Source: Bdellovibrio sp. SKB1291214 (GTDB lineage: Bacteria > Bdellovibrionota > Bdellovibrionia > Bdellovibrionales > Bdellovibrionaceae). From it: a stretch of 64,000 nucleotides of DNA. Below are positions 1-64,000 of this stretch, one piece after another. Within the stretch, counting starts at the first letter, position 1. The number at the start of each line of letters is the position of its first letter. The notes under the pieces were generated by a model. The model did no database searches, was not told the origin of the DNA, and saw only the letters and a list, made by a program, of their open reading frames with translations. Location of the stretch: assembly GCF_002209355.2 (NCBI RefSeq), contig NZ_CP106855.1, positions 1,736,001 through 1,800,000 on the forward strand, written 5' to 3'. The translations under genes and the position numbers were made by a program.

Positions 1-98
1 GCAACTGCTTCTTCTGGAGAGTGAGCAAGCTTACCTTTAAGCGTCGCTACTCCGAATTTTCTCAAGACTTCTTTAGCCTGATACTCATGAATATTCAT
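1..98 (-). CDS. sucC: Succinyl-CoA synthetase beta subunit, N-terminus (cut by window edge)
   Basis: The first 32 codons read leftward from an ATG at 98 and begin M-N-I-H-E-Y-Q-A-K, the conserved opening of the ADP-forming succinyl-CoA ligase beta subunit, which has an ATP-grasp fold and makes succinyl-CoA/ATP interconversion in the TCA cycle. A GGAG Shine-Dalgarno lies about 8 bases upstream of the ATG. The rest of the gene lies outside the window, so the catalytic and nucleotide-binding residues cannot be checked. It is divergent from the MCE transport operon that starts at 225. Confidence 0.85.
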
Positions 99-224
99 TA
101 TTATAACTCCGATTGGGAAATGAATAGAAATTTAAAACTTGCGTTTGATGACTCATTCAATATCAAATCATAGACAGAAACAAGGATTACCGCTGGGCGC
201 AGGACTGATGGAAGGGTAGAGATA

Positions 225-989
225 ATGACAAGTGCACTCCGTCTTGAAAACGTGACTGTGGCTTTTGACTCACACGTCGTGTTGCGCTCCGTAAATCTGG
301 ATATAAAGTCCGGCGAAGCTTTTGTTATCGTGGGCCCCAGTGGGCAAGGTAAAACGACTCTACTTAAAACTCTTTCAGGCCTTGTAACCCCTCAAGATGG
401 CAAAGTTTTTGTTGAACAAAACGCCTGGCTAACGCTGAGCAATAAAGAGCGCTTGCCGCAGCTTAAAAAGATGGGGATTTTGTTTCAAAAAAATGCCCTG
501 TTTGATTCCCTGACCTCCCTTGAAAATATCTGTTTTCCTTTGCGTGAGACATCAACCCTGACGGAGTGGGAAATAACAAAAAAAGCGGAAAGTTTTTTAG
601 ATGCCGTGGGCATTCCCCATGCACGTGATTTATATCCTGATGAAATCAGTGGAGGCATGCAAAAACGCCTAGGAATCGCTCGGGCATTGGCTCTTGATCC
701 TAAGATCATTTTCTATGATGACCCGACTGCGGGTTTAGATCCGATAACTTCAAAAAAAATTATCTCTCTGATTAAGACTTTGCAGCAGCAAAATAATTCC
801 ACAGTAGTCGCGGTGACGAATGATATGAATCGTGCTTATCAAATGGCTGACAGAATTGCGATGGTGGTGGATCAAGAAGTCATCGTCACGGGGACGCCTC
901 AAGAAACAGAAAGCCATTCTGATCCACGCGTGCGCCAGTTTGTACGCGGTCTTCTGCAAGGGCCTTTGACGGCGCTTGACCCTGTGTAA
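225..989 (+). CDS. MCE/Mla-type ABC transporter ATPase, degenerate-site subunit
   Basis: This is an ABC ATPase of the MlaF type (254 aa), expected at the cytoplasmic face of an MCE-family lipid transporter. Visible motifs are Walker A G-P-S-G-Q-G-K-T (37-44), the Q-loop Gln 88, a canonical signature S-G-G-M-Q (142-146) and Walker B I-I-F-Y-D (161-165). Two catalytic positions depart from consensus. The glutamate after Walker B is Asp166, and the switch histidine is Asn199 (V-T-N-D). It therefore looks unable to complete a normal hydrolysis site of its own but can supply a good signature motif to a partner. The second ATPase at 1006 has the opposite pattern, suggesting a heterodimer. A GGGTAGAG sequence precedes the ATG. 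It is the first gene of the operon running to about 4709. Confidence 0.9.
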   Translation: MTSALRLENVTVAFDSHVVLRSVNLDIKSGEAFVIVGPSGQGKTTLLKTLSGLVTPQDGKVFVEQNAWLTLSNKERLPQLKKMGILFQKNALFDSLTSLENICFPLRETSTLTEWEITKKAESFLDAVGIPHARDLYPDEISGGMQKRLGIARALALDPKIIFYDDPTAGLDPITSKKIISLIKTLQQQNNSTVVAVTNDMNRAYQMADRIAMVVDQEVIVTGTPQETESHSDPRVRQFVRGLLQGPLTALDPV

Positions 990-1005
990 GTAAAGCACCT
1001 AAGAT

Positions 1006-1740
1006 TTGTTGGTGATTGAGTTCAAAAAGATCATTAAAAGATTTGGTGACCGCACAGTTCTTAACGGACTATCCGCTGTCATTCGCGAGGGCGAGATCGT
1101 TTTCATTCTGGGAACATCAGGAACTGGCAAATCTGTTTTACTGAAAAATCTTGTTGGATTGTTAACTCCGGATGAAGGTGAAATTTGGATCGACGGGCAA
1201 GAAGTTTCCAAATTTTCAGAGGAAGAATATCTTCCAATCCGAAAAAAATGCGGCATGGTTTTTCAGCACCCCGCTTTGTTTGATTCTCTGACGATTTTTG
1301 AGAACGTCGCTTTTGGCTTACGCAGACACTATGATTATTCCGAAGAAGTGATCCGCGAAAAGGTTGTGAAGTCGTTGCGCCTCGTGCATTTAAAAGATGT
1401 CGAAGAAAAACTTCCAGCGCAAATTTCATACGGTATGCAAAAACGTGTCAGTCTTGCTCGCACGATTGCACTTGATCCAAAAATTTTGCTTTTTGACGAG
1501 CCCACAACAGGACTTGATCCGGTAACGACGACCGCCGTGAATCAATTAATTTTAGATTTATCGCGCACGCTGAAAACTACATCCATCGTCGTCAGCCATG
1601 ATATGAATTGTGCTCTATCGATCGCAGACCGTATTATCGTTTTAGATAAAGGTCAGATTGTTGCAATGGGAACGCCGGCAGAGTTAAAAACTTCGCAAGT
1701 TCCCCTGGTTCAAGACTTTCTGGCTGAGGTTCTGGCATGA
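1006..1740 (+). CDS. MCE/Mla-type ABC transporter ATPase, catalytic-site subunit
   Basis: This is a second MlaF-like ABC ATPase (244 aa from the first TTG). It has Walker A G-T-S-G-T-G-K-S (36-43), Q-loop Gln87, Walker B L-L-F-D with catalytic Glu165, and switch His198 (V-S-H-D). Its signature is S-Y-G-M-Q (141-145), so the first glycine of S-G-G is replaced by tyrosine. It is complementary to the ATPase upstream, whose signature is canonical but whose Glu and His are replaced. The start is uncertain because TTG 1006, TTG 1009 and GTG 1012 lie in a row without a strong Shine-Dalgarno. The stop overlaps the start of the permease at 1737. Inferred role: powering lipid transport across the periplasm with the MlaE- and MlaD-like proteins downstream. 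Confidence 0.9.
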   Translation: MLVIEFKKIIKRFGDRTVLNGLSAVIREGEIVFILGTSGTGKSVLLKNLVGLLTPDEGEIWIDGQEVSKFSEEEYLPIRKKCGMVFQHPALFDSLTIFENVAFGLRRHYDYSEEVIREKVVKSLRLVHLKDVEEKLPAQISYGMQKRVSLARTIALDPKILLFDEPTTGLDPVTTTAVNQLILDLSRTLKTTSIVVSHDMNCALSIADRIIVLDKGQIVAMGTPAELKTSQVPLVQDFLAEVLA

Positions 1741-2519
1741 TGTCTTTAATTATTCATGTCCTAGATGAAATCGGCGGCACTCTTTTGTTTCTAAAAAAGA
1801 TACTGCATACCGTTTTTGTCAAAAAGCTAAAAACACACGAAATATTTGTGCAAATTTGGAAGGTTTCTACGGAATCCTTTCCGACGACCGCTATGGCAGG
1901 ATTTTTCGTGGGTGCGATCATGGCGGTTCAGTTCGCAATGCCCATCCGTGAATTTGGAGCTTTGGGATTTTTAGGCGGACTTGCTACCAGCGCGACGTTT
2001 CGCGAAGTGGGTCCCATGTTGATCGCCTTTATGCTTAGTGGAAAAGTCGGGGCCTATACGTCAGCGGAACTTGGAACGATGAAAGTCACAGAGCAAATCG
2101 ATGCCGTTCGATGTCTGGGGGCGGATCCGATTCAAGAAATTATCGTTCCTCGTTTTATAGGTATCGTGATTTCGAGTATCTTTCTGTTAGCCGCAGGTCT
2201 AATGATGTCCGTATTTGGCGGGATGGCCTTGTCGCAAGCGTTTGCGGGAGTCACTCCTGAAGAATATATTCGTCATATTCCCACAATCGTTCATCCGTTG
2301 TCGATACTCAGTGGAATGATAAAAAGTATGGTTTTCGCAGTAGTTCTTGCGACCATTTGCACCTATAAGGGATACACGACAACAGGTGGAGCGAAGGGTG
2401 TGGGGCGCGCTGTTGTGGCGACGGCGGTGACCACAATGATTTGTATTGTCGTTATGGATTGGTTCACCAGTTTCCTGGGCGATGTCATTCTTCAGTTGGT
2501 AAGGGGATACCGCTCATGA
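1737..2519 (+). CDS. MlaE-type permease of MCE lipid transporter, first copy
   Basis: This is a 260-residue membrane protein of the MlaE (YrbE) family, the permease through which MCE transporters move phospholipids or other hydrophobic compounds. The family hallmark E-L-G-T-M-K-V-T-E-Q-I-D-A is present in the middle, just after a membrane segment, and several hydrophobic helices follow toward the C-terminus. The ATG overlaps the end of the second ATPase gene (translational coupling), and its TGA overlaps the start of a second permease gene. An operon with two different permeases is unusual, since MlaE normally works as a homodimer, and it matches the two different ATPases here. Confidence 0.9.
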   Translation: MMSLIIHVLDEIGGTLLFLKKILHTVFVKKLKTHEIFVQIWKVSTESFPTTAMAGFFVGAIMAVQFAMPIREFGALGFLGGLATSATFREVGPMLIAFMLSGKVGAYTSAELGTMKVTEQIDAVRCLGADPIQEIIVPRFIGIVISSIFLLAAGLMMSVFGGMALSQAFAGVTPEEYIRHIPTIVHPLSILSGMIKSMVFAVVLATICTYKGYTTTGGAKGVGRAVVATAVTTMICIVVMDWFTSFLGDVILQLVRGYRS

Positions 2520-3235
2520 TGTCATTGCTAGCAGATACATTCTGGGGAACTTTTACTGGACCTTTCCGTCGTAAAGAATTTTTTCAGCAGCTTTATTTCG
2601 TAGCCAATCGCAGTCTATTTATCATTGTTTTCTGTGTTTGTTTTGCTGCAATAGTCACCATTCTAGAATCCTCATTTCACATGAAGATGGTGATTCAAAA
2701 CGACGCCATGGTTCCAGGTTTTGCTTCTGTATTAATTCTGCGCGAACTTGCTGCGATTGTGACGGCACTTTTACTATGTTCTCGAGTGGGTGCAGGATAC
2801 GCCTCGGAAGTGGGAACGATGCAAATCACAGAACAAATTGATGCTTTGAAAATGTTGGGCATCGATCCGGTTAACTATCTTGTGATTCCTAGATTTTTTG
2901 CCTGCGTTATAGGTGGAATCTTATTAACCATTGTGTCCAACATGACATGTTTGTTCGCAGCGATGATGATCAGTCAGTTTTATTTAGGATATACGCCAGG
3001 AATGTTTATCAGCTCCATGCACAGATTCGTGCAGTTCAAGGATGTATTGTTTGCGATAATCAAAGGTGCTTGTTTCGGCGGAGTCATACCCCTCGTGGCA
3101 TGTTATTTTGGCTTTAATTGCCAACAAGGTGCAGAGGGCGTGGGTAAAGCAACCACAAATACGGTGGTCGTGGCTTCGATCGCAATTATTGTTATCGATT
3201 TTATTTTGTCTTATACTTTCAGCTATCTTTATTGA
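2516..3235 (+). CDS. MlaE-type permease of MCE lipid transporter, second copy
   Basis: This is a second MlaE-family permease (239 aa from the chosen start) with the hallmark E-V-G-T-M-Q-I-T-E-Q-I-D-A-L and about five to six hydrophobic helices. An open frame extends upstream, but the ATG at 2516 is preferred. It overlaps the stop of the preceding permease and follows an AAGGGG Shine-Dalgarno inside that gene. It is clearly diverged from the first permease, so the pair is likely a heterodimer in the inner membrane. The MCE-domain protein follows 18 bases downstream. Confidence 0.88.
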   Translation: MMSLLADTFWGTFTGPFRRKEFFQQLYFVANRSLFIIVFCVCFAAIVTILESSFHMKMVIQNDAMVPGFASVLILRELAAIVTALLLCSRVGAGYASEVGTMQITEQIDALKMLGIDPVNYLVIPRFFACVIGGILLTIVSNMTCLFAAMMISQFYLGYTPGMFISSMHRFVQFKDVLFAIIKGACFGGVIPLVACYFGFNCQQGAEGVGKATTNTVVVASIAIIVIDFILSYTFSYLY

Positions 3236-3253
3236 ACTTTTTCAGGAGCGTTT

Positions 3254-4030
3254 ATGAAAGTTGAAACCAAGGTCGGTTTGTTAGCTTTAGTAAGTCTGAT
3301 CATGATTGCAGTTTTTGCGTACGCGATGGGCTTTATCGCTCCTTTTTCTAATACAAAAGAACTTAACGTGATGTTCAACTTTGCTGGTGGAATCGAAGAG
3401 GGTTCTCCAGTGCGTGTTATGGGCATTAAAGTTGGAAAAGTTAAATCCATAACTTTTGATCCTGATTATAAAATGGCAAATGGCGAAGAAGTTAAACTAC
3501 GTTTGACAATCACTGTGGATAAAAAGGCCTGGACCAGTGTCCGTAAAGACTCCAAGTTCTTTATCAACCTTGCGGGTGTCATTGGGGAAAAGTTTTTGGA
3601 AATCTCCACAGGTTCAAGTGCTGCCGGGGAATTTTCTAATGGGGATTATGTTCGCGGCGAAGATCCTCCACGAATTGATCAATTGTTGTCTCAAGGTTAT
3701 GGCCTTGCTGGCAAAGTGATTGAAATGTTGGAAAAAAATGAAGGATCAGTAACGAACGTTATCAAACAGCTAGATTCTTTGACGACCAACTTCAACAAAA
3801 CGTTGGTTCTGTTAGACAAGACGACAAAAAATCGTGAGGTCGCTAGATTACTTGATAATGCGGTTAAAATCAGCGATGACATGGCATATTTTACGACGAA
3901 CCTTCGATCTAAAAAGGCTGAAGACACCTATGATTTGGTTCATAAACTTCTTTTCCGTCTGGAACCGCTTGATGGCCCTGCTATCAAAACGTTTCTTCAA
4001 GAAGAAGGTGTCAGAGCCCGCATCTTTTAG
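3254..4030 (+). CDS. MCE-domain protein (MlaD-like substrate-binding component)
   Basis: This 258-residue protein has an N-terminal membrane anchor (about residues 8-30) followed by an MCE domain. The domain is recognisable from the run G-G-I-E-E-G-S-P-V-R-V-M-G-I-K-V-G-K-V. MlaD proteins form a periplasmic hexameric ring that carries lipids between the permease and the outer membrane or a soluble carrier. The C-terminal part (about 150-258) is predicted by eye to be helical, as in longer MCE proteins that build tunnels. A CAGGAG Shine-Dalgarno precedes the ATG. No MlaB-like STAS protein or MlaC-like carrier is seen in this operon. Confidence 0.88.
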   Translation: MKVETKVGLLALVSLIMIAVFAYAMGFIAPFSNTKELNVMFNFAGGIEEGSPVRVMGIKVGKVKSITFDPDYKMANGEEVKLRLTITVDKKAWTSVRKDSKFFINLAGVIGEKFLEISTGSSAAGEFSNGDYVRGEDPPRIDQLLSQGYGLAGKVIEMLEKNEGSVTNVIKQLDSLTTNFNKTLVLLDKTTKNREVARLLDNAVKISDDMAYFTTNLRSKKAEDTYDLVHKLLFRLEPLDGPAIKTFLQEEGVRARIF

Positions 4031-4055
4031 GTCTTAAACCAAAAGGAGGCTTTTT

Positions 4056-4709
4056 ATGTTTTCACGTTCAGCAGCTGTAGTGGCCCTCGTGATGTTGGCA
4101 ACAGCGGCTTCTCATGCAGAAATCTCCACGTCTAATCTCAGTGCAGAATCCTCATCAATATCTTCTAAAGCCATCAGCATCGAACAAGATTATTCCGATT
4201 CGATGCGCGTAGAACGCTTGGGAATGACGTATTCCTCAACATTAAATATGCGCGAATCCCGCAAAGTGGGCGTAGGTATGTCAGTGGGTGGGGCATTAGG
4301 CCTTGTCGGTATCGCGGGAGAGTTTAATTTTGAAGATGAAAATGGAGTTGTGGCCGGGTTTGGCACAGGTCCAGGATATAATTCGATTCAATTCGCATGG
4401 AAGCATGCTTTTGAAGGAGATTATATCGCACCTTATTACACGGCGGGATATTCTCGCTGGTATAATTCGATGGGAAATTCCGGATCGTGGAAAGAATCGA
4501 GCATTCTGGACCGTGTTTTGACCGATGATGAAAAGAAGTCGGGCAGATTTGGAACTGACTTTTTGAACGCTTCTTTGGGTCTTCAATACAATCAACTGTC
4601 CGGAGATTTCGCAGGGGTTTCTTGCTTTGCGGAAGTGGTTGCGATGTATGAAGTAAAGCGTTCGCAATTAATTCCATCGGGAACAGTTGGCGCTCTTTAC
4701 TATTTCTAA
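4056..4709 (+). CDS. Putative outer-membrane beta-barrel protein, last gene of MCE operon
   Basis: This 217-residue protein has a signal peptide (cleavage near A-S-H-A-E). The mature part is rich in Gly, Tyr and alternating hydrophobic residues and ends in Tyr-Tyr-Phe, the aromatic C-terminus typical of outer-membrane barrels. I recognise no named family. It starts 26 bases after the MCE protein with a strong AAGGAGG Shine-Dalgarno and is followed by a terminator, so it is probably the last gene of the transport operon and may be an outer-membrane partner. That role is inference from position and shape only. Confidence 0.6.
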   Translation: MFSRSAAVVALVMLATAASHAEISTSNLSAESSSISSKAISIEQDYSDSMRVERLGMTYSSTLNMRESRKVGVGMSVGGALGLVGIAGEFNFEDENGVVAGFGTGPGYNSIQFAWKHAFEGDYIAPYYTAGYSRWYNSMGNSGSWKESSILDRVLTDDEKKSGRFGTDFLNASLGLQYNQLSGDFAGVSCFAEVVAMYEVKRSQLIPSGTVGALYYF

Positions 4710-4734
4710 AGATTTAAATGGAAAATTAATAAAA

Positions 4735-4766
4735 AAGGCTCGCGGTAAGCGGGCCTTTTCTTTTTT
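4735..4766 (+). terminator. Intrinsic terminator after MCE operon
   Basis: The stem AAGGCTCGC / GCGGGCCTT (one G-T pair) has a short GTAA loop and is followed by TTTTCTTTTTT. It lies just after the stop of the putative outer-membrane protein. A second hairpin, GAAAGCC / GGCTTTC, follows at 4767-4791 without a T-run. Confidence 0.75.
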
Positions 4767-4796
4767 GAAAGCCGCTCTGGCAAAGGCTTTCAGGCA

Positions 4797-4826
4797 TAAA
4801 AAAACCCCAGAGTTTCCTCTGGGGTT
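4797..4826 (-). terminator. Intrinsic terminator of histone-like gene
   Basis: A perfect AACCCCAGAG / CTCTGGGGTT stem with a four-base loop is followed on the minus strand by a run of seven T. It lies about 30 bases downstream of the stop codon of the lysine-repeat protein. Confidence 0.85.
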
Positions 4827-4830
4827 CAGT

Positions 4831-4845
4831 GTACTAAATTAGTAC
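4831..4845. repeat. 15-base palindrome GTACTAA-A-TTAGTAC
   Basis: This is a perfect inverted repeat with seven-base arms around a single central base. It sits in the 3' untranslated region of the histone-like gene, between the stop codon and the terminator. It could be a protein-binding site or an extra RNA stem. Confidence 0.5.
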
Positions 4846-4854
4846 AGCGTCTAA

Positions 4855-4974
4855 CTACTTAGAAGCTTTTTTAGTAGCTTTTTTAGCTACTTTTTTTGTA
4901 GCTTTTTTAGCTACTTTTTTAGTAGTTTTCTTTGCTGCTTTTTTAGTAGCTTTTTTTGCTGCTTTCTTTGCCAT
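4855..4974 (-). CDS. 39-residue histone-like protein made of X-X-K-K repeats
   Basis: This short gene encodes M-A-K-K followed by eight more tetrapeptides of the form X-X-K-K, where X is Ala, Thr or Val, and a final A-S-K. The whole chain is a perfect heptad-free 4-residue repeat, like the C-terminal tails of histone H1 and bacterial Hc1-type DNA-compacting proteins. A binding role on DNA or RNA is likely from charge alone. Support for a real gene includes a strong TAGGAGGA Shine-Dalgarno 5-6 bases before ATG, a plausible sigma70 promoter at 5039-5067 and a strong terminator. The DNA is itself a run of imperfect 12-base repeats, so copy number could vary. The gene is divergent from the Tad-like genes. 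Confidence 0.85.
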   Translation of the reverse strand: MAKKAAKKATKKAAKKTTKKVAKKATKKVAKKATKKASK

Positions 4975-5038
4975 GTGCTCCTCCTAGGATGCAAACGTTG
5001 TTGTTGTTACTTACTTGTAAAAAACCTTACTTAACCTA

Positions 5039-5067
5039 AGTCTTCCCAAATCGACCACCGCCGTCAA
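5039..5067 (-). promoter_or_regulatory. Possible sigma70 promoter of histone-like gene
   Basis: On the minus strand TTGACG is followed after 17 bases by AAGACT, a good -35 and a weak -10 box. It lies about 65 bases upstream of the histone-like ATG, leaving an AAC-repeat-rich leader (five AAC triplets near 4998). Confidence 0.4.
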
Positions 5068-5122
5068 CAAAAAAATTGCTTGCATATTTTTTGCGATCAT
5101 CAAGAAGCCATGGAGGCATCAC

Positions 5123-5860
5123 TTGATCACTTTTTTTATGCTTTCGATGATCGGACAAGCGCTCATTCAACGTTCACTTGCCAACATCGCGCGGGAATTT
5201 GCAATCTCTCAACGAAGTTTACGATCTTTGATGATCTTGAACTTCTTTGCGATCACTTTTATCGCCGCGATTACTCAATCAACGGTATCGCTCTGGCTTT
5301 TCTTCGGCATTCTTTTAATAAGTTTAAAGTTTTTTCCTGAAATTTTCCGCATTTTTCTTATTCAGCGACTTCAACATGCCGTGATCCCCATGCTTGATAA
5401 CCTTATTTTAGGAATTCAGGCGGGAAAATCTTTTCGACAAAGCCTACATATGGCAATCGAAAGTCAAAGTGGTTGGCAACGTAATCAGCTTCGCGAAATT
5501 TATAATTCCGTCGTCACTTCAGAAAATAAGATCGCCGTGAAATCCGCACGCATCAAGGATTTGCGGGAGGAGTTGGTGGAGATAGATCGATCGCAAACAC
5601 GCACGCTTGATCAGGCAAAAGCGCTTCGTCGGCAGTACAAAGTAGAAGAAAATTTTCGACGTAGGTCCGGACAAGTGACCCAACAAATTAAGATGCAGGC
5701 GATAATTGTCACCGCCCTTTATAGCGCGCTTTTGGCATTTGTATTTGCGCAATTTGGCTTTGTGAACCACCGATTTTTAATTCTTGGATCGCTTTTTATG
5801 TTCGTTTTGGGTCTGTTTATTATTTTTAGTGTGGGTCGGAGGATGAAGTGGAAGGTGTAG
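5123..5860 (+). CDS. TadB-like membrane protein (type II secretion F domain)
   Basis: This 245-residue protein has N-terminal hydrophobic segments (about 30-68), then a cytoplasmic part containing G-I-Q-A-G-K-S-F-R-Q-S-L, typical of the GspF/TadB fold, and two C-terminal membrane helices. The helices follow an R-R-R-S-G-Q-V-T-Q-Q-I-K segment as in TadB inner-membrane platform proteins of Flp pili. An unusual charged, probably coiled-coil stretch lies around residues 133-178. The start is a TTG with GGAGG six bases upstream. It overlaps the TadC-like gene at 5848. No TadA ATPase or pilin gene is nearby, so the machine it serves is not evident here. Confidence 0.65.
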   Translation: MITFFMLSMIGQALIQRSLANIAREFAISQRSLRSLMILNFFAITFIAAITQSTVSLWLFFGILLISLKFFPEIFRIFLIQRLQHAVIPMLDNLILGIQAGKSFRQSLHMAIESQSGWQRNQLREIYNSVVTSENKIAVKSARIKDLREELVEIDRSQTRTLDQAKALRRQYKVEENFRRRSGQVTQQIKMQAIIVTALYSALLAFVFAQFGFVNHRFLILGSLFMFVLGLFIIFSVGRRMKWKV

Positions 5861-6285
5861 CACCGCCGTTATCGCTAATACTTTGTGTGAAACGTGGTTT
5901 GGAAAAGGGACAACCCGCCAAATTCGGAGTTCTTCATTATTTAAAAAGGTATCAAGGCGAATTTCCGGAGCAGGTCAGCCGCTGGTTAGCGCTCCTGCAG
6001 CAAGGAAAAGACACTCATGGCCTCATTAAAGAGATTTCATCCCCACACCGCCAGGTGATTTTGCAGCTTCTGGAGCGCGGATTAAGAGGTGAGGCTATAT
6101 ATAATGTGCTAATTAATTTGGAAGAAGAGGTCATTGAGGCCTGCCAAGAGGAGATGAGTACAAAGCTCACGAAACTTCCTTTTATACTATTAATTCCGCT
6201 GCTTCTATTTCAATTCCCTGCGTTCTTATTGCTCCTTTTTGGACCCTTGCTGCAAAATTTTTTTCACTCTTTGGGAGGGGGGTGA
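5848..6285 (+). CDS. TadC-like membrane protein, short
   Basis: This 145-residue protein resembles the second half of TadC. A soluble helical region is followed by R-G-L-R-G-E-A-I-Y-N and E-E-V-I-E-A-C-Q-E-E-M, then a hydrophobic C-terminus with the L-P-F-I-L-L-I-P-L-L-L-F-Q-F-P-A pattern typical of TadC. Typical TadC proteins are about 300 residues, so this is a half-size version. It begins with GTG after GGAGG and overlaps the TadB-like gene by 13 bases, indicating coupled expression and probably a complex of the two. Confidence 0.6.
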   Translation: MEGVAPPLSLILCVKRGLEKGQPAKFGVLHYLKRYQGEFPEQVSRWLALLQQGKDTHGLIKEISSPHRQVILQLLERGLRGEAIYNVLINLEEEVIEACQEEMSTKLTKLPFILLIPLLLFQFPAFLLLLFGPLLQNFFHSLGGG

Positions 6286-6311
6286 TAGAGTGGCCCAGTT
6301 GGGGGAATTCC

Positions 6312-6527
6312 ATGGCAGATATCGAGACAAAGCAGAAAACTGTATCTCTTGAAAAGTTGGTCGACGAGTTGATGAAAGCACAACCGAACAACAATCTTGT
6401 GAAACAGCTGACTTCAGAGCTCGGCATGGACTATTCCGCGGATCCAATGACTCAAATGAATACAGTTTTGCAGTCCATGAACACAGTCTTACTTCGCCCC
6501 AACAGAAGAAGAGACTTAGAAAGCTAG
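6312..6527 (+). CDS. Small acidic-to-basic hypothetical protein
   Basis: This is a 71-residue soluble protein with no motif I recognise. It has an amphipathic helix-like N-terminal half (E-K-L-V-D-E-L-M-K-A) and an Arg-rich end (R-P-N-R-R-R-D-L). ATG 6312 follows GTTGGGGGAATTCC. An alternative GTG at 6282 in the same frame overlaps the stop of the TadC-like gene and has a GGGAGG just upstream, giving 81 residues. It precedes the transsulfuration genes by six bases, so it may be co-transcribed with them or with the Tad-like pair. Confidence 0.55.
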   Translation: MADIETKQKTVSLEKLVDELMKAQPNNNLVKQLTSELGMDYSADPMTQMNTVLQSMNTVLLRPNRRRDLES

Positions 6528-6533
6528 TCGATC

Positions 6534-7580
6534 ATGTCACAAATCTATAATTCGATCCTTGAAACTATCGGTAACACGCCGATGGTGGAACTTCATAAGG
6601 TAACAAAAGGTTCTAAACACAAATTCTTCGCGAAAGTGGAGTATTTCAACCCAGGTGGCAGCATCAAGGATCGCGTTGCAGTAGCAATGATCGAAGAGGC
6701 TGAAAAGCGTGGCGATTTGAAGCCAGGTGGCACGATTGTTGAGGCAACATCGGGAAATACAGGTGTTGGTCTGGCTTTGGCAGCGGCAGTTAAGGGATAT
6801 AAATGTATCTTCGTGATGCCAGAAAAGATGTCTGAAGAAAAAAGATCCATTTTAAAAGCTTACGGCGCTCAAGTGGTAATTACACCGATGGTGGAGCCTG
6901 AGCACCCACTGAGCCACTATACCGTATCAAAAAAGATCGCTGAAAGTATTCCAGGCGGATTCTTGGCGAATCAATTCTTTAATAACGACAATCCTACCCG
7001 TCACTATCAAACAACAGGGCCTGAAATCTGGAAGCAGACAGATGGCAAAGTGGACGTTTTGGTTGGCGGCGCTGGAACGGGCGGAACACTGTCAGGTTGT
7101 GCCAAGTATCTTAAAGAGCAAAACAAAGGCGTGAAAGTTATTTGCGCGGACCCTATTGGTTCTATCCTTTACGATTTGTTCTATCATAAGAAAATTGTTG
7201 ATCCTCCTGGTTCGTATAAGGTGGAAGGTATCGGAGAGGACATGCTTCCAGGCAACGTTCATTTAGATATCTATGATGGGTTTGTTCGTGTCGGTGACCC
7301 AGAAGCTTTCGCAATGACTCGTCGTTTGGTGTCTGAAGAAGGTCTTTTAGTTGGACCATCTAGTGCAACGGCCTTAGTCGCAGCGATGAAATACGCTGAA
7401 ACTTTGGAAAAACCCTCCAATATCGTTGTGGTTTTCCCTGACAGCGGTCGTCAGTATTTAAGTAAAGCATTTAATGACAAGTGGATGGTGGAAAACGGTT
7501 TCTTGAATGAAAAAGAGACTCACACAGTATTTAATCGTGTTGTTTCTGCTGAAGAAGCCCTAAAAAATCTAAATAAGTAA
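6534..7580 (+). CDS. Cystathionine beta-synthase / cysteine synthase family enzyme
   Basis: This is a PLP-dependent fold-type II enzyme (348 aa). PLP lysine is Lys45 in N-P-G-G-S-I-K-D-R, the substrate loop is E-A-T-S-G-N-T-G, and the phosphate-binding loop is G-A-G-T-G-G-T. The segment V-E-G-I-G-E-D and the N-N-D-N-P-T-R-H-Y region resemble cystathionine beta-synthase (serine + homocysteine to cystathionine) more than O-acetylserine sulfhydrylase. It lacks the C-terminal pair of regulatory CBS domains seen in eukaryotic enzymes. The next gene, 10 bases downstream, is a cystathionine gamma-lyase/synthase, so the two probably form a transsulfuration route. A cysteine synthase role cannot be excluded. 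Confidence 0.85.
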   Translation: MSQIYNSILETIGNTPMVELHKVTKGSKHKFFAKVEYFNPGGSIKDRVAVAMIEEAEKRGDLKPGGTIVEATSGNTGVGLALAAAVKGYKCIFVMPEKMSEEKRSILKAYGAQVVITPMVEPEHPLSHYTVSKKIAESIPGGFLANQFFNNDNPTRHYQTTGPEIWKQTDGKVDVLVGGAGTGGTLSGCAKYLKEQNKGVKVICADPIGSILYDLFYHKKIVDPPGSYKVEGIGEDMLPGNVHLDIYDGFVRVGDPEAFAMTRRLVSEEGLLVGPSSATALVAAMKYAETLEKPSNIVVVFPDSGRQYLSKAFNDKWMVENGFLNEKETHTVFNRVVSAEEALKNLNK

Positions 7581-7590
7581 TAGGTGCCTG

Positions 7591-8754
7591 ATGAAAAATA
7601 CAGATTCTAAACTTGGTTTTGCAACTCGCGCGATTCATGCCGGTCAAACCCCTGATCCGACCACTGGAGCAATCATGACTCCGGTTTATATGACCTCGAC
7701 TTATGTACAATCTTCTCCAGGGGTTCATAAGGGGTGGGAGTATTCTCGTACTCACAATCCCACTCGTCGTGCCTATGAAAATTGCATGGCCAGTCTTGAA
7801 AGTGGTAAATACGGTTTTGCTTTTGCTTCAGGTTGCGCAGCCACCACTGTGATTTTGCATCTTATCAAAGGTGGCGACCATGTGATCGCAATGGACGATA
7901 TGTACGGCGGCACGTTCCGTTTGTTTGATAAAGTTCTGAAACATGACGGGATGGAATTTTCTTTCGTAGATTTGACGAAAGTGGAAAATTTCGAAAAGGC
8001 GATCAAGCCAAATACGAAGATGGTATGGTTGGAAACTCCAACGAATCCTACATTGAAATTGGTGGATATCAAAAAAATCTGTGCAATCGCGAAAGCCAAA
8101 GGTATTTTAGTTGCAGTTGATAACACATTCATGAGCCCTTACTTCCAACGTCCCTTAGAATTAGGCGCGGATATCGTTGTTCACTCGGCGACAAAGTATA
8201 TTGGTGGTCACAGTGACGTGGTTGGTGGTGTTGCAGTTACTTCAAGAGAAGACATTGCTGAGCGCATGGCTTTCTTGAGTAATTCGATGGGCCCTATTCA
8301 GGGACCTTTTGATTCGTTCATGTGCTTAAGAAGTCTGAAAACTTTACCTTTGCGTATGAAGGCTCACCAAGAAAATGCGATGGCTATCGCTCGCTTCCTG
8401 GAAGGGCATCCGAAGGTTGATAAAGTGATCTATCCAGGTCTTGAAAGCCACCCACAACATGCTTTGGCGAAAGAGCAAATGCATGGTTACGGTGGAATGA
8501 TCACGTTCTATATTAAAGGTGGTATCGAAGCTGCCCGTAAGTTCTTGGAAAGCGTGGAAATCTTCGCGTTAGCGGAGAGCTTGGGTGGGGTTGAAAGTTT
8601 GATCGAACACCCGGCCATTATGACGCACGCCTCCGTACCAGCTGAAAACCGCAAGGCTCTAGGCATCGATGATAGCTTGATCCGACTATCTGTAGGCATT
8701 GAAGACCTTAATGATCTGATGGCAGACCTAAAATCTGCGTTCGCGAAAGTCTAA
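7591..8754 (+). CDS. Cystathionine gamma-lyase/gamma-synthase family enzyme
   Basis: This 387-residue fold-type I PLP enzyme belongs to the Cys/Met metabolism family. It shows Y-S-R-T-H-N-P-T (51-58), the PLP aspartate in V-D-N-T-F (Asp177) and the PLP lysine Lys202 in S-A-T-K-Y-I-G-G-H. Members split cystathionine to cysteine (gamma-lyase), or make it from homoserine esters (gamma-synthase). The pairing with the cystathionine beta-synthase-like gene favours gamma-lyase, but sequence alone cannot separate the two. It begins 10 bases after the upstream stop behind an AGGTG and is followed by the promoter of tRNA-Phe. Confidence 0.88.
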   Translation: MKNTDSKLGFATRAIHAGQTPDPTTGAIMTPVYMTSTYVQSSPGVHKGWEYSRTHNPTRRAYENCMASLESGKYGFAFASGCAATTVILHLIKGGDHVIAMDDMYGGTFRLFDKVLKHDGMEFSFVDLTKVENFEKAIKPNTKMVWLETPTNPTLKLVDIKKICAIAKAKGILVAVDNTFMSPYFQRPLELGADIVVHSATKYIGGHSDVVGGVAVTSREDIAERMAFLSNSMGPIQGPFDSFMCLRSLKTLPLRMKAHQENAMAIARFLEGHPKVDKVIYPGLESHPQHALAKEQMHGYGGMITFYIKGGIEAARKFLESVEIFALAESLGGVESLIEHPAIMTHASVPAENRKALGIDDSLIRLSVGIEDLNDLMADLKSAFAKV

Positions 8755-8757
8755 TTG

Positions 8758-8786
8758 TTGACAGGCAAGGGGAGACAAAGTTAAAC
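8758..8786 (+). promoter_or_regulatory. Promoter of tRNA-Phe
   Basis: A perfect -35 TTGACA is followed after 17 bases by TTAAAC, about 24 bases before the mature tRNA 5' end. The -10 is weak but spacing is ideal. Confidence 0.55.
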
Positions 8787-8810
8787 CAATGTCTCTTTGA
8801 ACAAAAGAAC

Positions 8811-8886
<76 letters not shown>

Positions 8887-8889
8887 TTT

Positions 8890-8919
8890 AAAAAAACCCG
8901 CACTTGGCGGGTTTTTTTA
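8890..8919 (+). terminator. Intrinsic terminator of tRNA-Phe
   Basis: AAAAAACCCGC / GCGGGTTTTTTT with a short loop ending in a T-run, starting four bases after the CCA end. Confidence 0.85.
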
Positions 8920-8932
8920 TGCCCAAAAACTG

Positions 8933-8957
8933 AAAAGGGCCTCTTTCGAGACCCTTT
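8933..8957 (-). terminator. Probable terminator of dps
   Basis: AAAAGGG.CTC pairs with GAG.CCCTTTT around a TTTC loop (one mismatch), read on the minus strand just after the dps stop at 8963. The T-run is short. Confidence 0.5.
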
Positions 8958-8962
8958 TAGAA

Positions 8963-9439
8963 CTATTTCTTTTCTAGTAAAGCTCTTAACATCCAAGCTG
9001 TTTTTTCATGAACTTGAAGTCTTTGAGTTAAAAGATCAGCAGTTGGCTCATCGCTTGCTTTCTCTACGACTGCGAACAAACCGCGAGCCGTGCGAGCAAC
9101 AGTTTCTTGGCCCAACACCAACGTCTCGATCATTTTTGTCGCGCTCAATTTTTCCCCGGGAACTTCTTTGATAGAAGAAAGTTTAGAGAACTCAGCGTAA
9201 GTACCTGGCGCATAATGACCCAATGCTCGGATACGTTCTGCGATCAAATCAACAGCAAGTGCAAGTTCGTTGTACTGAGTTTCAAACATCAGATGCAATG
9301 TTTGGAACATTGGACCTTCCACGTTCCAATGAAAATTATGTGTTTGAAGATAAAGCGTGTAAGTGTCTGCAAGAAGAGTCGATAGACCTTTTGCGATGTC
9401 TTTTCTGTCTTTATCATTGATACCGATGTTGATTTTCAT
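8963..9439 (-). CDS. dps: Dps-family DNA-binding ferritin
   Basis: This 158-residue ferritin-like protein has the Dps ferroxidase segment H-N-F-H-W-N-V (34-40) and D-L-I-A-E-R (Asp64, Glu68), the two halves of the inter-subunit iron site. Dps dodecamers oxidise Fe(II) with peroxide and protect DNA in stress or stationary phase. Length matches the family. It is preceded by AGGAGG and a palindrome at 9467-9480 that may be an operator. No lysine-rich N-terminal tail is visible, so DNA binding may be weak or use another surface. Confidence 0.9.
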
Positions 9440-9466
9440 AAAGCCTCCTATAGCGCCACTTATATT

Positions 9467-9480
9467 AGACTAAGAAGTCT
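9467..9480. promoter_or_regulatory. Palindrome AGACT-AAGA-AGTCT upstream of dps
   Basis: This perfect five-base inverted repeat lies about 30 bases upstream of the dps ATG, next to a TAATAT that could be its -10 box. Such a site could bind a stress regulator, but I do not recognise a specific consensus. Confidence 0.3.
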
Positions 9481-9543
9481 TTGCTTTGAAACAAATTCCG
9501 GTATCGGACCAGGGCACCAACAAAACATTAACGTTTTCTAATA

Positions 9544-10125
9544 CTATTTTTTAGAAACGAATTTGTTGTCGGCGATATAGAAACGCAAGGGCCATGCGGC
9601 AGCCTCCCCCGCGTAATCCACTCCGACTCGCGGTTTAGCGACGATCTGTTTAGCAGAGACTTTGAAACCGTCGTCCGTCAGATATAGCGATGATGTTTTT
9701 TTCCACAAAGAAACCCCATCGTGTTCCCTAGTGATATTGAAGTAGCGACACAATTTTCCAGGACCATTTGAAACTAAATCAGCCTTCGTGATTTTTTCTT
9801 TCTCTGGAAGTGGCTCTACCGCACGTATAAGTACCGCTTCCGGATGTTCTTCCGTACGAGTAACTATATTCAGACAATTGTACATTCCATAGATCAAATA
9901 GACGTAACTATGTCCCCCAGATAAATACATAGATTTCACGCGTGGTGTTTGTCTGCCCCCGAACGTGTGGCAGGCGGCGTCTTTGATGCCTAGATAAGCC
10001 TCGACCTCCACAATTCGAGCGATTTGTTCAATCTTTCCTGTTTTTATGTGTAGGGTTTTACCCAGTAGCGATTTTGCAACTGTCTGTGTATCCCCAAAAT
10101 AGAAATCTTGAGGAATCAAACTCAT
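9544..10125 (-). CDS. 3-methyladenine DNA glycosylase (AAG/MPG family)
   Basis: This 193-residue protein matches the AAG family, which excises alkylated and deaminated purines in base excision repair. Recognisable segments are L-L-G-K-T-L near the N-terminus, the catalytic glutamate region I-V-E-V-E-A-Y-L-G, the H-T-F-G-G-R-Q-T-P-R segment, Y-V-Y-L-I-Y-G-M-Y-N-C-L-N, and N-G-P-G-K-L-C-R. Size is normal for bacterial members. Its start overlaps the stop of the PgeF gene upstream (ATGA), placing it last in the long minus-strand run. Confidence 0.92.
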   Translation of the reverse strand: MSLIPQDFYFGDTQTVAKSLLGKTLHIKTGKIEQIARIVEVEAYLGIKDAACHTFGGRQTPRVKSMYLSGGHSYVYLIYGMYNCLNIVTRTEEHPEAVLIRAVEPLPEKEKITKADLVSNGPGKLCRYFNITREHDGVSLWKKTSSLYLTDDGFKVSAKQIVAKPRVGVDYAGEAAAWPLRFYIADNKFVSKK

Positions 10126-10820
10126 GGAGTACGCACCACAAAACTGATTTGTCGGCCGGCGTTTTCTTTATCGCGACGGTGAGAATGAAAAAAGGAATCT
10201 TTCACGGTGTCGATATAAAGTGTCGATACCTTTTCCATGGAAATACCTTGTGACTCGAGTTGAGCTTTAACCACAAGACTCAGATCCACCTTGCTTTTTT
10301 CTGGGGATAAGTCTGTGTAAAACATCTTTTTCTCTTCACTGGACATTCCCAAAAGACTTGCCAAAATTTGATCGCGTACATCGTGACCAACTTCGAAACT
10401 ATCTTGCTGAATGTGTGGGCCAATTGCCACTTCCAATTCCTCAGGAGAAATCCCGCGGCCGATAAGTTGTTGGATAGTATTTATTAAAATTCGATTCGCA
10501 ACGCCACGCCAGCCAGCATGAACTCCGGCAACGGTGCCGGTTCTAGGGTGATAGAATAAAGCAGGAACACAATCAGCGGTAATTACACACAAAGCAAGAT
10601 TCGGAGTTGTGGAGATATGTCCATCCGCATTGATTTGATAGTCTTTAGAGCTGTCTTTGGATTCAACTACGATATCTGTGTGAGTTTGCTTCACGCGCAC
10701 GAAATCGAATTGGGGATAAGCGGATTTCAAATTTTGCAATTGCGATTCTTTGCCACCAAAAAAATAAGTAACTTGTGGATTTTTGATTTCATAACCCAGT
10801 GGAGTCTTATCAATGTTCAT
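10122..10820 (-). CDS. pgeF: PgeF/YfiH laccase-domain purine nucleosidase-type enzyme
   Basis: This 232-residue member of the multicopper polyphenol oxidase/YfiH family has the zinc-binding signature H-T-D-I-V, T-A-D-C-V-P-A-L and V-H-A-G-W-R-G. Family members act as purine nucleoside phosphorylase/adenosine deaminase (FlaR/LACC1 group), and PgeF in E. coli edits mis-incorporated serine in muropeptide synthesis. ATG 10820 is chosen because it overlaps the RluD-like stop as ATGA; four more residues are possible upstream. It is translationally coupled on both sides. Confidence 0.88.
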   Translation of the reverse strand: MNIDKTPLGYEIKNPQVTYFFGGKESQLQNLKSAYPQFDFVRVKQTHTDIVVESKDSSKDYQINADGHISTTPNLALCVITADCVPALFYHPRTGTVAGVHAGWRGVANRILINTIQQLIGRGISPEELEVAIGPHIQQDSFEVGHDVRDQILASLLGMSSEEKKMFYTDLSPEKSKVDLSLVVKAQLESQGISMEKVSTLYIDTVKDSFFHSHRRDKENAGRQISFVVRTP

Positions 10821-11839
10821 AACAGCCCCCACTTATGAATCAGCGCCCGAATATCGTCGGGCCATTCCTGTTTAAAGAACATACGCTCTTGAGTCCGTGG
10901 ATGCGTAAAACCTAGTTCCGCAGCATGCAAAAGAAATCTTGGTAAGGCACGCAGATCTTCTTGAATTTGTCGCTGCTCAACGGACTTAATTTTTCTATCG
11001 GCGCCATATAGAGTGTCGCCCGCAATAGGAAGCCCATTTTCCGAAAGGTGTACTCGAATTTGATGTGTTCTGCCTGTCTCAAGTTTTAACTTCATATAAC
11101 TAAGACCGCTTTTTCGATTCAACACTTCATAATGAGTCACCGCCCATTTTCCTACAGCTGGCGGATCTTCTTGATCTTGTAGGGGGCGGCGATCATCACC
11201 AATCACAGAAGCGTATTTTTTACGATCCACTGGATGACGAGCTAAAAAACTTTTGATGGTCCCGTTCAGGTTTCTGGAAGTTCCAATCGAGACCGCATAA
11301 TAAATGCGATGGGTGCTACGTTCTTTGAACTGCGCTGTTAAAGATTCATGAGCTTTGTCATTCTTTGCTACGACGATCACTCCGCTTGTTTCCTTATCCA
11401 AGCGGTGAACAATTCCGGGACGCTCCTCACCAAATTTCATGGAGAGATTATCCGTGTGAGAAATAAGGGCGTTTACCAATGTATCGTGAGCATGGCCTGC
11501 GGCAGGGTGGACAACAAGTCCTGCAGGTTTGTTGATCACGATCACATCAGAATCTTCAAATAGTACATCTAGTTTTAGATCGTAAGATTGAAGTTCTGTG
11601 GGAACAGGGGCTGGAATTGTTACTTCTAAAGAGTCGCCCTCTTTAATAGGTAAAGAAGCTTTCGCGATTTTCCCATTTACTTTAACCATCGAGGTTTCGA
11701 TGAGATGGGAAGCGCGCGAGCGAGTCTCAATTTCAGGAAGCAAAGTTAGTGCTTTATCCAGACGCAACCCAGCCATCTCAGAAGAGGCGTTTATCTGAAT
11801 TATTTGAACGGAATTTTTTGAATTGGATTTATTTTCCAA
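10817..11839 (-). CDS. rluD: RluA/RluD-family pseudouridine synthase
   Basis: This 340-residue protein has an N-terminal S4 RNA-binding domain (about 18-80) and a catalytic RluA domain with the H-R-L-D-K-E-T-S-G motif carrying the catalytic aspartate, plus the G-R-T-H-Q-I-R-V-H segment. It should isomerise uridines in 23S rRNA; RluD specificity (helix 69) is the usual partner in this gene order, but is inferred. The first possible start is TTG at 11839, which overlaps the J-domain/HTH gene; ATG 11776 would drop 21 residues. No strong Shine-Dalgarno decides between them. Confidence 0.88.
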   Translation of the reverse strand: MENKSNSKNSVQIIQINASSEMAGLRLDKALTLLPEIETRSRASHLIETSMVKVNGKIAKASLPIKEGDSLEVTIPAPVPTELQSYDLKLDVLFEDSDVIVINKPAGLVVHPAAGHAHDTLVNALISHTDNLSMKFGEERPGIVHRLDKETSGVIVVAKNDKAHESLTAQFKERSTHRIYYAVSIGTSRNLNGTIKSFLARHPVDRKKYASVIGDDRRPLQDQEDPPAVGKWAVTHYEVLNRKSGLSYMKLKLETGRTHQIRVHLSENGLPIAGDTLYGADRKIKSVEQRQIQEDLRALPRFLLHAAELGFTHPRTQERMFFKQEWPDDIRALIHKWGLL

Positions 11840-12467
11840 GCGCTTTTTTGAAAGTCTTCATATAGGAGTCGGCGACAACCTTGTCGTTAACACCCAAAGC
11901 TCTTGCAATTTGCACCACGTATCCGCGAACAAACACAATTGCCGGAAGATTATCTGGTTCAGTTTTTTCAATCGCTTTGACGTACCACGCATTGATCTTC
12001 GTGATTTCGCTCATGCGCTCAACTGTGATGCCTTTATACTCGCGAACTTTTTTGATGAATTCGCCAGTCCAATTCTCTTGTGCCTTGATTTCAGCTTCCA
12101 TCGCTTCATCTTTGGTGTAAGAGTTTGCTGGTTTTTTCTCGACAGGTTTTGCAGTTTCAGTTGGAGCGACCTTTTTGCTAGCCTCCACGATGGACGCATA
12201 CGTCAGGTCGTTTAAGGAGGCCATTCCGCTTAATAGTCTTTGGTCATAAATATTACGTAGGATCTTGTTACCAAGAACTTGATAAGCTTCCTCGATTAAA
12301 ACCAAAAACTCACGAGCTTCATGTTCTGAGAAGATAGTGTAAATTGCTGGATTTTCGCCTGAGTAGGTATTGCGCGCGCGCTCATAGGCTGCGGTCACTT
12401 CGTGTTGAGGTGAGCTCGCAGGTAGTTCAAGAATTTCGTAGTAATTATAACGAGTCGTCGCTTCCAT
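11829..12467 (-). CDS. Degenerate J-domain plus RodZ-like HTH protein
   Basis: This 212-residue protein starts with a DnaJ-like domain (about 6-78: Y-N-Y-Y-E-I-L-E-L through A-Y-Q-V-L-G and R-N-I-Y-D). The HPD tripeptide needed to stimulate DnaK is absent; the helix II-III turn reads N-T-Y-S-G-E-N-P. A charged linker follows, then a Cro/RodZ-type helix-turn-helix (about 136-195) including T-V-E-R-M-S-E-I-T-K. No membrane helix is present. It lies directly downstream of a MinD-like ATPase. It could be a DNA-binding or scaffold partner of that ATPase; the function is not known to me. Confidence 0.75.
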   Translation of the reverse strand: MEATTRYNYYEILELPASSPQHEVTAAYERARNTYSGENPAIYTIFSEHEAREFLVLIEEAYQVLGNKILRNIYDQRLLSGMASLNDLTYASIVEASKKVAPTETAKPVEKKPANSYTKDEAMEAEIKAQENWTGEFIKKVREYKGITVERMSEITKINAWYVKAIEKTEPDNLPAIVFVRGYVVQIARALGVNDKVVADSYMKTFKKALGK

Positions 12468-12474
12468 GCACCTA

Positions 12475-13446
12475 TTATACTACGGCGCGAAGTTCCTCGG
12501 GATCAATAAGTTGTTTGCACGTGGTCAAAAATTGTCCTGCAAGCCCTGTGAAGGGTTGTGCGAACAGCACGTGTTCACGGCCTTTTACGGACTGCCACAC
12601 CGCATTGTCAAAGTCTATGGACGCCGCGAAATCAATACTAAGGTCGTAGTACTTATTGCAAACGCTTTTCATCCCGTATCCGAGTTCAGAATGATTTTGG
12701 TAACGGCAACTGTTAACGATCAAACGAACTGGTTTCGCAGTCATGCTTTCGAAGAAATCGTAGTGCAAGCCAGTTTGTTCTTTCAGAAATGAACGGAAAG
12801 AAAAGGGTTTACCCAGAGTTCTTTGGCGATGGCTGCGCAAAGTTGAAATCATGTTGCCGTAAGCATCTGGTGTGGAATCTTGCTTGAGCGTATGGCAGAC
12901 GAATGCTTCGATAAAGCGATACGTTTTTTCGATGCTTGTTGGTTCTGGAGAAGTTACTAAAAATTTCTCATCAGCGGCTTTGAAAAGTTCCAGGTGCGGT
13001 TCCAATGCTCCTGCACCCAAATCAACAATCACATAATCAGCGCGAAGAGCGTGAAGTTGGGGAATCAACAGTTGAATTTGCTCCATCGTAAAGTCGATGG
13101 GGGACCAAGAATCCCAAAAGCCTTGTACATAAGATAAATTTGAATACTGAGTTGGGATCACAAGCTCTTGTAGGGATTTTACGCCTTCAAAGTAGTGTCT
13201 GATGTTCATGTGAGAAGGATTAACACCTAAAACAGTGTGTACGTTTGCGCCACTTAAATCCAAATCTACGATGACGACTGTGTGACCCAATTTAGAAAGA
13301 GTGATCCCCAGACTTGAAGAGACGAATGTTTTGCCAACGCCACCTTTGCCAGATGCGGTCACCCAAATCTTTGCAGCAGATTTTTCATTGGAAAAAGTTT
13401 TGAAATTCAACGGTTCAACATTGTCGTTTTCGAAGTCGCGTTCCAT
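12475..13446 (-). CDS. MinD/ParA-family P-loop ATPase
   Basis: This 323-residue protein has the deviant Walker A K-G-G-V-G-K-T (34-40) with the signature lysine, the V-D-L-D-L-S-G-A-N switch I region and Y-V-I-V-D-L-G-A-G. These are marks of MinD/ParA/FlhG-like spatial regulators. A C-terminal segment of around 100 residues has no motif I know. No obvious MinD-type membrane-targeting amphipathic helix is seen, and the end (C-K-Q-L-I-D-P-E) is polar. The adjacent J-domain/HTH gene is a likely partner. AGGAC precedes the ATG. Confidence 0.88.
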   Translation of the reverse strand: MERDFENDNVEPLNFKTFSNEKSAAKIWVTASGKGGVGKTFVSSSLGITLSKLGHTVVIVDLDLSGANVHTVLGVNPSHMNIRHYFEGVKSLQELVIPTQYSNLSYVQGFWDSWSPIDFTMEQIQLLIPQLHALRADYVIVDLGAGALEPHLELFKAADEKFLVTSPEPTSIEKTYRFIEAFVCHTLKQDSTPDAYGNMISTLRSHRQRTLGKPFSFRSFLKEQTGLHYDFFESMTAKPVRLIVNSCRYQNHSELGYGMKSVCNKYYDLSIDFAASIDFDNAVWQSVKGREHVLFAQPFTGLAGQFLTTCKQLIDPEELRAVV

Positions 13447-13454
13447 GGACTGTC

Positions 13455-14159
13455 CTATTTCAACGGGGTGATCAAAATCCCTTTTTTTGTCTCTTCGGCT
13501 TCAGATGCGCGAATATAAAGAGGAATAAACGATTTCCAGTCTAAAGTTTGACCACGTTGCGCATGCTTTTCAGCCATCAAACCAAGAGTTCGCGCGTGAG
13601 GTTCATCCGAAAAATTCGAGTCGCGATGCATTTTGCTTTTCAAATTTTCAGGAAAGTATTCGTGGTATGTCTCCCAGCCATCACCAACAACCGTTACGTC
13701 CATGTCGATATGTTGTGACAATTCGCGAACTGGAATCGCGGCGGGACCTTTCAAGTAAATGGGTTCATCTCCTGAACAGTCGAAAAGGCCTAGATAGACC
13801 ATGTTCTTGTAAGCATTCATGATTGCTAAAACGGGCCGCTTTGATTCCCGAGCTTGTTCTGCTAACAAAGTTAGTGAATCGATCGTTACCATGGGCTTAT
13901 TAAAGCTATACGCGTAGGTCTTGCCAGCATTAGCAGCTACACGAATACCTGTAAAACTCCCGGGACCCTGGCCAACCGCAAAGACATCAATGTCTTCCAA
14001 TTTAAGTCCGGCCGCTTTTAAGGTGTTTTCAACGAAAGGCGAGATAATTTCCGTATGGGATTTTTGTCGCTGAGAAGATTCCTCAGCGACGACTTTTCCA
14101 TCTTGTATCACAGCGACCCCGCCAAGCAGGGTGCTGGTTTCCATGGCTAAGACTTTCAT
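13455..14159 (-). CDS. tsaB: TsaB, threonylcarbamoyladenosine tRNA modification subunit
   Basis: This 234-residue ASKHA-fold protein opens with A-M-E-T-S-T and shows G-Q-G-P-G-S-F-T-G-I-R-V, the TsaB hallmark. TsaB partners TsaD and TsaE to make t6A at position 37 of ANN-reading tRNAs. Length matches the family. Its ATG overlaps the rseP stop upstream, so it is coupled to rseP. TsaD is not in the window. Confidence 0.93.
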   Translation of the reverse strand: MKVLAMETSTLLGGVAVIQDGKVVAEESSQRQKSHTEIISPFVENTLKAAGLKLEDIDVFAVGQGPGSFTGIRVAANAGKTYAYSFNKPMVTIDSLTLLAEQARESKRPVLAIMNAYKNMVYLGLFDCSGDEPIYLKGPAAIPVRELSQHIDMDVTVVGDGWETYHEYFPENLKSKMHRDSNFSDEPHARTLGLMAEKHAQRGQTLDWKSFIPLYIRASEAEETKKGILITPLK

Positions 14160-15832
14160 AGACCGAACAGGCGAGTAAAGTCATTGAACAGGGCAAATAC
14201 CATTAAGCTCATCAGTAAGGCCATGCCGACCTGCTGAGCGATTTCCATCTTACGAAGACTTAGTGGGGCGCCTTTAACAACCTCGATCACATAGAATACC
14301 AAGTGACCGCCATCCAGTACAGGAATCGGCAAAAGATTCAGGATGAACAGGTTCACAGAAATGATGGCCATCATTTGCAAGAACGGGGTGATACCCATTT
14401 TATAAGTTTCACCCGCAGCCTGCCCGATAGAAATCACGCCGCCAATATTCTTAGGAGAAATTTTTGCTTCGAACAGACGGACAAAGCTCATCACAGTCAT
14501 CACTGTGAAGTCCCAAGTTTTTTCTGTGCCGCGAACAACAGCTTCGAATGGATTCGTTGTACGCACGACGATTGTTTCAGGGAATGCTAGATTTGCAACC
14601 GGGGCGATACCAATTGTGTAACGTTTTTCTTCGCCACCTGCCGCAGTCATTTGCGTCGTCATTTTAGGTGTAATTTTCAAATCAACGTTTTGACCTTCAC
14701 GCATAACTTTGATGTCGACTGGATTCTTACCATCGAAGGATTTGATGTTTGCGATCACATCATCCCACTTAACCAAAGTAACGTTATTGATGGATACCAA
14801 ACGATCCCCATCTTTTAAACCCGCTGCTTGCGCCGGAGAGTTTTCCATAACTTTACCCAAGTAAAGTTCAGAAGACTCAAGGCCCAACGCTGCCAAGTTA
14901 AAGGACTTCATGCTTTCAAGAGGAGCCATTGTCAAAGTGATAGCTTTATCTTCTTTATCACCTTCACGTTTACCCATTACTTCAAGAGTAAGTGGTTCTT
15001 TGGAATTTAATTTCGCCAAAGTTGAATCCAGATCTCTCCAATAACCAACCTTAGTTCCATTAATTGCAGTGATTGAATCACCAGTACGCAAACCTAGTGC
15101 GTATAGTGGTGAGTTTCCAATCACACCAACAGTTGTTCCAGATGACATTGCCGTCATGCCTTCAACGTTAGCTATGAAATTATAAGAACTTAAAATATTT
15201 GGATTGGGTTCTGCTTTAGCAAGGACTGCGACCTTAGACGTCGTTTCGCTGCCTTGGTGTTGAACTACAACATCCAAGTGAAGATCTTGTTCTTGTTTTA
15301 GGCTCAATAGCTTTTGGATTTCTTCCCAAGTATTGATCTTTTTTTCGTTGATGGAAATGATGCGATCGCCAGAACGAAATCCTGCCTCATAAGCTGCAGA
15401 TTTCGGATTGATGTCACCAAGGACTGGAAGTTTTGCATCTTCACCAATCATTGCAACTGCCATCATAACGACAATCGCAAAGAAAAAATTCATCAAAGGC
15501 CCAGCAAGTACAACGGCGATACGTTGCCACACAGTTTTGTGTGTGAAGGAAACTTTTTTGTCTTCTTCAGAAATGCTGTCGCCAGGTTGCTCGCCAAACA
15601 TCTTTACGTATCCACCAAGAGGGACGATGGACAGTGCGTATGTTGTGTCACCTTTTTTATATTTTAGGATTTTTTTGCCAAAGCCCAAGCTGAACACTTC
15701 AACTCTAACGCCACACCAGCGCGCCACTAAAAAGTGACCAAGCTCATGAACGAAAATTAAAATACCTAGTAGGACTACGAAAGGAACACCAAAAGACACG
15801 ATTTTATTAGCGAAGCCAAAGATCATTTCCAT
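14156..15832 (-). CDS. rseP: RseP-type site-2 protease with three PDZ-like domains
   Basis: This inner-membrane metalloprotease (558 aa) has the zinc motif H-E-L-G-H (29-33) in the first membrane helix and the second active-site motif N-L-L-P-I-P-V-L-D-G-G-H near the C-terminus, followed by another helix. RseP cuts anti-sigma factors and signal peptides inside the membrane. Between the two halves are three tandem PDZ-like modules (about 135-195, 232-303, 321-391), each with a G-x-x-x-G-D-x-I-x-x-I-N core. E. coli RseP has two and about 450 residues. The gene sits 76 bases downstream of cdsA, as in many bacteria. Confidence 0.9.
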   Translation of the reverse strand: MEMIFGFANKIVSFGVPFVVLLGILIFVHELGHFLVARWCGVRVEVFSLGFGKKILKYKKGDTTYALSIVPLGGYVKMFGEQPGDSISEEDKKVSFTHKTVWQRIAVVLAGPLMNFFFAIVVMMAVAMIGEDAKLPVLGDINPKSAAYEAGFRSGDRIISINEKKINTWEEIQKLLSLKQEQDLHLDVVVQHQGSETTSKVAVLAKAEPNPNILSSYNFIANVEGMTAMSSGTTVGVIGNSPLYALGLRTGDSITAINGTKVGYWRDLDSTLAKLNSKEPLTLEVMGKREGDKEDKAITLTMAPLESMKSFNLAALGLESSELYLGKVMENSPAQAAGLKDGDRLVSINNVTLVKWDDVIANIKSFDGKNPVDIKVMREGQNVDLKITPKMTTQMTAAGGEEKRYTIGIAPVANLAFPETIVVRTTNPFEAVVRGTEKTWDFTVMTVMSFVRLFEAKISPKNIGGVISIGQAAGETYKMGITPFLQMMAIISVNLFILNLLPIPVLDGGHLVFYVIEVVKGAPLSLRKMEIAQQVGMALLMSLMVFALFNDFTRLFGL

Positions 15833-15908
15833 CCGAATATTCTAATTGGATGCGGCTCGCCGGAGCTACTAAATTACATACTTTATGTCGGGGTGCTCGA
15901 CTTTCTTC

Positions 15909-16742
15909 TTATGACAAAAGATGAGATAGGATCACAACACCGAGCAAAATAACAGGACTTGCGAATAGGACGCCATCAATTCGATCTAACACACCACCGT
16001 GGCCGGGCATAATCTTACCAGAGTCCTTAACCTCCGCTACGCGTTTAAGTAGGGATTCGAAGAAGTCTCCGAACTGAGCGACATATCCTGAGACAGCTGC
16101 CAGTCCCACAATGAAATAGCCTGAATAACCAGTTAAAAGAAACTTCCAACAGATGGTGCCCGCCACTACGGAGCCCAAAATTCCACCCAAGGATCCTTCC
16201 CAAGTTTTCTTAGGAGAAACGGTCGGCATGACTTTGTGTTTTCCAAATAGAACACCAAAGCAGTACGCCATCGTGTCGCCAGCAAAAACAACAGCCAGCA
16301 AATAGATAAACCAGAAAAGGCCAAAATCTTGATCAAGAAGTCGGAACGCAAATGACGGTAAAAGGCCCACGTACATCAAACCCAACGCTGAATGCGCTTG
16401 GAATTTAGTCATACGCTGCAAATCACCTGACTTGTGAAGTTTAAGTAAGCTGATTATCGTAAGCGCAATTAAAGACATCGCATAAACAATTGCGCCTAAA
16501 TTCAAAGCCATTGTGGAAACTAAAAATACGAGAAATGATAATACGAAAAAAGAGGACTTTAGCAGCTTGGAAGTTTCTGATTTAAACAGAATTCCTAACA
16601 GCTCCCACGCACTTAATGCTACTGCAACAGCGATGATAATTTTTAATCCAGTGATCTGCAGGAAATAATAAAGTGCAAAAATAATTGCCAATGCCACGAG
16701 GGCAGAGGCGGCTCTAATTAGAAAGCTTTTCCAAGTTGTCAT
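15909..16742 (-). CDS. cdsA: Phosphatidate cytidylyltransferase
   Basis: This 277-residue integral membrane protein makes CDP-diacylglycerol from CTP and phosphatidic acid, the branch point of phospholipid synthesis. The family signature is visible as S-P-K-K-T-W-E-G-S-L-G-G near the middle and K-D-S-G-K-I-M-P-G-H-G-G-V-L-D-R-I-D-G near the C-terminus. About eight hydrophobic helices are evident. ATG 16742 is preferred because AAGG lies about 10 bases upstream; ATG 16760 would add six residues. It overlaps the uppS stop. Confidence 0.9.
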   Translation of the reverse strand: MTTWKSFLIRAASALVALAIIFALYYFLQITGLKIIIAVAVALSAWELLGILFKSETSKLLKSSFFVLSFLVFLVSTMALNLGAIVYAMSLIALTIISLLKLHKSGDLQRMTKFQAHSALGLMYVGLLPSFAFRLLDQDFGLFWFIYLLAVVFAGDTMAYCFGVLFGKHKVMPTVSPKKTWEGSLGGILGSVVAGTICWKFLLTGYSGYFIVGLAAVSGYVAQFGDFFESLLKRVAEVKDSGKIMPGHGGVLDRIDGVLFASPVILLGVVILSHLLS

Positions 16743-17445
16743 TTGTAGAGACCTTGCCATAACGGCGTTGTCTCACGGAAAAAGCAGAAAGGGCTTCCTC
16801 TAGATGAGCTTCTGTGAAGTTAGGCCACAGAGTTTCCGTGAAGTAGAATTCCGAATAAGCGGCCTGCCATAACAAGAAATTTGAAAGTCGTTGTTCGCCG
16901 CTTGTTCTAACGATCAAATCAGGATCTGGAGTCGGATACGTGCTTAACGAAGTGCTAATCAAAGCCTCATCGATATCGTCAGGTTTAATTTCACCTTTAA
17001 CAATTCTGTTCGCGATATCACGAACCGCCAAAGTCATTTCCTGACGAGAGCCATAGCTCAATGCAAAGACAAGATTTAAGCCTGTGCATTTAGATGTAGC
17101 TTCGCGAGCTTGTTGAATTGCTTTGTAAACATCAGCAGGAACTTTCGATAGATCGCCGATCACAGAAAAACGGATGTTTTCTTTAACCAGATTGCTTGTT
17201 TCCTTGCTTAGATAACGGCGCAGAATTTTCATCAAAAATGAAACTTCTGCTTGCGGACGGAACCAGTTTTCAGTCGAGAAAGCATATAGAGTAAGGTTTT
17301 TGATACCTTTGCGAGAACAAGAAGTAATGATCTTCTTTGCGACACGAGTACCTTTGATGTGACCAAAAGTACGTGGCTTTCGTTTGAGCTGAGCCCAACG
17401 ACCGTTACCATCCATAATGATTGCAATATGCTTAGGTAGAGTCAC
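16714..17445 (-). CDS. uppS: Undecaprenyl diphosphate synthase (Z-type)
   Basis: This 243-residue cis-prenyltransferase adds isopentenyl units to farnesyl diphosphate to build the C55 carrier for peptidoglycan and LPS. The motif H-I-A-I-I-M-D-G-N-G-R-W-A holds the Mg-binding aspartate; T-L-Y-A-F-S-T-E-N-W and D-P-D-L-I-V-R-T-S-G-E-Q-R-L-S-N are also present. Start is GTG 17445 after GGGAG. The preceding frr stop lies 15 bases upstream, so the two are likely co-transcribed. Confidence 0.95.
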   Translation of the reverse strand: MTLPKHIAIIMDGNGRWAQLKRKPRTFGHIKGTRVAKKIITSCSRKGIKNLTLYAFSTENWFRPQAEVSFLMKILRRYLSKETSNLVKENIRFSVIGDLSKVPADVYKAIQQAREATSKCTGLNLVFALSYGSRQEMTLAVRDIANRIVKGEIKPDDIDEALISTSLSTYPTPDPDLIVRTSGEQRLSNFLLWQAAYSEFYFTETLWPNFTEAHLEEALSAFSVRQRRYGKVSTNDNLEKLSN

Positions 17446-17459
17446 CGGGCTCCCAAAAC

Positions 17460-18026
17460 CTAGATAGTCAAAATTGACTTTTCTTTTTCTTCAGCGATTT
17501 GATCTACTTTTTTGATCATATCATCTGTCACTTTTTGAATGTCAGTTTCACCTTTTTTAGCTTCGTCTTCGCTTAGAGGTGCTTTTTTGTCAGCTTTCAT
17601 TTTTTTGATAGCTTCATTGGCATCACGGCGAGCCATACGAACAGCCACGCGCGCTTCTTCAGCGATTTTCTTAACTTGCTTAGCAAGGTCTTTACGACGT
17701 TCTTCAGTTAAATCAGGAACTTTCAAACGAATCACTTTACCATCGTTCATCGGAGCCATGCCCAATTCAGATTTGATGATCGCTTGTTCGATGTCTTTAA
17801 GGATAGATACTTCCCAAGGCGCGATAAGGAAAGATTTAGCATCTGGAGTAGATACTGAAGCGACTTGTGATAGTGGAGAAGGATTGCCGTAATAGTTTAC
17901 GCGGATGCTATCAAGCATAGAAACTTGAGCACGGCCTGTACGGATTTTTTTAAGCTCTTCACCTAAAGCATTAATGGATTTATCCATTTGTGCTTGGGCA
18001 TTCTTTTTAATTTCAGCGATTGCCAT
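17460..18026 (-). CDS. frr: Ribosome recycling factor
   Basis: This 188-residue protein is of usual RRF length and has the L-K-K-I-R-T-G-R-A and S-I-R-V-N-Y-Y-G-N-P-S-P-L motifs, R-K-D-L-A-K-Q-V-K near the middle and a helical C-terminus. With EF-G it splits post-termination ribosomes. AAGGGGACC precedes the ATG. It follows pyrH by 23 bases, the classical order. Confidence 0.96.
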   Translation of the reverse strand: MAIAEIKKNAQAQMDKSINALGEELKKIRTGRAQVSMLDSIRVNYYGNPSPLSQVASVSTPDAKSFLIAPWEVSILKDIEQAIIKSELGMAPMNDGKVIRLKVPDLTEERRKDLAKQVKKIAEEARVAVRMARRDANEAIKKMKADKKAPLSEDEAKKGETDIQKVTDDMIKKVDQIAEEKEKSILTI

Positions 18027-18049
18027 GTTGAGGTCCCCTTAGTTGCGCT

Positions 18050-19691
<1,642 letters not shown>

Positions 19692-19742
19692 TAGGAAGAC
19701 TCCTTATAATAAGAACAGTAATAAAGATCTTTATCAAAATTT

Positions 19743-19824
19743 CCCCAGTGAAACCGGGGAGAGATGTCCCGCTGTTGCTTTAAGCGAAGCGGGACAAAGG
19801 AAAGGGTGGTCAAGCCACCCTTTC
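19743..19824 (-). other. Three hairpins between rpsB and tsf
   Basis: Reading from rpsB to tsf on the minus strand, GAAAGGGTGG / CCACCCTTTC (19800-19824) comes first. TGTCCCGCT / AGCGGGACA (19765-19796) follows, and then CCCC / GGGG (19743-19759). None is followed by a T-run. They could adjust relative expression of S2 and EF-Ts by processing, attenuation or protein binding, as intergenic stems do in other ribosomal operons. Confidence 0.5.
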
Positions 19825-19843
19825 TTCAGCGAACTGACAGAAA

Positions 19844-20767
19844 TTACTCTGCAGATTCGTCTTTGTTTTCAAGCTCAGCTTGGATTTCAACTTCTTCTGC
19901 TGTACCAGCAGCAACAAGTTTACGACCTTTGTTGGCTTTAACAACTGCAGGGCCTGCAGCTTTCTTAGGAGCTTCTTTAGCGCCAGCTTTTGCAGGAGCG
20001 CGACGTTTTGGAGCTGCGTCGTCACCTTTAGCTTCTTTAGCAACGTCAGATTGTTTGTCTGTCATTGTGCGGATTTTTTGTTCCCAAGTTTTAGAACCTT
20101 CGATGTAAGCGTCTGCAACTAGGTTAGCGAACAATTTGATAGAACGGATCGCATCGTCATTTCCTGGAATTGGGAAGTCGATAGACTCTGGATCAGAGTT
20201 TGTATCAGCGATACCAACAACAGTCATACCCAAGCGTTTAGCTTCAGCAACTGCGATGTGTTCTTTAGGAAGGTCTACTACGAACATTACAGAAGGCATT
20301 TCTTTCATGTCGCGAATACCGTTCAAGAACTCAGACAAACGAAGGTATTCTTTTTCGATTTTTGCGCGTTCTTTTTTAGTAAGGTAGTTGAATTCGCCTT
20401 TTTCTTTCATAGCATCAACTTTGCGAAGACGATCGATAGAAGATTTGATCGTTTCGAAGTTAGTCATCATGCCGCCCAACCAACGTTTAGTAACGTAGTA
20501 TTGACCGCATTTTGCTGCTGCTTCTTGAACTGGCTCGATAGCTTGTTTTTTAGTACCAACGAAGATCATGCGACCACCGTTAGCAGCGATTTCTTTTACG
20601 TATTCAGCAGCTTTATTAGCGCGAACAACAGTCTTTTGAAGGTCGATAATGTGAATACCGCCTCTTGCTGTGTATACGTAAGGTTTCATTTTTGGGTTCC
20701 AACGCTGTGTTTGGTGTCCGAAGTGAACTCCAGCGTCTAGCATTTCTTTCATGGTAACTTGTGCCAT
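19844..20767 (-). CDS. rpsB: Ribosomal protein S2 with long charged C-terminus
   Basis: This is the 307-residue 30S protein S2. The start M-A-Q-V-T-M-K-E-M-L-D-A-G-V-H-F-G-H and the segments W-N-P-K-M-K-P-Y, R-W-L-G-G-M-M-T-N-F and V-G-I-A-D-T-N-S-D-P are classical. AAAGGACG precedes the ATG; a longer open frame exists upstream but is not needed. The core matches the usual ~240 residues. About 70 extra C-terminal residues are Ala/Lys/Pro-rich, then acidic. First gene of the rpsB-tsf-pyrH-frr run. Confidence 0.96.
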   Translation of the reverse strand: MAQVTMKEMLDAGVHFGHQTQRWNPKMKPYVYTARGGIHIIDLQKTVVRANKAAEYVKEIAANGGRMIFVGTKKQAIEPVQEAAAKCGQYYVTKRWLGGMMTNFETIKSSIDRLRKVDAMKEKGEFNYLTKKERAKIEKEYLRLSEFLNGIRDMKEMPSVMFVVDLPKEHIAVAEAKRLGMTVVGIADTNSDPESIDFPIPGNDDAIRSIKLFANLVADAYIEGSKTWEQKIRTMTDKQSDVAKEAKGDDAAPKRRAPAKAGAKEAPKKAAGPAVVKANKGRKLVAAGTAEEVEIQAELENKDESAE

Positions 20768-20973
20768 GGTAGTACGTCCTTTCTGGTTATATCCTCCTCT
20801 TGTGCAGAGCCAGCTTTTTTTGATTCGCCGGAAGACCCCTTTTTCAGTACTCGGGGACCAGTTAGTGCTCAAGAGTGTGTTATTGTTGGACTCACGGGAT
20901 ATCATAGCGTGGCACAGAAGAGCAAGGATCTTTTGCTCAGTCTGGGAGCATGTTTTTTCGAATGGAAAGCGCC
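20768..20973 (-). promoter_or_regulatory. rpsB leader and probable promoter
   Basis: The leader on the minus strand contains TATGAT (20901-20906), a good -10 box, roughly 135 bases before the S2 ATG, with no clear -35. A six-base inverted repeat (GAGCAA / TTGCTC near 20930) lies upstream. The leader is long enough for autoregulation by S2, but I see no known S2-binding motif. Confidence 0.3.
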
Positions 20974-21008
20974 AAAAAGAAACGCCGCAACATTTCTGCG
21001 GCGGCGTT
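20974..21008 (-). terminator. Intrinsic terminator after FAD oxidoreductase gene
   Basis: On the minus strand AACGCCGC pairs with GCGGCGTT, followed by TCTTTTT. It lies about 25 bases after the stop of the FAD protein and before the rpsB leader. Confidence 0.75.
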
Positions 21009-21034
21009 ATTAAAGACCTAATTATTTCAACAAC

Positions 21035-22174
21035 TTACATTGTTGCTTCGGAAAATTCTTCGGCCGGGGCTTCAGAAACTGCAGCCTCCTCAACTTTGAA
21101 TCCCAATGAAGCGACTATCATTTCCGCCTGTAAAAGAGCTCCCACAAGGTTCTTTTGCTCGCTCAGAGGAGCGGAAGCCACCCATAGGTTTTCAAGGTTC
21201 GGGATCGTTTTGTTTGCACTTAGTTTCAAATCACCATTTCCGGCGATGTACGGGGAAACGAAGATTCTTTCAAGCTTCACATCGTCCAATGCTTCAGGGT
21301 AAGCGCGTTTGATTTGGCGTTTGATCTTTTTCAAGGTCATACCGACAACTTCGCTATCATCTGTCACTTCAGTTTCGATGAAAGTAATCCATTGAGAAGC
21401 TTGGATCATGTTTCCATCGACTTCCACTGCTGGCATAAAACGACCTGCGCACGGCCCGATTTCGTCTTGAGTTGTACCATTCAAGACGTGCATTGCTGTG
21501 GACTCTGTCACGGCTTTGCTGTGGCAGATATCCAAGCACAATGCTGTCCAGTAGCTGTTTTTGCCAAGTTTAGCGCGAGCACGTTGAGAAATCGCATCTT
21601 CTGGAAGAAGCAGCGATAAATCACGAACAGCTCCTGCAAAAATAAAGTTTTGAGCGTGAACAGTTTTAGAGCCATTGACTGTCACCGAAGTGATACGCTC
21701 GCCCTCTTGCTGGAACTTGGTCACATAGGAACGAGGCATGAACTCGCCCGTGAATTTTTCCAACAACATTTGAGTCCACTGGAAAGGTTGTAACTGAAGG
21801 TCGATGCGTTTGCTGGAAGTAAAATAGGAAAGCTCTTCCCAAAATGCTGGTGGATTTTCGCCAAATCCCAAGAAAGTTTTAAAATTACCGGAGTCGTAAG
21901 TGACAGGTGCCTCGTCTGAAACATCTGCGATAACTTTTTGACCCAATAGATTTTCCAGAAATCCCAGAGCTTTCTCAGACAAAACGGAATCGGGAACAAA
22001 ACGAATACCGTTGTTGATAGGGCCTGTTGGAAAATTGATTTGTCTGTTGGCGCCGAACGCGTGGTCCAAGCCGTCCAACAAAACAACATTCTTAGTTTCG
22101 CGGCTAAGAGCAGCTGCGACGCTAAGACCTGTTAAACCACTACCGATAATTGCATAATCATAAATATGAGCCAT
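21035..22174 (-). CDS. FAD/NAD(P)-binding oxidoreductase, unknown substrate
   Basis: This 379-residue protein (from ATG 22174) has a Rossmann dinucleotide-binding start Y-A-I-I-G-S-G-L-T-G-L-S-V-A-A-A-L and a C-terminal N-L-W-V-A-S-A-P-L that resembles the FAD-contact region of amine-oxidase-like enzymes. A P-N-L-E-N-L segment precedes it. Substrate residues are not recognisable. The open frame extends 12 codons upstream, but ATG 22174 starts the Rossmann fold and is preceded by GGGGGA. The C-terminus is Ala/Glu-rich. Confidence 0.7.
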   Translation of the reverse strand: MAHIYDYAIIGSGLTGLSVAAALSRETKNVVLLDGLDHAFGANRQINFPTGPINNGIRFVPDSVLSEKALGFLENLLGQKVIADVSDEAPVTYDSGNFKTFLGFGENPPAFWEELSYFTSSKRIDLQLQPFQWTQMLLEKFTGEFMPRSYVTKFQQEGERITSVTVNGSKTVHAQNFIFAGAVRDLSLLLPEDAISQRARAKLGKNSYWTALCLDICHSKAVTESTAMHVLNGTTQDEIGPCAGRFMPAVEVDGNMIQASQWITFIETEVTDDSEVVGMTLKKIKRQIKRAYPEALDDVKLERIFVSPYIAGNGDLKLSANKTIPNLENLWVASAPLSEQKNLVGALLQAEMIVASLGFKVEEAAVSEAPAEEFSEATM

Positions 22175-22229
22175 GCAAATACAATCCCCCACAAGTCGGA
22201 CTCTTTGCAAGAAGGAAGGCTGTGAATTT

Positions 22230-23063
22230 TTAGCTAACGCATTTAATCAATGTGCGCAAGACGGCTCTGACAGCGGGTTTGAGCCAAGAGTGCTTATCGA
22301 GTAAGCAAGCAATTGCAGGGGAGGTCTTATAGTAGAAGTAAACGAATTTTCTTCCAAAATAGGATTCCTTCAACACATCATCACGGAAGATCCGCAATGT
22401 TTGAACTTCGAAGGCCTGAGGACCAAACGCTGAGGTTGCGATAAAACAGCGTGGTCTTTCTTTGTCAGCCAACTTTAAAAAGTTCTTAACGACATTTGGA
22501 TTCTTGGCCGAGCGAACAAAGGATTCTGCTTTTTTAATGATGTCTGGATAAATGGGCGTGAATTGGATAAACATCGCCAGTTGCTTGGCTGAATTTTGCA
22601 TTCGCTCATGGTACTTGTCGTGAGTATCATAGATACGCATCAAATCCCAATAGACCGAAGCAACTACCGTGAGCTCCGTATGGCGAGCACTTTCTTTGAA
22701 GGCTTCCGGGCGAAGTTTTTCGCCTTTCTTAACTTCAAAAACAATGTCCAAAATCTTTAGGTATTTTTCATAGGCGATGGCAGCTTCAGCGTACATCTTT
22801 TGCCCCATGGAATTGCGGGCTTGTTTGATCAGCTGAACGCGGCTTTTCCAAAGTGCCAAACGATGTTGTTCGCGCGCACGTTCTTGTGCCATTAAGACGC
22901 CACCACTGCTAGTCGCTGCAGTTCTGCGTAAATCAGAAATACAACCTGCGCACACTTCTGGTGGCAAGCTTGCCTCTCCCGCCTGTGCTAATTTAGCACT
23001 GAGCTCTGGCTCAATCGGGTGAAGTTCTGTTACTTGAATTCCGCAGCGCGGGCATTGAATCAT
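22230..23063 (-). CDS. CFI-box-CTERM protein with N-terminal zinc-ribbon-like cysteines
   Basis: This 277-residue protein begins with C-P-R-C (4-7) and has a second pair at C-A-G-C (about 38-41), a likely zinc site. The C-terminus carries a CFI-box module, C-F-I-A-T-S-A-F-G followed by V-Q-T-L-R-I-F-R-D-D-V-L and a hydrophobic Y-Y-K-T-S-P-A-I-A-C-L-L segment. The CFI-box is a recurrent C-terminal domain of unknown function. The central part is helical. AAGGATA precedes the ATG. I cannot assign a role. Confidence 0.65.
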   Translation of the reverse strand: MIQCPRCGIQVTELHPIEPELSAKLAQAGEASLPPEVCAGCISDLRRTAATSSGGVLMAQERAREQHRLALWKSRVQLIKQARNSMGQKMYAEAAIAYEKYLKILDIVFEVKKGEKLRPEAFKESARHTELTVVASVYWDLMRIYDTHDKYHERMQNSAKQLAMFIQFTPIYPDIIKKAESFVRSAKNPNVVKNFLKLADKERPRCFIATSAFGPQAFEVQTLRIFRDDVLKESYFGRKFVYFYYKTSPAIACLLDKHSWLKPAVRAVLRTLIKCVS

Positions 23064-23137
23064 GGCTATCCTTGCCTAAATTAAACCGCTTCCGGCGAAG
23101 CCGAACGCATATACCTAGTTTAAATCCCAGAAGTGAC

Positions 23138-25177
23138 TTAAAGCAAATTCATTGGATCGATGTCGATGACAATTTTTACTCCGGCAGGAACCCATTCTTG
23201 GTCCCCTAACAGCTGCCTAGAGAATGGATTCGTCAATGAGCCTTGTGACGATTTTACGAGGAGATGATATCTAAACTGTCCTCGCAACTTTGCGAGGGCG
23301 GCCTCGGCTGGACCTAAAACTTCGATGCCTTTATATTTCTCAATCTGAGCCTTTAGGCTATGTGCTCGTCTAGCTAAAAGTCGAGCGGTCTCTTCGACGG
23401 CACCTAATTTTGTACCTTGGATTCGAAAACTTACAAGCTTGCCACAGGGTGGATAGTTGAGGGCAGCGCGCACGTTAAGTTCATGGGTCGCAAAACCTTC
23501 GAAGTCATGGGACTTTGCAAAGGTTAAACTGTCGTGCTCTGTATTAAAGGTTTGAATGATCACCAGGCCCGGGCTTTCACCTTCTTTAACGTGACGACCA
23601 CTTCGGCCGCTCATCTGCGTAATCAGTTGAAAGCTTCGTTCGGTGGCGCGGAAGTCGGGAAGATTGAAACCGACATCAGCAAGAACTAACCCGACCAATT
23701 TTAATTTTGGAAAATCTAATCCCTTGGCGATCATCTGCGTACCCACCAGAATGTCAATTTCGCCAGTTTCCATTCGCGCAATCAGGTCTTCCAGATCCGC
23801 GCGATTTTGAATTTCATCGCGGTCTGCACGTGCAATCACCTTGCCTGGGAAAAGTCTTGCCAGATCAGTTTCTAAGAGCTCAGTCCCGAGGCCGATAGCT
23901 TCGAGTTCGCCTTCTTTGCAATCAGGACATTTCTTTTTCATTTGCTCATGGTAGTCACAGTAATGGCATACCAAGTGAGAGCCAGCGTGTAAGGTCAAAG
24001 AGATATCGCAATTAGGACATTCGCGGGTGTGGCCGCAAGCAGGGCACACCACCATTTGCGCAATCCCACGACGGTTCAGAAAGAGAGCGCTTTGATCGCC
24101 GCGCTCGATTGTTTCGCGCATCCGTTCGAACAATTGAGGACTCATCCAATAAGGAAGATGCGAATACTTTTCGATCATTAGTTTTTGATGGTCGTCGTCA
24201 GCTTTTAATTTTCTAAGATCGATGATTTCAACATCAGGAAGGGCCCGCCCCGCTACGCGGTTTTTCAAGGGGTGAAGATGATATCTGCCCTCTTGTGCGT
24301 TTTTCCACGTTTCCAAACTTGGAGTCGCGGAACCCAATACCACAGGGCAGTTCATGATTTTACCCATCATGACGGCTGCATCCCGCCCGTTGTATTTCAA
24401 TTTTTCATCTTGTTTGTAAGAGGGCTCATGCTCTTCGTCGACAATGATGATTCCCAAATCTGGAACGGGACAAAACAATGCCGATCTTGCGCCGATCAAT
24501 ATGGATTTACGTCCTTCGACAACATCCCACCATTGATTGGTGCGCTCACGATCTGTGAGTTGTGAATGAAGGGCCGCGATTTTATCCCCAAAGCGACGGG
24601 CGAAACGTTGAATCAACTGAGGTGTCAAAGATATCTCTGGCACTAGTACCATCCCACGTTTTCCCTCTTTTAAAGCTTTATCAAGTAAGCGCAGATAGAC
24701 TTCTGTTTTACCTGATCCTGTTACGCCAAAAAGTAAATGCGTGGAAAATCCTTGGTGTTGAGCAATACCTTCAAATGATGATTTTTGTTCAGGTGTCAGT
24801 TCAGGAATTTTATCCGCATCCAGCTGAGGAATAACGGGTGCACGCTTACTTGCCCGTTGTTTGTCCGTCTTTTTTAACGGAGGAAAGGCAGACTGCACGA
24901 CTTGTCCCACTGGATGAAGATAATAGCTTGCAAGCCATTCAAGCCATTTTACAAATGGATCTGGAAAGGGAGAGTATTCATCGTCAATCGAATCAATGGG
25001 CTTAACTTGAAATTCGGGAGTTTCCATCGCAGGCCCCAGAACAAGGCCTTTCGTTTTACGTTTTCCAAGGGGTACATTGACTAACTGGCCGCGAGTTAAG
25101 GGCTCTGGCGAGCTGTATGTCAAAGCCTCTGGAAGGGGAGCATCAACTGCAATCTTCCAGAGAGAAGGCACACTCAT
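23138..25177 (-). CDS. priA: Primosomal helicase PriA
   Basis: This 679-residue superfamily-2 helicase restarts stalled replication forks. Walker A is F-G-V-T-G-S-G-K-T-E-V, the DEAH-like box is V-D-E-E-H, and the Cys-rich zinc-binding insertion includes C-P-A-C-G, C-P-N-C, C-H-Y-C and C-P-D-C. The helicase end motif is Q-M-S-G-R-S-G-R. Slightly shorter than E. coli PriA (732 aa) but complete in the motifs. The stop of the gene is followed by an AT-poor 75-base gap before the CFI-box gene. Its start overlaps the stop of the secreted-protein gene upstream (ATGA). Confidence 0.95.
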   Translation of the reverse strand: MSVPSLWKIAVDAPLPEALTYSSPEPLTRGQLVNVPLGKRKTKGLVLGPAMETPEFQVKPIDSIDDEYSPFPDPFVKWLEWLASYYLHPVGQVVQSAFPPLKKTDKQRASKRAPVIPQLDADKIPELTPEQKSSFEGIAQHQGFSTHLLFGVTGSGKTEVYLRLLDKALKEGKRGMVLVPEISLTPQLIQRFARRFGDKIAALHSQLTDRERTNQWWDVVEGRKSILIGARSALFCPVPDLGIIIVDEEHEPSYKQDEKLKYNGRDAAVMMGKIMNCPVVLGSATPSLETWKNAQEGRYHLHPLKNRVAGRALPDVEIIDLRKLKADDDHQKLMIEKYSHLPYWMSPQLFERMRETIERGDQSALFLNRRGIAQMVVCPACGHTRECPNCDISLTLHAGSHLVCHYCDYHEQMKKKCPDCKEGELEAIGLGTELLETDLARLFPGKVIARADRDEIQNRADLEDLIARMETGEIDILVGTQMIAKGLDFPKLKLVGLVLADVGFNLPDFRATERSFQLITQMSGRSGRHVKEGESPGLVIIQTFNTEHDSLTFAKSHDFEGFATHELNVRAALNYPPCGKLVSFRIQGTKLGAVEETARLLARRAHSLKAQIEKYKGIEVLGPAEAALAKLRGQFRYHLLVKSSQGSLTNPFSRQLLGDQEWVPAGVKIVIDIDPMNLL

Positions 25178-26028
25178 CTAAACCTCGAGTAAAATTCCAT
25201 CACGGCATCTTTAGCGGAAAGTTTTTCCAAACCATCAAGCTTGGTATTGATATCCAAAGAATTCGGTTGGAACTGAGAAACCGCTGTTGCGGGTCTTGCC
25301 GAAGCGCTAATCAAACGAATCGTCGCTGTATTGTTGCCCCAACGAATGGTGCGCGTGCGAGGGTAATACAAGCCTTTTGCAAACTGGTTATAATTATCCG
25401 CGGTCATTTCTACTTGGCTTGGCAGTCGAATTTTACGAATGACGAATTGATCTTGTTCAATCCACAAGCCTGGATTGCTGTTTTTATCATCTTCTGGAGT
25501 TGGCTGGCCGAAAGCGTAGTTCACCACACCACCTGTGCGAGAGTAGCGTACCCAGCCTTCTGGTTCATACTTAACATCGTCGCCTTTTTTCACCGTCATA
25601 CGTTTTGAATACGCACCATGAGGGATGATTTTCAAATTTGCCAACGTGGCTGCGAAGTTTTCAGAGCTTCTGAAGTTTAGGTATTTTTCCAGAAAGTCTT
25701 CTGGCGTTTTTTCGTTTTTCTTAGAACCGTTTACAATGGTCCAGCGTTGGCCCCCAGCATACAGAAACTGCATGCGGAAATTTCCTTGAAGTTCTTTGGT
25801 GCCAGTAACTGTCAGGCGCATCGTGCGGTCGTTATCGATCAACCAAGTTTCACGAAGATGGATCGTGTCGTCGCCATTTGCAAACTGCACTTCTTGTTCT
25901 ATAGCGTAAATACCGCTGCCGGCATTATCAGAAGTTTTCTGCAAAATAGTTTTTGTGGGAAGAATAAATGCAGAGGCCAATACCGGACTCAAGACTCCAA
26001 CAAAAGTTGCGACTAAAAACTTTTTCAT
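25174..26028 (-). CDS. Secreted protein of unknown function
   Basis: This 284-residue protein has a signal peptide (M-K-K-F-L-V-A through A-S-A) and a mature part dominated by predicted beta strands, with several Trp-Thr-Ile and Asp-Arg-Thr-Met strand-like patterns. I recognise no family. AAGGGGC precedes the ATG. Its stop overlaps the start of priA, so it is probably co-transcribed with it, though a functional link is not obvious. Confidence 0.6.
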   Translation of the reverse strand: MKKFLVATFVGVLSPVLASAFILPTKTILQKTSDNAGSGIYAIEQEVQFANGDDTIHLRETWLIDNDRTMRLTVTGTKELQGNFRMQFLYAGGQRWTIVNGSKKNEKTPEDFLEKYLNFRSSENFAATLANLKIIPHGAYSKRMTVKKGDDVKYEPEGWVRYSRTGGVVNYAFGQPTPEDDKNSNPGLWIEQDQFVIRKIRLPSQVEMTADNYNQFAKGLYYPRTRTIRWGNNTATIRLISASARPATAVSQFQPNSLDINTKLDGLEKLSAKDAVMEFYSRFR

Positions 26029-26055
26029 ACAGCCCCTTAATTGAATAACCAGTTA

Positions 26056-26937
26056 CTATAATTTCTTAGCCAAATCTAAAATATAGGCTTTCAGTTCTGA
26101 ACCTAATTCTGGATTTTTTAAAGCAAGCTCAATGTTCGCTTGCAGATAGCCTAGCTTATCACCAGCATCGTAGCGATCGGCACTAAAAGTCATCGCATAA
26201 AGACCTTTTTGTTCGCACAAAACTTTCATACTGTCGGTCAATTGAATCTCTCCGTTCAAAGACGGCTTCGCATTCAACAAAAGATCCATGATTGCATTGT
26301 CAAAGACGTAACGACCCGGCAGTGCCCAGCGACTTGTGGTTTCAGTGGGTTTTGGTTTTTCCACCAATGAAGTCACTTTGTAAAAGCCAGGAGTTTTTTC
26401 TTCGACTTCAGCAATACCGTATTTGGAGACGTCCTTATCACTGACTTTCATGATCGAGATCGTTGAAGTTTTAGTTTCTTCAAATGATCTGACGAGTTGA
26501 GAAGTCACGTTAGCTTCCCCGTTTGCTTCCATCGTAATCTCGTCACCCAAAAGAACGGCGAAAGGTTCTTTTCCAACGATCGGAAGACCACACGCGACTG
26601 CGTGTCCCAGGCCAAATGCATGTTTCTGGCGAATACTGATAATGTTAGCTGAGTCGCGAGCTTTATAAACTCGTTCCAGAAGTTTTGATTTTCCGTCTTT
26701 TTCAAGCTTGTCTTCTAGTTCGTAAGACATATCAAAAAAATCTTCGATCGCATGTTTTTGCCGACCTGCGATTAAAACAATATCTTCGATACCAGCTTTG
26801 ATCGCCTCTTCAACCACGTACAGAATGATTGGAGCGTCGACAATCGTAAGCATTTCCTTGGGAACTGTCTTCGTTGCGGGAAGAAATCTTGTACCTAGAC
26901 CTGCGGCTGGAATTATGGCTTTTTTTACTTTAGACAT
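26056..26937 (-). CDS. galU: UTP-glucose-1-phosphate uridylyltransferase
   Basis: This 293-residue nucleotidyltransferase makes UDP-glucose. It has I-I-P-A-A-G-L-G-T-R-F-L-P-A-T-K and V-P-K-E-M near the N-terminus, and the V-E-K-P-K-P and G-R-Y-V-F segments typical of GalU. Size is usual. Start spacing from the upstream AAGAGG is unusually short, so a weaker, more distant Shine-Dalgarno may be used. It is divergent from the lipoprotein gene at 27069. Confidence 0.95.
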   Translation of the reverse strand: MSKVKKAIIPAAGLGTRFLPATKTVPKEMLTIVDAPIILYVVEEAIKAGIEDIVLIAGRQKHAIEDFFDMSYELEDKLEKDGKSKLLERVYKARDSANIISIRQKHAFGLGHAVACGLPIVGKEPFAVLLGDEITMEANGEANVTSQLVRSFEETKTSTISIMKVSDKDVSKYGIAEVEEKTPGFYKVTSLVEKPKPTETTSRWALPGRYVFDNAIMDLLLNAKPSLNGEIQLTDSMKVLCEQKGLYAMTFSADRYDAGDKLGYLQANIELALKNPELGSELKAYILDLAKKL

Positions 26938-27068
26938 CCTCTTAAACTCGCAAACGTTTCATTCTAAGACAAGCTATAATCAACTGTGCTGAAAACGGGC
27001 TCCAAATCTGTTTTTTATCAATGAAGTTCCAAGCCTCATGGTATCGTTAAAGAACGGGGGAAATGTCC

Positions 27069-28340
27069 ATGAAAATGCCAAACAAGCAAACAACGGTGAA
27101 AGTTGCCGGGGTCATCGCTGCCTCGTTGGCTCTTGTTGTTTCTTTTCAGAACTGCGGCAAAGCAGGTTTCGATTCATCCCTTGATAGCGTGTCAGATTAT
27201 TCGAGCTTGGACGCGGCGCTCACTTCAAAATATGGCTCGCAGATGGCTGCGAAAATTACAGACATACCTTTCGCCTTTGATGGGGGATTCGACCAAATCG
27301 CGTATAACTCGTGCGCTGAATCTGGAACCCTTCCATCAAGTTCTGCATATTATTCTATTCGTGCAGGTGCTTATCAAACTGGGGGAATAACGATTCCTTC
27401 GAGCTTCTATTCATACATCGACGCAAATTTTTCTCCAATTTATCCTGCGACGTCAGTTACCAAAGCTCAGTATGCAGAATATTTAGGGGACTCGCCTGCG
27501 AACTTAAATGCGATGCCTGTGATGGCCATACGTGATCGTTCCAATTTGGCGAGTGTGTATTCATCTAGTGGTTCTTTGACTTTGAATACAGACGTAATTG
27601 CGATGGCTGACGTTTTATCGTCAACATACATCATGGATACTTTGCTAAGTAATCGTGGTTCGAACGTGCGCTATTTCCCGTTCTCGACGAATTCGCGCAC
27701 TCTTGAAGCCAACATGAAATTTAATTCCGATCAAAGCATGTCACAAAGTCTTCGCGATATTTTGCAAGTGCAGGGTCAGATGACGATGTCTTATTTGAAT
27801 GACTCTGTAAATATTGGTTCGGTGATGTCAGCGAGTACGACGAATAAAGCCGTTGGTTATGGTCGCGGTTATCGTTTTTCATTTGGGCAACCAGTCGGGG
27901 TGGCAAATGGATTTACTCCGTTAAATGTTTTGCAGACTTTGCAAGAAGTTGATTTGAGTACAGGTAACGTTATTCAAAATTGGAACTGTAACCGTATTTA
28001 TAAAATTTATTTAAATCGTGATGCTGCATCTTGTGCTCCTCATACCGAGGCACAAATCGCTGCGAGCGCTTCACTTCGTCAAGAAATTGAAATCGTTCGT
28101 CGTCAGTTCCGCGCCGACCAATGGGACGTCAATGTGACTCAAGGTTGCTTGGTTCCTAAGGCTACTGTCCCAAGTTGTTATACAGAAAACACCGTGAATG
28201 GCGTTGCGCAAGGTGTGGAGTACAGTGCGGGAGCATCTTGTTACAACCCGTTGATTGGCAATGTATCAGCGAGCTATCCGAATTTGATTATTCCGACGAA
28301 ACGTTGCGCAAACTACGCAACGATCTGTACTAAATTCTAA
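27069..28340 (+). CDS. Putative lipoprotein with F-Q-N-C lipobox
   Basis: This protein (423 aa) has a basic N-terminus, a hydrophobic stretch A-G-V-I-A-A-S-L-A-L-V-V and then S-F-Q-N-C-G. The cysteine lies where a lipidated residue would, but positions -1 to -3 are N, Q, F instead of the normal small residues. The body is rich in Ser, Tyr and Asn and contains several later Cys pairs. I do not recognise a family. ATG 27069 is preferred, eight bases after GGGGG; another ATG lies at 27063. It runs convergently into the M23 peptidase gene. Confidence 0.6.
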   Translation: MKMPNKQTTVKVAGVIAASLALVVSFQNCGKAGFDSSLDSVSDYSSLDAALTSKYGSQMAAKITDIPFAFDGGFDQIAYNSCAESGTLPSSSAYYSIRAGAYQTGGITIPSSFYSYIDANFSPIYPATSVTKAQYAEYLGDSPANLNAMPVMAIRDRSNLASVYSSSGSLTLNTDVIAMADVLSSTYIMDTLLSNRGSNVRYFPFSTNSRTLEANMKFNSDQSMSQSLRDILQVQGQMTMSYLNDSVNIGSVMSASTTNKAVGYGRGYRFSFGQPVGVANGFTPLNVLQTLQEVDLSTGNVIQNWNCNRIYKIYLNRDAASCAPHTEAQIAASASLRQEIEIVRRQFRADQWDVNVTQGCLVPKATVPSCYTENTVNGVAQGVEYSAGASCYNPLIGNVSASYPNLIIPTKRCANYATICTKF

Positions 28341-29443
28341 TTTTTCGCCACTTGCGAAGCTAGCATCTGATGCATGTTTTGCGGATAAGATTTAATATAT
28401 TTCAAAGGGTCGACCATTCGGCCCTTTATTTTTATGGCGAAGTGCAAGTGAGCTCTTGTGCAATAACCAGTGCAGCCAACCTCGGCAATTTTATCACCCG
28501 TATTTACAACCAAACCTTCACGAATGCGACGATCGATTTTATATAAATGATTGTAAGAAGTTTCGATGGAATTGGAGTGGCGAAGAACGATATAGTTTCC
28601 AGCCGCGTGATTGTTGCCATAACGAACGACGACACCCTTTCTGGCTGCAAGTACGGAATCCCCGATCGGCAATTCAAAGTCCACACCTAGATGCGGAACA
28701 CGTCTTCTGGTAATGGGATGCAAGCGATTCGGTTGGAAAGTGCTGGCGATCTTGATGTAATTAACGGGAGAGTAAAACGCGCGCTTATCTTGCAGGTCCT
28801 GATCATTAAAGAACACTCCGCCACCTTTAGAGCGGACAAACTTTTTGTGAACTTCCTCGCCATTAATCTCTAGGGAAGTCTGCAGAATCTCTCCGTATTT
28901 AACGAACAACCCGTCCTCGTACTTCTTTTCCACGGTGAACCAGAATGGAGCCCCTCTGCGCAGATTTTTTGGCGATCTGATATCAAATGCATAGGCATCC
29001 ATAAAACGAGTTGCAACCCAGTTGCTGTTAATTTTTGGCAGAATCGAACCTAAAATCGAGCCATGAACTTTGCCATCAATACGCAGATAGGTTGTTTTAA
29101 ATTTAGGATTGTATGATCCAGCTTGGATCGCGCCATTTTTTTTAAGAATGCGAAATGCTTCGGACGTTTGAGAATCAAAAACTTTCAGTTCAACTTCGTT
29201 TTTATCTCTGCGAACTAAATAACGAGTGTCCAGTGTCAGAAACAAACGACGCAGGCCAAGATCTGATCCCAATACTTTTTCGCGTTCGCGAGCAGAGAAC
29301 CCTTGTTGGCGCAAAATACTGATTAGGTTATCGCCGGATCTAATTTGTTTGGCAGTAAAGTTGTTGGCGCCAGCATGAACTGATTGATAGGATGTGAGCA
29401 CTAAAACGATAGTGCACATTATACGTGCGAGGTGTAGATTCAT
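28337..29443 (-). CDS. M23-family peptidoglycan endopeptidase
   Basis: This 368-residue secreted protein has a signal peptide, a LysM/OapA-like region early on (I-R-S-G-D-N-L-I-S-I-L-R-Q-Q-G) and a C-terminal LytM/M23 domain. The metal-binding H-L-G-V-D and catalytic H-L-H-F motifs are both intact, so it should be an active zinc endopeptidase on peptide cross-bridges. An extra Cys pair (G-C-T-G-Y-C-T) lies just before H-L-H-F and may be disulfide-bonded. The stop overlaps the convergent lipoprotein gene by four bases. Its start codon overlaps that of the divergent outer-membrane gene. Confidence 0.88.
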   Translation of the reverse strand: MNLHLARIMCTIVLVLTSYQSVHAGANNFTAKQIRSGDNLISILRQQGFSAREREKVLGSDLGLRRLFLTLDTRYLVRRDKNEVELKVFDSQTSEAFRILKKNGAIQAGSYNPKFKTTYLRIDGKVHGSILGSILPKINSNWVATRFMDAYAFDIRSPKNLRRGAPFWFTVEKKYEDGLFVKYGEILQTSLEINGEEVHKKFVRSKGGGVFFNDQDLQDKRAFYSPVNYIKIASTFQPNRLHPITRRRVPHLGVDFELPIGDSVLAARKGVVVRYGNNHAAGNYIVLRHSNSIETSYNHLYKIDRRIREGLVVNTGDKIAEVGCTGYCTRAHLHFAIKIKGRMVDPLKYIKSYPQNMHQMLASQVAKN

Positions 29444-30269
29444 GCTCCGTCCTTTGAGCTTAGTAAAAAAACTTTCTGTTTTTCTCCTGCTTTATGTTAG
29501 CTCGAACCAAGCAGTGGCCCAAGTTTATAATTCCTCTGTCTCTGTGGCGACGGGCGGAACTGGACGTGCGGCTGTAGAGCCGGGCGACGCTAGTTTCTTG
29601 AATCCTGCCACCATGGCACATCTAGGGGGCCGTTTTCTTTACACTTCGTTTGCGGAAAAAGATTTCGCGGCTTTTTTGAGTGATAACACAAAAGAAAGCA
29701 CGATGCCGGCAGCTGCTTCATATGTTCAAAGGACGATTCAGACAAAAACCGTTGGCGAGATGAAAGAAAACGATATCGGTATTACTTTGGCTGATTTCTT
29801 TTACCAAAAATGGGCCATGGGTTTAACGGGCCACTATCTGACCCAAGATGTGAACTCGGCCACCTATCATACTGTGAACGCAGATTTGGGTTTCCTATAC
29901 ACGCCAAATTCCGCAGTGGGCCTAGGCTTAGTGGGGTATAACCTGTTTGGAGAAAACCAAAACGTACCTAAAGAGGTCCGTGGGAAAACCAAGGTAGGGG
30001 CTGGATTCAACTATTTATATAAGAGCGCAGCCCGGTTCCGCCTGGATGCTGATTCCGAGGGATACATTGGTTTGGGCCTTGAAACCTTCTTAAATCGCTT
30101 TATAGTCATCCGTTTTGGCTTTTCAGACGATTTGGACGAGTCTCAACCACGAGCGGCGATCGGGGTGGGTTTTAGCGGTCCTAGGTTCCGCCTGAACTAC
30201 GCTTATTACGGGAATACACAAAATTCATCAGATTATAGGCATTCGATTGACTTGGTTATTCCGTTTTGA
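29442..30269 (+). CDS. Putative outer-membrane beta-barrel protein (PorV-like)
   Basis: The product (275 aa) has a signal peptide and begins its mature region with S-V-S-V-A-T-G-G-T-G-R-A-A-V-E-P-G-D-A-S, the G-x-A-x-N-P-A-type opening seen in PorV/FadL-like barrels. It ends in an alternating strand with C-terminal phenylalanine. ATG 29442 is chosen because GAGGTG lies upstream; an open frame extends further back. The start codon sits inside C-A-T-G shared with the divergent peptidase start. A terminator follows at 30319. Confidence 0.65.
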   Translation: MLRPLSLVKKLSVFLLLYVSSNQAVAQVYNSSVSVATGGTGRAAVEPGDASFLNPATMAHLGGRFLYTSFAEKDFAAFLSDNTKESTMPAAASYVQRTIQTKTVGEMKENDIGITLADFFYQKWAMGLTGHYLTQDVNSATYHTVNADLGFLYTPNSAVGLGLVGYNLFGENQNVPKEVRGKTKVGAGFNYLYKSAARFRLDADSEGYIGLGLETFLNRFIVIRFGFSDDLDESQPRAAIGVGFSGPRFRLNYAYYGNTQNSSDYRHSIDLVIPF

Positions 30270-30318
30270 TAGTTAACTCGTTCTGTCTAGCCTATCCCGG
30301 CTTTGACGGGTATAGCGC

Positions 30319-30342
30319 ACTTCGGCAAGTCCGGAGTTTTTA
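30319..30342 (+). terminator. Intrinsic terminator after outer-membrane protein
   Basis: ACTTCGG pairs with CCGGAGT (one G-T pair) around CAAGT and is followed by TTTTTAATT. It sits only 24 bases before the small basic gene, leaving little room for a separate promoter of that gene. Confidence 0.65.
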
Positions 30343-30365
30343 ATTAAATATTCCGGGGGTAAACC

Positions 30366-30494
30366 GTGGCTTCTAAAACAAAAAAGACTGAATACATTCG
30401 CGAAAAGAAAAAAACTACTAGCGGTAAAAAACGTAAAGCAGCTATCCGTACTAACGGTACGACTAAATCTGCTAAAACTCTTTTCAAAGACTAA
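30366..30494 (+). CDS. 42-residue basic protein
   Basis: This short gene starts at GTG after GGGGG (11 bases upstream of it) and encodes M-A-S-K-T-K-K-T-E-Y-I-R-E-K-K-K and, near the end, G-T-T-K-S-A-K-T-L-F-K-D. About a third of residues are Lys or Arg. The regular spacing of stop, terminator and SD supports it being real. A nucleic-acid or ribosome association is a guess from composition. A strong terminator follows at 30516. Confidence 0.75.
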   Translation: MASKTKKTEYIREKKKTTSGKKRKAAIRTNGTTKSAKTLFKD

Positions 30495-30515
30495 TTAGCC
30501 TCAGTCTATGAAAAC

Positions 30516-30547
30516 TAAAAAGCCTTTGGGATAACCAAAGGCTTTTT
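30516..30547. terminator. Bidirectional terminator between small basic gene and TonB-like gene
   Basis: AAAAAGCCTTTGG / CCAAAGGCTTTTT with a GATAA loop ends in T-runs on both strands, serving the small gene from the left and the TonB-like gene from the right. Confidence 0.88.
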
Positions 30548-30573
30548 GCGTTTGTGCAGTTTGCTACTAGAAA

Positions 30574-32010
30574 CTAGTAGCCTCCACCTTGCAGTTGCCC
30601 GACTGAAGTTCTTAGACGGCCTTTTACTTCTTGAACGCCACCTTTCAAATCCCAACTAAATGGCATTTCAACCCATCCTTCTTGTCCGGGATAAAATCTC
30701 CACTTTTTCAACGCTGCCAAAGTTTTAGCATCCAAGTTTCTGTGACCGGTGGATTGCTTCATTTTGAAGTTCACTGGAATACCGTCTTTGGTGATATACG
30801 CCTCGAAGCTGACTTTACCCTGATCACCGCGAAGACGCTCGTCTTCATTATATTGAGGACGTGGGTTGCCAGGCATTTGTTTTAATTGATCAAGGCTTCT
30901 GACCCCTGTTGCAGCACCCGCAACCTCAGTTCCATTTTTATCGGCGCCGTTGTTACCGGCACCAGCACCTTTTTTTTCACCATTGCCGGAACCGTCGCCG
31001 CCAAGTCCGTTTCCACCTTTACCGGAGGCTGCTTCATTAGCCGCAGCAAGGGCCGCAGCTTCCTTTTGAGCTTTTTCGCGAGCGGCAGCGGCAGCAGCAG
31101 CACGCTCTGCAGCTACAGCTGCGGCGATAGCTTTCGCGTTTTTATTGCGAAGATTTTTTTGTGACTCTGCCAGGGCTGCAGCATCTGCTTGATTTTGATC
31201 TTCCAGGGACTTTAAAGAACTTTCTTGATCAGCTGCCAAAGCGTCGGCCATCGCGTTTAACTGAGAATGTTCAGCGGCCAATTTGTTGGAATGTTTGTTA
31301 TCAATTTCATCAAAGTCTTGATTAAAATCTTCGCCCAATTTCGCCTGAGATTTTTGATTCGCGATTTCACCTTCATCCAACTCAGGGGAATTAATATCAT
31401 CAATGGTCATGGGCACAGCCGCAAAATTAGTTTTCGCAGGGGCGGACTGAACCGCTTTATGTACAGCTTTTGCAGCCGGCTTTGGAGGAGCTGGCTTTGT
31501 TGGAGGTGGAAGAACCACCTTTTGCGCAATCGGTTCTGACTTTTCAATGGCTGGTGCCGCCACAACTGCAGGTTCCTCTGCAGTCGCAGCTGCCTCCACC
31601 GGCGCTTCAGTAGGAGCGGTCGGAGCTTCGACGGTTTTAGTTGGCAATTCTTTGGCGATATTCTTAACGGGGGCTTTTTCTAAAATCGGAGAGGGTTCGC
31701 CACCCATAGTGGGTTCGACGTCAGCACCTTTTGTGACTTGATGTACCTTTGCCGGTTCCTCTAAATCAATGGTGATTGTCTCGGTTTTAATTTCGTTGAC
31801 GAGTGGAACACTCATGATTGCGACCGCAACGGCTGCTGCAATATGCAGGGCTGCTGACATGGTCATAAAGCGAGGTGATTTATTTGCTTGGGGTGGACGA
31901 GCCGGGGGAATTTCTAAGTCAGGAAGAAAATCGAGTTTTGACGTATTATACGCAAACAAATCGAGCTGATTCTCGCTATTCAATTGTTCGTTATTGTTAT
32001 CAATACTCAT
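30574..32010 (-). CDS. TonB-like energy-transducing protein with TolA-style central region
   Basis: This 478-residue protein has an N-terminal soluble tail, a membrane helix (about 51-71: A-A-L-H-I-A-A-A-V-A-V-A-I-M), then a Pro/Ala/Glu-rich stretch and an Ala/Lys-rich coiled-coil-like region with A-A-A-A-R-E-K-A-Q-K. A Gly/Asn-rich linker leads to a C-terminal TonB domain (about 385-478) ending in K-W-R-F-Y-P-G-Q. TonB proteins reach across the periplasm to outer-membrane receptors; the TolA-like middle would lengthen the reach. The Shine-Dalgarno is buried in the hairpin at 32016-32036. No ExbB/ExbD genes lie nearby. Confidence 0.78.
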   Translation of the reverse strand: MSIDNNNEQLNSENQLDLFAYNTSKLDFLPDLEIPPARPPQANKSPRFMTMSAALHIAAAVAVAIMSVPLVNEIKTETITIDLEEPAKVHQVTKGADVEPTMGGEPSPILEKAPVKNIAKELPTKTVEAPTAPTEAPVEAAATAEEPAVVAAPAIEKSEPIAQKVVLPPPTKPAPPKPAAKAVHKAVQSAPAKTNFAAVPMTIDDINSPELDEGEIANQKSQAKLGEDFNQDFDEIDNKHSNKLAAEHSQLNAMADALAADQESSLKSLEDQNQADAAALAESQKNLRNKNAKAIAAAVAAERAAAAAAAREKAQKEAAALAAANEAASGKGGNGLGGDGSGNGEKKGAGAGNNGADKNGTEVAGAATGVRSLDQLKQMPGNPRPQYNEDERLRGDQGKVSFEAYITKDGIPVNFKMKQSTGHRNLDAKTLAALKKWRFYPGQEGWVEMPFSWDLKGGVQEVKGRLRTSVGQLQGGGY

Positions 32011-32015
32011 AAAAA

Positions 32016-32036
32016 CTCCTCTACCAACTAGAGGAG
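32016..32036 (-). promoter_or_regulatory. Hairpin burying the TonB-like gene's ribosome binding site
   Basis: On the minus strand CTCCTCTA is followed by a GTTGG loop and TAGAGGAG, a perfect eight-base stem. TAGAGGAG is the Shine-Dalgarno, five bases before the ATG. Melting, or a bound factor, would be needed to expose it. Confidence 0.7.
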
Positions 32037-32115
32037 CAGTATCAATTCCTAGGCCAGCTTCCAGGGCCGCCTGCTTAAGATGAGCGCTTGGACCCGGGTA
32101 TTTTTTACATGACTG

Positions 32116-33228
32116 TTACTCTGGCAGTAAGCCGTCAGGCGTAACTCCACTGTTGATCGCAGAAGCGATCTTCAAATGTTCCGCGTGGCCGACGATTTTA
32201 ATTACTTCATCCATGGCCAATGGTTCTGGATTTGGAATCTTCAATTTTTTAAGCTCAAGAATTCTTTTGTGTGTGTTTTCAAGTTGGGCTTGATCCAATG
32301 TACCTTGCGCAACAGCTCCTAAGATTGCTTCCACCGCTTGCGGAGGAACATCGAACTCGTTGCAATACAAAAGCAAATCGCAACCTGCTTGGAGTGCTCT
32401 GACGGGAATTTCTTCTAAGCCATAATGCGCTGACATTGCCTTCATCCCCAAGTCATCTGTGATCACAAGGCCGCGATAGCGAAGTTCTTCTTTGATCATT
32501 TTCTTTACAAAGATTTCTGACAATGTGACAGGCCAATCTGGATCGATTTTTGGGAACTTAATATGTGACGTCATGACCATGTCGACGCGCGACTTGAAAG
32601 CTTTCTTAAAGGGAATCAATTCGCAGCTTTCAAGGCGTTCGCGATCAAGATTTTCAACAGGCAAATCCAAATGGCTATCAACGATAGTGTTTCCGTGCCC
32701 CGGGAAATGTTTAGCGCAAGTGATAACTTCAGCTTTGATGTAACCACGGACAAGTGCAGATGCGTGTTTTGCAACGGATTCTGGATCAGCGCTGATAGAG
32801 CGATCGCCAATCACTGTGTTCGCATTATTAGTAAATACGTCGACCGATGGTGCGAAATCTAAATTAATTCCGACAGCCTTTAATTCCTGACCCATTCGAT
32901 TTGCAAAGTGGAAGGACACGGTTGGAGCATCTAAATCTCCCAACTTGCGAAGCGCGGGCCAAACAGTGAATGGTGGCTTTAAACGATGGACTCGGCCACC
33001 TTCCATATCGATGCCTATGAACAGGGGAGCTTTATCAGCTTGTTTGTGGCGAAGTGATTGAATTTCAGCGCATAGATCGTGAACTTGTTTTGGGTCCGCG
33101 ACGTTTCTGCCAAACAGGCAGATACCACCGATGTTATTATCAACGATGAATTTTTTTTCGTCGGCCGTTAGGGAATGACCTTGAATGCCGATGAACATGT
33201 GTTGTCCGATAATTTGCTTAATACTCAT
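32116..33228 (-). CDS. nagZ: Beta-N-acetylhexosaminidase (NagZ-type, GH3)
   Basis: This 370-residue glycoside hydrolase family 3 enzyme has the NagZ motif K-H-F-P-G-H-G-N-T-I-V-D-S-H, with the general acid-base His and the Asp of the flexible loop. It should cut GlcNAc from muropeptides. A nearby AmgK/MurU-like pair (38961-40972) suggests a role in peptidoglycan recycling. No signal peptide is evident, so it is probably cytoplasmic. A second gene (33230) ends two bases before this gene's start. Confidence 0.93.
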   Translation of the reverse strand: MSIKQIIGQHMFIGIQGHSLTADEKKFIVDNNIGGICLFGRNVADPKQVHDLCAEIQSLRHKQADKAPLFIGIDMEGGRVHRLKPPFTVWPALRKLGDLDAPTVSFHFANRMGQELKAVGINLDFAPSVDVFTNNANTVIGDRSISADPESVAKHASALVRGYIKAEVITCAKHFPGHGNTIVDSHLDLPVENLDRERLESCELIPFKKAFKSRVDMVMTSHIKFPKIDPDWPVTLSEIFVKKMIKEELRYRGLVITDDLGMKAMSAHYGLEEIPVRALQAGCDLLLYCNEFDVPPQAVEAILGAVAQGTLDQAQLENTHKRILELKKLKIPNPEPLAMDEVIKIVGHAEHLKIASAINSGVTPDGLLPE

Positions 33229-33229
33229 A

Positions 33230-34096
33230 TTATTGACCCGGCTCAGTTTCTGGTTGTGTTGCAGGAGATGGTGCTGTCACTGGTGCATTGATGGTTGTTG
33301 TTGGCAAATTAGCGGGTTTCGCTTTTTTACCTTGAGCAACTACGTTTTGGTTTCCAGTAGGTACTCCGCCAAAAAGTGTTTTTAATAATGTCGTGCTGTA
33401 GGATTGGCCATTTGTTGCTTCAGCAGCACTTGAAACAAGTTCGGTTGAGATTCCAGTACCGAGGGCATTTGTGGCAATTACTTCACCACGCTCATTGACG
33501 TAACTTAAAAACTTCGCGTCTTTAAAGGTGTTCAAAATTTTAAATACTTTAAAGTCATTATAGGATTGTTCTTTGCCGACCAGAGCTTGGCCCTTAGAGA
33601 TGCTGGCATCCTCTTCAGCAATGGCTTGAAATTCGTACTTGGTTTCAGAACGCAGGCCTTCTTTACTTTTCAACATCAGATAAACCAAAAACGTCGACAG
33701 GAAAGTGCCTTTGGGAATTTTCTTATCAATTTTTTGTGATTTTCCATTGATGCTGACTAGTGCTGACATGTTCCCAGCTTTAAATTTAGCATCGATTGTC
33801 TTAGTTTCTTTTCCCGCAAGGGACGTGTATTCGTAGGAAATGGGTGCCAATTCTGAATCAGCAACCGCCTTTAAGCTTTCTGTCGTTTCTGTCGGACCCT
33901 TACCTGTTTTTACGAAATAGGTAGAGATGAACTGCTTTTTTTTATCATCGAATTCATAGCGATTGATCACGTAACCGATGTGCGTGTCACCAGAATTAAC
34001 TTTCGAGTATCCCTCAAACAAGACTGCAGAGTTGGAAACAAGCGGAGCAGTTAGTATTGTGATGCCAATAAAGGCTGATAAGTAATTACGGACCAT
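33230..34096 (-). CDS. Secreted protein of unknown function
   Basis: This 288-residue protein has a signal peptide (through N-S-A), then a mature region of beta-strand character (F-E-G-Y-S-K-V-N-S-G and similar) and a Pro/Thr/Glu-rich C-terminal tail. The general look resembles DUF3108-type outer-membrane-linked proteins, but I cannot claim that family. AAGGGGAAA precedes the ATG. Divergent from the TadG-like gene. Confidence 0.55.
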   Translation of the reverse strand: MVRNYLSAFIGITILTAPLVSNSAVLFEGYSKVNSGDTHIGYVINRYEFDDKKKQFISTYFVKTGKGPTETTESLKAVADSELAPISYEYTSLAGKETKTIDAKFKAGNMSALVSINGKSQKIDKKIPKGTFLSTFLVYLMLKSKEGLRSETKYEFQAIAEEDASISKGQALVGKEQSYNDFKVFKILNTFKDAKFLSYVNERGEVIATNALGTGISTELVSSAAEATNGQSYSTTLLKTLFGGVPTGNQNVVAQGKKAKPANLPTTTINAPVTAPSPATQPETEPGQ

Positions 34097-34204
34097 CGTC
34101 GAGTTTCCCCTTAGTCATCATGGCTAAAAGTCTGTCATCTCACTATAGAACAAGTCAAAGTTTTCAAGGTCGAGTTATTGCCTCTGTGCACACGATACGA
34201 GACA

Positions 34205-36406
34205 ATGTTTTTTAACCACATGATAAAACTTCAAGGCGCCCTTATTCAAAAACTGAAAAACCGCAAAGGTCAGGTCGCCTTATTCGTCGCTCTTATATTC
34301 CAAATATTGTTTATATTCTTTGCCATGGTCATCAACGTGGGACTATTGGTGCATCACAAAATTAATTTACAGAATTCTGTCGACATGGCGGCATATTACG
34401 GCGCCATGAAACAGGCAGAAAACATGAATGCGATCGCACATATTAATTATCAAGTTCGGCAAAGTTGGAAGTTATTGGCTTGGAGATATCGCGCGATCGG
34501 AACGGCGGGAGACTTTGACGAGCATCCAGTGCATAAAGAAGGCAATAGGCAGTTAGGCATTCGTCCTGGCAGCGCTGATACCGATGATATCAATATGCAG
34601 AAGCGTGACTTCTATGAAGCCCCATCTTTTTGTGCGACGTACGTTCCGTTCAAGCCGATGCCAGACGGAGAAAATACCTGCAAGAGTTTGAGTCAGTACA
34701 GTGGCATCCGACTTTTTGAAAAGCCAGCAGTCATCGCGGGACAAAGTCCATTCAATGCGGCGATTTCTAAAGCGACTGAAACCCTTCGTTATAGCGCGAT
34801 TCAACGTTGTAAGTATTTTGGTGCGTATAACTACAAGCTTTTGGCTCAGTATGTAGTTGCTTATAATATCGATCAAGGTGATCGGATGCTGTTGATCGCG
34901 GCGCTTTCTCGTTCGATGAGCCAAAGCACAGAGGACTTTTACGATATTGATGGTGACAGTGTGAAAACTGGCATTACAAAGACGCTGCAAAATAATTTAA
35001 CCACGGCTAACAAAGACTCTTTAAGTTTAAAGGTGTACAACTCCCTCGGCGCAGAGGGTTGTAACAATCCATCAACCGACGAGATGCCTGCCAAATGGCT
35101 TGTTCCCATTCGCATCGCTCCGGCCTTCAACTATATTGATACAGATTGTGCCCGTTCAGATGCGAACACGATCAAACCTGTAGGCCGCGAACTTTCTTCT
35201 GATTCAAAAGACTGGCCGATGGAAGTCGTAAATAATCCAAATCATGAGCTCGCAAGAGATATTCGTGAGCTTGCTCAATTCGTGGGGATGCGCGATAAAA
35301 TCGATCATCCTTACAACTATTCCTTAGGTGTTGAAAAGAATCCTTGGTGTATGGCGTATGTTGGAGTAAGCGCTTCCACAAGACCTAATATACCCTTCTC
35401 TCCATTCGGAACGGTGGAACTAAAAGCCAGAGCGTTCTTTAAGCCTTTCGGTGGCAGAATGGGGCCATGGTATGAATCTCAATGGCCAAGTGGCTCTGAT
35501 AAATCTTCTGGTGGCGGAAAAATGGATGCAAACGTTCCGCCACGAATCGCAGATACCAACAGTATTGGCGAGCCTCGTGATCCTACGCGTGCTGCGAATT
35601 ACAGTCGTTTTGTCGGTGACATGTACGGAATGAAAAGCCGAAATGTGCTTTATCAATTTGGTCGGGGCATTTACAAATTGGATCCTTCGTGGAGCTTGGG
35701 AAGATCTAACAGTGAAATTGATACGAGCGATAAAGCTCCTAACTTTATGCACTGGAATCAATTGCCATTTGATTTTGCAAAAAAAGGTTCTGGAAACGGC
35801 GATATGCTGGCATGGAGTGAGGAAACCAAGAAACCATCACGCTTCAGAAACCTTGAGCTTTTAGCAATTTTGCCAGATCAATTTGATATGGCATACTATT
35901 CCATCGAACCAGATTTTTATCATAACTATTATACCAGAATTAAATCTCGATTTATTCCCAAAGTAATTCCTGGTTTTGATAAGGAAGTCAGACCTGATAT
36001 TGGCTACCACAAGGACTATAATCAGAATGGCGAGAACTTGAATGAGTTCAGCGTTAAAGATCAATATAAGGTTTTGAAAAATCCTGAAATTAGAGAGCTA
36101 TCGATCGATCTTGATCAGAAGCTAACGTATCTTTCTAAAGACTGGAAAAACGTACTAACGGGCTGGGCAGATAACGGCTTGCTGGACTATTCTTTGAATA
36201 CCGGCAAATTAGGCAAATGCAGTATCGAGCCTAAGTACAACGGCGAAACTCCTGCTCCAGCAACTTCGGGCAATTGTATTGTCGGGGGGAGCACGGGTTA
36301 TTCTGTGAAAATGATTTCCTCGGATTATCTGAATACTGAGCTGCAATTGGGCGGAGATAACTCGGGCAAAGCTAAAATCAAAAACTTGCCACCCTCAGAC
36401 TTCTAA
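34205..36406 (+). CDS. TadE/TadG-like pseudopilin-leader protein
   Basis: This protein (733 aa from the preferred ATG) has an N-terminal R-K-G-Q-V-A-L-F-V-A-L-I-F-Q-I-L-F-I-F-F-A membrane segment. The segment begins with a basic G-Q processing-like pattern and is followed by L-L-V-H-H-K-I-N-L-Q-N-S-V-D-M-A-A-Y, the classic TadG/TadE-type start of a large pseudopilin-like protein. The rest is Tyr/Asp-rich and probably periplasmic or surface-exposed. I do not recognise further domains. The start could also be 34178 or 34220. It may assemble with Tad-like proteins elsewhere in the genome. Confidence 0.65.
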   Translation: MFFNHMIKLQGALIQKLKNRKGQVALFVALIFQILFIFFAMVINVGLLVHHKINLQNSVDMAAYYGAMKQAENMNAIAHINYQVRQSWKLLAWRYRAIGTAGDFDEHPVHKEGNRQLGIRPGSADTDDINMQKRDFYEAPSFCATYVPFKPMPDGENTCKSLSQYSGIRLFEKPAVIAGQSPFNAAISKATETLRYSAIQRCKYFGAYNYKLLAQYVVAYNIDQGDRMLLIAALSRSMSQSTEDFYDIDGDSVKTGITKTLQNNLTTANKDSLSLKVYNSLGAEGCNNPSTDEMPAKWLVPIRIAPAFNYIDTDCARSDANTIKPVGRELSSDSKDWPMEVVNNPNHELARDIRELAQFVGMRDKIDHPYNYSLGVEKNPWCMAYVGVSASTRPNIPFSPFGTVELKARAFFKPFGGRMGPWYESQWPSGSDKSSGGGKMDANVPPRIADTNSIGEPRDPTRAANYSRFVGDMYGMKSRNVLYQFGRGIYKLDPSWSLGRSNSEIDTSDKAPNFMHWNQLPFDFAKKGSGNGDMLAWSEETKKPSRFRNLELLAILPDQFDMAYYSIEPDFYHNYYTRIKSRFIPKVIPGFDKEVRPDIGYHKDYNQNGENLNEFSVKDQYKVLKNPEIRELSIDLDQKLTYLSKDWKNVLTGWADNGLLDYSLNTGKLGKCSIEPKYNGETPAPATSGNCIVGGSTGYSVKMISSDYLNTELQLGGDNSGKAKIKNLPPSDF

Positions 36407-36484
36407 TTTCACTCGAAAAATCTCATCTTGAGACACTTAAGATTCTCTTACTTTTGTCCGAAAAGAGACAGGTAGGGGAATAGC

Positions 36485-37963
36485 ATGTTTATGACGAATC
36501 GGAACAAAATCAGTTCTATTATTGCTGCAATTTTTCTTTTTAGCTCTCTGAGCCCCGCGCAAAACACGGTGCCAGCAAGTTCCGCTAAAAAAGCAAACAG
36601 CACAAGCTCCTCAAGTACTCCTAGTACGACCACGGTCAGTGATACAACTAAGGCACAAGATGTAAACGAAGCTGAAGCTGGTGGGCTAGAAGCCGTAAAA
36701 GCCCAAATGGAATCGAACTATAGAGAGATGGAACGCCTTGCTGGCTCGGTTATCAACGACCAAGCTAACTTTGGTAAAATTGCGGGGGCTTACCAAAAGT
36801 ATAAAGGAAGTTGGGACACATGTGTAACCAGTCAGAAAGTTGCTGCTTATGCGTGTTTGTCGAATTTGAGCACGAAAATTCAAGACGGCGTTGCCGCAGT
36901 TAACGTGTTAGCGGCAGCGGCAAGTGCTTCATCGGTTAATGATGCTTGCAGTACTTTTGGAAAAGCGATGGGTGTCGCACAAGCCGCCCTAACGGCCTAC
37001 ACAGCCGTGTGTGGGGCAGCGAAGGGTCACTGCGGTTGGTATTGTTCTTCAGTTAAAGAAGCAGCGGAAACTTTGCAAACAGCTGCTGCAAATTCAGTTA
37101 AAACTTCCACTTGTGTTCATGCTGGATGTACAGAGCTTCCTCGATACAAAGAATTAGCCGGGACTTTAGGGCGCTTGGCAGATAAAGAACTTCAAAGCAC
37201 AAACATCAAAGCTATCGCTGGCAAATCAGAAGTTTGTACAGCCAAATACGCCTCCCTATTGGCGTCAGCAGCGGCAGGTATTTACGGCGTTGTGAACGCT
37301 CTAAAACAGGGTGAAAGTTGTGATGAAGCTTCGAGCGCTGATAGTTCTACAGCAACAACGACGACTGCAGAAACATGTGCTATCGAAGCGAACGCAAGTC
37401 TGCCAGAGTGTATTTGTTTAAAAAATCCAATGTTAGAGGGTTGCGGATCTGTCGCAGCAAAATCATCAATGAGTTCTACAGGCAGTGGCTTGTCGGCATT
37501 GTCAGCAACAGGCAGTTCTACGGGGACTGATGGTTTGACGGCGGCTGATTTGGCGACAGGCAGTACACCATCCACAGCAACACGCGACCCTTCCAGTTCT
37601 TCTGGAAGTGCGGGTGTGGGCGCTCCAACGGGCGGTGGCGCAAGTTTGGGTGGTGGCAGTGGTTTTGGAAGTGGCGCTGGTTCTGGTGAAGAAAAATCAG
37701 GTGCGAAGGCACTTGATACCAATATCCTAGCAGGCTCCGGTGGCGGAGGCGGCGGTGGTGGAGGTTTCTGGGGTGGCGGAGGCGGCGACTCTGGTGATAA
37801 ATCTGGATTGCGCAGCTATCTTCCAGGCGGTGCAAAAGACCCTCTAAAAATGGGCGGTCAACAAAACACTTCTAAAGAAGTGACCGGTCAAGGTGGTAAG
37901 TCTAACTGGGAAAAAGTTCGCGAACGCTATCAGGACAATAAATCTTCCTTGCTGAATAACTAG
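36485..37963 (+). CDS. Secreted Cys-rich protein with Gly/Ser-rich tail
   Basis: This 492-residue protein has a signal peptide (M-F-M-T-N-R-N-K-I through L-S-P-A-Q), an N-terminal helical region with more than a dozen Cys (several in C-x(2-3)-C spacing, e.g. G-H-C-G-W-Y-C), and a long Ala/Ser/Gly-rich stretch with poly-Gly. A charged end, S-N-W-E-K-V-R-E-R-Y-Q-D, closes it. I recognise no family. A GGGGA Shine-Dalgarno precedes it. It is followed ten bases on by a similar gene, so the two are probably co-expressed surface or matrix proteins. Confidence 0.6.
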   Translation: MFMTNRNKISSIIAAIFLFSSLSPAQNTVPASSAKKANSTSSSSTPSTTTVSDTTKAQDVNEAEAGGLEAVKAQMESNYREMERLAGSVINDQANFGKIAGAYQKYKGSWDTCVTSQKVAAYACLSNLSTKIQDGVAAVNVLAAAASASSVNDACSTFGKAMGVAQAALTAYTAVCGAAKGHCGWYCSSVKEAAETLQTAAANSVKTSTCVHAGCTELPRYKELAGTLGRLADKELQSTNIKAIAGKSEVCTAKYASLLASAAAGIYGVVNALKQGESCDEASSADSSTATTTTAETCAIEANASLPECICLKNPMLEGCGSVAAKSSMSSTGSGLSALSATGSSTGTDGLTAADLATGSTPSTATRDPSSSSGSAGVGAPTGGGASLGGGSGFGSGAGSGEEKSGAKALDTNILAGSGGGGGGGGGFWGGGGGDSGDKSGLRSYLPGGAKDPLKMGGQQNTSKEVTGQGGKSNWEKVRERYQDNKSSLLNN

Positions 37964-37972
37964 GGGCGAACG

Positions 37973-38959
37973 ATGAAGAAACTTAGATTATTTGTGGCTG
38001 CAGTTACCAGTTCAAGCATTGCACTTTCACCCGTGGTGGGTCTTGCAGCTTCCGGCTCGGGCGTTGATGGCAATACATCTACGGGAAGTACGTCGACAGC
38101 TCCCGCGGTGAATACTTCTGGTAATAATGCAGGTTCAGCAAATAGCACCGGTACTGCGTTGAACGCATTGACCAGTGCTTCGGAATTTGCGGTGGCAGCG
38201 CAAAACTGGTCAAGATGTCCCGAGGATGGAAGTGCGTGCGCAATTGCAGCGATTTTTACGGCCTATGGAATTTTGTCTTTAAAGCAAGCAAAAGAGAATG
38301 CCAACAAAGCATCGCAAGCTTATAACACGGCTTCTGACTCTAATGCGTATGGTACTGGAAGTTATGACAGCACAGGCACATCGTCGTCAGGTTCTGGGAC
38401 CGGCACGGACTACGCAGCTGTTGGTTCGAATTATATAAAGCAGGCAGAGGCTGGTTTGGCGAGCTTGAAAGCGGCTGGAGTTGTAAATAGCTCTGCCACT
38501 AAAATTACTTCACCCGATGGTACAAGCTACAAAACAAGTGACATGACTTCGGCGGCTTCAATGGCAGCGGCAGGTCTTCCACAAGGGGCTATTGATGCTG
38601 CTCAATCTACCTCTGATAAAATTGCTCAAAAGGCGATGGATAAACTTAAGATTGGTGCTCTTACAAAGGTGAGTGGTTACGAAGAGGGAAGCTCTGGTGG
38701 AGGCGGTTCTCGCTCTCCAGGCAGTGATGGCAGTAGTTCCGGTGCGTATCCTGGATATGCAGGTGCTGGTAGTGGAGCGCGCACGAGTTTGCTTGATAAA
38801 GATCCTTCGAAATTAGTTTCGGGGATGAGTAAAAACTATAACGGCGAGCCCATTGGTGTTGCCGCTGATAGTATTTTCTTGATGATGTCTCGTCGCTATA
38901 AGGTGAAAGAGAGCCAAGATTCATTTTTTGGTGCGTCTGATATCGATCTAAAGAAATAG
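37973..38959 (+). CDS. Secreted Ser/Gly-rich protein with C-terminal conserved block
   Basis: This 328-residue protein has a signal peptide (M-K-K-L-R-L-F-V-A-A through L-A-A) and is rich in Ser, Thr, Gly and Asn. A C-R-C-like pair of Cys near residue 85 (S-R-C-P-E-D-G-S-A-C) and the end S-I-F-L-M-M-S-R-R-Y-K-V-K-E are the only regions of complex sequence. The role is unknown. It begins nine bases after the upstream gene, behind GGGGCG. It ends one base from the convergent MurU-like gene's stop, with no clear terminator. Confidence 0.6.
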   Translation: MKKLRLFVAAVTSSSIALSPVVGLAASGSGVDGNTSTGSTSTAPAVNTSGNNAGSANSTGTALNALTSASEFAVAAQNWSRCPEDGSACAIAAIFTAYGILSLKQAKENANKASQAYNTASDSNAYGTGSYDSTGTSSSGSGTGTDYAAVGSNYIKQAEAGLASLKAAGVVNSSATKITSPDGTSYKTSDMTSAASMAAAGLPQGAIDAAQSTSDKIAQKAMDKLKIGALTKVSGYEEGSSGGGGSRSPGSDGSSSGAYPGYAGAGSGARTSLLDKDPSKLVSGMSKNYNGEPIGVAADSIFLMMSRRYKVKESQDSFFGASDIDLKK

Positions 38960-38960
38960 C

Positions 38961-39953
38961 TTAAAGAAAAAGAGTGTTGCTGGCGATTGTACCGTCGGCA
39001 ACATGCACGCCATCCCCAATAATCACATTTTCCAAAGAACAGTTCTTGCCGATTTCGGTACCAGGTCCTGCGCAAACAAAGCCTGAAAATTTTGATTCGT
39101 TGTTAATGATCGCTTCGGATGAAAAATGCAAACAGGCATCGTTGAATTTTTGAGTTACGATCCTAGAGGATGCGAACTGGTTAAATGTCTTTTGAAGAGC
39201 ACGCTTTGCCGGAGAATCATCATTCATCATAACTTTTATACAGTGCTCAGACGCCTCGATCAGGTCCGCAGGGTTACCTGTTTCAAACCAAGTACATTCA
39301 AAAGGATATACGGCTGCTTTCTCGCCCTTGTTTAGTCCAGCCATGACGCCGTCATACAGGATATTTGAAACGCCGTCTTTCGGGAGGTAATCAAAAATTC
39401 TTTCCGATAAAATTTGGACTCCGATAAAATGCCATGCTTTATCACAGTCCTCGATCTTAGTTTTCCCAAATCCCTTTATGTTGCCATTTGAGTCCGTCCA
39501 AACACCACCGAACTTGGTGCCTACTTCATGATGATCCATCACCATCAAAGTAGCCAAAGCGCCTGAGGAACGATGTTGGGCAATGGCTTTCGTAAGAACT
39601 TCAGAATCCACCGGCAGAATCACTTCATCTGCATTCATCATGATAAAGTCGCCGCCATCTTTGAAGTACTTGCGCGCGCGGCTTAACCCGCCACCACTTC
39701 CAAGAATCTCACCCACCTCATCAGAGAAGTGGAGCTCTTTAGCACCGTGATTGATTCTGTGGAAAAGACTGTGGATTTTTTCTGGCAAATGGTAAGTGTT
39801 TACAACGAGTTTTTCGATTCCTACTTCTTGCAAGAAACTTAAGGAGTGAGCTGCCAGCGGCACAGTCAAAAATGGGATTGCGGGCTTTGGCAGTTGATTC
39901 GTGTAAGGGCGCAGGCGCGTGCCCTCACCAGCAGCAAGAAGCATTACATTCAT
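38961..39953 (-). CDS. MurU-like nucleotidyltransferase with hexapeptide-type C-terminus
   Basis: This 330-residue sugar-phosphate nucleotidyltransferase has the A-A-G-E-G-T-R-L-R-P and K-P-A-I-P nucleotide-binding motifs, G-S-G-G-G and M-M-N-A-D-E. It resembles MurU, which makes UDP-MurNAc from MurNAc-1-P, but carries an extra C-terminal left-handed helix-like part (G-K-N-C-S-L-E-N-V-I-I-G-D-G). MurU is about 225 residues. Its ATG overlaps the AmgK-like stop (ATGA), so the pair is translationally coupled. Substrate may also be another hexose-1-phosphate. Confidence 0.75.
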   Translation of the reverse strand: MNVMLLAAGEGTRLRPYTNQLPKPAIPFLTVPLAAHSLSFLQEVGIEKLVVNTYHLPEKIHSLFHRINHGAKELHFSDEVGEILGSGGGLSRARKYFKDGGDFIMMNADEVILPVDSEVLTKAIAQHRSSGALATLMVMDHHEVGTKFGGVWTDSNGNIKGFGKTKIEDCDKAWHFIGVQILSERIFDYLPKDGVSNILYDGVMAGLNKGEKAAVYPFECTWFETGNPADLIEASEHCIKVMMNDDSPAKRALQKTFNQFASSRIVTQKFNDACLHFSSEAIINNESKFSGFVCAGPGTEIGKNCSLENVIIGDGVHVADGTIASNTLFL

Positions 39954-40972
39954 AAAGAGTCGTACTTTCTTTCAAGAGCACCCGAATCGATAAGGATGTC
40001 GGCAAATACTTTGTATTCAGGAAACTCATTGATCGCCTTCATCACGCGACGAAGAGTTCCGGAAAGATATTTTAAATAACGACGGTCTTCACGTTGATGG
40101 AAAAAGCTTGCAAAGCTTCCGCAGGCTTTGAAACACCGCTGAACGGATTGGAGTTCGTACATACGATCGAAATGCTCTCTTGAGAAGTCCTTAGGTAGGA
40201 ATTCTTTTGATTGCTCAAGGTAATAATTGATCAACTTATTAGCCATTTCATCACTCATATCGACATAGGAATCACGCATTAGGCTGACCAGATCGTATTG
40301 AATGGGCCCCAAGCGTGCATCTTGAAAATCGATCACATGGACTTTATCAAGTTTGATCATCACATTGCGAGAATGGTAATCACGATGAGCGATGCGCTTT
40401 GGCTCGGCATCTAGTCTTGAGCAGACATCCAAAAAGATATCTGAAATTTCTTTGTTTGTTTTGTCGTTGAACGGAAATTTCAAAACGCCGGCCAGCAAGT
40501 TGTCTTTGCCGTAGTTCATTTCCCAAAGGAATTTCTCCGTATCAAATTTCATTTTGAATGCCGAGCAGTTAGGGTCGTGATCCAAAGTGGCTTTGTGATG
40601 AATCTTGACGATCTCATCGACGGTCATTTTGTACCATTCCAAGGATGATTCGTGACTTTGGCTTTCCCAAAATTTTCTTTCAAGCATCAAGTCGCCAAGG
40701 TCTTCTTGTAAAATCAAACCTTCAGCTGGAGACATCGCTACGATCTTAGGAACGTTGACGCCATTTTTAGCAAAGTGATTCAGAACGCTTAAAAGAGGAT
40801 AGTTATTAGGATCAAAGGGTTCCCAACGCATTAGCACCCATGACTGATTGTCATGTACCACGCGGTAATAGCGACGGTTCGAAGCATCTCCAGCAAGGGA
40901 GAAGACTTTGAACGCGTCTGTGGACAATGAGCGGCTTAAAAAAGAATTTAGAAATTCATCATGAGTGACCAT
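39950..40972 (-). CDS. AmgK-like sugar kinase (aminoglycoside phosphotransferase fold)
   Basis: This protein (340 aa from ATG 40972) has the kinase loop H-R-D-Y-H-S-R-N-V-M and the D-F-Q-D-A-R-L-G-P-I-Q-Y-D-L-V-S-L metal-binding segment, nearly the AmgK consensus. AmgK phosphorylates MurNAc/GlcNAc at C1, producing the substrate of MurU; the next gene is MurU-like. The start is uncertain: TTG 41008 also gives an open frame, but ATG 40972 begins near the family start. It follows the unknown AAA-like gene at 41013-41885 by a short gap. Confidence 0.82.
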   Translation of the reverse strand: MVTHDEFLNSFLSRSLSTDAFKVFSLAGDASNRRYYRVVHDNQSWVLMRWEPFDPNNYPLLSVLNHFAKNGVNVPKIVAMSPAEGLILQEDLGDLMLERKFWESQSHESSLEWYKMTVDEIVKIHHKATLDHDPNCSAFKMKFDTEKFLWEMNYGKDNLLAGVLKFPFNDKTNKEISDIFLDVCSRLDAEPKRIAHRDYHSRNVMIKLDKVHVIDFQDARLGPIQYDLVSLMRDSYVDMSDEMANKLINYYLEQSKEFLPKDFSREHFDRMYELQSVQRCFKACGSFASFFHQREDRRYLKYLSGTLRRVMKAINEFPEYKVFADILIDSGALERKYDSL

Positions 40973-41012
40973 GAGAAAAATTCTCACAGACACTTCATGT
41001 AAATTCAAGAAT

Positions 41013-41885
41013 TTATGTCGTAGCGGGGTCCTTCATAAAGAACAGCTCCAGGACCTCTTTAAGGCCTTGGGTCGTAAGAGGAGCACGATCTACTTCGAAG
41101 CAGTTCACGGAGGCTTCATCCAGCAGATTCGAAGATAAGCTATCCACCTTCGCAAGAGACTCAAGATTCATTGAAGAACTTGTGATGATAAGCGGTTCGT
41201 CTGGCGAGTGTTCTTCGCCTAAATATTCCAGCAAAAGCTCTTGCTCAGCGGCGTTCAAAGACTCGATGTTTTCAATGAAGATTGTCATTTCACCCATTTT
41301 AGCAATGTCAAAGCTGGAATGAAGCTGACCCTTAATATCGTTAAATGGAACAAATGCCCATCGGCCAGTTAACTCGTGTAATTGCAGTGCTACTTTTTTA
41401 TTCGTCGTCGAAGTTTGACCCTCGAGATGAATCAAGTGTGAGAGCAGCTCTTTGGATAGACCTTTGGCTAGGTCCGCAGAAGTCTCTTCTAAAATTTCAT
41501 CAATGCTTGGTAAAGGTTCATCGCCAAATACATGAAGATTTTCGGTTTCAAAATTGGCTTTGCTGATCTCGACTAAGTTAGATTCTTTTTGCTCGAGATG
41601 CCATTTGTAAAGAGCAGGCTCCAAAACCATGCGGATCAGCTGAGTTACGCCCTGACGTTTTTCTGAAGTTAGATCTTCCGCCCCCGGAACGATAGCGGTT
41701 CCTAACAAAGAACCATTTACTTTGATAGGTACGTGGAAGTCTTTACCACGCAAGTAAGTATCTTCATGCAATTGCATGTCAGACAAATCCATCAATTGAC
41801 GGATTAGCAAGTCCTTACCATATCGAGTTTCCACAAGATGCTTAAGACGAGATACAAATGAAGAATCCAAAGTCGAACTGTACAT
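41013..41885 (-). CDS. Protein with degenerate AAA-like segment, unknown function
   Basis: This 290-residue protein has no Walker A. A segment M-T-I-F-I-E-N-I-E-S-L-N-A-A-E-Q-E resembles the Walker B region of NtrC-type AAA+ ATPases (T-x-F-L-D-E-I), followed by P-L-I-I-T-S-S. The N-terminus is unrelated. It could be a pseudo-ATPase or regulatory protein. ATG 41885 with AAGGGG upstream is chosen over an upstream start. It lies upstream of the AmgK/MurU-like pair and may be co-transcribed. Confidence 0.55.
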   Translation of the reverse strand: MYSSTLDSSFVSRLKHLVETRYGKDLLIRQLMDLSDMQLHEDTYLRGKDFHVPIKVNGSLLGTAIVPGAEDLTSEKRQGVTQLIRMVLEPALYKWHLEQKESNLVEISKANFETENLHVFGDEPLPSIDEILEETSADLAKGLSKELLSHLIHLEGQTSTTNKKVALQLHELTGRWAFVPFNDIKGQLHSSFDIAKMGEMTIFIENIESLNAAEQELLLEYLGEEHSPDEPLIITSSSMNLESLAKVDSLSSNLLDEASVNCFEVDRAPLTTQGLKEVLELFFMKDPATT

Positions 41886-41990
41886 TACAAACACCCCTTA
41901 ACGAGACTCTAATATACAAGAGACGTACCAAGTCCGAAGGGCAAGGGGAATACCTTGGGAAAACAATTATTTAGATGGGATATAAGCTAA

Positions 41991-42026
41991 GAAAAAGGGC
42001 CTTGAAGTTCACCTTCAAAGCCCTCT
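41991..42026 (-). terminator. Intrinsic terminator of NtrC-type regulator gene
   Basis: On the minus strand AGGGC.TTGAAG pairs with CTTCAA.GCCCT around GTGAA, followed by TTTTTCTT. It lies about 45 bases after the regulator's stop. Confidence 0.88.
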
Positions 42027-42069
42027 AATTTTAGTTCAAATAGGTAATTAATTTAGGGTGCTGCCCGAA

Positions 42070-43629
42070 TTAGGCGCGAGCGATTTTACGCTTATCCAAG
42101 CCGTATTTTTCGACTTTCATGATAAGACCGGCGCGGCTGATACCCAACTCTTTAGCAAGTTTAGATTTGTTCCAACCAGTACGGCGAAGGCCCTCACGGA
42201 TCATTTCGCGTTCCAGATCTTCCAAAGCATCCTTTAACTTACCTTGCAAACGAGAACCTTGAACTTTGTTTTTCTCGCCAGCTTCCAAAATTTTAGGGGA
42301 AAGTAATTCACCCATCAATTTTGACTCTTCACCGGAAAGAACACATAGTCTTTCGATTTCATTTTGCAATTCACGAACGTTACCTGGCCATGGATAGTCG
42401 TACAATTTTTCAAGAGCACGTTTCGTCAATTGGTGTTTAACACCGCCTTGAGCTTCATGGATTTTGTTCAAGAAGAAATCAGTCAAGAACGGGATGTCTT
42501 CTTTACGTTCACGAAGTGGTGGAACGCGGATGTTGATAACATTCAAACGGTAGTACAAGTCTTCGCGGAATGTACCTTGTTCAACCATCTCCTTAAGGTT
42601 TCTGTTCGTCGCCGCAACGATACGAACATCGACTTTTCTCATTTCAGTCGCACCCACTGGAGTGAAAGTACCTTCTTGCAATACGCGAAGAAGCTTAACT
42701 TGCATTTGTGGAGAAGTATCACCGATCTCATCCAGGAAGAATGTCCCTTTGTCTGCCATTTCGAAAAGACCTTTTTTGTCTTTCAATGCGCCAGTAAATG
42801 AACCCTTCACGTGACCGAATAATTCTGATTCCAACAAGTTGTCATTGAATGCAGAACAGTTTTGGATAACAAACGGTTTGTCTTTACGGTGAGAGTTATA
42901 GTGAATTGATTTCGCAATCAGTTCTTTACCCGTACCGTTTTCACCTTGAACTAGAACTGTGGAATCTGCACCTTTGATTTTATCAAGCAAGGCGTACAAA
43001 GATTGCATTGGCTTAGATTTACCGATCATGTTGTCGTATTTAAATCTGTTTCCAAGTTCTTTATTCAATTCTTTGATGCGATCTTCACGCGAAGAAATCT
43101 CAAGGTGAAGAGTCACGATCTCTTGAGCAACCAGTTCACAAACTTCAGTGAAGTGAGTGCGTTCATGGTCATCCAAGAATTTCAATTTGCCCAAGCATTT
43201 TTCAATTACTTCGCCAGACATACCAAAAGCTGCAAGGCGCTCACGGATTTCAGTCATACGAGAAGTGAAGTTAGCTTCACGGAAAAAGCCCATCGCCACA
43301 ACGGTACCAACGCAATCATTTTCGATCATGATTGGAAATACACCAACGTCAAAACCAACCATATCCCATTTGCGAAGGGAGAAGCGGTTTTGAGAAGTAC
43401 GAAGATCATCAAGTGATTTAGTAACAAGCTCAGCTATGCTAGCTTGGCCAGCTTCTTTATTAACCAACGCAGCGATAGCTGGATTGTTAAAACCTGCTTT
43501 GCCGGAGTCATAGCCTCTTAGTGTCCCGCGCTCATCAGTGAATACAACGTCAATATTCCACCAAGCGCTAAGGATATGTTTGAGTTTTTTAATAACATGT
43601 ATATGTTCAAACTCATCCCAATTAATCAT
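42070..43629 (-). CDS. Sigma54-dependent activator with PocR/GAF-like sensor
   Basis: This 519-residue protein starts with a sensor region (about 1-170) that resembles the PocR ligand-binding fold, with V-V-F-T-D-E-R-G and V-G-F-D-V-G-V-F-P-I. The AAA+ core follows with Walker A G-E-N-G-T-G-K-E, the sigma54 contact loop G-S-F-T-G-A (Ser instead of the common Ala), Walker B L-D-E-I and R-finger region L-R-E-R. The Fis-type helix-turn-helix (K-L-A-K-E-L-G-I-S-R) is at the end. ATG 43629 with AAGGGAG is preferred to a TTG upstream. Its target is not evident here. Confidence 0.88.
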   Translation of the reverse strand: MINWDEFEHIHVIKKLKHILSAWWNIDVVFTDERGTLRGYDSGKAGFNNPAIAALVNKEAGQASIAELVTKSLDDLRTSQNRFSLRKWDMVGFDVGVFPIMIENDCVGTVVAMGFFREANFTSRMTEIRERLAAFGMSGEVIEKCLGKLKFLDDHERTHFTEVCELVAQEIVTLHLEISSREDRIKELNKELGNRFKYDNMIGKSKPMQSLYALLDKIKGADSTVLVQGENGTGKELIAKSIHYNSHRKDKPFVIQNCSAFNDNLLESELFGHVKGSFTGALKDKKGLFEMADKGTFFLDEIGDTSPQMQVKLLRVLQEGTFTPVGATEMRKVDVRIVAATNRNLKEMVEQGTFREDLYYRLNVINIRVPPLRERKEDIPFLTDFFLNKIHEAQGGVKHQLTKRALEKLYDYPWPGNVRELQNEIERLCVLSGEESKLMGELLSPKILEAGEKNKVQGSRLQGKLKDALEDLEREMIREGLRRTGWNKSKLAKELGISRAGLIMKVEKYGLDKRKIARA

Positions 43630-43848
43630 TTCAAACTCCCTTTCAATTTCTGTAACTTTCAAACTGTCGATATTTTTATCGTCAAGAAACTAGACGGACT
43701 TGAGGGTTGTGTCGAAATATCATTCAATCCCCGTCATTGGTCGAGTCTGTCTGAAACGTCTTTCCTGATTGAAAAGTGAAAAACTTCGTAATTTCAGATG
43801 TTTAATTGCTGACTCAAATTGAAACGAAAATGTGATGTGCTATCGTGA

Positions 43849-44814
43849 ATGGATATGAAATGTCTAATTCTTATCATCCCTCTTGTTCTGATTTCCCCAT
43901 TCACTTTTGCAAATTCGGATAAATGTCAGCCACTCGATGTGCAAGCGTTGAATATCAAAATTTTTGCCACTCGATGCTTTTCGACTAGTTTCTATTCAGA
44001 ATCTTTGAAAAAGAATGTTGGGTACAACGTGATCGTTCCTCCTGGATATGTGCATGACGGAAGCATGAAATATCCATACGCGATCTTTCTGCATGGACGT
44101 GGGGGAGATAAGGATTCCTTGAACTACTCGGGGGGAATTGAAGCCTATGATCAAGTGGTGCGCAATGGTGGCCGAACGTTTTTGATCTTTTCTCCGAGTG
44201 GACAGAGTCACTACTGGATGAATGGTGCGATTTCTAAAGTTATGATGGCCGACATGGTGACGAAGGATCTGTTGAAACAAATTGAATCACAGTATCCCGT
44301 CATTAAAGACGAGCCTTGCGATCGCGCTTTGTTTGGGATTTCTATGGGTGGCAACGGAGTCGTGCGATTGGCTTTAAGTAATCCGAAATTGGTGTGCTCG
44401 GTGTTTGCTATGAGTCCTGTCTTCCGAACACCTAATGAAATCTGGACACCCGGTAGCAACAGTAAAGAGCCAAAGGAAGATTACTATTCCTATGGTGTTG
44501 GTAAAGACTTTGAAGAGCGCAGTGCCCGACATATCTGCCAAAAGTTAAAAAAACCAGGCAGCGATAAATGTTTACCGGTGAAAAACTTCGAGCTCGAGAT
44601 TGGCTCAACGGATGCGTTTCTGAAAAGCACGCCAGATACAAAAATCTTTATCGAAGAGCTGGCTAAGGCTCATCCAGAGTTTAAGATTGGTATTAAAGAT
44701 TGTGATCAGAAAGAAGTGTGCGAAAAACATAAAGACTGTAATTCGCACGCAGGCACATACTGGAATTGTCGTATGCCCTATGTGATGAAGTGGTTGTCAG
44801 AACACTTTAAGTAG
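43849..44814 (+). CDS. Secreted alpha/beta-hydrolase (esterase-type)
   Basis: This 321-residue protein has a signal peptide (through T-F-A), then H-G-R-G-G-D (oxyanion region) and the nucleophile elbow G-I-S-M-G-G-N-G; an H-x-G-T-Y-W near the C-terminus offers a catalytic His. This matches secreted feruloyl/S-formylglutathione-type esterases and PHB-depolymerase-like enzymes. Substrate is unknown. It has seven or more Cys in the mature form, suggesting disulfides. No good Shine-Dalgarno; ATG 43855 is an alternative. Confidence 0.7.
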   Translation: MDMKCLILIIPLVLISPFTFANSDKCQPLDVQALNIKIFATRCFSTSFYSESLKKNVGYNVIVPPGYVHDGSMKYPYAIFLHGRGGDKDSLNYSGGIEAYDQVVRNGGRTFLIFSPSGQSHYWMNGAISKVMMADMVTKDLLKQIESQYPVIKDEPCDRALFGISMGGNGVVRLALSNPKLVCSVFAMSPVFRTPNEIWTPGSNSKEPKEDYYSYGVGKDFEERSARHICQKLKKPGSDKCLPVKNFELEIGSTDAFLKSTPDTKIFIEELAKAHPEFKIGIKDCDQKEVCEKHKDCNSHAGTYWNCRMPYVMKWLSEHFK

Positions 44815-44818
44815 TTGG

Positions 44819-44839
44819 CCCTGCAGATAAACGGCAGGG
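44819..44839. other. Hairpin between convergent esterase and ABC genes
   Basis: CCCTGC / GCAGGG with a nine-base loop lies between the two convergent stops. It lacks a T-run, so termination is uncertain. Confidence 0.35.
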
Positions 44840-44847
44840 TAAGCGTT

Positions 44848-46566
44848 CTAGCTATGCTGTAGGTTATGAAAGTTGTGGTACTCGCCTTTAAGTGACAGAA
44901 GGCTTGCATGAGTTCCAATTTCTACGATTTCACCAGCTCTCATAACGACGATTTTATCAGCTTTTTGAATCGTGGATAGACGATGAGCAATAACCAGCGC
45001 CGTACGACCTTCCATCAAATGATCAAGACCTTTTTGAACTTCGATCTCGCTGGCAGTATCTAGAGCACTTGTCGCTTCATCCAGGATTAATACAGGCGCA
45101 TCTTTAAACATGGCGCGCGCGATACTGATCCGCTGTTTTTCACCACCCGAAAGCAAATTTCCACGATCGCCCACACGACTTTGATAACCTTTTGGCGTCT
45201 TCATAATAAAGTCGTGAGCATTAGCAAGCTTTGCCATTTTTTGGATGTCTGCTCGGTCACGATTGTAATCGCCTGCCCAAATGTTCTTTTCAATCGAATC
45301 ACTGAATAAGAACACATCTTGAGTTACTAGAGCTACATTGCGACGAAGTTCTTTTAATCCCAAGTCTTTGATATTAACGTCATCAATTAAGATTTCGCCT
45401 GAAGTAGAATCAAAGAATCTCTCCAAAAGATTTACGATAGTTGATTTACCGCTGCCGCTCGAGCCCACCAGGGCCACGACTTCCCCACGTTTGATTTCCA
45501 GGTTTACGTTTTTCAGAATCAGATCTTTTCCATAACTGAAGCTTACATTTTTATAGGTGATCTTTTTCCAGTCCTTAGGAAAAGGAACGGGATTTGCTAC
45601 CTCAGGGACTTCCGATGGATTGTCGATTATTTCAAAAATACGACGAACAGAAATTACAACCTCTTGAATGCGAATGTAAGCTTCTTGGATTTTTTTAATC
45701 GGCGCATTCACCATCAGCAAAGAGGCGATGAACCCAATAAAGTTACCAGCTGTACCGCGACCGGCTGCGATTTCATAGCTATTGTACAATAGGATTAAAG
45801 GCACAAGGGCTGTCGCAATGAATTCAGTTGCGGGACCTGCAGCTTCCTGGCGTTTGAAAACAATTTTGCGAATTTTTAAAAAGATGCTGGTTTCATCTTC
45901 CAGACGTTTTGCCATGTCCTTTTCAAGGTTAAAAGATTGTATGACACGAACGCCATCCAAACTTTCCTTGATGGTTGAGGTCATGTGCTCCAACGTTTCG
46001 CGCTCTTGAGGGATGTACTTGCGCATACTGCGAGCAACTGATTTTAAGATCATTCCAATGAGTGGTGTGACGATTAAAACTGCAAGAGTAAGTTTCCAAT
46101 CGATAACTACCAGGTTCACAATCAGGCCAATCAAAAGAAGCGGGTATAAAAAGATATCGGCAACAACGCGCAAGCCATCTTGAATGGTTTTAATATCATT
46201 CAAAATGCGACTGATAAGACCACCAGATCCGGTCGCATAAGTGTTATGAAAAGATAAATTCAACTTCATGAACTTGTACTGAAGTTTTTCACGAATTCTG
46301 GAGACAACAGCCTCAGCGATATAGTTCATATTGTACAAGTGATAATACCGAGCCACTGATTGAATCAAGCCAAGCCCGATAACAAAAGGCACTTGTCTTT
46401 TTAATTCCTCTTGGTTGTTAGCAGAAAGAGCGTCGAATAAAACTTTAGATAAGAAAGCGATTCGAGCCGTCGCAAGGGCATTCAAAATCCCTGTTACAGC
46501 AACAACCGTGAAACGCTTTTTGTGGGGTTTGATTTCTGCAAGTAACTTTTTAATCTCAGGTAGCAT
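44848..46566 (-). CDS. MsbA-type ABC exporter
   Basis: This 572-residue half-transporter has six N-terminal membrane helices and an ATPase domain with Walker A G-S-S-G-S-G-K-S, signature L-L-S-G-G-E-K-Q, Walker B I-L-D-E-A-T-S-A and switch His in A-H-R-L. Length and arrangement match MsbA lipid A/phospholipid exporters; drug-exporter function is also possible. It follows uvrA by 21 bases. Confidence 0.9.
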   Translation of the reverse strand: MLPEIKKLLAEIKPHKKRFTVVAVTGILNALATARIAFLSKVLFDALSANNQEELKRQVPFVIGLGLIQSVARYYHLYNMNYIAEAVVSRIREKLQYKFMKLNLSFHNTYATGSGGLISRILNDIKTIQDGLRVVADIFLYPLLLIGLIVNLVVIDWKLTLAVLIVTPLIGMILKSVARSMRKYIPQERETLEHMTSTIKESLDGVRVIQSFNLEKDMAKRLEDETSIFLKIRKIVFKRQEAAGPATEFIATALVPLILLYNSYEIAAGRGTAGNFIGFIASLLMVNAPIKKIQEAYIRIQEVVISVRRIFEIIDNPSEVPEVANPVPFPKDWKKITYKNVSFSYGKDLILKNVNLEIKRGEVVALVGSSGSGKSTIVNLLERFFDSTSGEILIDDVNIKDLGLKELRRNVALVTQDVFLFSDSIEKNIWAGDYNRDRADIQKMAKLANAHDFIMKTPKGYQSRVGDRGNLLSGGEKQRISIARAMFKDAPVLILDEATSALDTASEIEVQKGLDHLMEGRTALVIAHRLSTIQKADKIVVMRAGEIVEIGTHASLLSLKGEYHNFHNLQHS

Positions 46567-46587
46567 TCTACTTCCGTCTCGCGGGTA

Positions 46588-49533
46588 TTATGCATTCCCG
46601 TCGATATAGCGTTTTAAATATTGGCCCGTCAGACTTTTCTTGGCCTTCATGATGTCATCTGGAGACCCGTGAGCAACAATATTACCGCCTTTTTTACCCG
46701 CTTCAGGGCCGAGGTCAATAATATAATCAGAGCCGCGAATCACGTCCAAATTATGCTCTACAACAACGACGCTGCCACCTGTTTCTATGAGCTTATTAAG
46801 GACTTTCATCAGCAAGTCTACCTCGCGGAAGTGAAGCCCCGTCGTGGGTTCGTCCAAAATATACAGGGTAGCCTTTTGTTGGACCTGAGATAGCTCTTTT
46901 GCGATCTTTAAACGCTGGGATTCACCACCACTCAGGGAGTTCGCAGGCTGTCCTAATTGCAGGTAATCTAAGCCCACTTCCTTAAGAACGGATAAAGGTT
47001 TACGAATGTTAGGATTAGCGACAAAGAAATTCATCGCTTCATTAACAGTCATCGCCAGAATCTCGGAAACATTTTTTCCTTTGTACTGAACTTCGAGGAT
47101 TTCATTGCGATATTTTTTACCGTCGCAAACGTCACATGGAATAACGACGTTATCCATGAACATCATGTCGATTTCCTCGTAGCCAGTTCCCTTACAAGCA
47201 GGGCAACGGCCACCATCTACGTTCAAGCTGAACGTACCTGGAGTGTATCCACGAGCTTGAGCTTCGGGAGTCGTAGCCATAATTGTACGGATCGCATCAA
47301 AAGCCTTAAGGTAAGTAATTGGAGAACTGCGCGCAGACTTACCAATTGGTGATTGGTCAATCAATAGCACATTCTTGATATGATCAACCCCATCAAGGCC
47401 CGTGTACTCTTGGGCTGGAAGATATTCCAGGTCCAATGCCCGAGCTAAAGCAGGGTACAAAGTTTTAGAAATCAGAGTCGACTTACCAGAACCACCCACG
47501 CCCGTTACTGTTACCAGACGGTTTAATGGAATTGTGACGTCAAGATCTTTAAGGTTGTGGCCTTTGGCTCCCTTAAGCTCGATTTTGACTTTATAAGTAT
47601 CGATATCCACGGGACGAATCGTACGAAGATTTGCCGAGTGCTTATTGTCTTTCAAATAAGGAACTGTATTGGATTTATCGTACTTGTAAAATTCTTTAGT
47701 GGGGCCGGAGTAAACGACTTCTCCACCAAGATATCCAGAGCCAGGGCCCATTTCGATGATGTTTTCGCTGGCTTTGATCACGTCGTGATCGTGCTCTACA
47801 ATAACTAAGGTATTACCTAACTCTTTTAAGTCCTTAAGGATGGAAATCAAACGATCATTGTCACGAGGATGCAAGCCAACAGTGGGTTCATCCAAAACGT
47901 AAAGTGCTTGTGATAAACCCATGCCCAATTGATTTGCTAAAATCAAACGCTGGTATTCGCCACCCGAAAGAGTTCTGGTTTCACGACTTAAAGAAAGATA
48001 ATGAACACCAACGCGAATCAAAAACTCAAGGCGTGCGCGAATTTGCTTTAATACTTCGCCAGCCACTTCCACCTGATGCGGGGATAGTTCGATCTTTTTA
48101 AAGAACTCACACAGATCCTCGATTACCATGGTTGAGAGGGTGTTGATATTCGCACTGCCAACCAAAACGTGATTTGCTTCCTCACGCAGACGTGCGCCCT
48201 TACATTCAGGGCACAAGAACGGACTGCGGAAGCGAGCAATGAACACGCGAACGTGCATTTTGTATTTGATTTGATCTAGGTATTCAAACAATCCACGAAC
48301 ACCAAAGAAATCGTCATTTCCATTCCAAATCACATCTCTTTGTGGTTTTGGCAGATCCTGCCATGGGGTGTGAATGTCTATTTTAGCTTTTTTGCAGTAG
48401 GCAAGAAGCTGCTTTTTTTCATGTGCAGCACTTGGCATCCAGAACGGGCTTAAAGCGCCCTGCGCTAAACTCATGGCAGGGTTTGGAATTACTTTGGCTT
48501 CATCAATGTCCAAAATATTGCCAAAACCTTTACAAGTCGGGCACGCACCAATTGGCGAGTTAAAACTGAAAAGTCGAGACGTTAAAGGCGGAGGAGTGTA
48601 ACCGCAGATAGGGCAAGAGGACTCCTCGCTCACTTGCAGGCGTTGCCCCTCTGTTGTGAGGATAGTAGCTTTGCGCGATATCAAATTAGAATTGTATTTG
48701 ATACTCGCCTCATAAGCCTGAGTCATGGAGTCTGCAATACGGCCACGCTCATCTTGATTGAAGCTCATACGATCAATGATCAAATAGAAAGTCTCTTTAG
48801 GAAGACCTTTTTTGATTGCTGCTGGATCGCCGATTTCAACAACCGTTCCCATTTCTTCGGTGGTTAAACCTGAAGGAACGACCGGTATGCTGATAACTTC
48901 TTCGACCGTTTTCTTTACAGCGCCCTTTGTTTTGGTTTTTTTAACTGTCGCTTTTTTTGTCGCAACGGGCTTTACCGAGGGTTGAACTTTTGGAATATAA
49001 ATACGCAAGTAACCGTCTTGCAAAAGCAAAGAGTGAAGTTTCTTGGCTTGAGCCACTCGCCCATTTTCAGAGATTTCAACCAGGATGTAACCACGTTTTC
49101 CCGCGAACTCTTTGATGACCTTGTCCGTTGCTTCGGTCACGCTTTCTTTTTCTGTGGGACAATGATGGGTCGGGCAGTATGACTTACCAATCTTTTCGAA
49201 AAGCAAACGTAGGTAATCGATGACTTCTGTGGTTGTGCCTACAGTTGAGCGTGAACTTTTAACGGTGTTTTTTTGTTCAATTGAAATTGCCGGTGGAATA
49301 TTGCTGATGCCTTCGATGTCAGGCTTAGGAGCTTTATTCAGGAACTGGCGAGCATAATTTGACATGCTCTCGATGAAACGGCGTTGGCCTTCGGCAAATA
49401 AAGTCTCAAACGCCAGAGAAGATTTCCCTGAACCACTCGGGCCGCAGATCACAGTCATTTTACCAACTGGGATCTTGACCTCGATGTTCTTAAGATTGTT
49501 CTGTTTCACACCCCAGAGGTGGATATCTTTCAC
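46588..49533 (-). CDS. uvrA: Excinuclease ABC subunit A with a Lys-rich insertion
   Basis: This 981-residue damage-recognition ATPase of nucleotide excision repair has both ABC halves. The first is G-P-S-G-S-G-K-S-S near residue 31, with signature T-L-S-G-G-E-Y and Walker B L-D-E-P-T-V-G; the second has V-G-G-S-G-K-S-T and S-L-S-G-G-E-S. Zinc cysteines occur in C-P-I-C-G / C-P-T-C-K and C-P-A-C-K / C-D-V-C-D. About residues 181-247 form an insertion with a Lys/Thr-rich run (190-210). Start is GTG, overlapping the PBP1A stop (GTGA). Confidence 0.95.
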   Translation of the reverse strand: MKDIHLWGVKQNNLKNIEVKIPVGKMTVICGPSGSGKSSLAFETLFAEGQRRFIESMSNYARQFLNKAPKPDIEGISNIPPAISIEQKNTVKSSRSTVGTTTEVIDYLRLLFEKIGKSYCPTHHCPTEKESVTEATDKVIKEFAGKRGYILVEISENGRVAQAKKLHSLLLQDGYLRIYIPKVQPSVKPVATKKATVKKTKTKGAVKKTVEEVISIPVVPSGLTTEEMGTVVEIGDPAAIKKGLPKETFYLIIDRMSFNQDERGRIADSMTQAYEASIKYNSNLISRKATILTTEGQRLQVSEESSCPICGYTPPPLTSRLFSFNSPIGACPTCKGFGNILDIDEAKVIPNPAMSLAQGALSPFWMPSAAHEKKQLLAYCKKAKIDIHTPWQDLPKPQRDVIWNGNDDFFGVRGLFEYLDQIKYKMHVRVFIARFRSPFLCPECKGARLREEANHVLVGSANINTLSTMVIEDLCEFFKKIELSPHQVEVAGEVLKQIRARLEFLIRVGVHYLSLSRETRTLSGGEYQRLILANQLGMGLSQALYVLDEPTVGLHPRDNDRLISILKDLKELGNTLVIVEHDHDVIKASENIIEMGPGSGYLGGEVVYSGPTKEFYKYDKSNTVPYLKDNKHSANLRTIRPVDIDTYKVKIELKGAKGHNLKDLDVTIPLNRLVTVTGVGGSGKSTLISKTLYPALARALDLEYLPAQEYTGLDGVDHIKNVLLIDQSPIGKSARSSPITYLKAFDAIRTIMATTPEAQARGYTPGTFSLNVDGGRCPACKGTGYEEIDMMFMDNVVIPCDVCDGKKYRNEILEVQYKGKNVSEILAMTVNEAMNFFVANPNIRKPLSVLKEVGLDYLQLGQPANSLSGGESQRLKIAKELSQVQQKATLYILDEPTTGLHFREVDLLMKVLNKLIETGGSVVVVEHNLDVIRGSDYIIDLGPEAGKKGGNIVAHGSPDDIMKAKKSLTGQYLKRYIDGNA

Positions 49534-52211
49534 TCAGATAAATCCTGTTTGTAAAAGTCTGTTGCTTCTTCTTGCTTACTTGAAGCAGCAGTGGGTTCAG
49601 TACCTTCAACGAAAGCCTGGCGCAAAATATTCTTAGTCGAAGCATTTGCAAGCTTGCCAGTTTCGGCATCGATGTTCGCAAACACAATACCATCTGGTAC
49701 TGGGAAAGTCACTTGAGGAAGTCCTTCGTGGGCAGCTTTCATGTAATCTACCCAGATTGGCAATGCGGAGCGGCCACCCACCTCGCCTTTGCCTAGACTT
49801 TTTTCTTTGTCAAATCCCACCCACACACCAGTTGCGATCTGCGGAGTGTATCCGATGAACCACGCGTCATAGTAATTGTTCGTTGTACCTGTTTTACCAG
49901 CTACTTCACGACCCAAAGAACGTGCACGGGCTCCCGTACCGTTTTTATCTTCAACCACTCCGCGAAGAAGGGAAGTCATCACAAAAGCCGTCGTCGGTTT
50001 GATCAACTGATCGGGATCTTGAAAGAATAAATTTTCTGCCAAAGCAGCTTTTTTAGGATCTTTCTTTTTGAACTCCTCTAGTTTCGCGGGTTCAGATGCC
50101 AGCTGCAGATAATCTTTACGACGGTTTTCAAAGTCATCTTCATAAGTCTTCATCTCTTTTGCGAAACGTGTATCCAAAGAAATATTTTCTAAAATCGTTT
50201 GGCCGTCTGCATCCGTCACTTTGTGAATCAATTGCGGGCGAGTGCGCTTTCCAAGACGCCCAAGCTCCGAAAACGCTTTTGTCATTTCATATAAAGTGAC
50301 GCTCGAGGAACCCAGAACCAACGTAAAGTCAGGATTCAGAGGACTGAAAAGGCCTAAGCGGCGAGAGTATTCGATAGCCCATGGTACACCCACGTCTTCA
50401 ATAACTTTTACTGCTGGAATATTAAGTGACTGAGACAATGCGTTTCTTACGATAATGTCTCCGCCAAAACTTTTCGAGTGATTTGCGGGCTTCCATGCTT
50501 TGGATTCTTTGCCCTCTGCTTGTTGGCCTTCCTCATCACCAGTAGCCCCTTCGTATACAAGCGGCGCATCCATGATTGGAGTTGCAGGTGTATAGCCTTT
50601 ATCTAAAGCCGACGCATATACGATGGACTTAAATGATGAACCCGTTTGACGAGGGGCTTGAATAGCGCGATTAAATTCAGATTTCGCAAAGTTAGTTCCA
50701 CCAACCATGGCAAGAACATCTTGAGAGTCTTGATCGATCGATAGCAAAGCACCTTCAACTAATGGCTCTTGATCCAACTCAAGGTCCACGTATTTGTTGA
50801 AATCAGGAAGCTTTAATGGAGGAGCACCCTTTTTCGGAGTCATTGTTCTTGAAGGAGAGAATTTATCAGCGACGATTTTAACGTGAATCACGTCGCCTTT
50901 CTTCAAAGCGTCGGACGGTTTTTTGATAGTATTTAGATCATAACGTTTATCAACATCTGGTTTACGTGCCCAAGTCATTGTTTCAAAATCAATAAGCCCT
51001 TGAGAATCGGCGATTCGAACGTAAACCAATCCAGCAGCGTCATCGATATCTTGAACGACACCCTGAACAGTGTCTTTGATCTTAATATAAGTTGGAACAA
51101 GAGGGTGTTCTTTAGCAGCCTTTTCGTCAATTTTGGGTACGATATCTGAGAACTTGCCATCGGGCTGAATAATACGTTCAGGAGTCGATTCGCCAATAAG
51201 CTTTTTACGTTCTTCTTTTAGGAAGTTTTCAATATCTGCTTCGGAAGAAATTGTTTTTGTCGGCCCACGGAAGCCTTGGCGCTTATCTAAACTTTTAAGT
51301 CCCACCATTACAGAGTCTTGGGCAGCAAGTTGTTTTTGCAGATCAAGGCTTGTATAAATGCGAAGACCTTTGTTCAAAACCATATCGTCGCCTAGTTGAG
51401 CAACAAGCATCTGACGAACAGTTTCTAAAAAGAAGGGAGCATACTCTTCATAGTTTTCCCGCACGAAAACTTTCACTGGCTCCTGAATGGCTTTTTCAGA
51501 TTGTTCTCGAGTGATGAAGCCCACATCAGCCATACGACGAAGAACGTATGTTTGTCGTTCTTTCGCACGTAAAGGATTACGAACAGGGCTATACGCACTT
51601 GGAGCTTGTGGCAAACCTGCAAGAATTGCCATTTCTGGTAGAGTTAATTTAGAAACCGGTTTGCGATAGTAAGTTTGAGCAGCTTGTTCAACTCCGTACG
51701 CACCTTCACCGAAATAAATTTGATTCAAGTAAAGGAAAAGGATGTCCTCTTTCTTAAGATTTTTTTCCATCTCCATTGCAAGCATGATGTCGCGCAATTT
51801 GCGCGTCAGAGTTTTTTCTGAAGACAACATCAAGGTCTTAGCAACCTGCTGAGTGATCGTCGAACCACCTTGTACAGAACGTCCGGCTCTTAAGTTTGCA
51901 AGGGCTGCACGGAAAATGGCTTGGGGATTAATGCCCTTATGTTGGAAGAACTGGTCGTCTTCCGCCGCCAGAAATGCATTCACAAGATCTTTAGGAATTT
52001 TGTCGTAAGGAACCAATGTGCGTTTTTGGTTTAAAAACTCGCCGATTTTTTTTCCATTGCGATCATACACCTGACTTACAAGTTGTGGTTTGTAATCTTG
52101 AACAGTGATGATTTGCGGAAGAGTTGCTTTAACAGATTGATAAGCAAGTACGGCTCCGACAACACCAAGAATTCCAAGAGCGACGATTGCCAAGATGATT
52201 TTTTTTAACAC
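49530..52211 (-). CDS. mrcA: Penicillin-binding protein 1A
   Basis: This 893-residue class A PBP has a membrane anchor (about 5-25), a glycosyltransferase domain with the catalytic Glu84 in A-A-E-D-D-Q-F-F, G-G-S-T-I-T-Q-Q-V, and a transpeptidase domain with S-S-F-K, S-x-N (S-L-N) and K-T-G-T motifs. It polymerises and cross-links peptidoglycan. The start is GTG 52211 with AAAGGAG upstream; the leader contains a hairpin at 52217-52238. The stop overlaps uvrA, an unusual pairing. Confidence 0.94.
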   Translation of the reverse strand: MLKKIILAIVALGILGVVGAVLAYQSVKATLPQIITVQDYKPQLVSQVYDRNGKKIGEFLNQKRTLVPYDKIPKDLVNAFLAAEDDQFFQHKGINPQAIFRAALANLRAGRSVQGGSTITQQVAKTLMLSSEKTLTRKLRDIMLAMEMEKNLKKEDILFLYLNQIYFGEGAYGVEQAAQTYYRKPVSKLTLPEMAILAGLPQAPSAYSPVRNPLRAKERQTYVLRRMADVGFITREQSEKAIQEPVKVFVRENYEEYAPFFLETVRQMLVAQLGDDMVLNKGLRIYTSLDLQKQLAAQDSVMVGLKSLDKRQGFRGPTKTISSEADIENFLKEERKKLIGESTPERIIQPDGKFSDIVPKIDEKAAKEHPLVPTYIKIKDTVQGVVQDIDDAAGLVYVRIADSQGLIDFETMTWARKPDVDKRYDLNTIKKPSDALKKGDVIHVKIVADKFSPSRTMTPKKGAPPLKLPDFNKYVDLELDQEPLVEGALLSIDQDSQDVLAMVGGTNFAKSEFNRAIQAPRQTGSSFKSIVYASALDKGYTPATPIMDAPLVYEGATGDEEGQQAEGKESKAWKPANHSKSFGGDIIVRNALSQSLNIPAVKVIEDVGVPWAIEYSRRLGLFSPLNPDFTLVLGSSSVTLYEMTKAFSELGRLGKRTRPQLIHKVTDADGQTILENISLDTRFAKEMKTYEDDFENRRKDYLQLASEPAKLEEFKKKDPKKAALAENLFFQDPDQLIKPTTAFVMTSLLRGVVEDKNGTGARARSLGREVAGKTGTTNNYYDAWFIGYTPQIATGVWVGFDKEKSLGKGEVGGRSALPIWVDYMKAAHEGLPQVTFPVPDGIVFANIDAETGKLANASTKNILRQAFVEGTEPTAASSKQEEATDFYKQDLSE

Positions 52212-52216
52212 TGTAA

Positions 52217-52238
52217 GGGGCTCCTTTAACGAAGCCCC
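52217..52238 (-). promoter_or_regulatory. Hairpin overlapping the PBP1A ribosome binding site
   Basis: On the minus strand GGGGCT pairs with AGCCCC around TCGTTAAAGG. The AAAGGAG Shine-Dalgarno spans the loop and the first bases of the second arm, so it is partly occluded. Weaker than the TonB-like and FtsE cases. Confidence 0.45.
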
Positions 52239-52296
52239 ATTCTATCAGTCAGAAAGGTGAGGGTCTAGGGATACTAGCCCGAAGGCGAGGCGAAAA

Positions 52297-53748
52297 TTAG
52301 TTTGTGCCTCGAGAACTGCTCGAGCCAGATTTTCTTGAAGAAATTTGGCAACTGTAGTCGGAAGTTTTCAATGCATCCGCACGTGCCTGAATGTCCTCAA
52401 GAGTTTCCTGTGCATCAGCTAACTCTCCACTGATTTGAGAAGCCGTTGTTGTCGCACCTGACGGAGGAGCGACTCCAAGTGAAGAAATCTGAGTATTCAA
52501 ACGATTGATCTTTTCAGTATAGGTCGTTGTTTTCGTCGCAATAGTTTGGAGTTTTTGTTCCAACTTTTGTTTAGCAGCGGTCATCTTGTTCTGAATGTTC
52601 TGCATTGTTTTTGTAAGATTCGTTTCTGCTTCACTTTGTTCTGTAGTTGCTTCGTTAGTGATTTCTGTTAACTGAGTTTGAGCAGCGTCTAAAGAATCTT
52701 GGGTCTGTGCCATTGACTCTGTCGTATCTTGGATCTGCTTGCGGATCGTATCTTCCTCTTGTTTTTTAGTTTCCAGAAGCGCCTGGCGTTTCTGATCATA
52801 AACAGTCATGCAGTCATTCCAAGTATTGATTAAGTCTTCTTTCAGGCGTTTTGCTTTTGCGATCATGGTACCTGAAGCAAGACCGTTCAATGCTCCATCT
52901 TTTTGGGCTTGTGCTTTTTGGTCTTGCACTGCTTTCAAACAGGCTCTTTTTGCGGAAGCTTCCGTCAAGGCAACCAAATTTAAAGCTTTATCGCGTTGAG
53001 AACTAATTAACTTACCTTGCAGGTCTAGCAATGTGCTGGATTGGCTGCGAAGATCGTCCTTCACTTTGTTTTGAACTTCTTGGAAGTCTGAAGTCGCTTT
53101 ACGTTTTTTTTCTGAGATCTCGCGTTTCTTGTCTTGCAGATCTTGTTGAGCTTTATCTAAATCTTCCTGAAGATCGGCAATCTCTTTGTTGAAGTCCTCT
53201 TGCACCTGCGCTTTTTCATCGGAAAGCGCAGCAAGATCCTCTTCAGTTTTGTCCAAATCATCAGTGTATTTATCTTTTTTATTGAAATAGTCCTGGAAAG
53301 AATATTGAGGACATCCATTTGAGGCTGAGGATTGTCCCATAGCACCCAAAGCAGTGCCCAAAGAGCTGTTTGAGCCACCAAGTGCCGTCGCAGCTGTGGA
53401 ATATAAATTCAAAGATCCCGTGCCACCAGCATCGCTACTGCAGGAATCGACTTTGTCTTCGCAGCCGGAACCCACGCCCGCATCGCGACACAGCTTGCTG
53501 ATGTCTTTCTTAGCATCGGTATATTCTTTTTGTAGAGACTGACAGAGAGATGCTGACGAAGTTCCCGTATTCCAAGGGTTCGCATACCCATAAGGATTTT
53601 GTGTGGTGGGAGTCACTGATTCAGTCGTAGTTTGGCTTGAGCCAGAAGTTATTGCCAGGGATGGCGAAAGCGGAGCGAACACAAGAGAGACAGTGGTGAT
53701 AAAAAGATGAACAGATGTCTTCTTAGTCTGCTTTGATTTGGAATACAT
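52297..53748 (-). CDS. Secreted coiled-coil protein
   Basis: This 483-residue protein has a signal peptide (through P-S-L-A), a Ser/Thr/Gly-rich and Cys-containing N-terminal section (C-R-D-A-G-V-G-S-G-C), and then about 270 residues of Glu/Lys/Gln-rich heptad-like coiled coil with Q-D-L-D-K-A-Q-Q-D-L. A Ser-rich end R-K-S-G-S-S-S-S closes it. Cys-rich head and Ser/Gly-rich parts recall the proteins at 36485 and 37973. Function unknown; a periplasmic rod or scaffold is possible. The Shine-Dalgarno sits in a 12-base inverted repeat arm. Confidence 0.62.
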   Translation of the reverse strand: MYSKSKQTKKTSVHLFITTVSLVFAPLSPSLAITSGSSQTTTESVTPTTQNPYGYANPWNTGTSSASLCQSLQKEYTDAKKDISKLCRDAGVGSGCEDKVDSCSSDAGGTGSLNLYSTAATALGGSNSSLGTALGAMGQSSASNGCPQYSFQDYFNKKDKYTDDLDKTEEDLAALSDEKAQVQEDFNKEIADLQEDLDKAQQDLQDKKREISEKKRKATSDFQEVQNKVKDDLRSQSSTLLDLQGKLISSQRDKALNLVALTEASAKRACLKAVQDQKAQAQKDGALNGLASGTMIAKAKRLKEDLINTWNDCMTVYDQKRQALLETKKQEEDTIRKQIQDTTESMAQTQDSLDAAQTQLTEITNEATTEQSEAETNLTKTMQNIQNKMTAAKQKLEQKLQTIATKTTTYTEKINRLNTQISSLGVAPPSGATTTASQISGELADAQETLEDIQARADALKTSDYSCQISSRKSGSSSSRGTN

Positions 53749-53751
53749 GTG

Positions 53752-53827
53752 CTTTCCCCCTAATGCTGATAATCAGTGCAATACCAGTACCAATTATCGT
53801 CACTTTTAGGGGGAAAGTTGAACGTCT
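53752..53827 (-). promoter_or_regulatory. Long-loop 12-base inverted repeat enclosing the coiled-coil gene's leader
   Basis: CTTTCCCCCTAA (53752-53763) is perfectly complementary to TTAGGGGGAAAG (53816-53827), 52 bases apart. On the minus strand the second arm contains the AGGGGG Shine-Dalgarno, seven bases before the ATG. The loop holds another palindrome, CTGATAATCAG. Confidence 0.65.
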
Positions 53828-53839
53828 CATTTCGAGATA

Positions 53840-54307
53840 CTAGACGTTCATCGAGGGCGATTTTCCAGATAACGCCGATGATGTTTGCAAACTTCCACAC
53901 GCAGAACATTTGCGAGCTGCGAGGGGAATCGTCGTTAAACATTCGGGGCAAGGTTTGGTCGAAGCGGTTGCTTCTTCTTTTTTCTTAAAGTGGTTGGCGG
54001 CTTTCACAATCATAAAAATAGCAAATGCAACAATCACAAAATCAATCACAGCATTTAGAAAGATACCGTAGTTTAAAGTCGGCGCGCCGGCTGCTTTGGC
54101 AGCGGCAAGAGTTGCATATGTTTGGCCATTCAATGCGATGTAATGATTTGAAAAGTCGATCTTTCCCATGCCCAAGCTTAGAACAGGCATCAACATGTCG
54201 CTTACAAAGGAACCAACAATTTTAGTGAAGGCGGCACCAATAATGATACCGACGGCAAGATCCAAAACATTGCCTCTCATTAAAAACGTCTTAAACTCTT
54301 TCCACAT
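53840..54307 (-). CDS. mscL: Large-conductance mechanosensitive channel with C-terminal zinc ribbon
   Basis: This 155-residue channel opens with F-K-T-F-L-M-R-G-N-V-L-D-L-A-V-G, the MscL hallmark, and has a second membrane helix around 82-101. It releases solutes in osmotic downshock. After the K-K-K-E-E bundle region it has Cys120, Cys123, Cys134 and Cys137 in two C-x-x-C pairs, a short zinc ribbon absent from E. coli MscL. The ATG lies 12 bases after the upstream DUF481-like stop. Confidence 0.95.
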   Translation of the reverse strand: MWKEFKTFLMRGNVLDLAVGIIIGAAFTKIVGSFVSDMLMPVLSLGMGKIDFSNHYIALNGQTYATLAAAKAAGAPTLNYGIFLNAVIDFVIVAFAIFMIVKAANHFKKKEEATASTKPCPECLTTIPLAARKCSACGSLQTSSALSGKSPSMNV

Positions 54308-54319
54308 AGAAATTCCTTT

Positions 54320-55063
54320 CTAGAATTTTGCAACAAGGTTCAAAGTTGTCGTTGTCGTGTCGTACTCGCCAGTTGGTGCAGGTGCATTTTGATATTGTAG
54401 CAAGTAAGCTAGTTTCAATGAGAAGATGGAATTTAACATAACATTGATAGATGCCTCTGTATTCACTTGATAGCCATCCGGGTTTGTCATGTTAGGTAAG
54501 TACTCTGCCCAGTATTTGAATGAAAATTGTTTGTCGATCGCAGTATTGATTTCTGTGTAAAGACGTACCAATTGATCGTATGAACTTCCAATCCCTACGT
54601 TTTGAGTTTTGGAATAACGATAGCCCGCCTCTGCAGTCCAGTTAAATTTGTCACCTTTGGTTAACCAGTACTTCAAACCGACGTCTGTGGAATCACGTTG
54701 GATGTATCCTGCGTACACATCGCTTTCAATCTTTTGACTGGCGAACACTCCAAAATAGTCGTTTAATTCCCGGTCATAACGAGCACCTGCATTCCAATTG
54801 CGCACACTTTCAACATCGTTCGCTTCCGTGCGAATATACTGACCCGAAAGAGTGTAAATGTTCTTTTCCTGCTGATAAGAAGCTTTGCCTTTGGCCGCGT
54901 AATTTTCTGAATTTGAATTGCCAGTTACCATGATGGCACCTGCTTCGGCCTCACCTGCAAATGGTGGAGGAGCATTGATGGGCGCGGGTGCAGGAACTTG
55001 TGCATTTGCAACCACTGACCAATATAAAACTACAGGAACAAATAGAATCGAAACGAACTTCAT
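54320..55063 (-). CDS. DUF481-like outer-membrane protein
   Basis: This protein (247 aa) has a signal peptide (through A-N-A) and a mature region with G-E-A-E-A-G-A-I-M-V-T-G-N-S-N-S-E-N-Y, as in DUF481/YdiY family barrels, and repeated strand patterns ending in N-L-V-A-K-F. ATG 55063 is chosen because AGGAGGT lies seven bases upstream; the open frame continues 24 codons further. Probable outer-membrane location; function unknown. It is followed by mscL. Confidence 0.78.
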   Translation of the reverse strand: MKFVSILFVPVVLYWSVVANAQVPAPAPINAPPPFAGEAEAGAIMVTGNSNSENYAAKGKASYQQEKNIYTLSGQYIRTEANDVESVRNWNAGARYDRELNDYFGVFASQKIESDVYAGYIQRDSTDVGLKYWLTKGDKFNWTAEAGYRYSKTQNVGIGSSYDQLVRLYTEINTAIDKQFSFKYWAEYLPNMTNPDGYQVNTEASINVMLNSIFSLKLAYLLQYQNAPAPTGEYDTTTTTLNLVAKF

Positions 55064-55195
55064 ATAATGACCTCCTATGACATAAGCCAAGATTATTAAG
55101 CGGAGTCTTGCCTGAAGAGTCAAATCATCACGCATATAAAAACTTGATGAGATCAGAATGATTTTTTGTTAAATTGAAGTTCGAGGTTTGTAGAA

Positions 55196-55450
55196 ATGCA
55201 AAAAGGTTTTAATTCAGATATCACGGTACGCGGACAGAAATATCATGTTCAAACAGAGGACTGGGGAATGGCGAATCCATTTTTGGTAAGCCGTATTTTT
55301 TGTAATGGCGCCGTTTTGAAAACTATTAAAACTCCGCATGACCGTGTTCTGCAAACTGGGTCTTCTCAACACGCAGAAGCCATCAAACAAGCCCTTCATC
55401 GCCAACACTCAACAATCATTGATACATTGATGTCGGGCGGAATGCCTTAA
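55196..55450 (+). CDS. Small conserved-looking protein of unknown function
   Basis: This 84-residue protein has the compact pattern F-N-S-D-I-T-V-R-G-Q-K-Y-H-V-Q-T-E-D-W-G and N-P-F-L-V-S-R-I-F, resembling a family of small uncharacterised deltaproteobacterial proteins I have seen but cannot name. GAGG precedes the ATG. It lies in front of ftsE, 61 bases away, divergent from the DUF481-like gene. Confidence 0.6.
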   Translation: MQKGFNSDITVRGQKYHVQTEDWGMANPFLVSRIFCNGAVLKTIKTPHDRVLQTGSSQHAEAIKQALHRQHSTIIDTLMSGGMP

Positions 55451-55486
55451 ACTGAAAAACCTCGACCTCGGGCGAGTATGAATCAG

Positions 55487-55510
55487 TCTCTATCTTTCAT
55501 AAGATAGAGA
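55487..55510 (+). promoter_or_regulatory. Perfect hairpin directly before the ftsE start codon
   Basis: TCTCTATCTT-TCAT-AAGATAGAGA forms a 10-base perfect stem ending two bases before ATG 55512. The only Shine-Dalgarno candidate (AGAGA) is in the 3' arm. Confidence 0.7.
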
Positions 55511-55511
55511 A

Positions 55512-56174
55512 ATGATTGAATTCTCCCACGTATATAAGACTTATCCCGGTCCGGTGCATGCTCTTAAAAATGTCGATTTGAAAATCGACAAAGGTGAATT
55601 TGTATTTTTAACGGGTCCTAGTGGAGCAGGTAAAACTACGCTCTTCAAAATGATTTCTGCCTATGATTTAGCCACATCAGGTGAAGTCAATGTTGCCGGT
55701 TATGATTTGGGTGAAATTCGTAACGGTCAGATTCCATTCTTTCGCAGAAAAATTGGGGTCATTTTTCAGGATTTTAAACTGCTTAAAGATCGTACTTTGT
55801 ATGAAAACATTGCGCTGCCACTGCAGATCCGTGGTGATAAAACCCCTGCGATTCAACGAAAAGTCTATGAAGTGTTAGAACAGGTAGGCTTAGCACACAA
55901 ACATGATCAGTACCCCGATTTCGTTTCAGGCGGAGAGCAGCAAAGAACTGCGATTGCTCGAGCTATCGTTCATCAACCAGGTGTTTTAATCGCCGATGAA
56001 CCGACAGGAAACCTAGATCCCAAATTGAGTGAAGAAATCATGGATTTGTTGGAAAGAGTTTGTTCTCAAGGAACCACAGTTTTTGTCGCAACACATGACC
56101 ACGAGATGGTTAAACGCCGTCATAAAAGAACCTTAGAACTTAAAGAGGGCATGATTGTGGGAGACACTAAATAA
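55512..56174 (+). CDS. ftsE: Cell-division ATP-binding protein FtsE
   Basis: This 220-residue ABC ATPase has Walker A G-P-S-G-A-G-K-T, signature V-S-G-G-E-Q-Q-R and Walker B L-I-A-D-E-P-T-G-N-L-D-P, with switch His in A-T-H-D. With FtsX it controls periplasmic amidase activators at the division site. The stop overlaps the ftsX start. Translation is probably limited by the preceding hairpin. Confidence 0.95.
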   Translation: MIEFSHVYKTYPGPVHALKNVDLKIDKGEFVFLTGPSGAGKTTLFKMISAYDLATSGEVNVAGYDLGEIRNGQIPFFRRKIGVIFQDFKLLKDRTLYENIALPLQIRGDKTPAIQRKVYEVLEQVGLAHKHDQYPDFVSGGEQQRTAIARAIVHQPGVLIADEPTGNLDPKLSEEIMDLLERVCSQGTTVFVATHDHEMVKRRHKRTLELKEGMIVGDTK

Positions 56175-57067
56175 TGCCTCCACAAAAGAACTTTGCTCTA
56201 AAATTTTCAACTTTGATTGTAGTGACTGCGTGTTTCGTCGTGATGGCAACATCGTTACTTATCTCAAAAAACTTTAGAAACATACTGACCCATTGGGGCG
56301 AAGACGTTCAACTGACAGTTTATCTGTCGTCAGATATTTCTGCCCAAGGCCGTGATGAGCTTGAAAAGTTCTTTAAAGGTCATAAAGATATCGGAACTTT
56401 TAATCTGATTACTCAGGATAAAGCCTTGAATGATTTCAGAGCTCAGTTGGCAAGCTATGCTCCGGATATCAGTCAGGACGAAGAGCTTTTAAAAATGATT
56501 CCATCCAGTTATCAGGTAAAACTTAAAACGGATATTGCCACGGATGCTCAAAGCCAAGTTTTGCAATCCATTGCAGCTGATCTGAAAGGTCGCTCGGGAA
56601 TTGACGATGTTAGTTTCGGTCAAGACTGGGTGGAAAAGTATGGAGCGTTTGTTTCGGCAATCAACCTGGCTTTAAATCTTGTGGGATTGATCGTGCTTTG
56701 TGCATCCTTGTTTGTGATGTCCAACGCGATTCGTGCCTCTGTGCAAGTTCATCGCGATGAAATAGTCGTGATGGAAATGATCGGAGCCACGGCCGCGATG
56801 ATCAGAAAACCTTTTCTTAAGGAAGGGGCTTTTTTGGGTTTCGCGGCGTCGACATTAGCCATCGGCATTTCTTTTGGAATGTATGTTGTGGGTAAAAGTA
56901 TCGTCAATACTCGTCTGAGCTTTTTAAGACTTAATGAACAAATGAGTTTTATCTCTCCATGGACTGTCGCCGCTATCGTTATTGGTGGCACTTTATTGGG
57001 GGCGTTGGGTTCTTACCTGTGTGTTCGCCGAATCAACGATGGCTATGCAGCTGCGCAAAGGGTTTAG
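56174..57067 (+). CDS. ftsX: Cell-division membrane protein FtsX
   Basis: This 297-residue membrane protein has an N-terminal helix, a periplasmic domain (about 40-170) and three C-terminal helices including V-G-L-I-V-L-C-A-S-L-F-V-M-S-N-A and I-G-A-T-A-A-M-I-R-K-P, typical of FtsX. It links FtsE ATP use to the EnvC-like protein, whose gene is next. Starts at the ftsE stop (TAATG). Confidence 0.93.
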   Translation: MPPQKNFALKFSTLIVVTACFVVMATSLLISKNFRNILTHWGEDVQLTVYLSSDISAQGRDELEKFFKGHKDIGTFNLITQDKALNDFRAQLASYAPDISQDEELLKMIPSSYQVKLKTDIATDAQSQVLQSIAADLKGRSGIDDVSFGQDWVEKYGAFVSAINLALNLVGLIVLCASLFVMSNAIRASVQVHRDEIVVMEMIGATAAMIRKPFLKEGAFLGFAASTLAIGISFGMYVVGKSIVNTRLSFLRLNEQMSFISPWTVAAIVIGGTLLGALGSYLCVRRINDGYAAAQRV

Positions 57068-57070
57068 CAC

Positions 57071-58204
57071 TTGAAATGGTCAATGGCCCTTGGGGCTTTT
57101 ACTTTAATGTTTAATTTTTCTGCGGCACAGGCGGCAACTCCTGATGCAACACCTGCAGAACAAGTCCAAGCATTGACCAAAGACCTTGAGGTTGCGAAAC
57201 AAAAAGTAGCGCGCGCTGAAGTAAAGCAGCGCCAAGTTCTTTCGGGGCTGTACGAAATTAACAAAAAAATTAAGAAAACAGTCACTGAGCGGGGCTCTTT
57301 AGCCCAACAACGAGAATTGCTTGAAGTGAATATTAAAAATCTGACTGACAAAGTGGATGAGCTTGAAGGGAAAGCGAAAGCTCAGCGTGCACAATTGGCA
57401 GAACGTTTAAAAGCTATCTATAAATTGGGTGGTCAACCTCTGGCAAGGTTCATACTGAATGCCGACAGTTCTGTCTCCTTGGACCGAAATTTAAAGATTT
57501 TAGGTATCGTTGCTCAACGTGATTTGGAGTTGATTAAAGGGTACAGGCACGACGTCCAGGACCTTCAATATAAAAGAAAAGCCTTGGCTCAACGCTTGGA
57601 AAATATGAAAGCGGTCGAGCAAGGTATCACGCTTCAAGAAAAGAAACTTATAGCGGAACAAAACCTTAAGAATAAACTTTTGAATGGCATTCGCAAAAGC
57701 AAGATGTTTGCCGAAAATAAAATCAATGATTTGAAACAAAAGTCAGCTGATTACAACGTGGAAGACGCCGGTGTGTTTGATACCCTTTTCAAAGCGTCTT
57801 TTTTGGATTCAAAAGGTGAGCTTCCAAGACCTCTTGCTGGAGTCGTAACGCAAAAATTTGGACTTATGAAAGGTAAGGATCACCCTTACACTCTTACCAG
57901 CAAGGGCATTTTTATTTCTGCAGCAAAGGGAAGTCCTGTAAAAACAGTTTTCGACGGAAAAGTCGCTTATGTTGGTGAACTTCCTGGATTCGGTAATACA
58001 GTTATTGTCGATCACGGTGATCACTATTACTCTGTCTATTCCCACGCGAGTGAAATTAAAGTAATTGCCGGAGATGAAGTAACTCAATCTCAGGTTGTTG
58101 CGATGGCTGGGGATGCTTCCGCAGATAATCCTGCCGGCTTGTATTTTGAAATTAGACATTTTTCTGAACCATACGACCCGCAACAGTGGATGAAAGGACT
58201 CTAA
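57071..58204 (+). CDS. envC: EnvC-like murein hydrolase activator (degenerate M23)
   Basis: This 377-residue secreted protein has a signal peptide (through A-Q-A), a long coiled coil (about 28-240) and a C-terminal LytM domain. The zinc motifs are lost: H-x-x-x-D is S-K-G-I-F-I and H-x-H is G-L-Y-F, so it is probably a non-catalytic activator like EnvC. Start is TTG 57071 with AAGGG in the end of ftsX. The gene order ftsE-ftsX-envC is typical, and it should act on the FtsEX complex. Confidence 0.9.
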   Translation: MKWSMALGAFTLMFNFSAAQAATPDATPAEQVQALTKDLEVAKQKVARAEVKQRQVLSGLYEINKKIKKTVTERGSLAQQRELLEVNIKNLTDKVDELEGKAKAQRAQLAERLKAIYKLGGQPLARFILNADSSVSLDRNLKILGIVAQRDLELIKGYRHDVQDLQYKRKALAQRLENMKAVEQGITLQEKKLIAEQNLKNKLLNGIRKSKMFAENKINDLKQKSADYNVEDAGVFDTLFKASFLDSKGELPRPLAGVVTQKFGLMKGKDHPYTLTSKGIFISAAKGSPVKTVFDGKVAYVGELPGFGNTVIVDHGDHYYSVYSHASEIKVIAGDEVTQSQVVAMAGDASADNPAGLYFEIRHFSEPYDPQQWMKGL

Positions 58205-58208
58205 CCAC

Positions 58209-59591
58209 ATGCAATCTATCAAACGCTACTGGAAAACGTACATTCTCGGGGGCATTTTGCTTCTGGTCCTTTTCGTCATGGCTGAAACGGGTTTCCAAGT
58301 CCGTGCATTCGCTCAAGAACGCTATTCAGAACTTCAAAACTTCAGTAAAGTTTTGAACCTGATTCAGCAATACTATGTTGAAGAGGCGGACACTAAAAAA
58401 TTAGTTTACGGTGCGATCAAAGGGATGTTGCGTGAACTCGATCCTCACACGAATTTCATGCCACCAGAAATCTTCAAAGATTTTGAAACTGAAACAAGTG
58501 GTGAGTTCGGCGGTCTTGGTATCGAGATCTCAAATCAGAATGGTATTCTGACAATCATTTCCCCGATCGAAGATGCTCCAGCTTGGGTAGCGGGTATCAA
58601 AGCCGGTGATAAAGTTATCGCGATCGATGGTAACAGCACTAAGGGTATGAGTTTGGTTGAAGCTTCACAATTCATGCGCGGTAAAAAAGGCACTAAAATC
58701 GTTTTGCGTGTTGTTCGTGAGAACGAAGAAAAGCCTCGTGATATTGCAATCACTCGTGGTGTTGTAAAAATCAAATCAGTTAAATACACAGATATGGGCG
58801 ATGGTTTTGCGTACATCCGTATCACAAGCTTTATCGAAAACACGGGTAAAGATCTTGAAACTGCAATTGCGAATCACATGAAAGCTAATAAAGGCCAAAT
58901 CAATGGTTTGCTAATGGATTTGCGCAGAAATCCAGGTGGTTTATTGGATCAAGCGGTGAAAGTCAGCGACATGTTCCTGAAAGAGGGCGTGATTGTAAGT
59001 ACAATTGGTCGCAACAAAGCTGAAAAAGAAGTGGCGATGGCTACTAAAAAAGGCAAATATCAAAATGTTCCCGTTGTGATCTTGGTGAATGAATATACTG
59101 CCAGCGCCAGCGAGATCGTCTCCGGTGCTCTTCAAGATAACAAGCGCGCCTTGATCGTAGGTCAACGTACGTTCGGTAAAGGTTCGGTTCAATCCGTTAT
59201 CAAACTAGGCGATGGCTCTGGTTTGAAACTGACCGTCGCTCGCTACTACACTCCAAGTGGTGTTTCCATCCAAGCGGAAGGTATTCACCCTGACGTTGAA
59301 ATTGAAGACATCGATCCAGAGGTTTTTGCGAAGTCCATGTCTAAGCAAACCCAGTCCACTCGTGAAGGCGATATCGCTGGTCACTTGAAGGGCGATAAAG
59401 AAAAAGCGGCCGAAAAGCTTGATGTCAAAAAGGGAGCTGAAGAGGGCGCACTTGCTTGGTGGAAAGACGTGGGGTCGAAAAAAGACGAAAAGCTATCGCC
59501 TCGCGACAATATCTTGAAGAAAGATTACCAAGCATATCAAGCATTTAGCTATCTTAAGGCGTGGAACACCATGAAGGGTTTGACGCGCTAG
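58209..59591 (+). CDS. ctpA: C-terminal processing peptidase, S41 family
   Basis: This 460-residue serine protease has an N-terminal membrane anchor, a PDZ domain (about 95-165: L-G-I-E-I and G-I-K-A-G-D-K-V-I-A-I-D-G), then the S41 catalytic Ser/Lys motifs T-A-S-A-S-E-I and F-G-K-G-S-V-Q. Family members trim periplasmic proteins. It follows the EnvC-like gene by four bases. The Lys-rich C-terminal part is soluble. Confidence 0.93.
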   Translation: MQSIKRYWKTYILGGILLLVLFVMAETGFQVRAFAQERYSELQNFSKVLNLIQQYYVEEADTKKLVYGAIKGMLRELDPHTNFMPPEIFKDFETETSGEFGGLGIEISNQNGILTIISPIEDAPAWVAGIKAGDKVIAIDGNSTKGMSLVEASQFMRGKKGTKIVLRVVRENEEKPRDIAITRGVVKIKSVKYTDMGDGFAYIRITSFIENTGKDLETAIANHMKANKGQINGLLMDLRRNPGGLLDQAVKVSDMFLKEGVIVSTIGRNKAEKEVAMATKKGKYQNVPVVILVNEYTASASEIVSGALQDNKRALIVGQRTFGKGSVQSVIKLGDGSGLKLTVARYYTPSGVSIQAEGIHPDVEIEDIDPEVFAKSMSKQTQSTREGDIAGHLKGDKEKAAEKLDVKKGAEEGALAWWKDVGSKKDEKLSPRDNILKKDYQAYQAFSYLKAWNTMKGLTR

Positions 59592-59652
59592 TTATTGATT
59601 CCAAAAAATAGGGGCCTTACTCTACTGCAACTTTAGCAGGCGGAGGGGCCTA

Positions 59653-60234
59653 TTGTTTAAGAATATACTCACATTATTATGCGCAAGCGTAGCGGGAATC
59701 TGTGTGGCACATGCCGCAGATTCTGTGGGTTTTTCCTCAGGCACCCAGTTCAAAGCAACTCCCATTGAAGGCCAAGTCGTAGTTACATGCGAAGGATTTA
59801 ATGGCGGGGGAGCAGCCACTTTCACATGTCGTGATGTCGTTTTAGATCCTGTTTCCTATGATTACTTTGTGGGCCCACGTGACGCTCGCGCCGTTCGCTA
59901 TGAACTTCGCAACGTTCGTGAAGACGGTTCCGTGCGTTCAAAAGACGACGATTACGACGGCTCCCGCGGACGCAGCGGTTCTGCCATCAACTTGTGGATT
60001 TCAACTCTGTTTCAAAAGCCGTTATTGGCAGCCGGAAAAAATAAAATCAGCTACGCCATCTACGGCCAAAACAACCGCGAACCTTTAAGTGAAGGCGAAG
60101 TAACGATCAACGTCGCTCGCAGCACATCTCGCACGTGTCCAACAACTCACTACAACTCAGCCGACGTAAACGACTGCAACAGCCAGTACTCTGTTTGTCA
60201 ACGCTACTTCCAACAATTCAACAACTGTAGATAA
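59653..60234 (+). CDS. Secreted six-Cys protein of unknown function
   Basis: This 193-residue protein has a signal peptide (through A-H-A), and mature Cys residues in V-T-C-E-G, F-T-C-R-D and four in the tail (R-T-C-P, D-C-N, S-V-C-Q, N-N-C-R). An Arg/Asp/Gly-rich middle follows. The start is TTG with GGAGGGG eight bases upstream. No family recognised. A REP-like hairpin lies 28 bases after the stop. Confidence 0.6.
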   Translation: MFKNILTLLCASVAGICVAHAADSVGFSSGTQFKATPIEGQVVVTCEGFNGGGAATFTCRDVVLDPVSYDYFVGPRDARAVRYELRNVREDGSVRSKDDDYDGSRGRSGSAINLWISTLFQKPLLAAGKNKISYAIYGQNNREPLSEGEVTINVARSTSRTCPTTHYNSADVNDCNSQYSVCQRYFQQFNNCR

Positions 60235-60262
60235 CAAATAACTGCCGCTAATGCCGCTAAAA

Positions 60263-60283
60263 GGTACGGACACACTTTGTCCA
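60263..60283 (+). repeat. REP-like hairpin, copy A
   Basis: GGTAC followed by the hairpin GGACA-CACTT-TGTCC, then A. Identical to three other copies in the window, here in plus orientation, about 30 bases after the stop of the six-Cys protein. Confidence 0.85.
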
Positions 60284-60383
60284 TACGTCCTTTTGCTTAT
60301 CACCATGATTAGTACTGAAAACTAAAGAATGCTTTAGGGTAAGCGCTATTTCTTTTATCATTTTTCTCTCGGGGAGAATTGTT

Positions 60384-61397
60384 ATGAGAAAAGTATTTCT
60401 GCTTTCGCTACTTGTTTTATCTGCGTGTGCTTCTCAACCACCTAAGACTGAAGAGGCTTCGCAACCGGTTCCCTCGAAAGGATTCGATGCAGAGCTGACC
60501 AAGTTCGATTATCCATTTCCGGTTTCATTCTATTCATTCCGTGCGCAAAACCAAGATTTGAAAATGGCTTACATGGATGTGGCGCCTGATAAGGGTTCTG
60601 ACAAAGTGATCGTGCTTTTGCACGGTAAAAACTTTTCGGGTTACTATTTCGAAGACATGGCCAAGATTCTTGTTGGAAAAGGTTATCGCGTGATCATGAT
60701 TGATCAAATTGGTTTCGGTAAATCGACGAAGCCCGCCCTCTTTCAATACTCACTTCACGGGTTGGCGTCCTACGCAAAAATGCTCTTGGATAATTTGAAA
60801 ATCACTAAGTTCCAATTGGTGGGGCACTCAATGGGAGGCATGCTGGCCGCTCGATACGCATTGATGTATCCTGAAAACGTCACAAAGCTTTTCATGATTG
60901 ATCCGTTGGGCCTTGAGGATTGGAAAACTTTGACGACTTATAAAAGCGTTGATCAGCTTTACGATCAGGAGCTTTCAAACAATATAGATAAAGTTAAAAA
61001 GTATCAGCTTGAGTACTATTACGACGGCAAATGGAAACCAGAATACGACAAGTACTTGGTGCCTGCCCAAGGTTGGTTCGAAGGCCCAGACAGTCAGCGT
61101 TTAGCCTTCACATCGGCTCTGACATCCGAGGCGATCTTTACTCAGCCTGTGTACTATGAATTCAAGAATCTAAAAATGCCAACGGTGCTTGTGATCGGAA
61201 CCAAAGACAAAACAGCTATTGGTAAGGCCTGGGCCCCTGAAGAGAACAAAATGAAAATGGGCAACTACCCTAAGATGGCCAAAGACGTCATCAGCAAAAT
61301 CAAAAAAGGAAAGCTGATTCAACTCGAAGGAATGGGTCACACCCCGTTCATCGAAAACCCAGAAAAATTCTGGAAAGCCCTCACTCCACACCTCTAA
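60384..61397 (+). CDS. Alpha/beta-hydrolase lipoprotein
   Basis: This 337-residue protein has a classical lipoprotein signal L-S-A-C-A (cleavage before Cys15), a H-G-K-N-F oxyanion region, the nucleophile G-H-S-M-G-G and the catalytic His in G-M-G-H-T-P-F. It is probably an outer-membrane or periplasmic lipoprotein hydrolase of unknown substrate. GGGGAGA precedes the ATG and can pair with TTCTC just upstream. A REP copy begins two bases after its stop. Confidence 0.85.
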   Translation: MRKVFLLSLLVLSACASQPPKTEEASQPVPSKGFDAELTKFDYPFPVSFYSFRAQNQDLKMAYMDVAPDKGSDKVIVLLHGKNFSGYYFEDMAKILVGKGYRVIMIDQIGFGKSTKPALFQYSLHGLASYAKMLLDNLKITKFQLVGHSMGGMLAARYALMYPENVTKLFMIDPLGLEDWKTLTTYKSVDQLYDQELSNNIDKVKKYQLEYYYDGKWKPEYDKYLVPAQGWFEGPDSQRLAFTSALTSEAIFTQPVYYEFKNLKMPTVLVIGTKDKTAIGKAWAPEENKMKMGNYPKMAKDVISKIKKGKLIQLEGMGHTPFIENPEKFWKALTPHL

Positions 61398-61398
61398 A

Positions 61399-61419
61399 GG
61401 TACGGACACACTTTGTCCA
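61399..61419 (+). repeat. REP-like hairpin, copy B
   Basis: Same sequence as copy A, plus orientation, starting two bases after the hydrolase stop. It lies on the 3' side of the RAYT gene. Confidence 0.85.
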
Positions 61420-61449
61420 AAGAGCCGCCGGCCTGGCAAAGGTGGACGG

Positions 61450-62046
61450 CTACGTCCTTCTCAATCGTTCTGCAATTTTGAATTCTGTTCTTTTAAGGGC
61501 TCTATTGATCGCAAGATATCTTTCGGCTTCGAAGCTCATATTCAACCAGTCGAATCGATTCTCTGGCATCTCCGCGAACCATTCGTTCTCCTTTAGGAGA
61601 GCGATGCTTTTAGCTGTGAAGGTGGAGTAAGGATATTCCTCCGCCTTACTGCAGATGCCAGCCGTAATTGGATTTCTGATCACATATTTATAAATCAAAG
61701 AGAATTGCTGGGGATCTCGAATGAGTGAGCCTTTGTAAGGACCGCCGAAAACATGATTAATTCTTTGCGCCCGAGAGTTGATTATTTTGCTGGTCGTCTT
61801 TTGAAAGTAGTTCATCGCCTCGCCCAAATTCGCATTATCAGAGCATTGGCAAATCAGGTGATAGTGATTGTTCATCAAAACGAATGCATAAACACCAAGG
61901 CCATATTTATAAGTGGTGTCTTTAAGAGTATGACTAAAAATATCCCAACAGGTCGAGATGGGAAGATAAAACCAATCCTTATTATTTGATCTAGCCATCA
62001 CGTGATAGGGGTGTTCGTTCGTATAGAGTATTTTCTTTCTCGCCAT
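61450..62046 (-). CDS. REP-associated tyrosine transposase (RAYT, Y1 transposase)
   Basis: This 198-residue protein (from ATG 62046) has the HUH motif M-N-N-H-Y-H-L-I, where His-x-His binds metal, and the Y1 transposase pattern P-Y-H-V-M-A-R-S-N-N and a Y-K-Y-V-I-R-N-P catalytic-Tyr helix. Such single-gene proteins cut and move REP hairpins. Four REP-like copies surround it. The open frame extends 39 codons further upstream through REP copy C, with no Shine-Dalgarno, so 62046 is preferred. A small hairpin GGACG-GCTA-CGTCC overlaps the stop. Confidence 0.85.
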   Translation of the reverse strand: MARKKILYTNEHPYHVMARSNNKDWFYLPISTCWDIFSHTLKDTTYKYGLGVYAFVLMNNHYHLICQCSDNANLGEAMNYFQKTTSKIINSRAQRINHVFGGPYKGSLIRDPQQFSLIYKYVIRNPITAGICSKAEEYPYSTFTAKSIALLKENEWFAEMPENRFDWLNMSFEAERYLAINRALKRTEFKIAERLRRT

Positions 62047-62101
62047 GATGGATTGTGCTGCGAGAGTTACGCCAGGAAGGTATTGAGTAAAACAGCGAGC
62101 T

Positions 62102-62122
62102 TGGACAAAGTGTGTCCGTACC
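62102..62122 (-). repeat. REP-like hairpin, copy C
   Basis: Same sequence as copy A in minus orientation, about 55 bases upstream of the RAYT start. Confidence 0.85.
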
Positions 62123-62124
62123 AC

Positions 62125-62153
62125 GAAAAAAGGCCCCCTTGCGGGAGCCTTTT
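62125..62153 (-). terminator. Intrinsic terminator of trigger factor gene
   Basis: On the minus strand AAAAGGCTCCC pairs with GGGGGCCTTTT (one G-T pair) around GCAA and ends in TTTTTT. It lies between REP copies C and D. Confidence 0.8.
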
Positions 62154-62156
62154 GAA

Positions 62157-62177
62157 TGGACAAAGTGTGTCCGTACC
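62157..62177 (-). repeat. REP-like hairpin, copy D
   Basis: Same sequence as copy A in minus orientation, touching the last base of the trigger-factor stop codon. The REP has entered between the stop and its terminator. Confidence 0.85.
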
Positions 62178-63490
62178 TAGTTTTGTTCGTCTTTGAATGT
62201 GCCGGCTGGAACTTCTTTTACTTTGATTGTTTTGTTCAAGAAGTTGATCACTTTTTCTTCAGTGATTTGGTAGCTCAAGCGGCTTGCTTGGTCAGGACGG
62301 CCATAGAATTCTTTGATACGAGAAACTTCGATACCAGTTTGTTTTGCGTATTCTTCGAATTTCGCATCAACGTCTTCTTTTTTCGCGAATAGATCATGTT
62401 TTTTCGCAATAGCATCAACCAAGAAAGATGATTGGATCATCTCAGTCGCTGTTGCTGTGAAATCTGCATCCCATTTTTGAACGTAAGAACCGAAGTCAGC
62501 TTCGCCCATGCCTTGATCAGCCATGCGCTTTTTGAAGTCTTCAACCAATGAAGCTTTTTGCTCTTTCAACAAAGAAGGAGGAACTTCAACTGGATTTTCT
62601 TTAACCAAAGTTTTCAAAGTGCGGTTTTTGAAGCCGTCTTCGATACGTTTTTTATCATTTGCTTCAAGGTCTTCTTGGATTGTTTTTTTCAAATCAGCCA
62701 AAGACTCAGGTCCACCCAAAGTTTTGATGAACTCATCGTTCAACTCAGGCAATACTTTTGCTTTGATTTCTTTCAAAGTAACTTTGAATTCAACTGCTTT
62801 ACCAGCAAGCTCTGCAGAGTGGTATGGATCTGGGAATTTCAAAGACAAAGTTTTAGTTTCGCCTTTTTTCATTCCTACAACGCCTTCTTCGAAACCTTCG
62901 ATGAATTGTTTTGCGCCTAATTCAAGGTTGTGATCAGTGCCAGCGCCGTTTTCAAGTGGCTTACCATCAACGAAACCTTCGAAATCAAGAACTGCAGTGT
63001 CACCGTTTTTAGCAGTGCGATCTTCAGTTACAGTTTCGAAAGTTGCGCGAGATGAACGGATGTTGTTCAACACATCGTCAACTTTTTTAGCGTCGAAAGT
63101 GAAAGCTTCTTTTTCAACTTCCAAACCTTCGTATTTTTTCAAGTTGATCTCTGGGCGCACGTCAAATGCTGCAGAGAAAGAGAAGTCTTTGTTTTCAGAT
63201 GGATCAGCGAATTCGAACTCAGGGTAGCTGATTGGTTCCAATTTGTGCTCTTCCAAAGCTTGCGCGTAGTGTTTTTGAACTAGGTCTTGAACTACGTCTT
63301 GCTTAACACGGTCGCCGTACATTGATTTGATTGTGTTCAAAGGAGCTTTACCTTTACGGAAGCCTTTGATTTCTACGTCTTTTTGGATGCTTGTGAACAC
63401 TCTGTTGAAAGATTGAGCTACAACTGCAGCTGGGATTTCGATGTTCATCTTTCTTGAAAGGTTAGAAACCTTTTCTACATTTGATTTCAT
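62177..63490 (-). CDS. tig: Trigger factor
   Basis: This 437-residue ribosome-associated chaperone and prolyl isomerase has the ribosome-binding loop region G-F-R-K-G-K-A-P (family signature G-F-R-x-G-K-x-P) near residue 45, a FKBP-type middle domain (G-D-T-A-V-L-D-F-E-G) and a helical C-terminal cradle. ATG 63490 is chosen because AGGAG lies 8 bases upstream; a longer frame exists. Usually followed by clpP/clpX, but here the downstream side is the REP/RAYT region. Confidence 0.94.
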   Translation of the reverse strand: MKSNVEKVSNLSRKMNIEIPAAVVAQSFNRVFTSIQKDVEIKGFRKGKAPLNTIKSMYGDRVKQDVVQDLVQKHYAQALEEHKLEPISYPEFEFADPSENKDFSFSAAFDVRPEINLKKYEGLEVEKEAFTFDAKKVDDVLNNIRSSRATFETVTEDRTAKNGDTAVLDFEGFVDGKPLENGAGTDHNLELGAKQFIEGFEEGVVGMKKGETKTLSLKFPDPYHSAELAGKAVEFKVTLKEIKAKVLPELNDEFIKTLGGPESLADLKKTIQEDLEANDKKRIEDGFKNRTLKTLVKENPVEVPPSLLKEQKASLVEDFKKRMADQGMGEADFGSYVQKWDADFTATATEMIQSSFLVDAIAKKHDLFAKKEDVDAKFEEYAKQTGIEVSRIKEFYGRPDQASRLSYQITEEKVINFLNKTIKVKEVPAGTFKDEQN

Positions 63491-63607
63491 GCGATTACTC
63501 CTACATGTTAAAAACCGTCGGATAGTAGGGTATGCCCTCTCTGAAGGCACCTTATAATGCCATGCGTAATGCCTATATTTACAAGCTCAGAGACACTTTA
63601 AGCATCT

Positions 63608-64000
63608 ATGAAGCAAGAGATTCATTTTGTGACTGGAAAAGGTGGAGTTGGTAAGTCAGTAGTGGCTGCCGCACTCGCATTGAAACTAAGCCGACAGGGG
63701 AAAAAGGTCCTTTTGGTGGAGCTGGGTGATCAAAGCTTCTTTAAGGATTTCTTTGAATTACCCGAGGTCGGGTTTAAACCTCAGGAAATCAAATCGAACC
63801 TTTCGCTCGCATTATGGACGGGGGAGAGTGCCCTTCGTGAATACGCGCAGTACCTGATCAAGGTGGAAAGCCTCGCAAAATTATTCTTTGATAACGCTGT
63901 GATGAAGGCCTTCATCAACATAGCTCCGGGATTGCCAGAGCTTGCGATGCTAGGAAAAATTACTTCTGGCCCGCGTAAGTATGGTCCGCCCGTCAACTTT
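63608..64000 (+). CDS. ArsA/MinD-like P-loop ATPase, N-terminal part (cut by window edge)
   Basis: 131 codons are present, running off the right edge. The protein begins with H-F-V-T-G-K-G-G-V-G-K-S (deviant Walker A, 10-17) and V-L-L-V-E-L-G-D-Q-S, similar to ArsA/Get3-type ATPases. Such proteins deliver membrane proteins or anions. A tandem MinD-like partner may follow beyond the window. It is divergent from tig, with only a weak Shine-Dalgarno. Confidence 0.75.
   Translation, partial: MKQEIHFVTGKGGVGKSVVAAALALKLSRQGKKVLLVELGDQSFFKDFFELPEVGFKPQEIKSNLSLALWTGESALREYAQYLIKVESLAKLFFDNAVMKAFINIAPGLPELAMLGKITSGPRKYGPPVNF

Follow-up and report, generated by a model that had tools for sequence, protein, structure and literature searches.

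A terminal-inverted-repeat-associated Y1 transposase gene and its dispersed repeat family in Bdellovibrio

We report here that a Y1 (HuH) tyrosine transposase gene next to the trigger-factor gene (tig) of Bdellovibrio sp. SKB1291214 is a terminal inverted repeat (TIR)-associated transposase with a dispersed repeat family, in place of the REP-hairpin system of the original prediction. This extends transposase-linked dispersed repeats to the Bdellovibrionota, and shows that such repeats need not have a GTAG tag or a unit hairpin. The evidence observed directly comprises the homology, fold and catalytic residues of the protein, its cognate repeats and their copy numbers, their placement at stop codons, the terminator-like doublets and the variants at orthologous sites. 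A literature search with the terms tried found no published description of Bdellovibrio repeats. The 64-kb stretch analysed is referred to as the window; G000 denotes the genome under study and other G numbers its relatives, the genus set having 24 members. Genome-wide statistics were built on pattern searches and fetched stretches.

Pattern search found four exact copies of the 20-mer GGTACGGACACACTTTGTCC in the window, two plus and two minus, as had been predicted, where the chance expectation for the 15-mer with up to two mismatches is 0.18. The predicted plus-strand starts were right, whereas the minus-strand starts were off by one (62103 and 62158, not 62102 and 62157). Copies B (61399-61418, plus) and C (62103-62122, minus) are the element's 3' and 5' TIRs, respectively, and indeed enclose, in inverted orientation, the Y1 gene on the minus strand (61450-62046; start ATG at 62046). 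The element lies between two host genes, an alpha/beta hydrolase gene (60384-61397, plus), whose stop comes one base before copy B (ORF end 61397), and tig (62177-63490, minus). The remaining copies are solo repeats. Copy A (60263-60282, plus) sits 28 nt past the stop of ORF 59653-60234. Copy D (62158-62177, minus) fills the spacer between the tig stop and its terminator, and the predicted contact with the stop is real, the first G of the repeat being the third base of the TAG. The native intrinsic terminator of tig (62123-62157), found also in G013 and G020, lies between D and C, with C just beyond its T-run. The whole genome (3.68 Mb) has eight copies that match exactly and 22 when up to three mismatches are allowed, against none for the reversed pattern; the repeat is thus present elsewhere, a count the original prediction had called for. 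With up to two mismatches this family (family 1) has 18, 18, 48 and 4 copies in four genomes (G000 18, G013 18, G015 48), and it was found in only 4 of the 24 genus members.

The protein of 198 aa is a genuine TnpA-REP relative. It matches Pfam PF01797 (Y1_Tnp; E 2.2e-7), and a profile of 24 congeneric homologues matches E. coli TnpA-REP (PDB 4er8; E 3.7e-12), with the two catalytic Tyr residues aligned. Foldseek with the AF2 model (pLDDT 92.4) also placed 4er8 first (TM 0.64/0.76), followed by the ISDra2 and IS608 transposases. The HuH motif is N60-H61-Y62-H63 and the catalytic Tyr is Y121 within KYVIRNP; H61, H63, Y121, N125 and P126 do not vary in either of two alignments, of 24 and 32 sequences. 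The call of a RAYT-like Y1 transposase gene therefore holds. The score against the NCBIfam RAYT model (NF047646, REP_Tyr_transpos) was 60.2 bits, under the cut-off of 80, so that this model was not passed, which counts against the element reading that we favour. A Pfam scan at E 0.001 found only Y1_Tnp and no C-terminal HTH/DnaA-like extension. Outside the genus, most of the nearest named relatives belong to the Bdellovibrionaceae or to other Bdellovibrionales. The earlier remark that placed RAYTs mostly in gammaproteobacteria no longer holds, as they are listed in many phyla (PMC6006769).

The gene is single-copy and bears no sign of recent movement of its own. G000 has six Y1 genes, the closest paralogues found being 41% and 34% identical to the tig-linked one; because the six are divergent, an IS200-type insertion sequence was rejected. 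A defence or phage gene was likewise rejected, the protein having no PADLOC or PHROGs match, as were plasmid relatives, every match being below 60% identity and, among the matches listed, below 32%. An orthologue with the identical four-copy layout is present in G015. The gene stands directly beside tig in G015 and G016 and about 1 kb from tig sequence in G023 and G008. In G008, the match to trigger factor is split between two places (G008:C1:1271078-1272043 and 963871-964335; L103 and L104), the C-terminal piece lying near the transposase; this may be a rearrangement, an assembly fault or a split gene.

Of the homologous Y1 genes examined, almost all of those in the genus and the majority of those in the phylum carry their own inverted repeat at both ends; in the phylum comparison, shuffled-flank controls score 11 or less. 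When the repeats of 48 homologous elements were aligned on their GG head, GGT and T at positions 14-17 proved common and the core (positions 4-12) variable. Repeat distance follows protein distance (Mantel r 0.65, p 0.0001, 23 pairs), a correlation that may equally stem from shared descent. The GGGGWSAS motif is absent from these TIRs, which have GGT...TTTT instead, and the GGGGTCAGG type occurs only in other phyla. A second TIR-associated Y1 gene (G000:C1:2459780-2460358; L079/L308) carries GGTAACAGTTCCCTTTT, of which G000 holds 39 dispersed copies (family 2; reversed control 0). This repeat often furnishes the TAA stop of the upstream gene. A third repeat, AAAAGGTACGTCCTTACC, has 27 copies with at most one mismatch in G000:C1 (for example L274-L288), several as inverted pairs; it looks orphaned, because none of the six Y1 genes of the genome was seen carrying it. 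The Y1 genes at L025 (G000:C1:1136423-1139686) and L024 belong to another subtype (NDHVH/TDHIH) and are flanked by GGTATCGGTCAT and GGTACCGGTCA repeats, with several copies of GGTATCGGTCAT in the locus.

A bias of the repeats to 3' ends, raised in the original prediction, turned out to be strong. We counted a copy as abutting a stop codon when its GGT edge lay between -6 and +2 relative to the stop of an ORF of 100 codons or more, and computed the expectation from A-preceded positions within 250 nt. Across four genomes, 32 of 88 family 1 copies abut a stop codon against 1.4 expected, and for family 2 the figure is 20 of 36 against 0.8. The family 1 peak, with 17 copies, is TAA-AA immediately before the edge of GGTAC; family 2 has two peaks of 7 copies each, one where GGTAA within the repeat itself provides the stop and one where a TA before the edge is completed to TAG. 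The GGT head is preceded by [CT]A+ in 68/88 family 1 and 30/36 family 2 copies. GTAG REPs too sit near 3' ends and supply TAG stops (PMC3733652), so the tendency is common to both; the peak here is sharp.

Comparison of orthologous sites revealed turnover. At the tig site, G013 and G020 are without the transposase and copies C and D and keep the same terminator; D takes the place of a spacer of about equal length, and in G020 one short repeat-like scar joins the tig terminator to the hydrolase. Site L007 is empty in G013, G020 and G012, and holds a GGTACGGACACACTTTGTCC family repeat in G000, a repeat of a different transposase family in G015 and a third, degenerate repeat in G016; again, a stop-to-terminator spacer has been replaced by the repeat at about equal length. 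Another repeat family occupies site L001 in G015 and G013. The orthologous copies A-D, L002/L105, L008/L124 and L012/L118 read GTCC in G000 and CTCC in G015, L018/L112 being the exception with CTCC in both. Such lineage-specific variants and different TIR families at orthologous sites imply either overwriting in place or recurrent insertion. A clean insertion junction with one intact target was not found; filled and empty sites differ by the replacement of a spacer that evolves fast, and since the repeat replaces a spacer of about equal length at both tig and L007, simple transposition is not demonstrated. One tentative idea, which we think has a minority chance of being right, is that the repeats target or overwrite the stop-to-terminator interval, with spacers or entire terminators replaced by transposase-specific inverted arms and sites re-occupied by successive families as transposases change. 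If so, a selfish element would keep rebuilding the 3' ends of host genes. What merits pursuit is the niche at stop codons together with the turnover of sites.

Repeats also occur in inverted doublets, which account for 28 of 48 copies in G015, 10 of 18 in G013 and 2 of 18 in G000 family 1, and which are common in G000 family 2. The doublets that were folded reached -45 to -77 kcal/mol, commonly in the form AAAA-stem-TTTT, and those of relatives fold into 20-40-bp stems, often around the gene's own terminator. A single 20-mer was rejected as a stand-alone terminator, being without a consistent T-run and followed by the native terminator. A serious rival account has doublets arise locally, with no need of a transposase: during replication, template switching at a terminator hairpin (quasipalindrome correction) would copy a solo repeat to the other arm. 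Such switching creates and mends hairpins (PMC8794818), and the inner sequences of doublets are mostly native, site-unique terminators. The L119 doublet encloses a native terminator that G013 has without family 1 arms, and the L122 doublet occupies the position where G013 has a terminator. Matching arms point the same way, with the same variant in both arms of L122 (the rare ATCC) and of the G013 orthologue of L106 (CTGAC). However, the arms are discordant in L109, L115, L134, L137 and L141, the related inner loops of L112 and L122 at unrelated sites suggest copying of units, and template switching leaves genome-wide dispersal unexplained; we therefore hold it possible but rather doubtful. The orthologous doublet L106 (G015)/L154 (G013) has undergone the same change in both arms (core ACACA versus CTGAC), which may be a trace of template switching or of unit replacement. 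At L116 (G015:C1:2004700-2007900, ~1492-1666), G015 differs from G013 (L137) by a tandem duplication of a stretch made up of a terminator half and a repeat. A 738-bp pair in G015 (L117) was ruled out, as it flanks an unrelated gene and no transposase.

Two further readings concern the repeat itself. Were the system a canonical RAYT/REP pair, the enzyme would read each 20-mer as a REP, by its hairpin and by its 5' tetranucleotide (here GTAC). A 5-bp hairpin, GGACA/TGTCC, is indeed present in the G000 version of family 1 (-4.8 kcal/mol as RNA), the related repeats of L185, L186 and G023 are also able to pair GACAC/GTGTC, and the structural relative 4er8 binds a REP hairpin. However, nearly all of the 48 copies in G015 are GGTACGGACACACTTTCTCC, in which this pairing is broken; the family 2 repeat has no unit hairpin; and only 5 of the 48 element repeats fold better than 95% of shuffles. 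The tetranucleotide at the repeat foot is GTAC here, not GT[AG]G, and beyond GGT it is not conserved across the 48 elements, and a GTAG to GTAC change abolished cleavage in Stenotrophomonas (PMC8266576). Since only GGT and the T-run are conserved, the hairpin is lost in G015 and so few repeats beat their shuffles, the family falls outside the classical GT[AG]G REPs, and we consider the canonical reading unlikely. Of the original prediction, the dispersed inverted repeats flanking the gene stand; the unit as a REP hairpin with a GTAC tag does not. Still less probable, in our judgement, is that selection maintains the repeats as elements of host 3' ends (for mRNA protection, for termination or as regulator sites), among which the transposase merely settled. 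Their strong 3'-end placement, the terminator-like doublets and the persistence of repeats in G013, which is without the tig-linked gene, would suit such a role, but the restriction to 4 of 24 genus members, the different repeat families at the same orthologous sites and the matching repeat of each Y1 gene argue against it.

We therefore favour, as the probable explanation, a TIRtron-like element whose protein reads its own repeat and moves or copies units to stop-codon sites, with doublets that resemble terminators. In this view, inverted repeats of ~20 bp, each with a GGT head, a variable core and a T-run, bound the gene for a Y1/HuH single-strand DNA transposase, and the solo and paired copies form a moderately abundant non-autonomous family. 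The protein most likely recognises its repeat on single-stranded DNA, probably that of the lagging strand, and may cut at the GGT edge beside a pyrimidine-A(n) sequence and then move or copy repeat units to matching sites; by analogy with Y1 biochemistry (PMC8266576), it would cleave a single strand at the edge of the repeat and carry out strand transfer. Sites of the type YA(n) are plentiful at TAA/TAG stops and the repeat itself provides or keeps the stop, so that copies would gather flush with stop codons, beside which, as beside terminators, they would be harmless. An inverted pair yields a long hairpin with an A-tract and a T-tract, a bidirectional terminator-like structure that may act in termination. 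Standing against this explanation are the lack of a clean insertion with an intact target, the single-copy RAYT, and the 18 copies that G013 retains although it is without the tig-linked gene.

These genomes offer a compact comparative system, with 24 congeneric members, at least two cognate enzyme/repeat pairs in G000 and filled, empty and switched orthologous sites, in which it can be tested directly whether REP-like repeats spread by insertion, by conversion or by template switching. The type is already known as the TIRYT/TIRtron class of selfish DNA (Di Nocera et al. 2013, PMC3733652), and this class suits the locus better than the GT[AG]G REPs. As in that work, a RAYT-like Y1 gene has TIRs unrelated to GTAG REPs, and a moderately abundant dispersed TIR family occurs as singles and dimers. 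GGGGWSAS is the consensus in the TIRs of many, not all, members, whereas the head here is (A)GGT...TTTT, GGGGWSAS appearing only in relatives outside the Bdellovibrionota; our protein is also short, with no C-terminal HTH found by Pfam, and lineage-specific variants at orthologous stop-codon sites are not described in the parts of that work considered. TnpAY1 subclass 2.1 (PMC6006769) differs in the C-terminal HTH/DnaA-like extension that our protein is without; no REP-like sequences near subclass 2.1 genes were reported, and further TIRYT analysis was called for, to which the present system supplies cases. With RAYT/REP and REPIN systems (Nunvar 2010, PMC2817692; Bertels and Rainey 2011, PMC3116915) it shares the Y1 HuH type of enzyme, inverted repeats at the gene's flanks, dispersed extragenic copies close to gene 3' ends and, in some genomes and families, inverted doublets, but not the GT[AG]G tag or a conserved unit hairpin, and copies here number below 100, those of G000 family 1 being mostly singlets. 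The E. coli TnpA-REP structure 4er8 is the best match in both sequence profile and fold, although identity over the structural alignment is 14% and 4er8 recognises GTAG and a bulged hairpin. IS200/IS605 insertion sequences belong to the same Y1 enzyme superfamily, but here a single-copy gene is accompanied by divergent paralogues, with no near-identical copies of the whole element.
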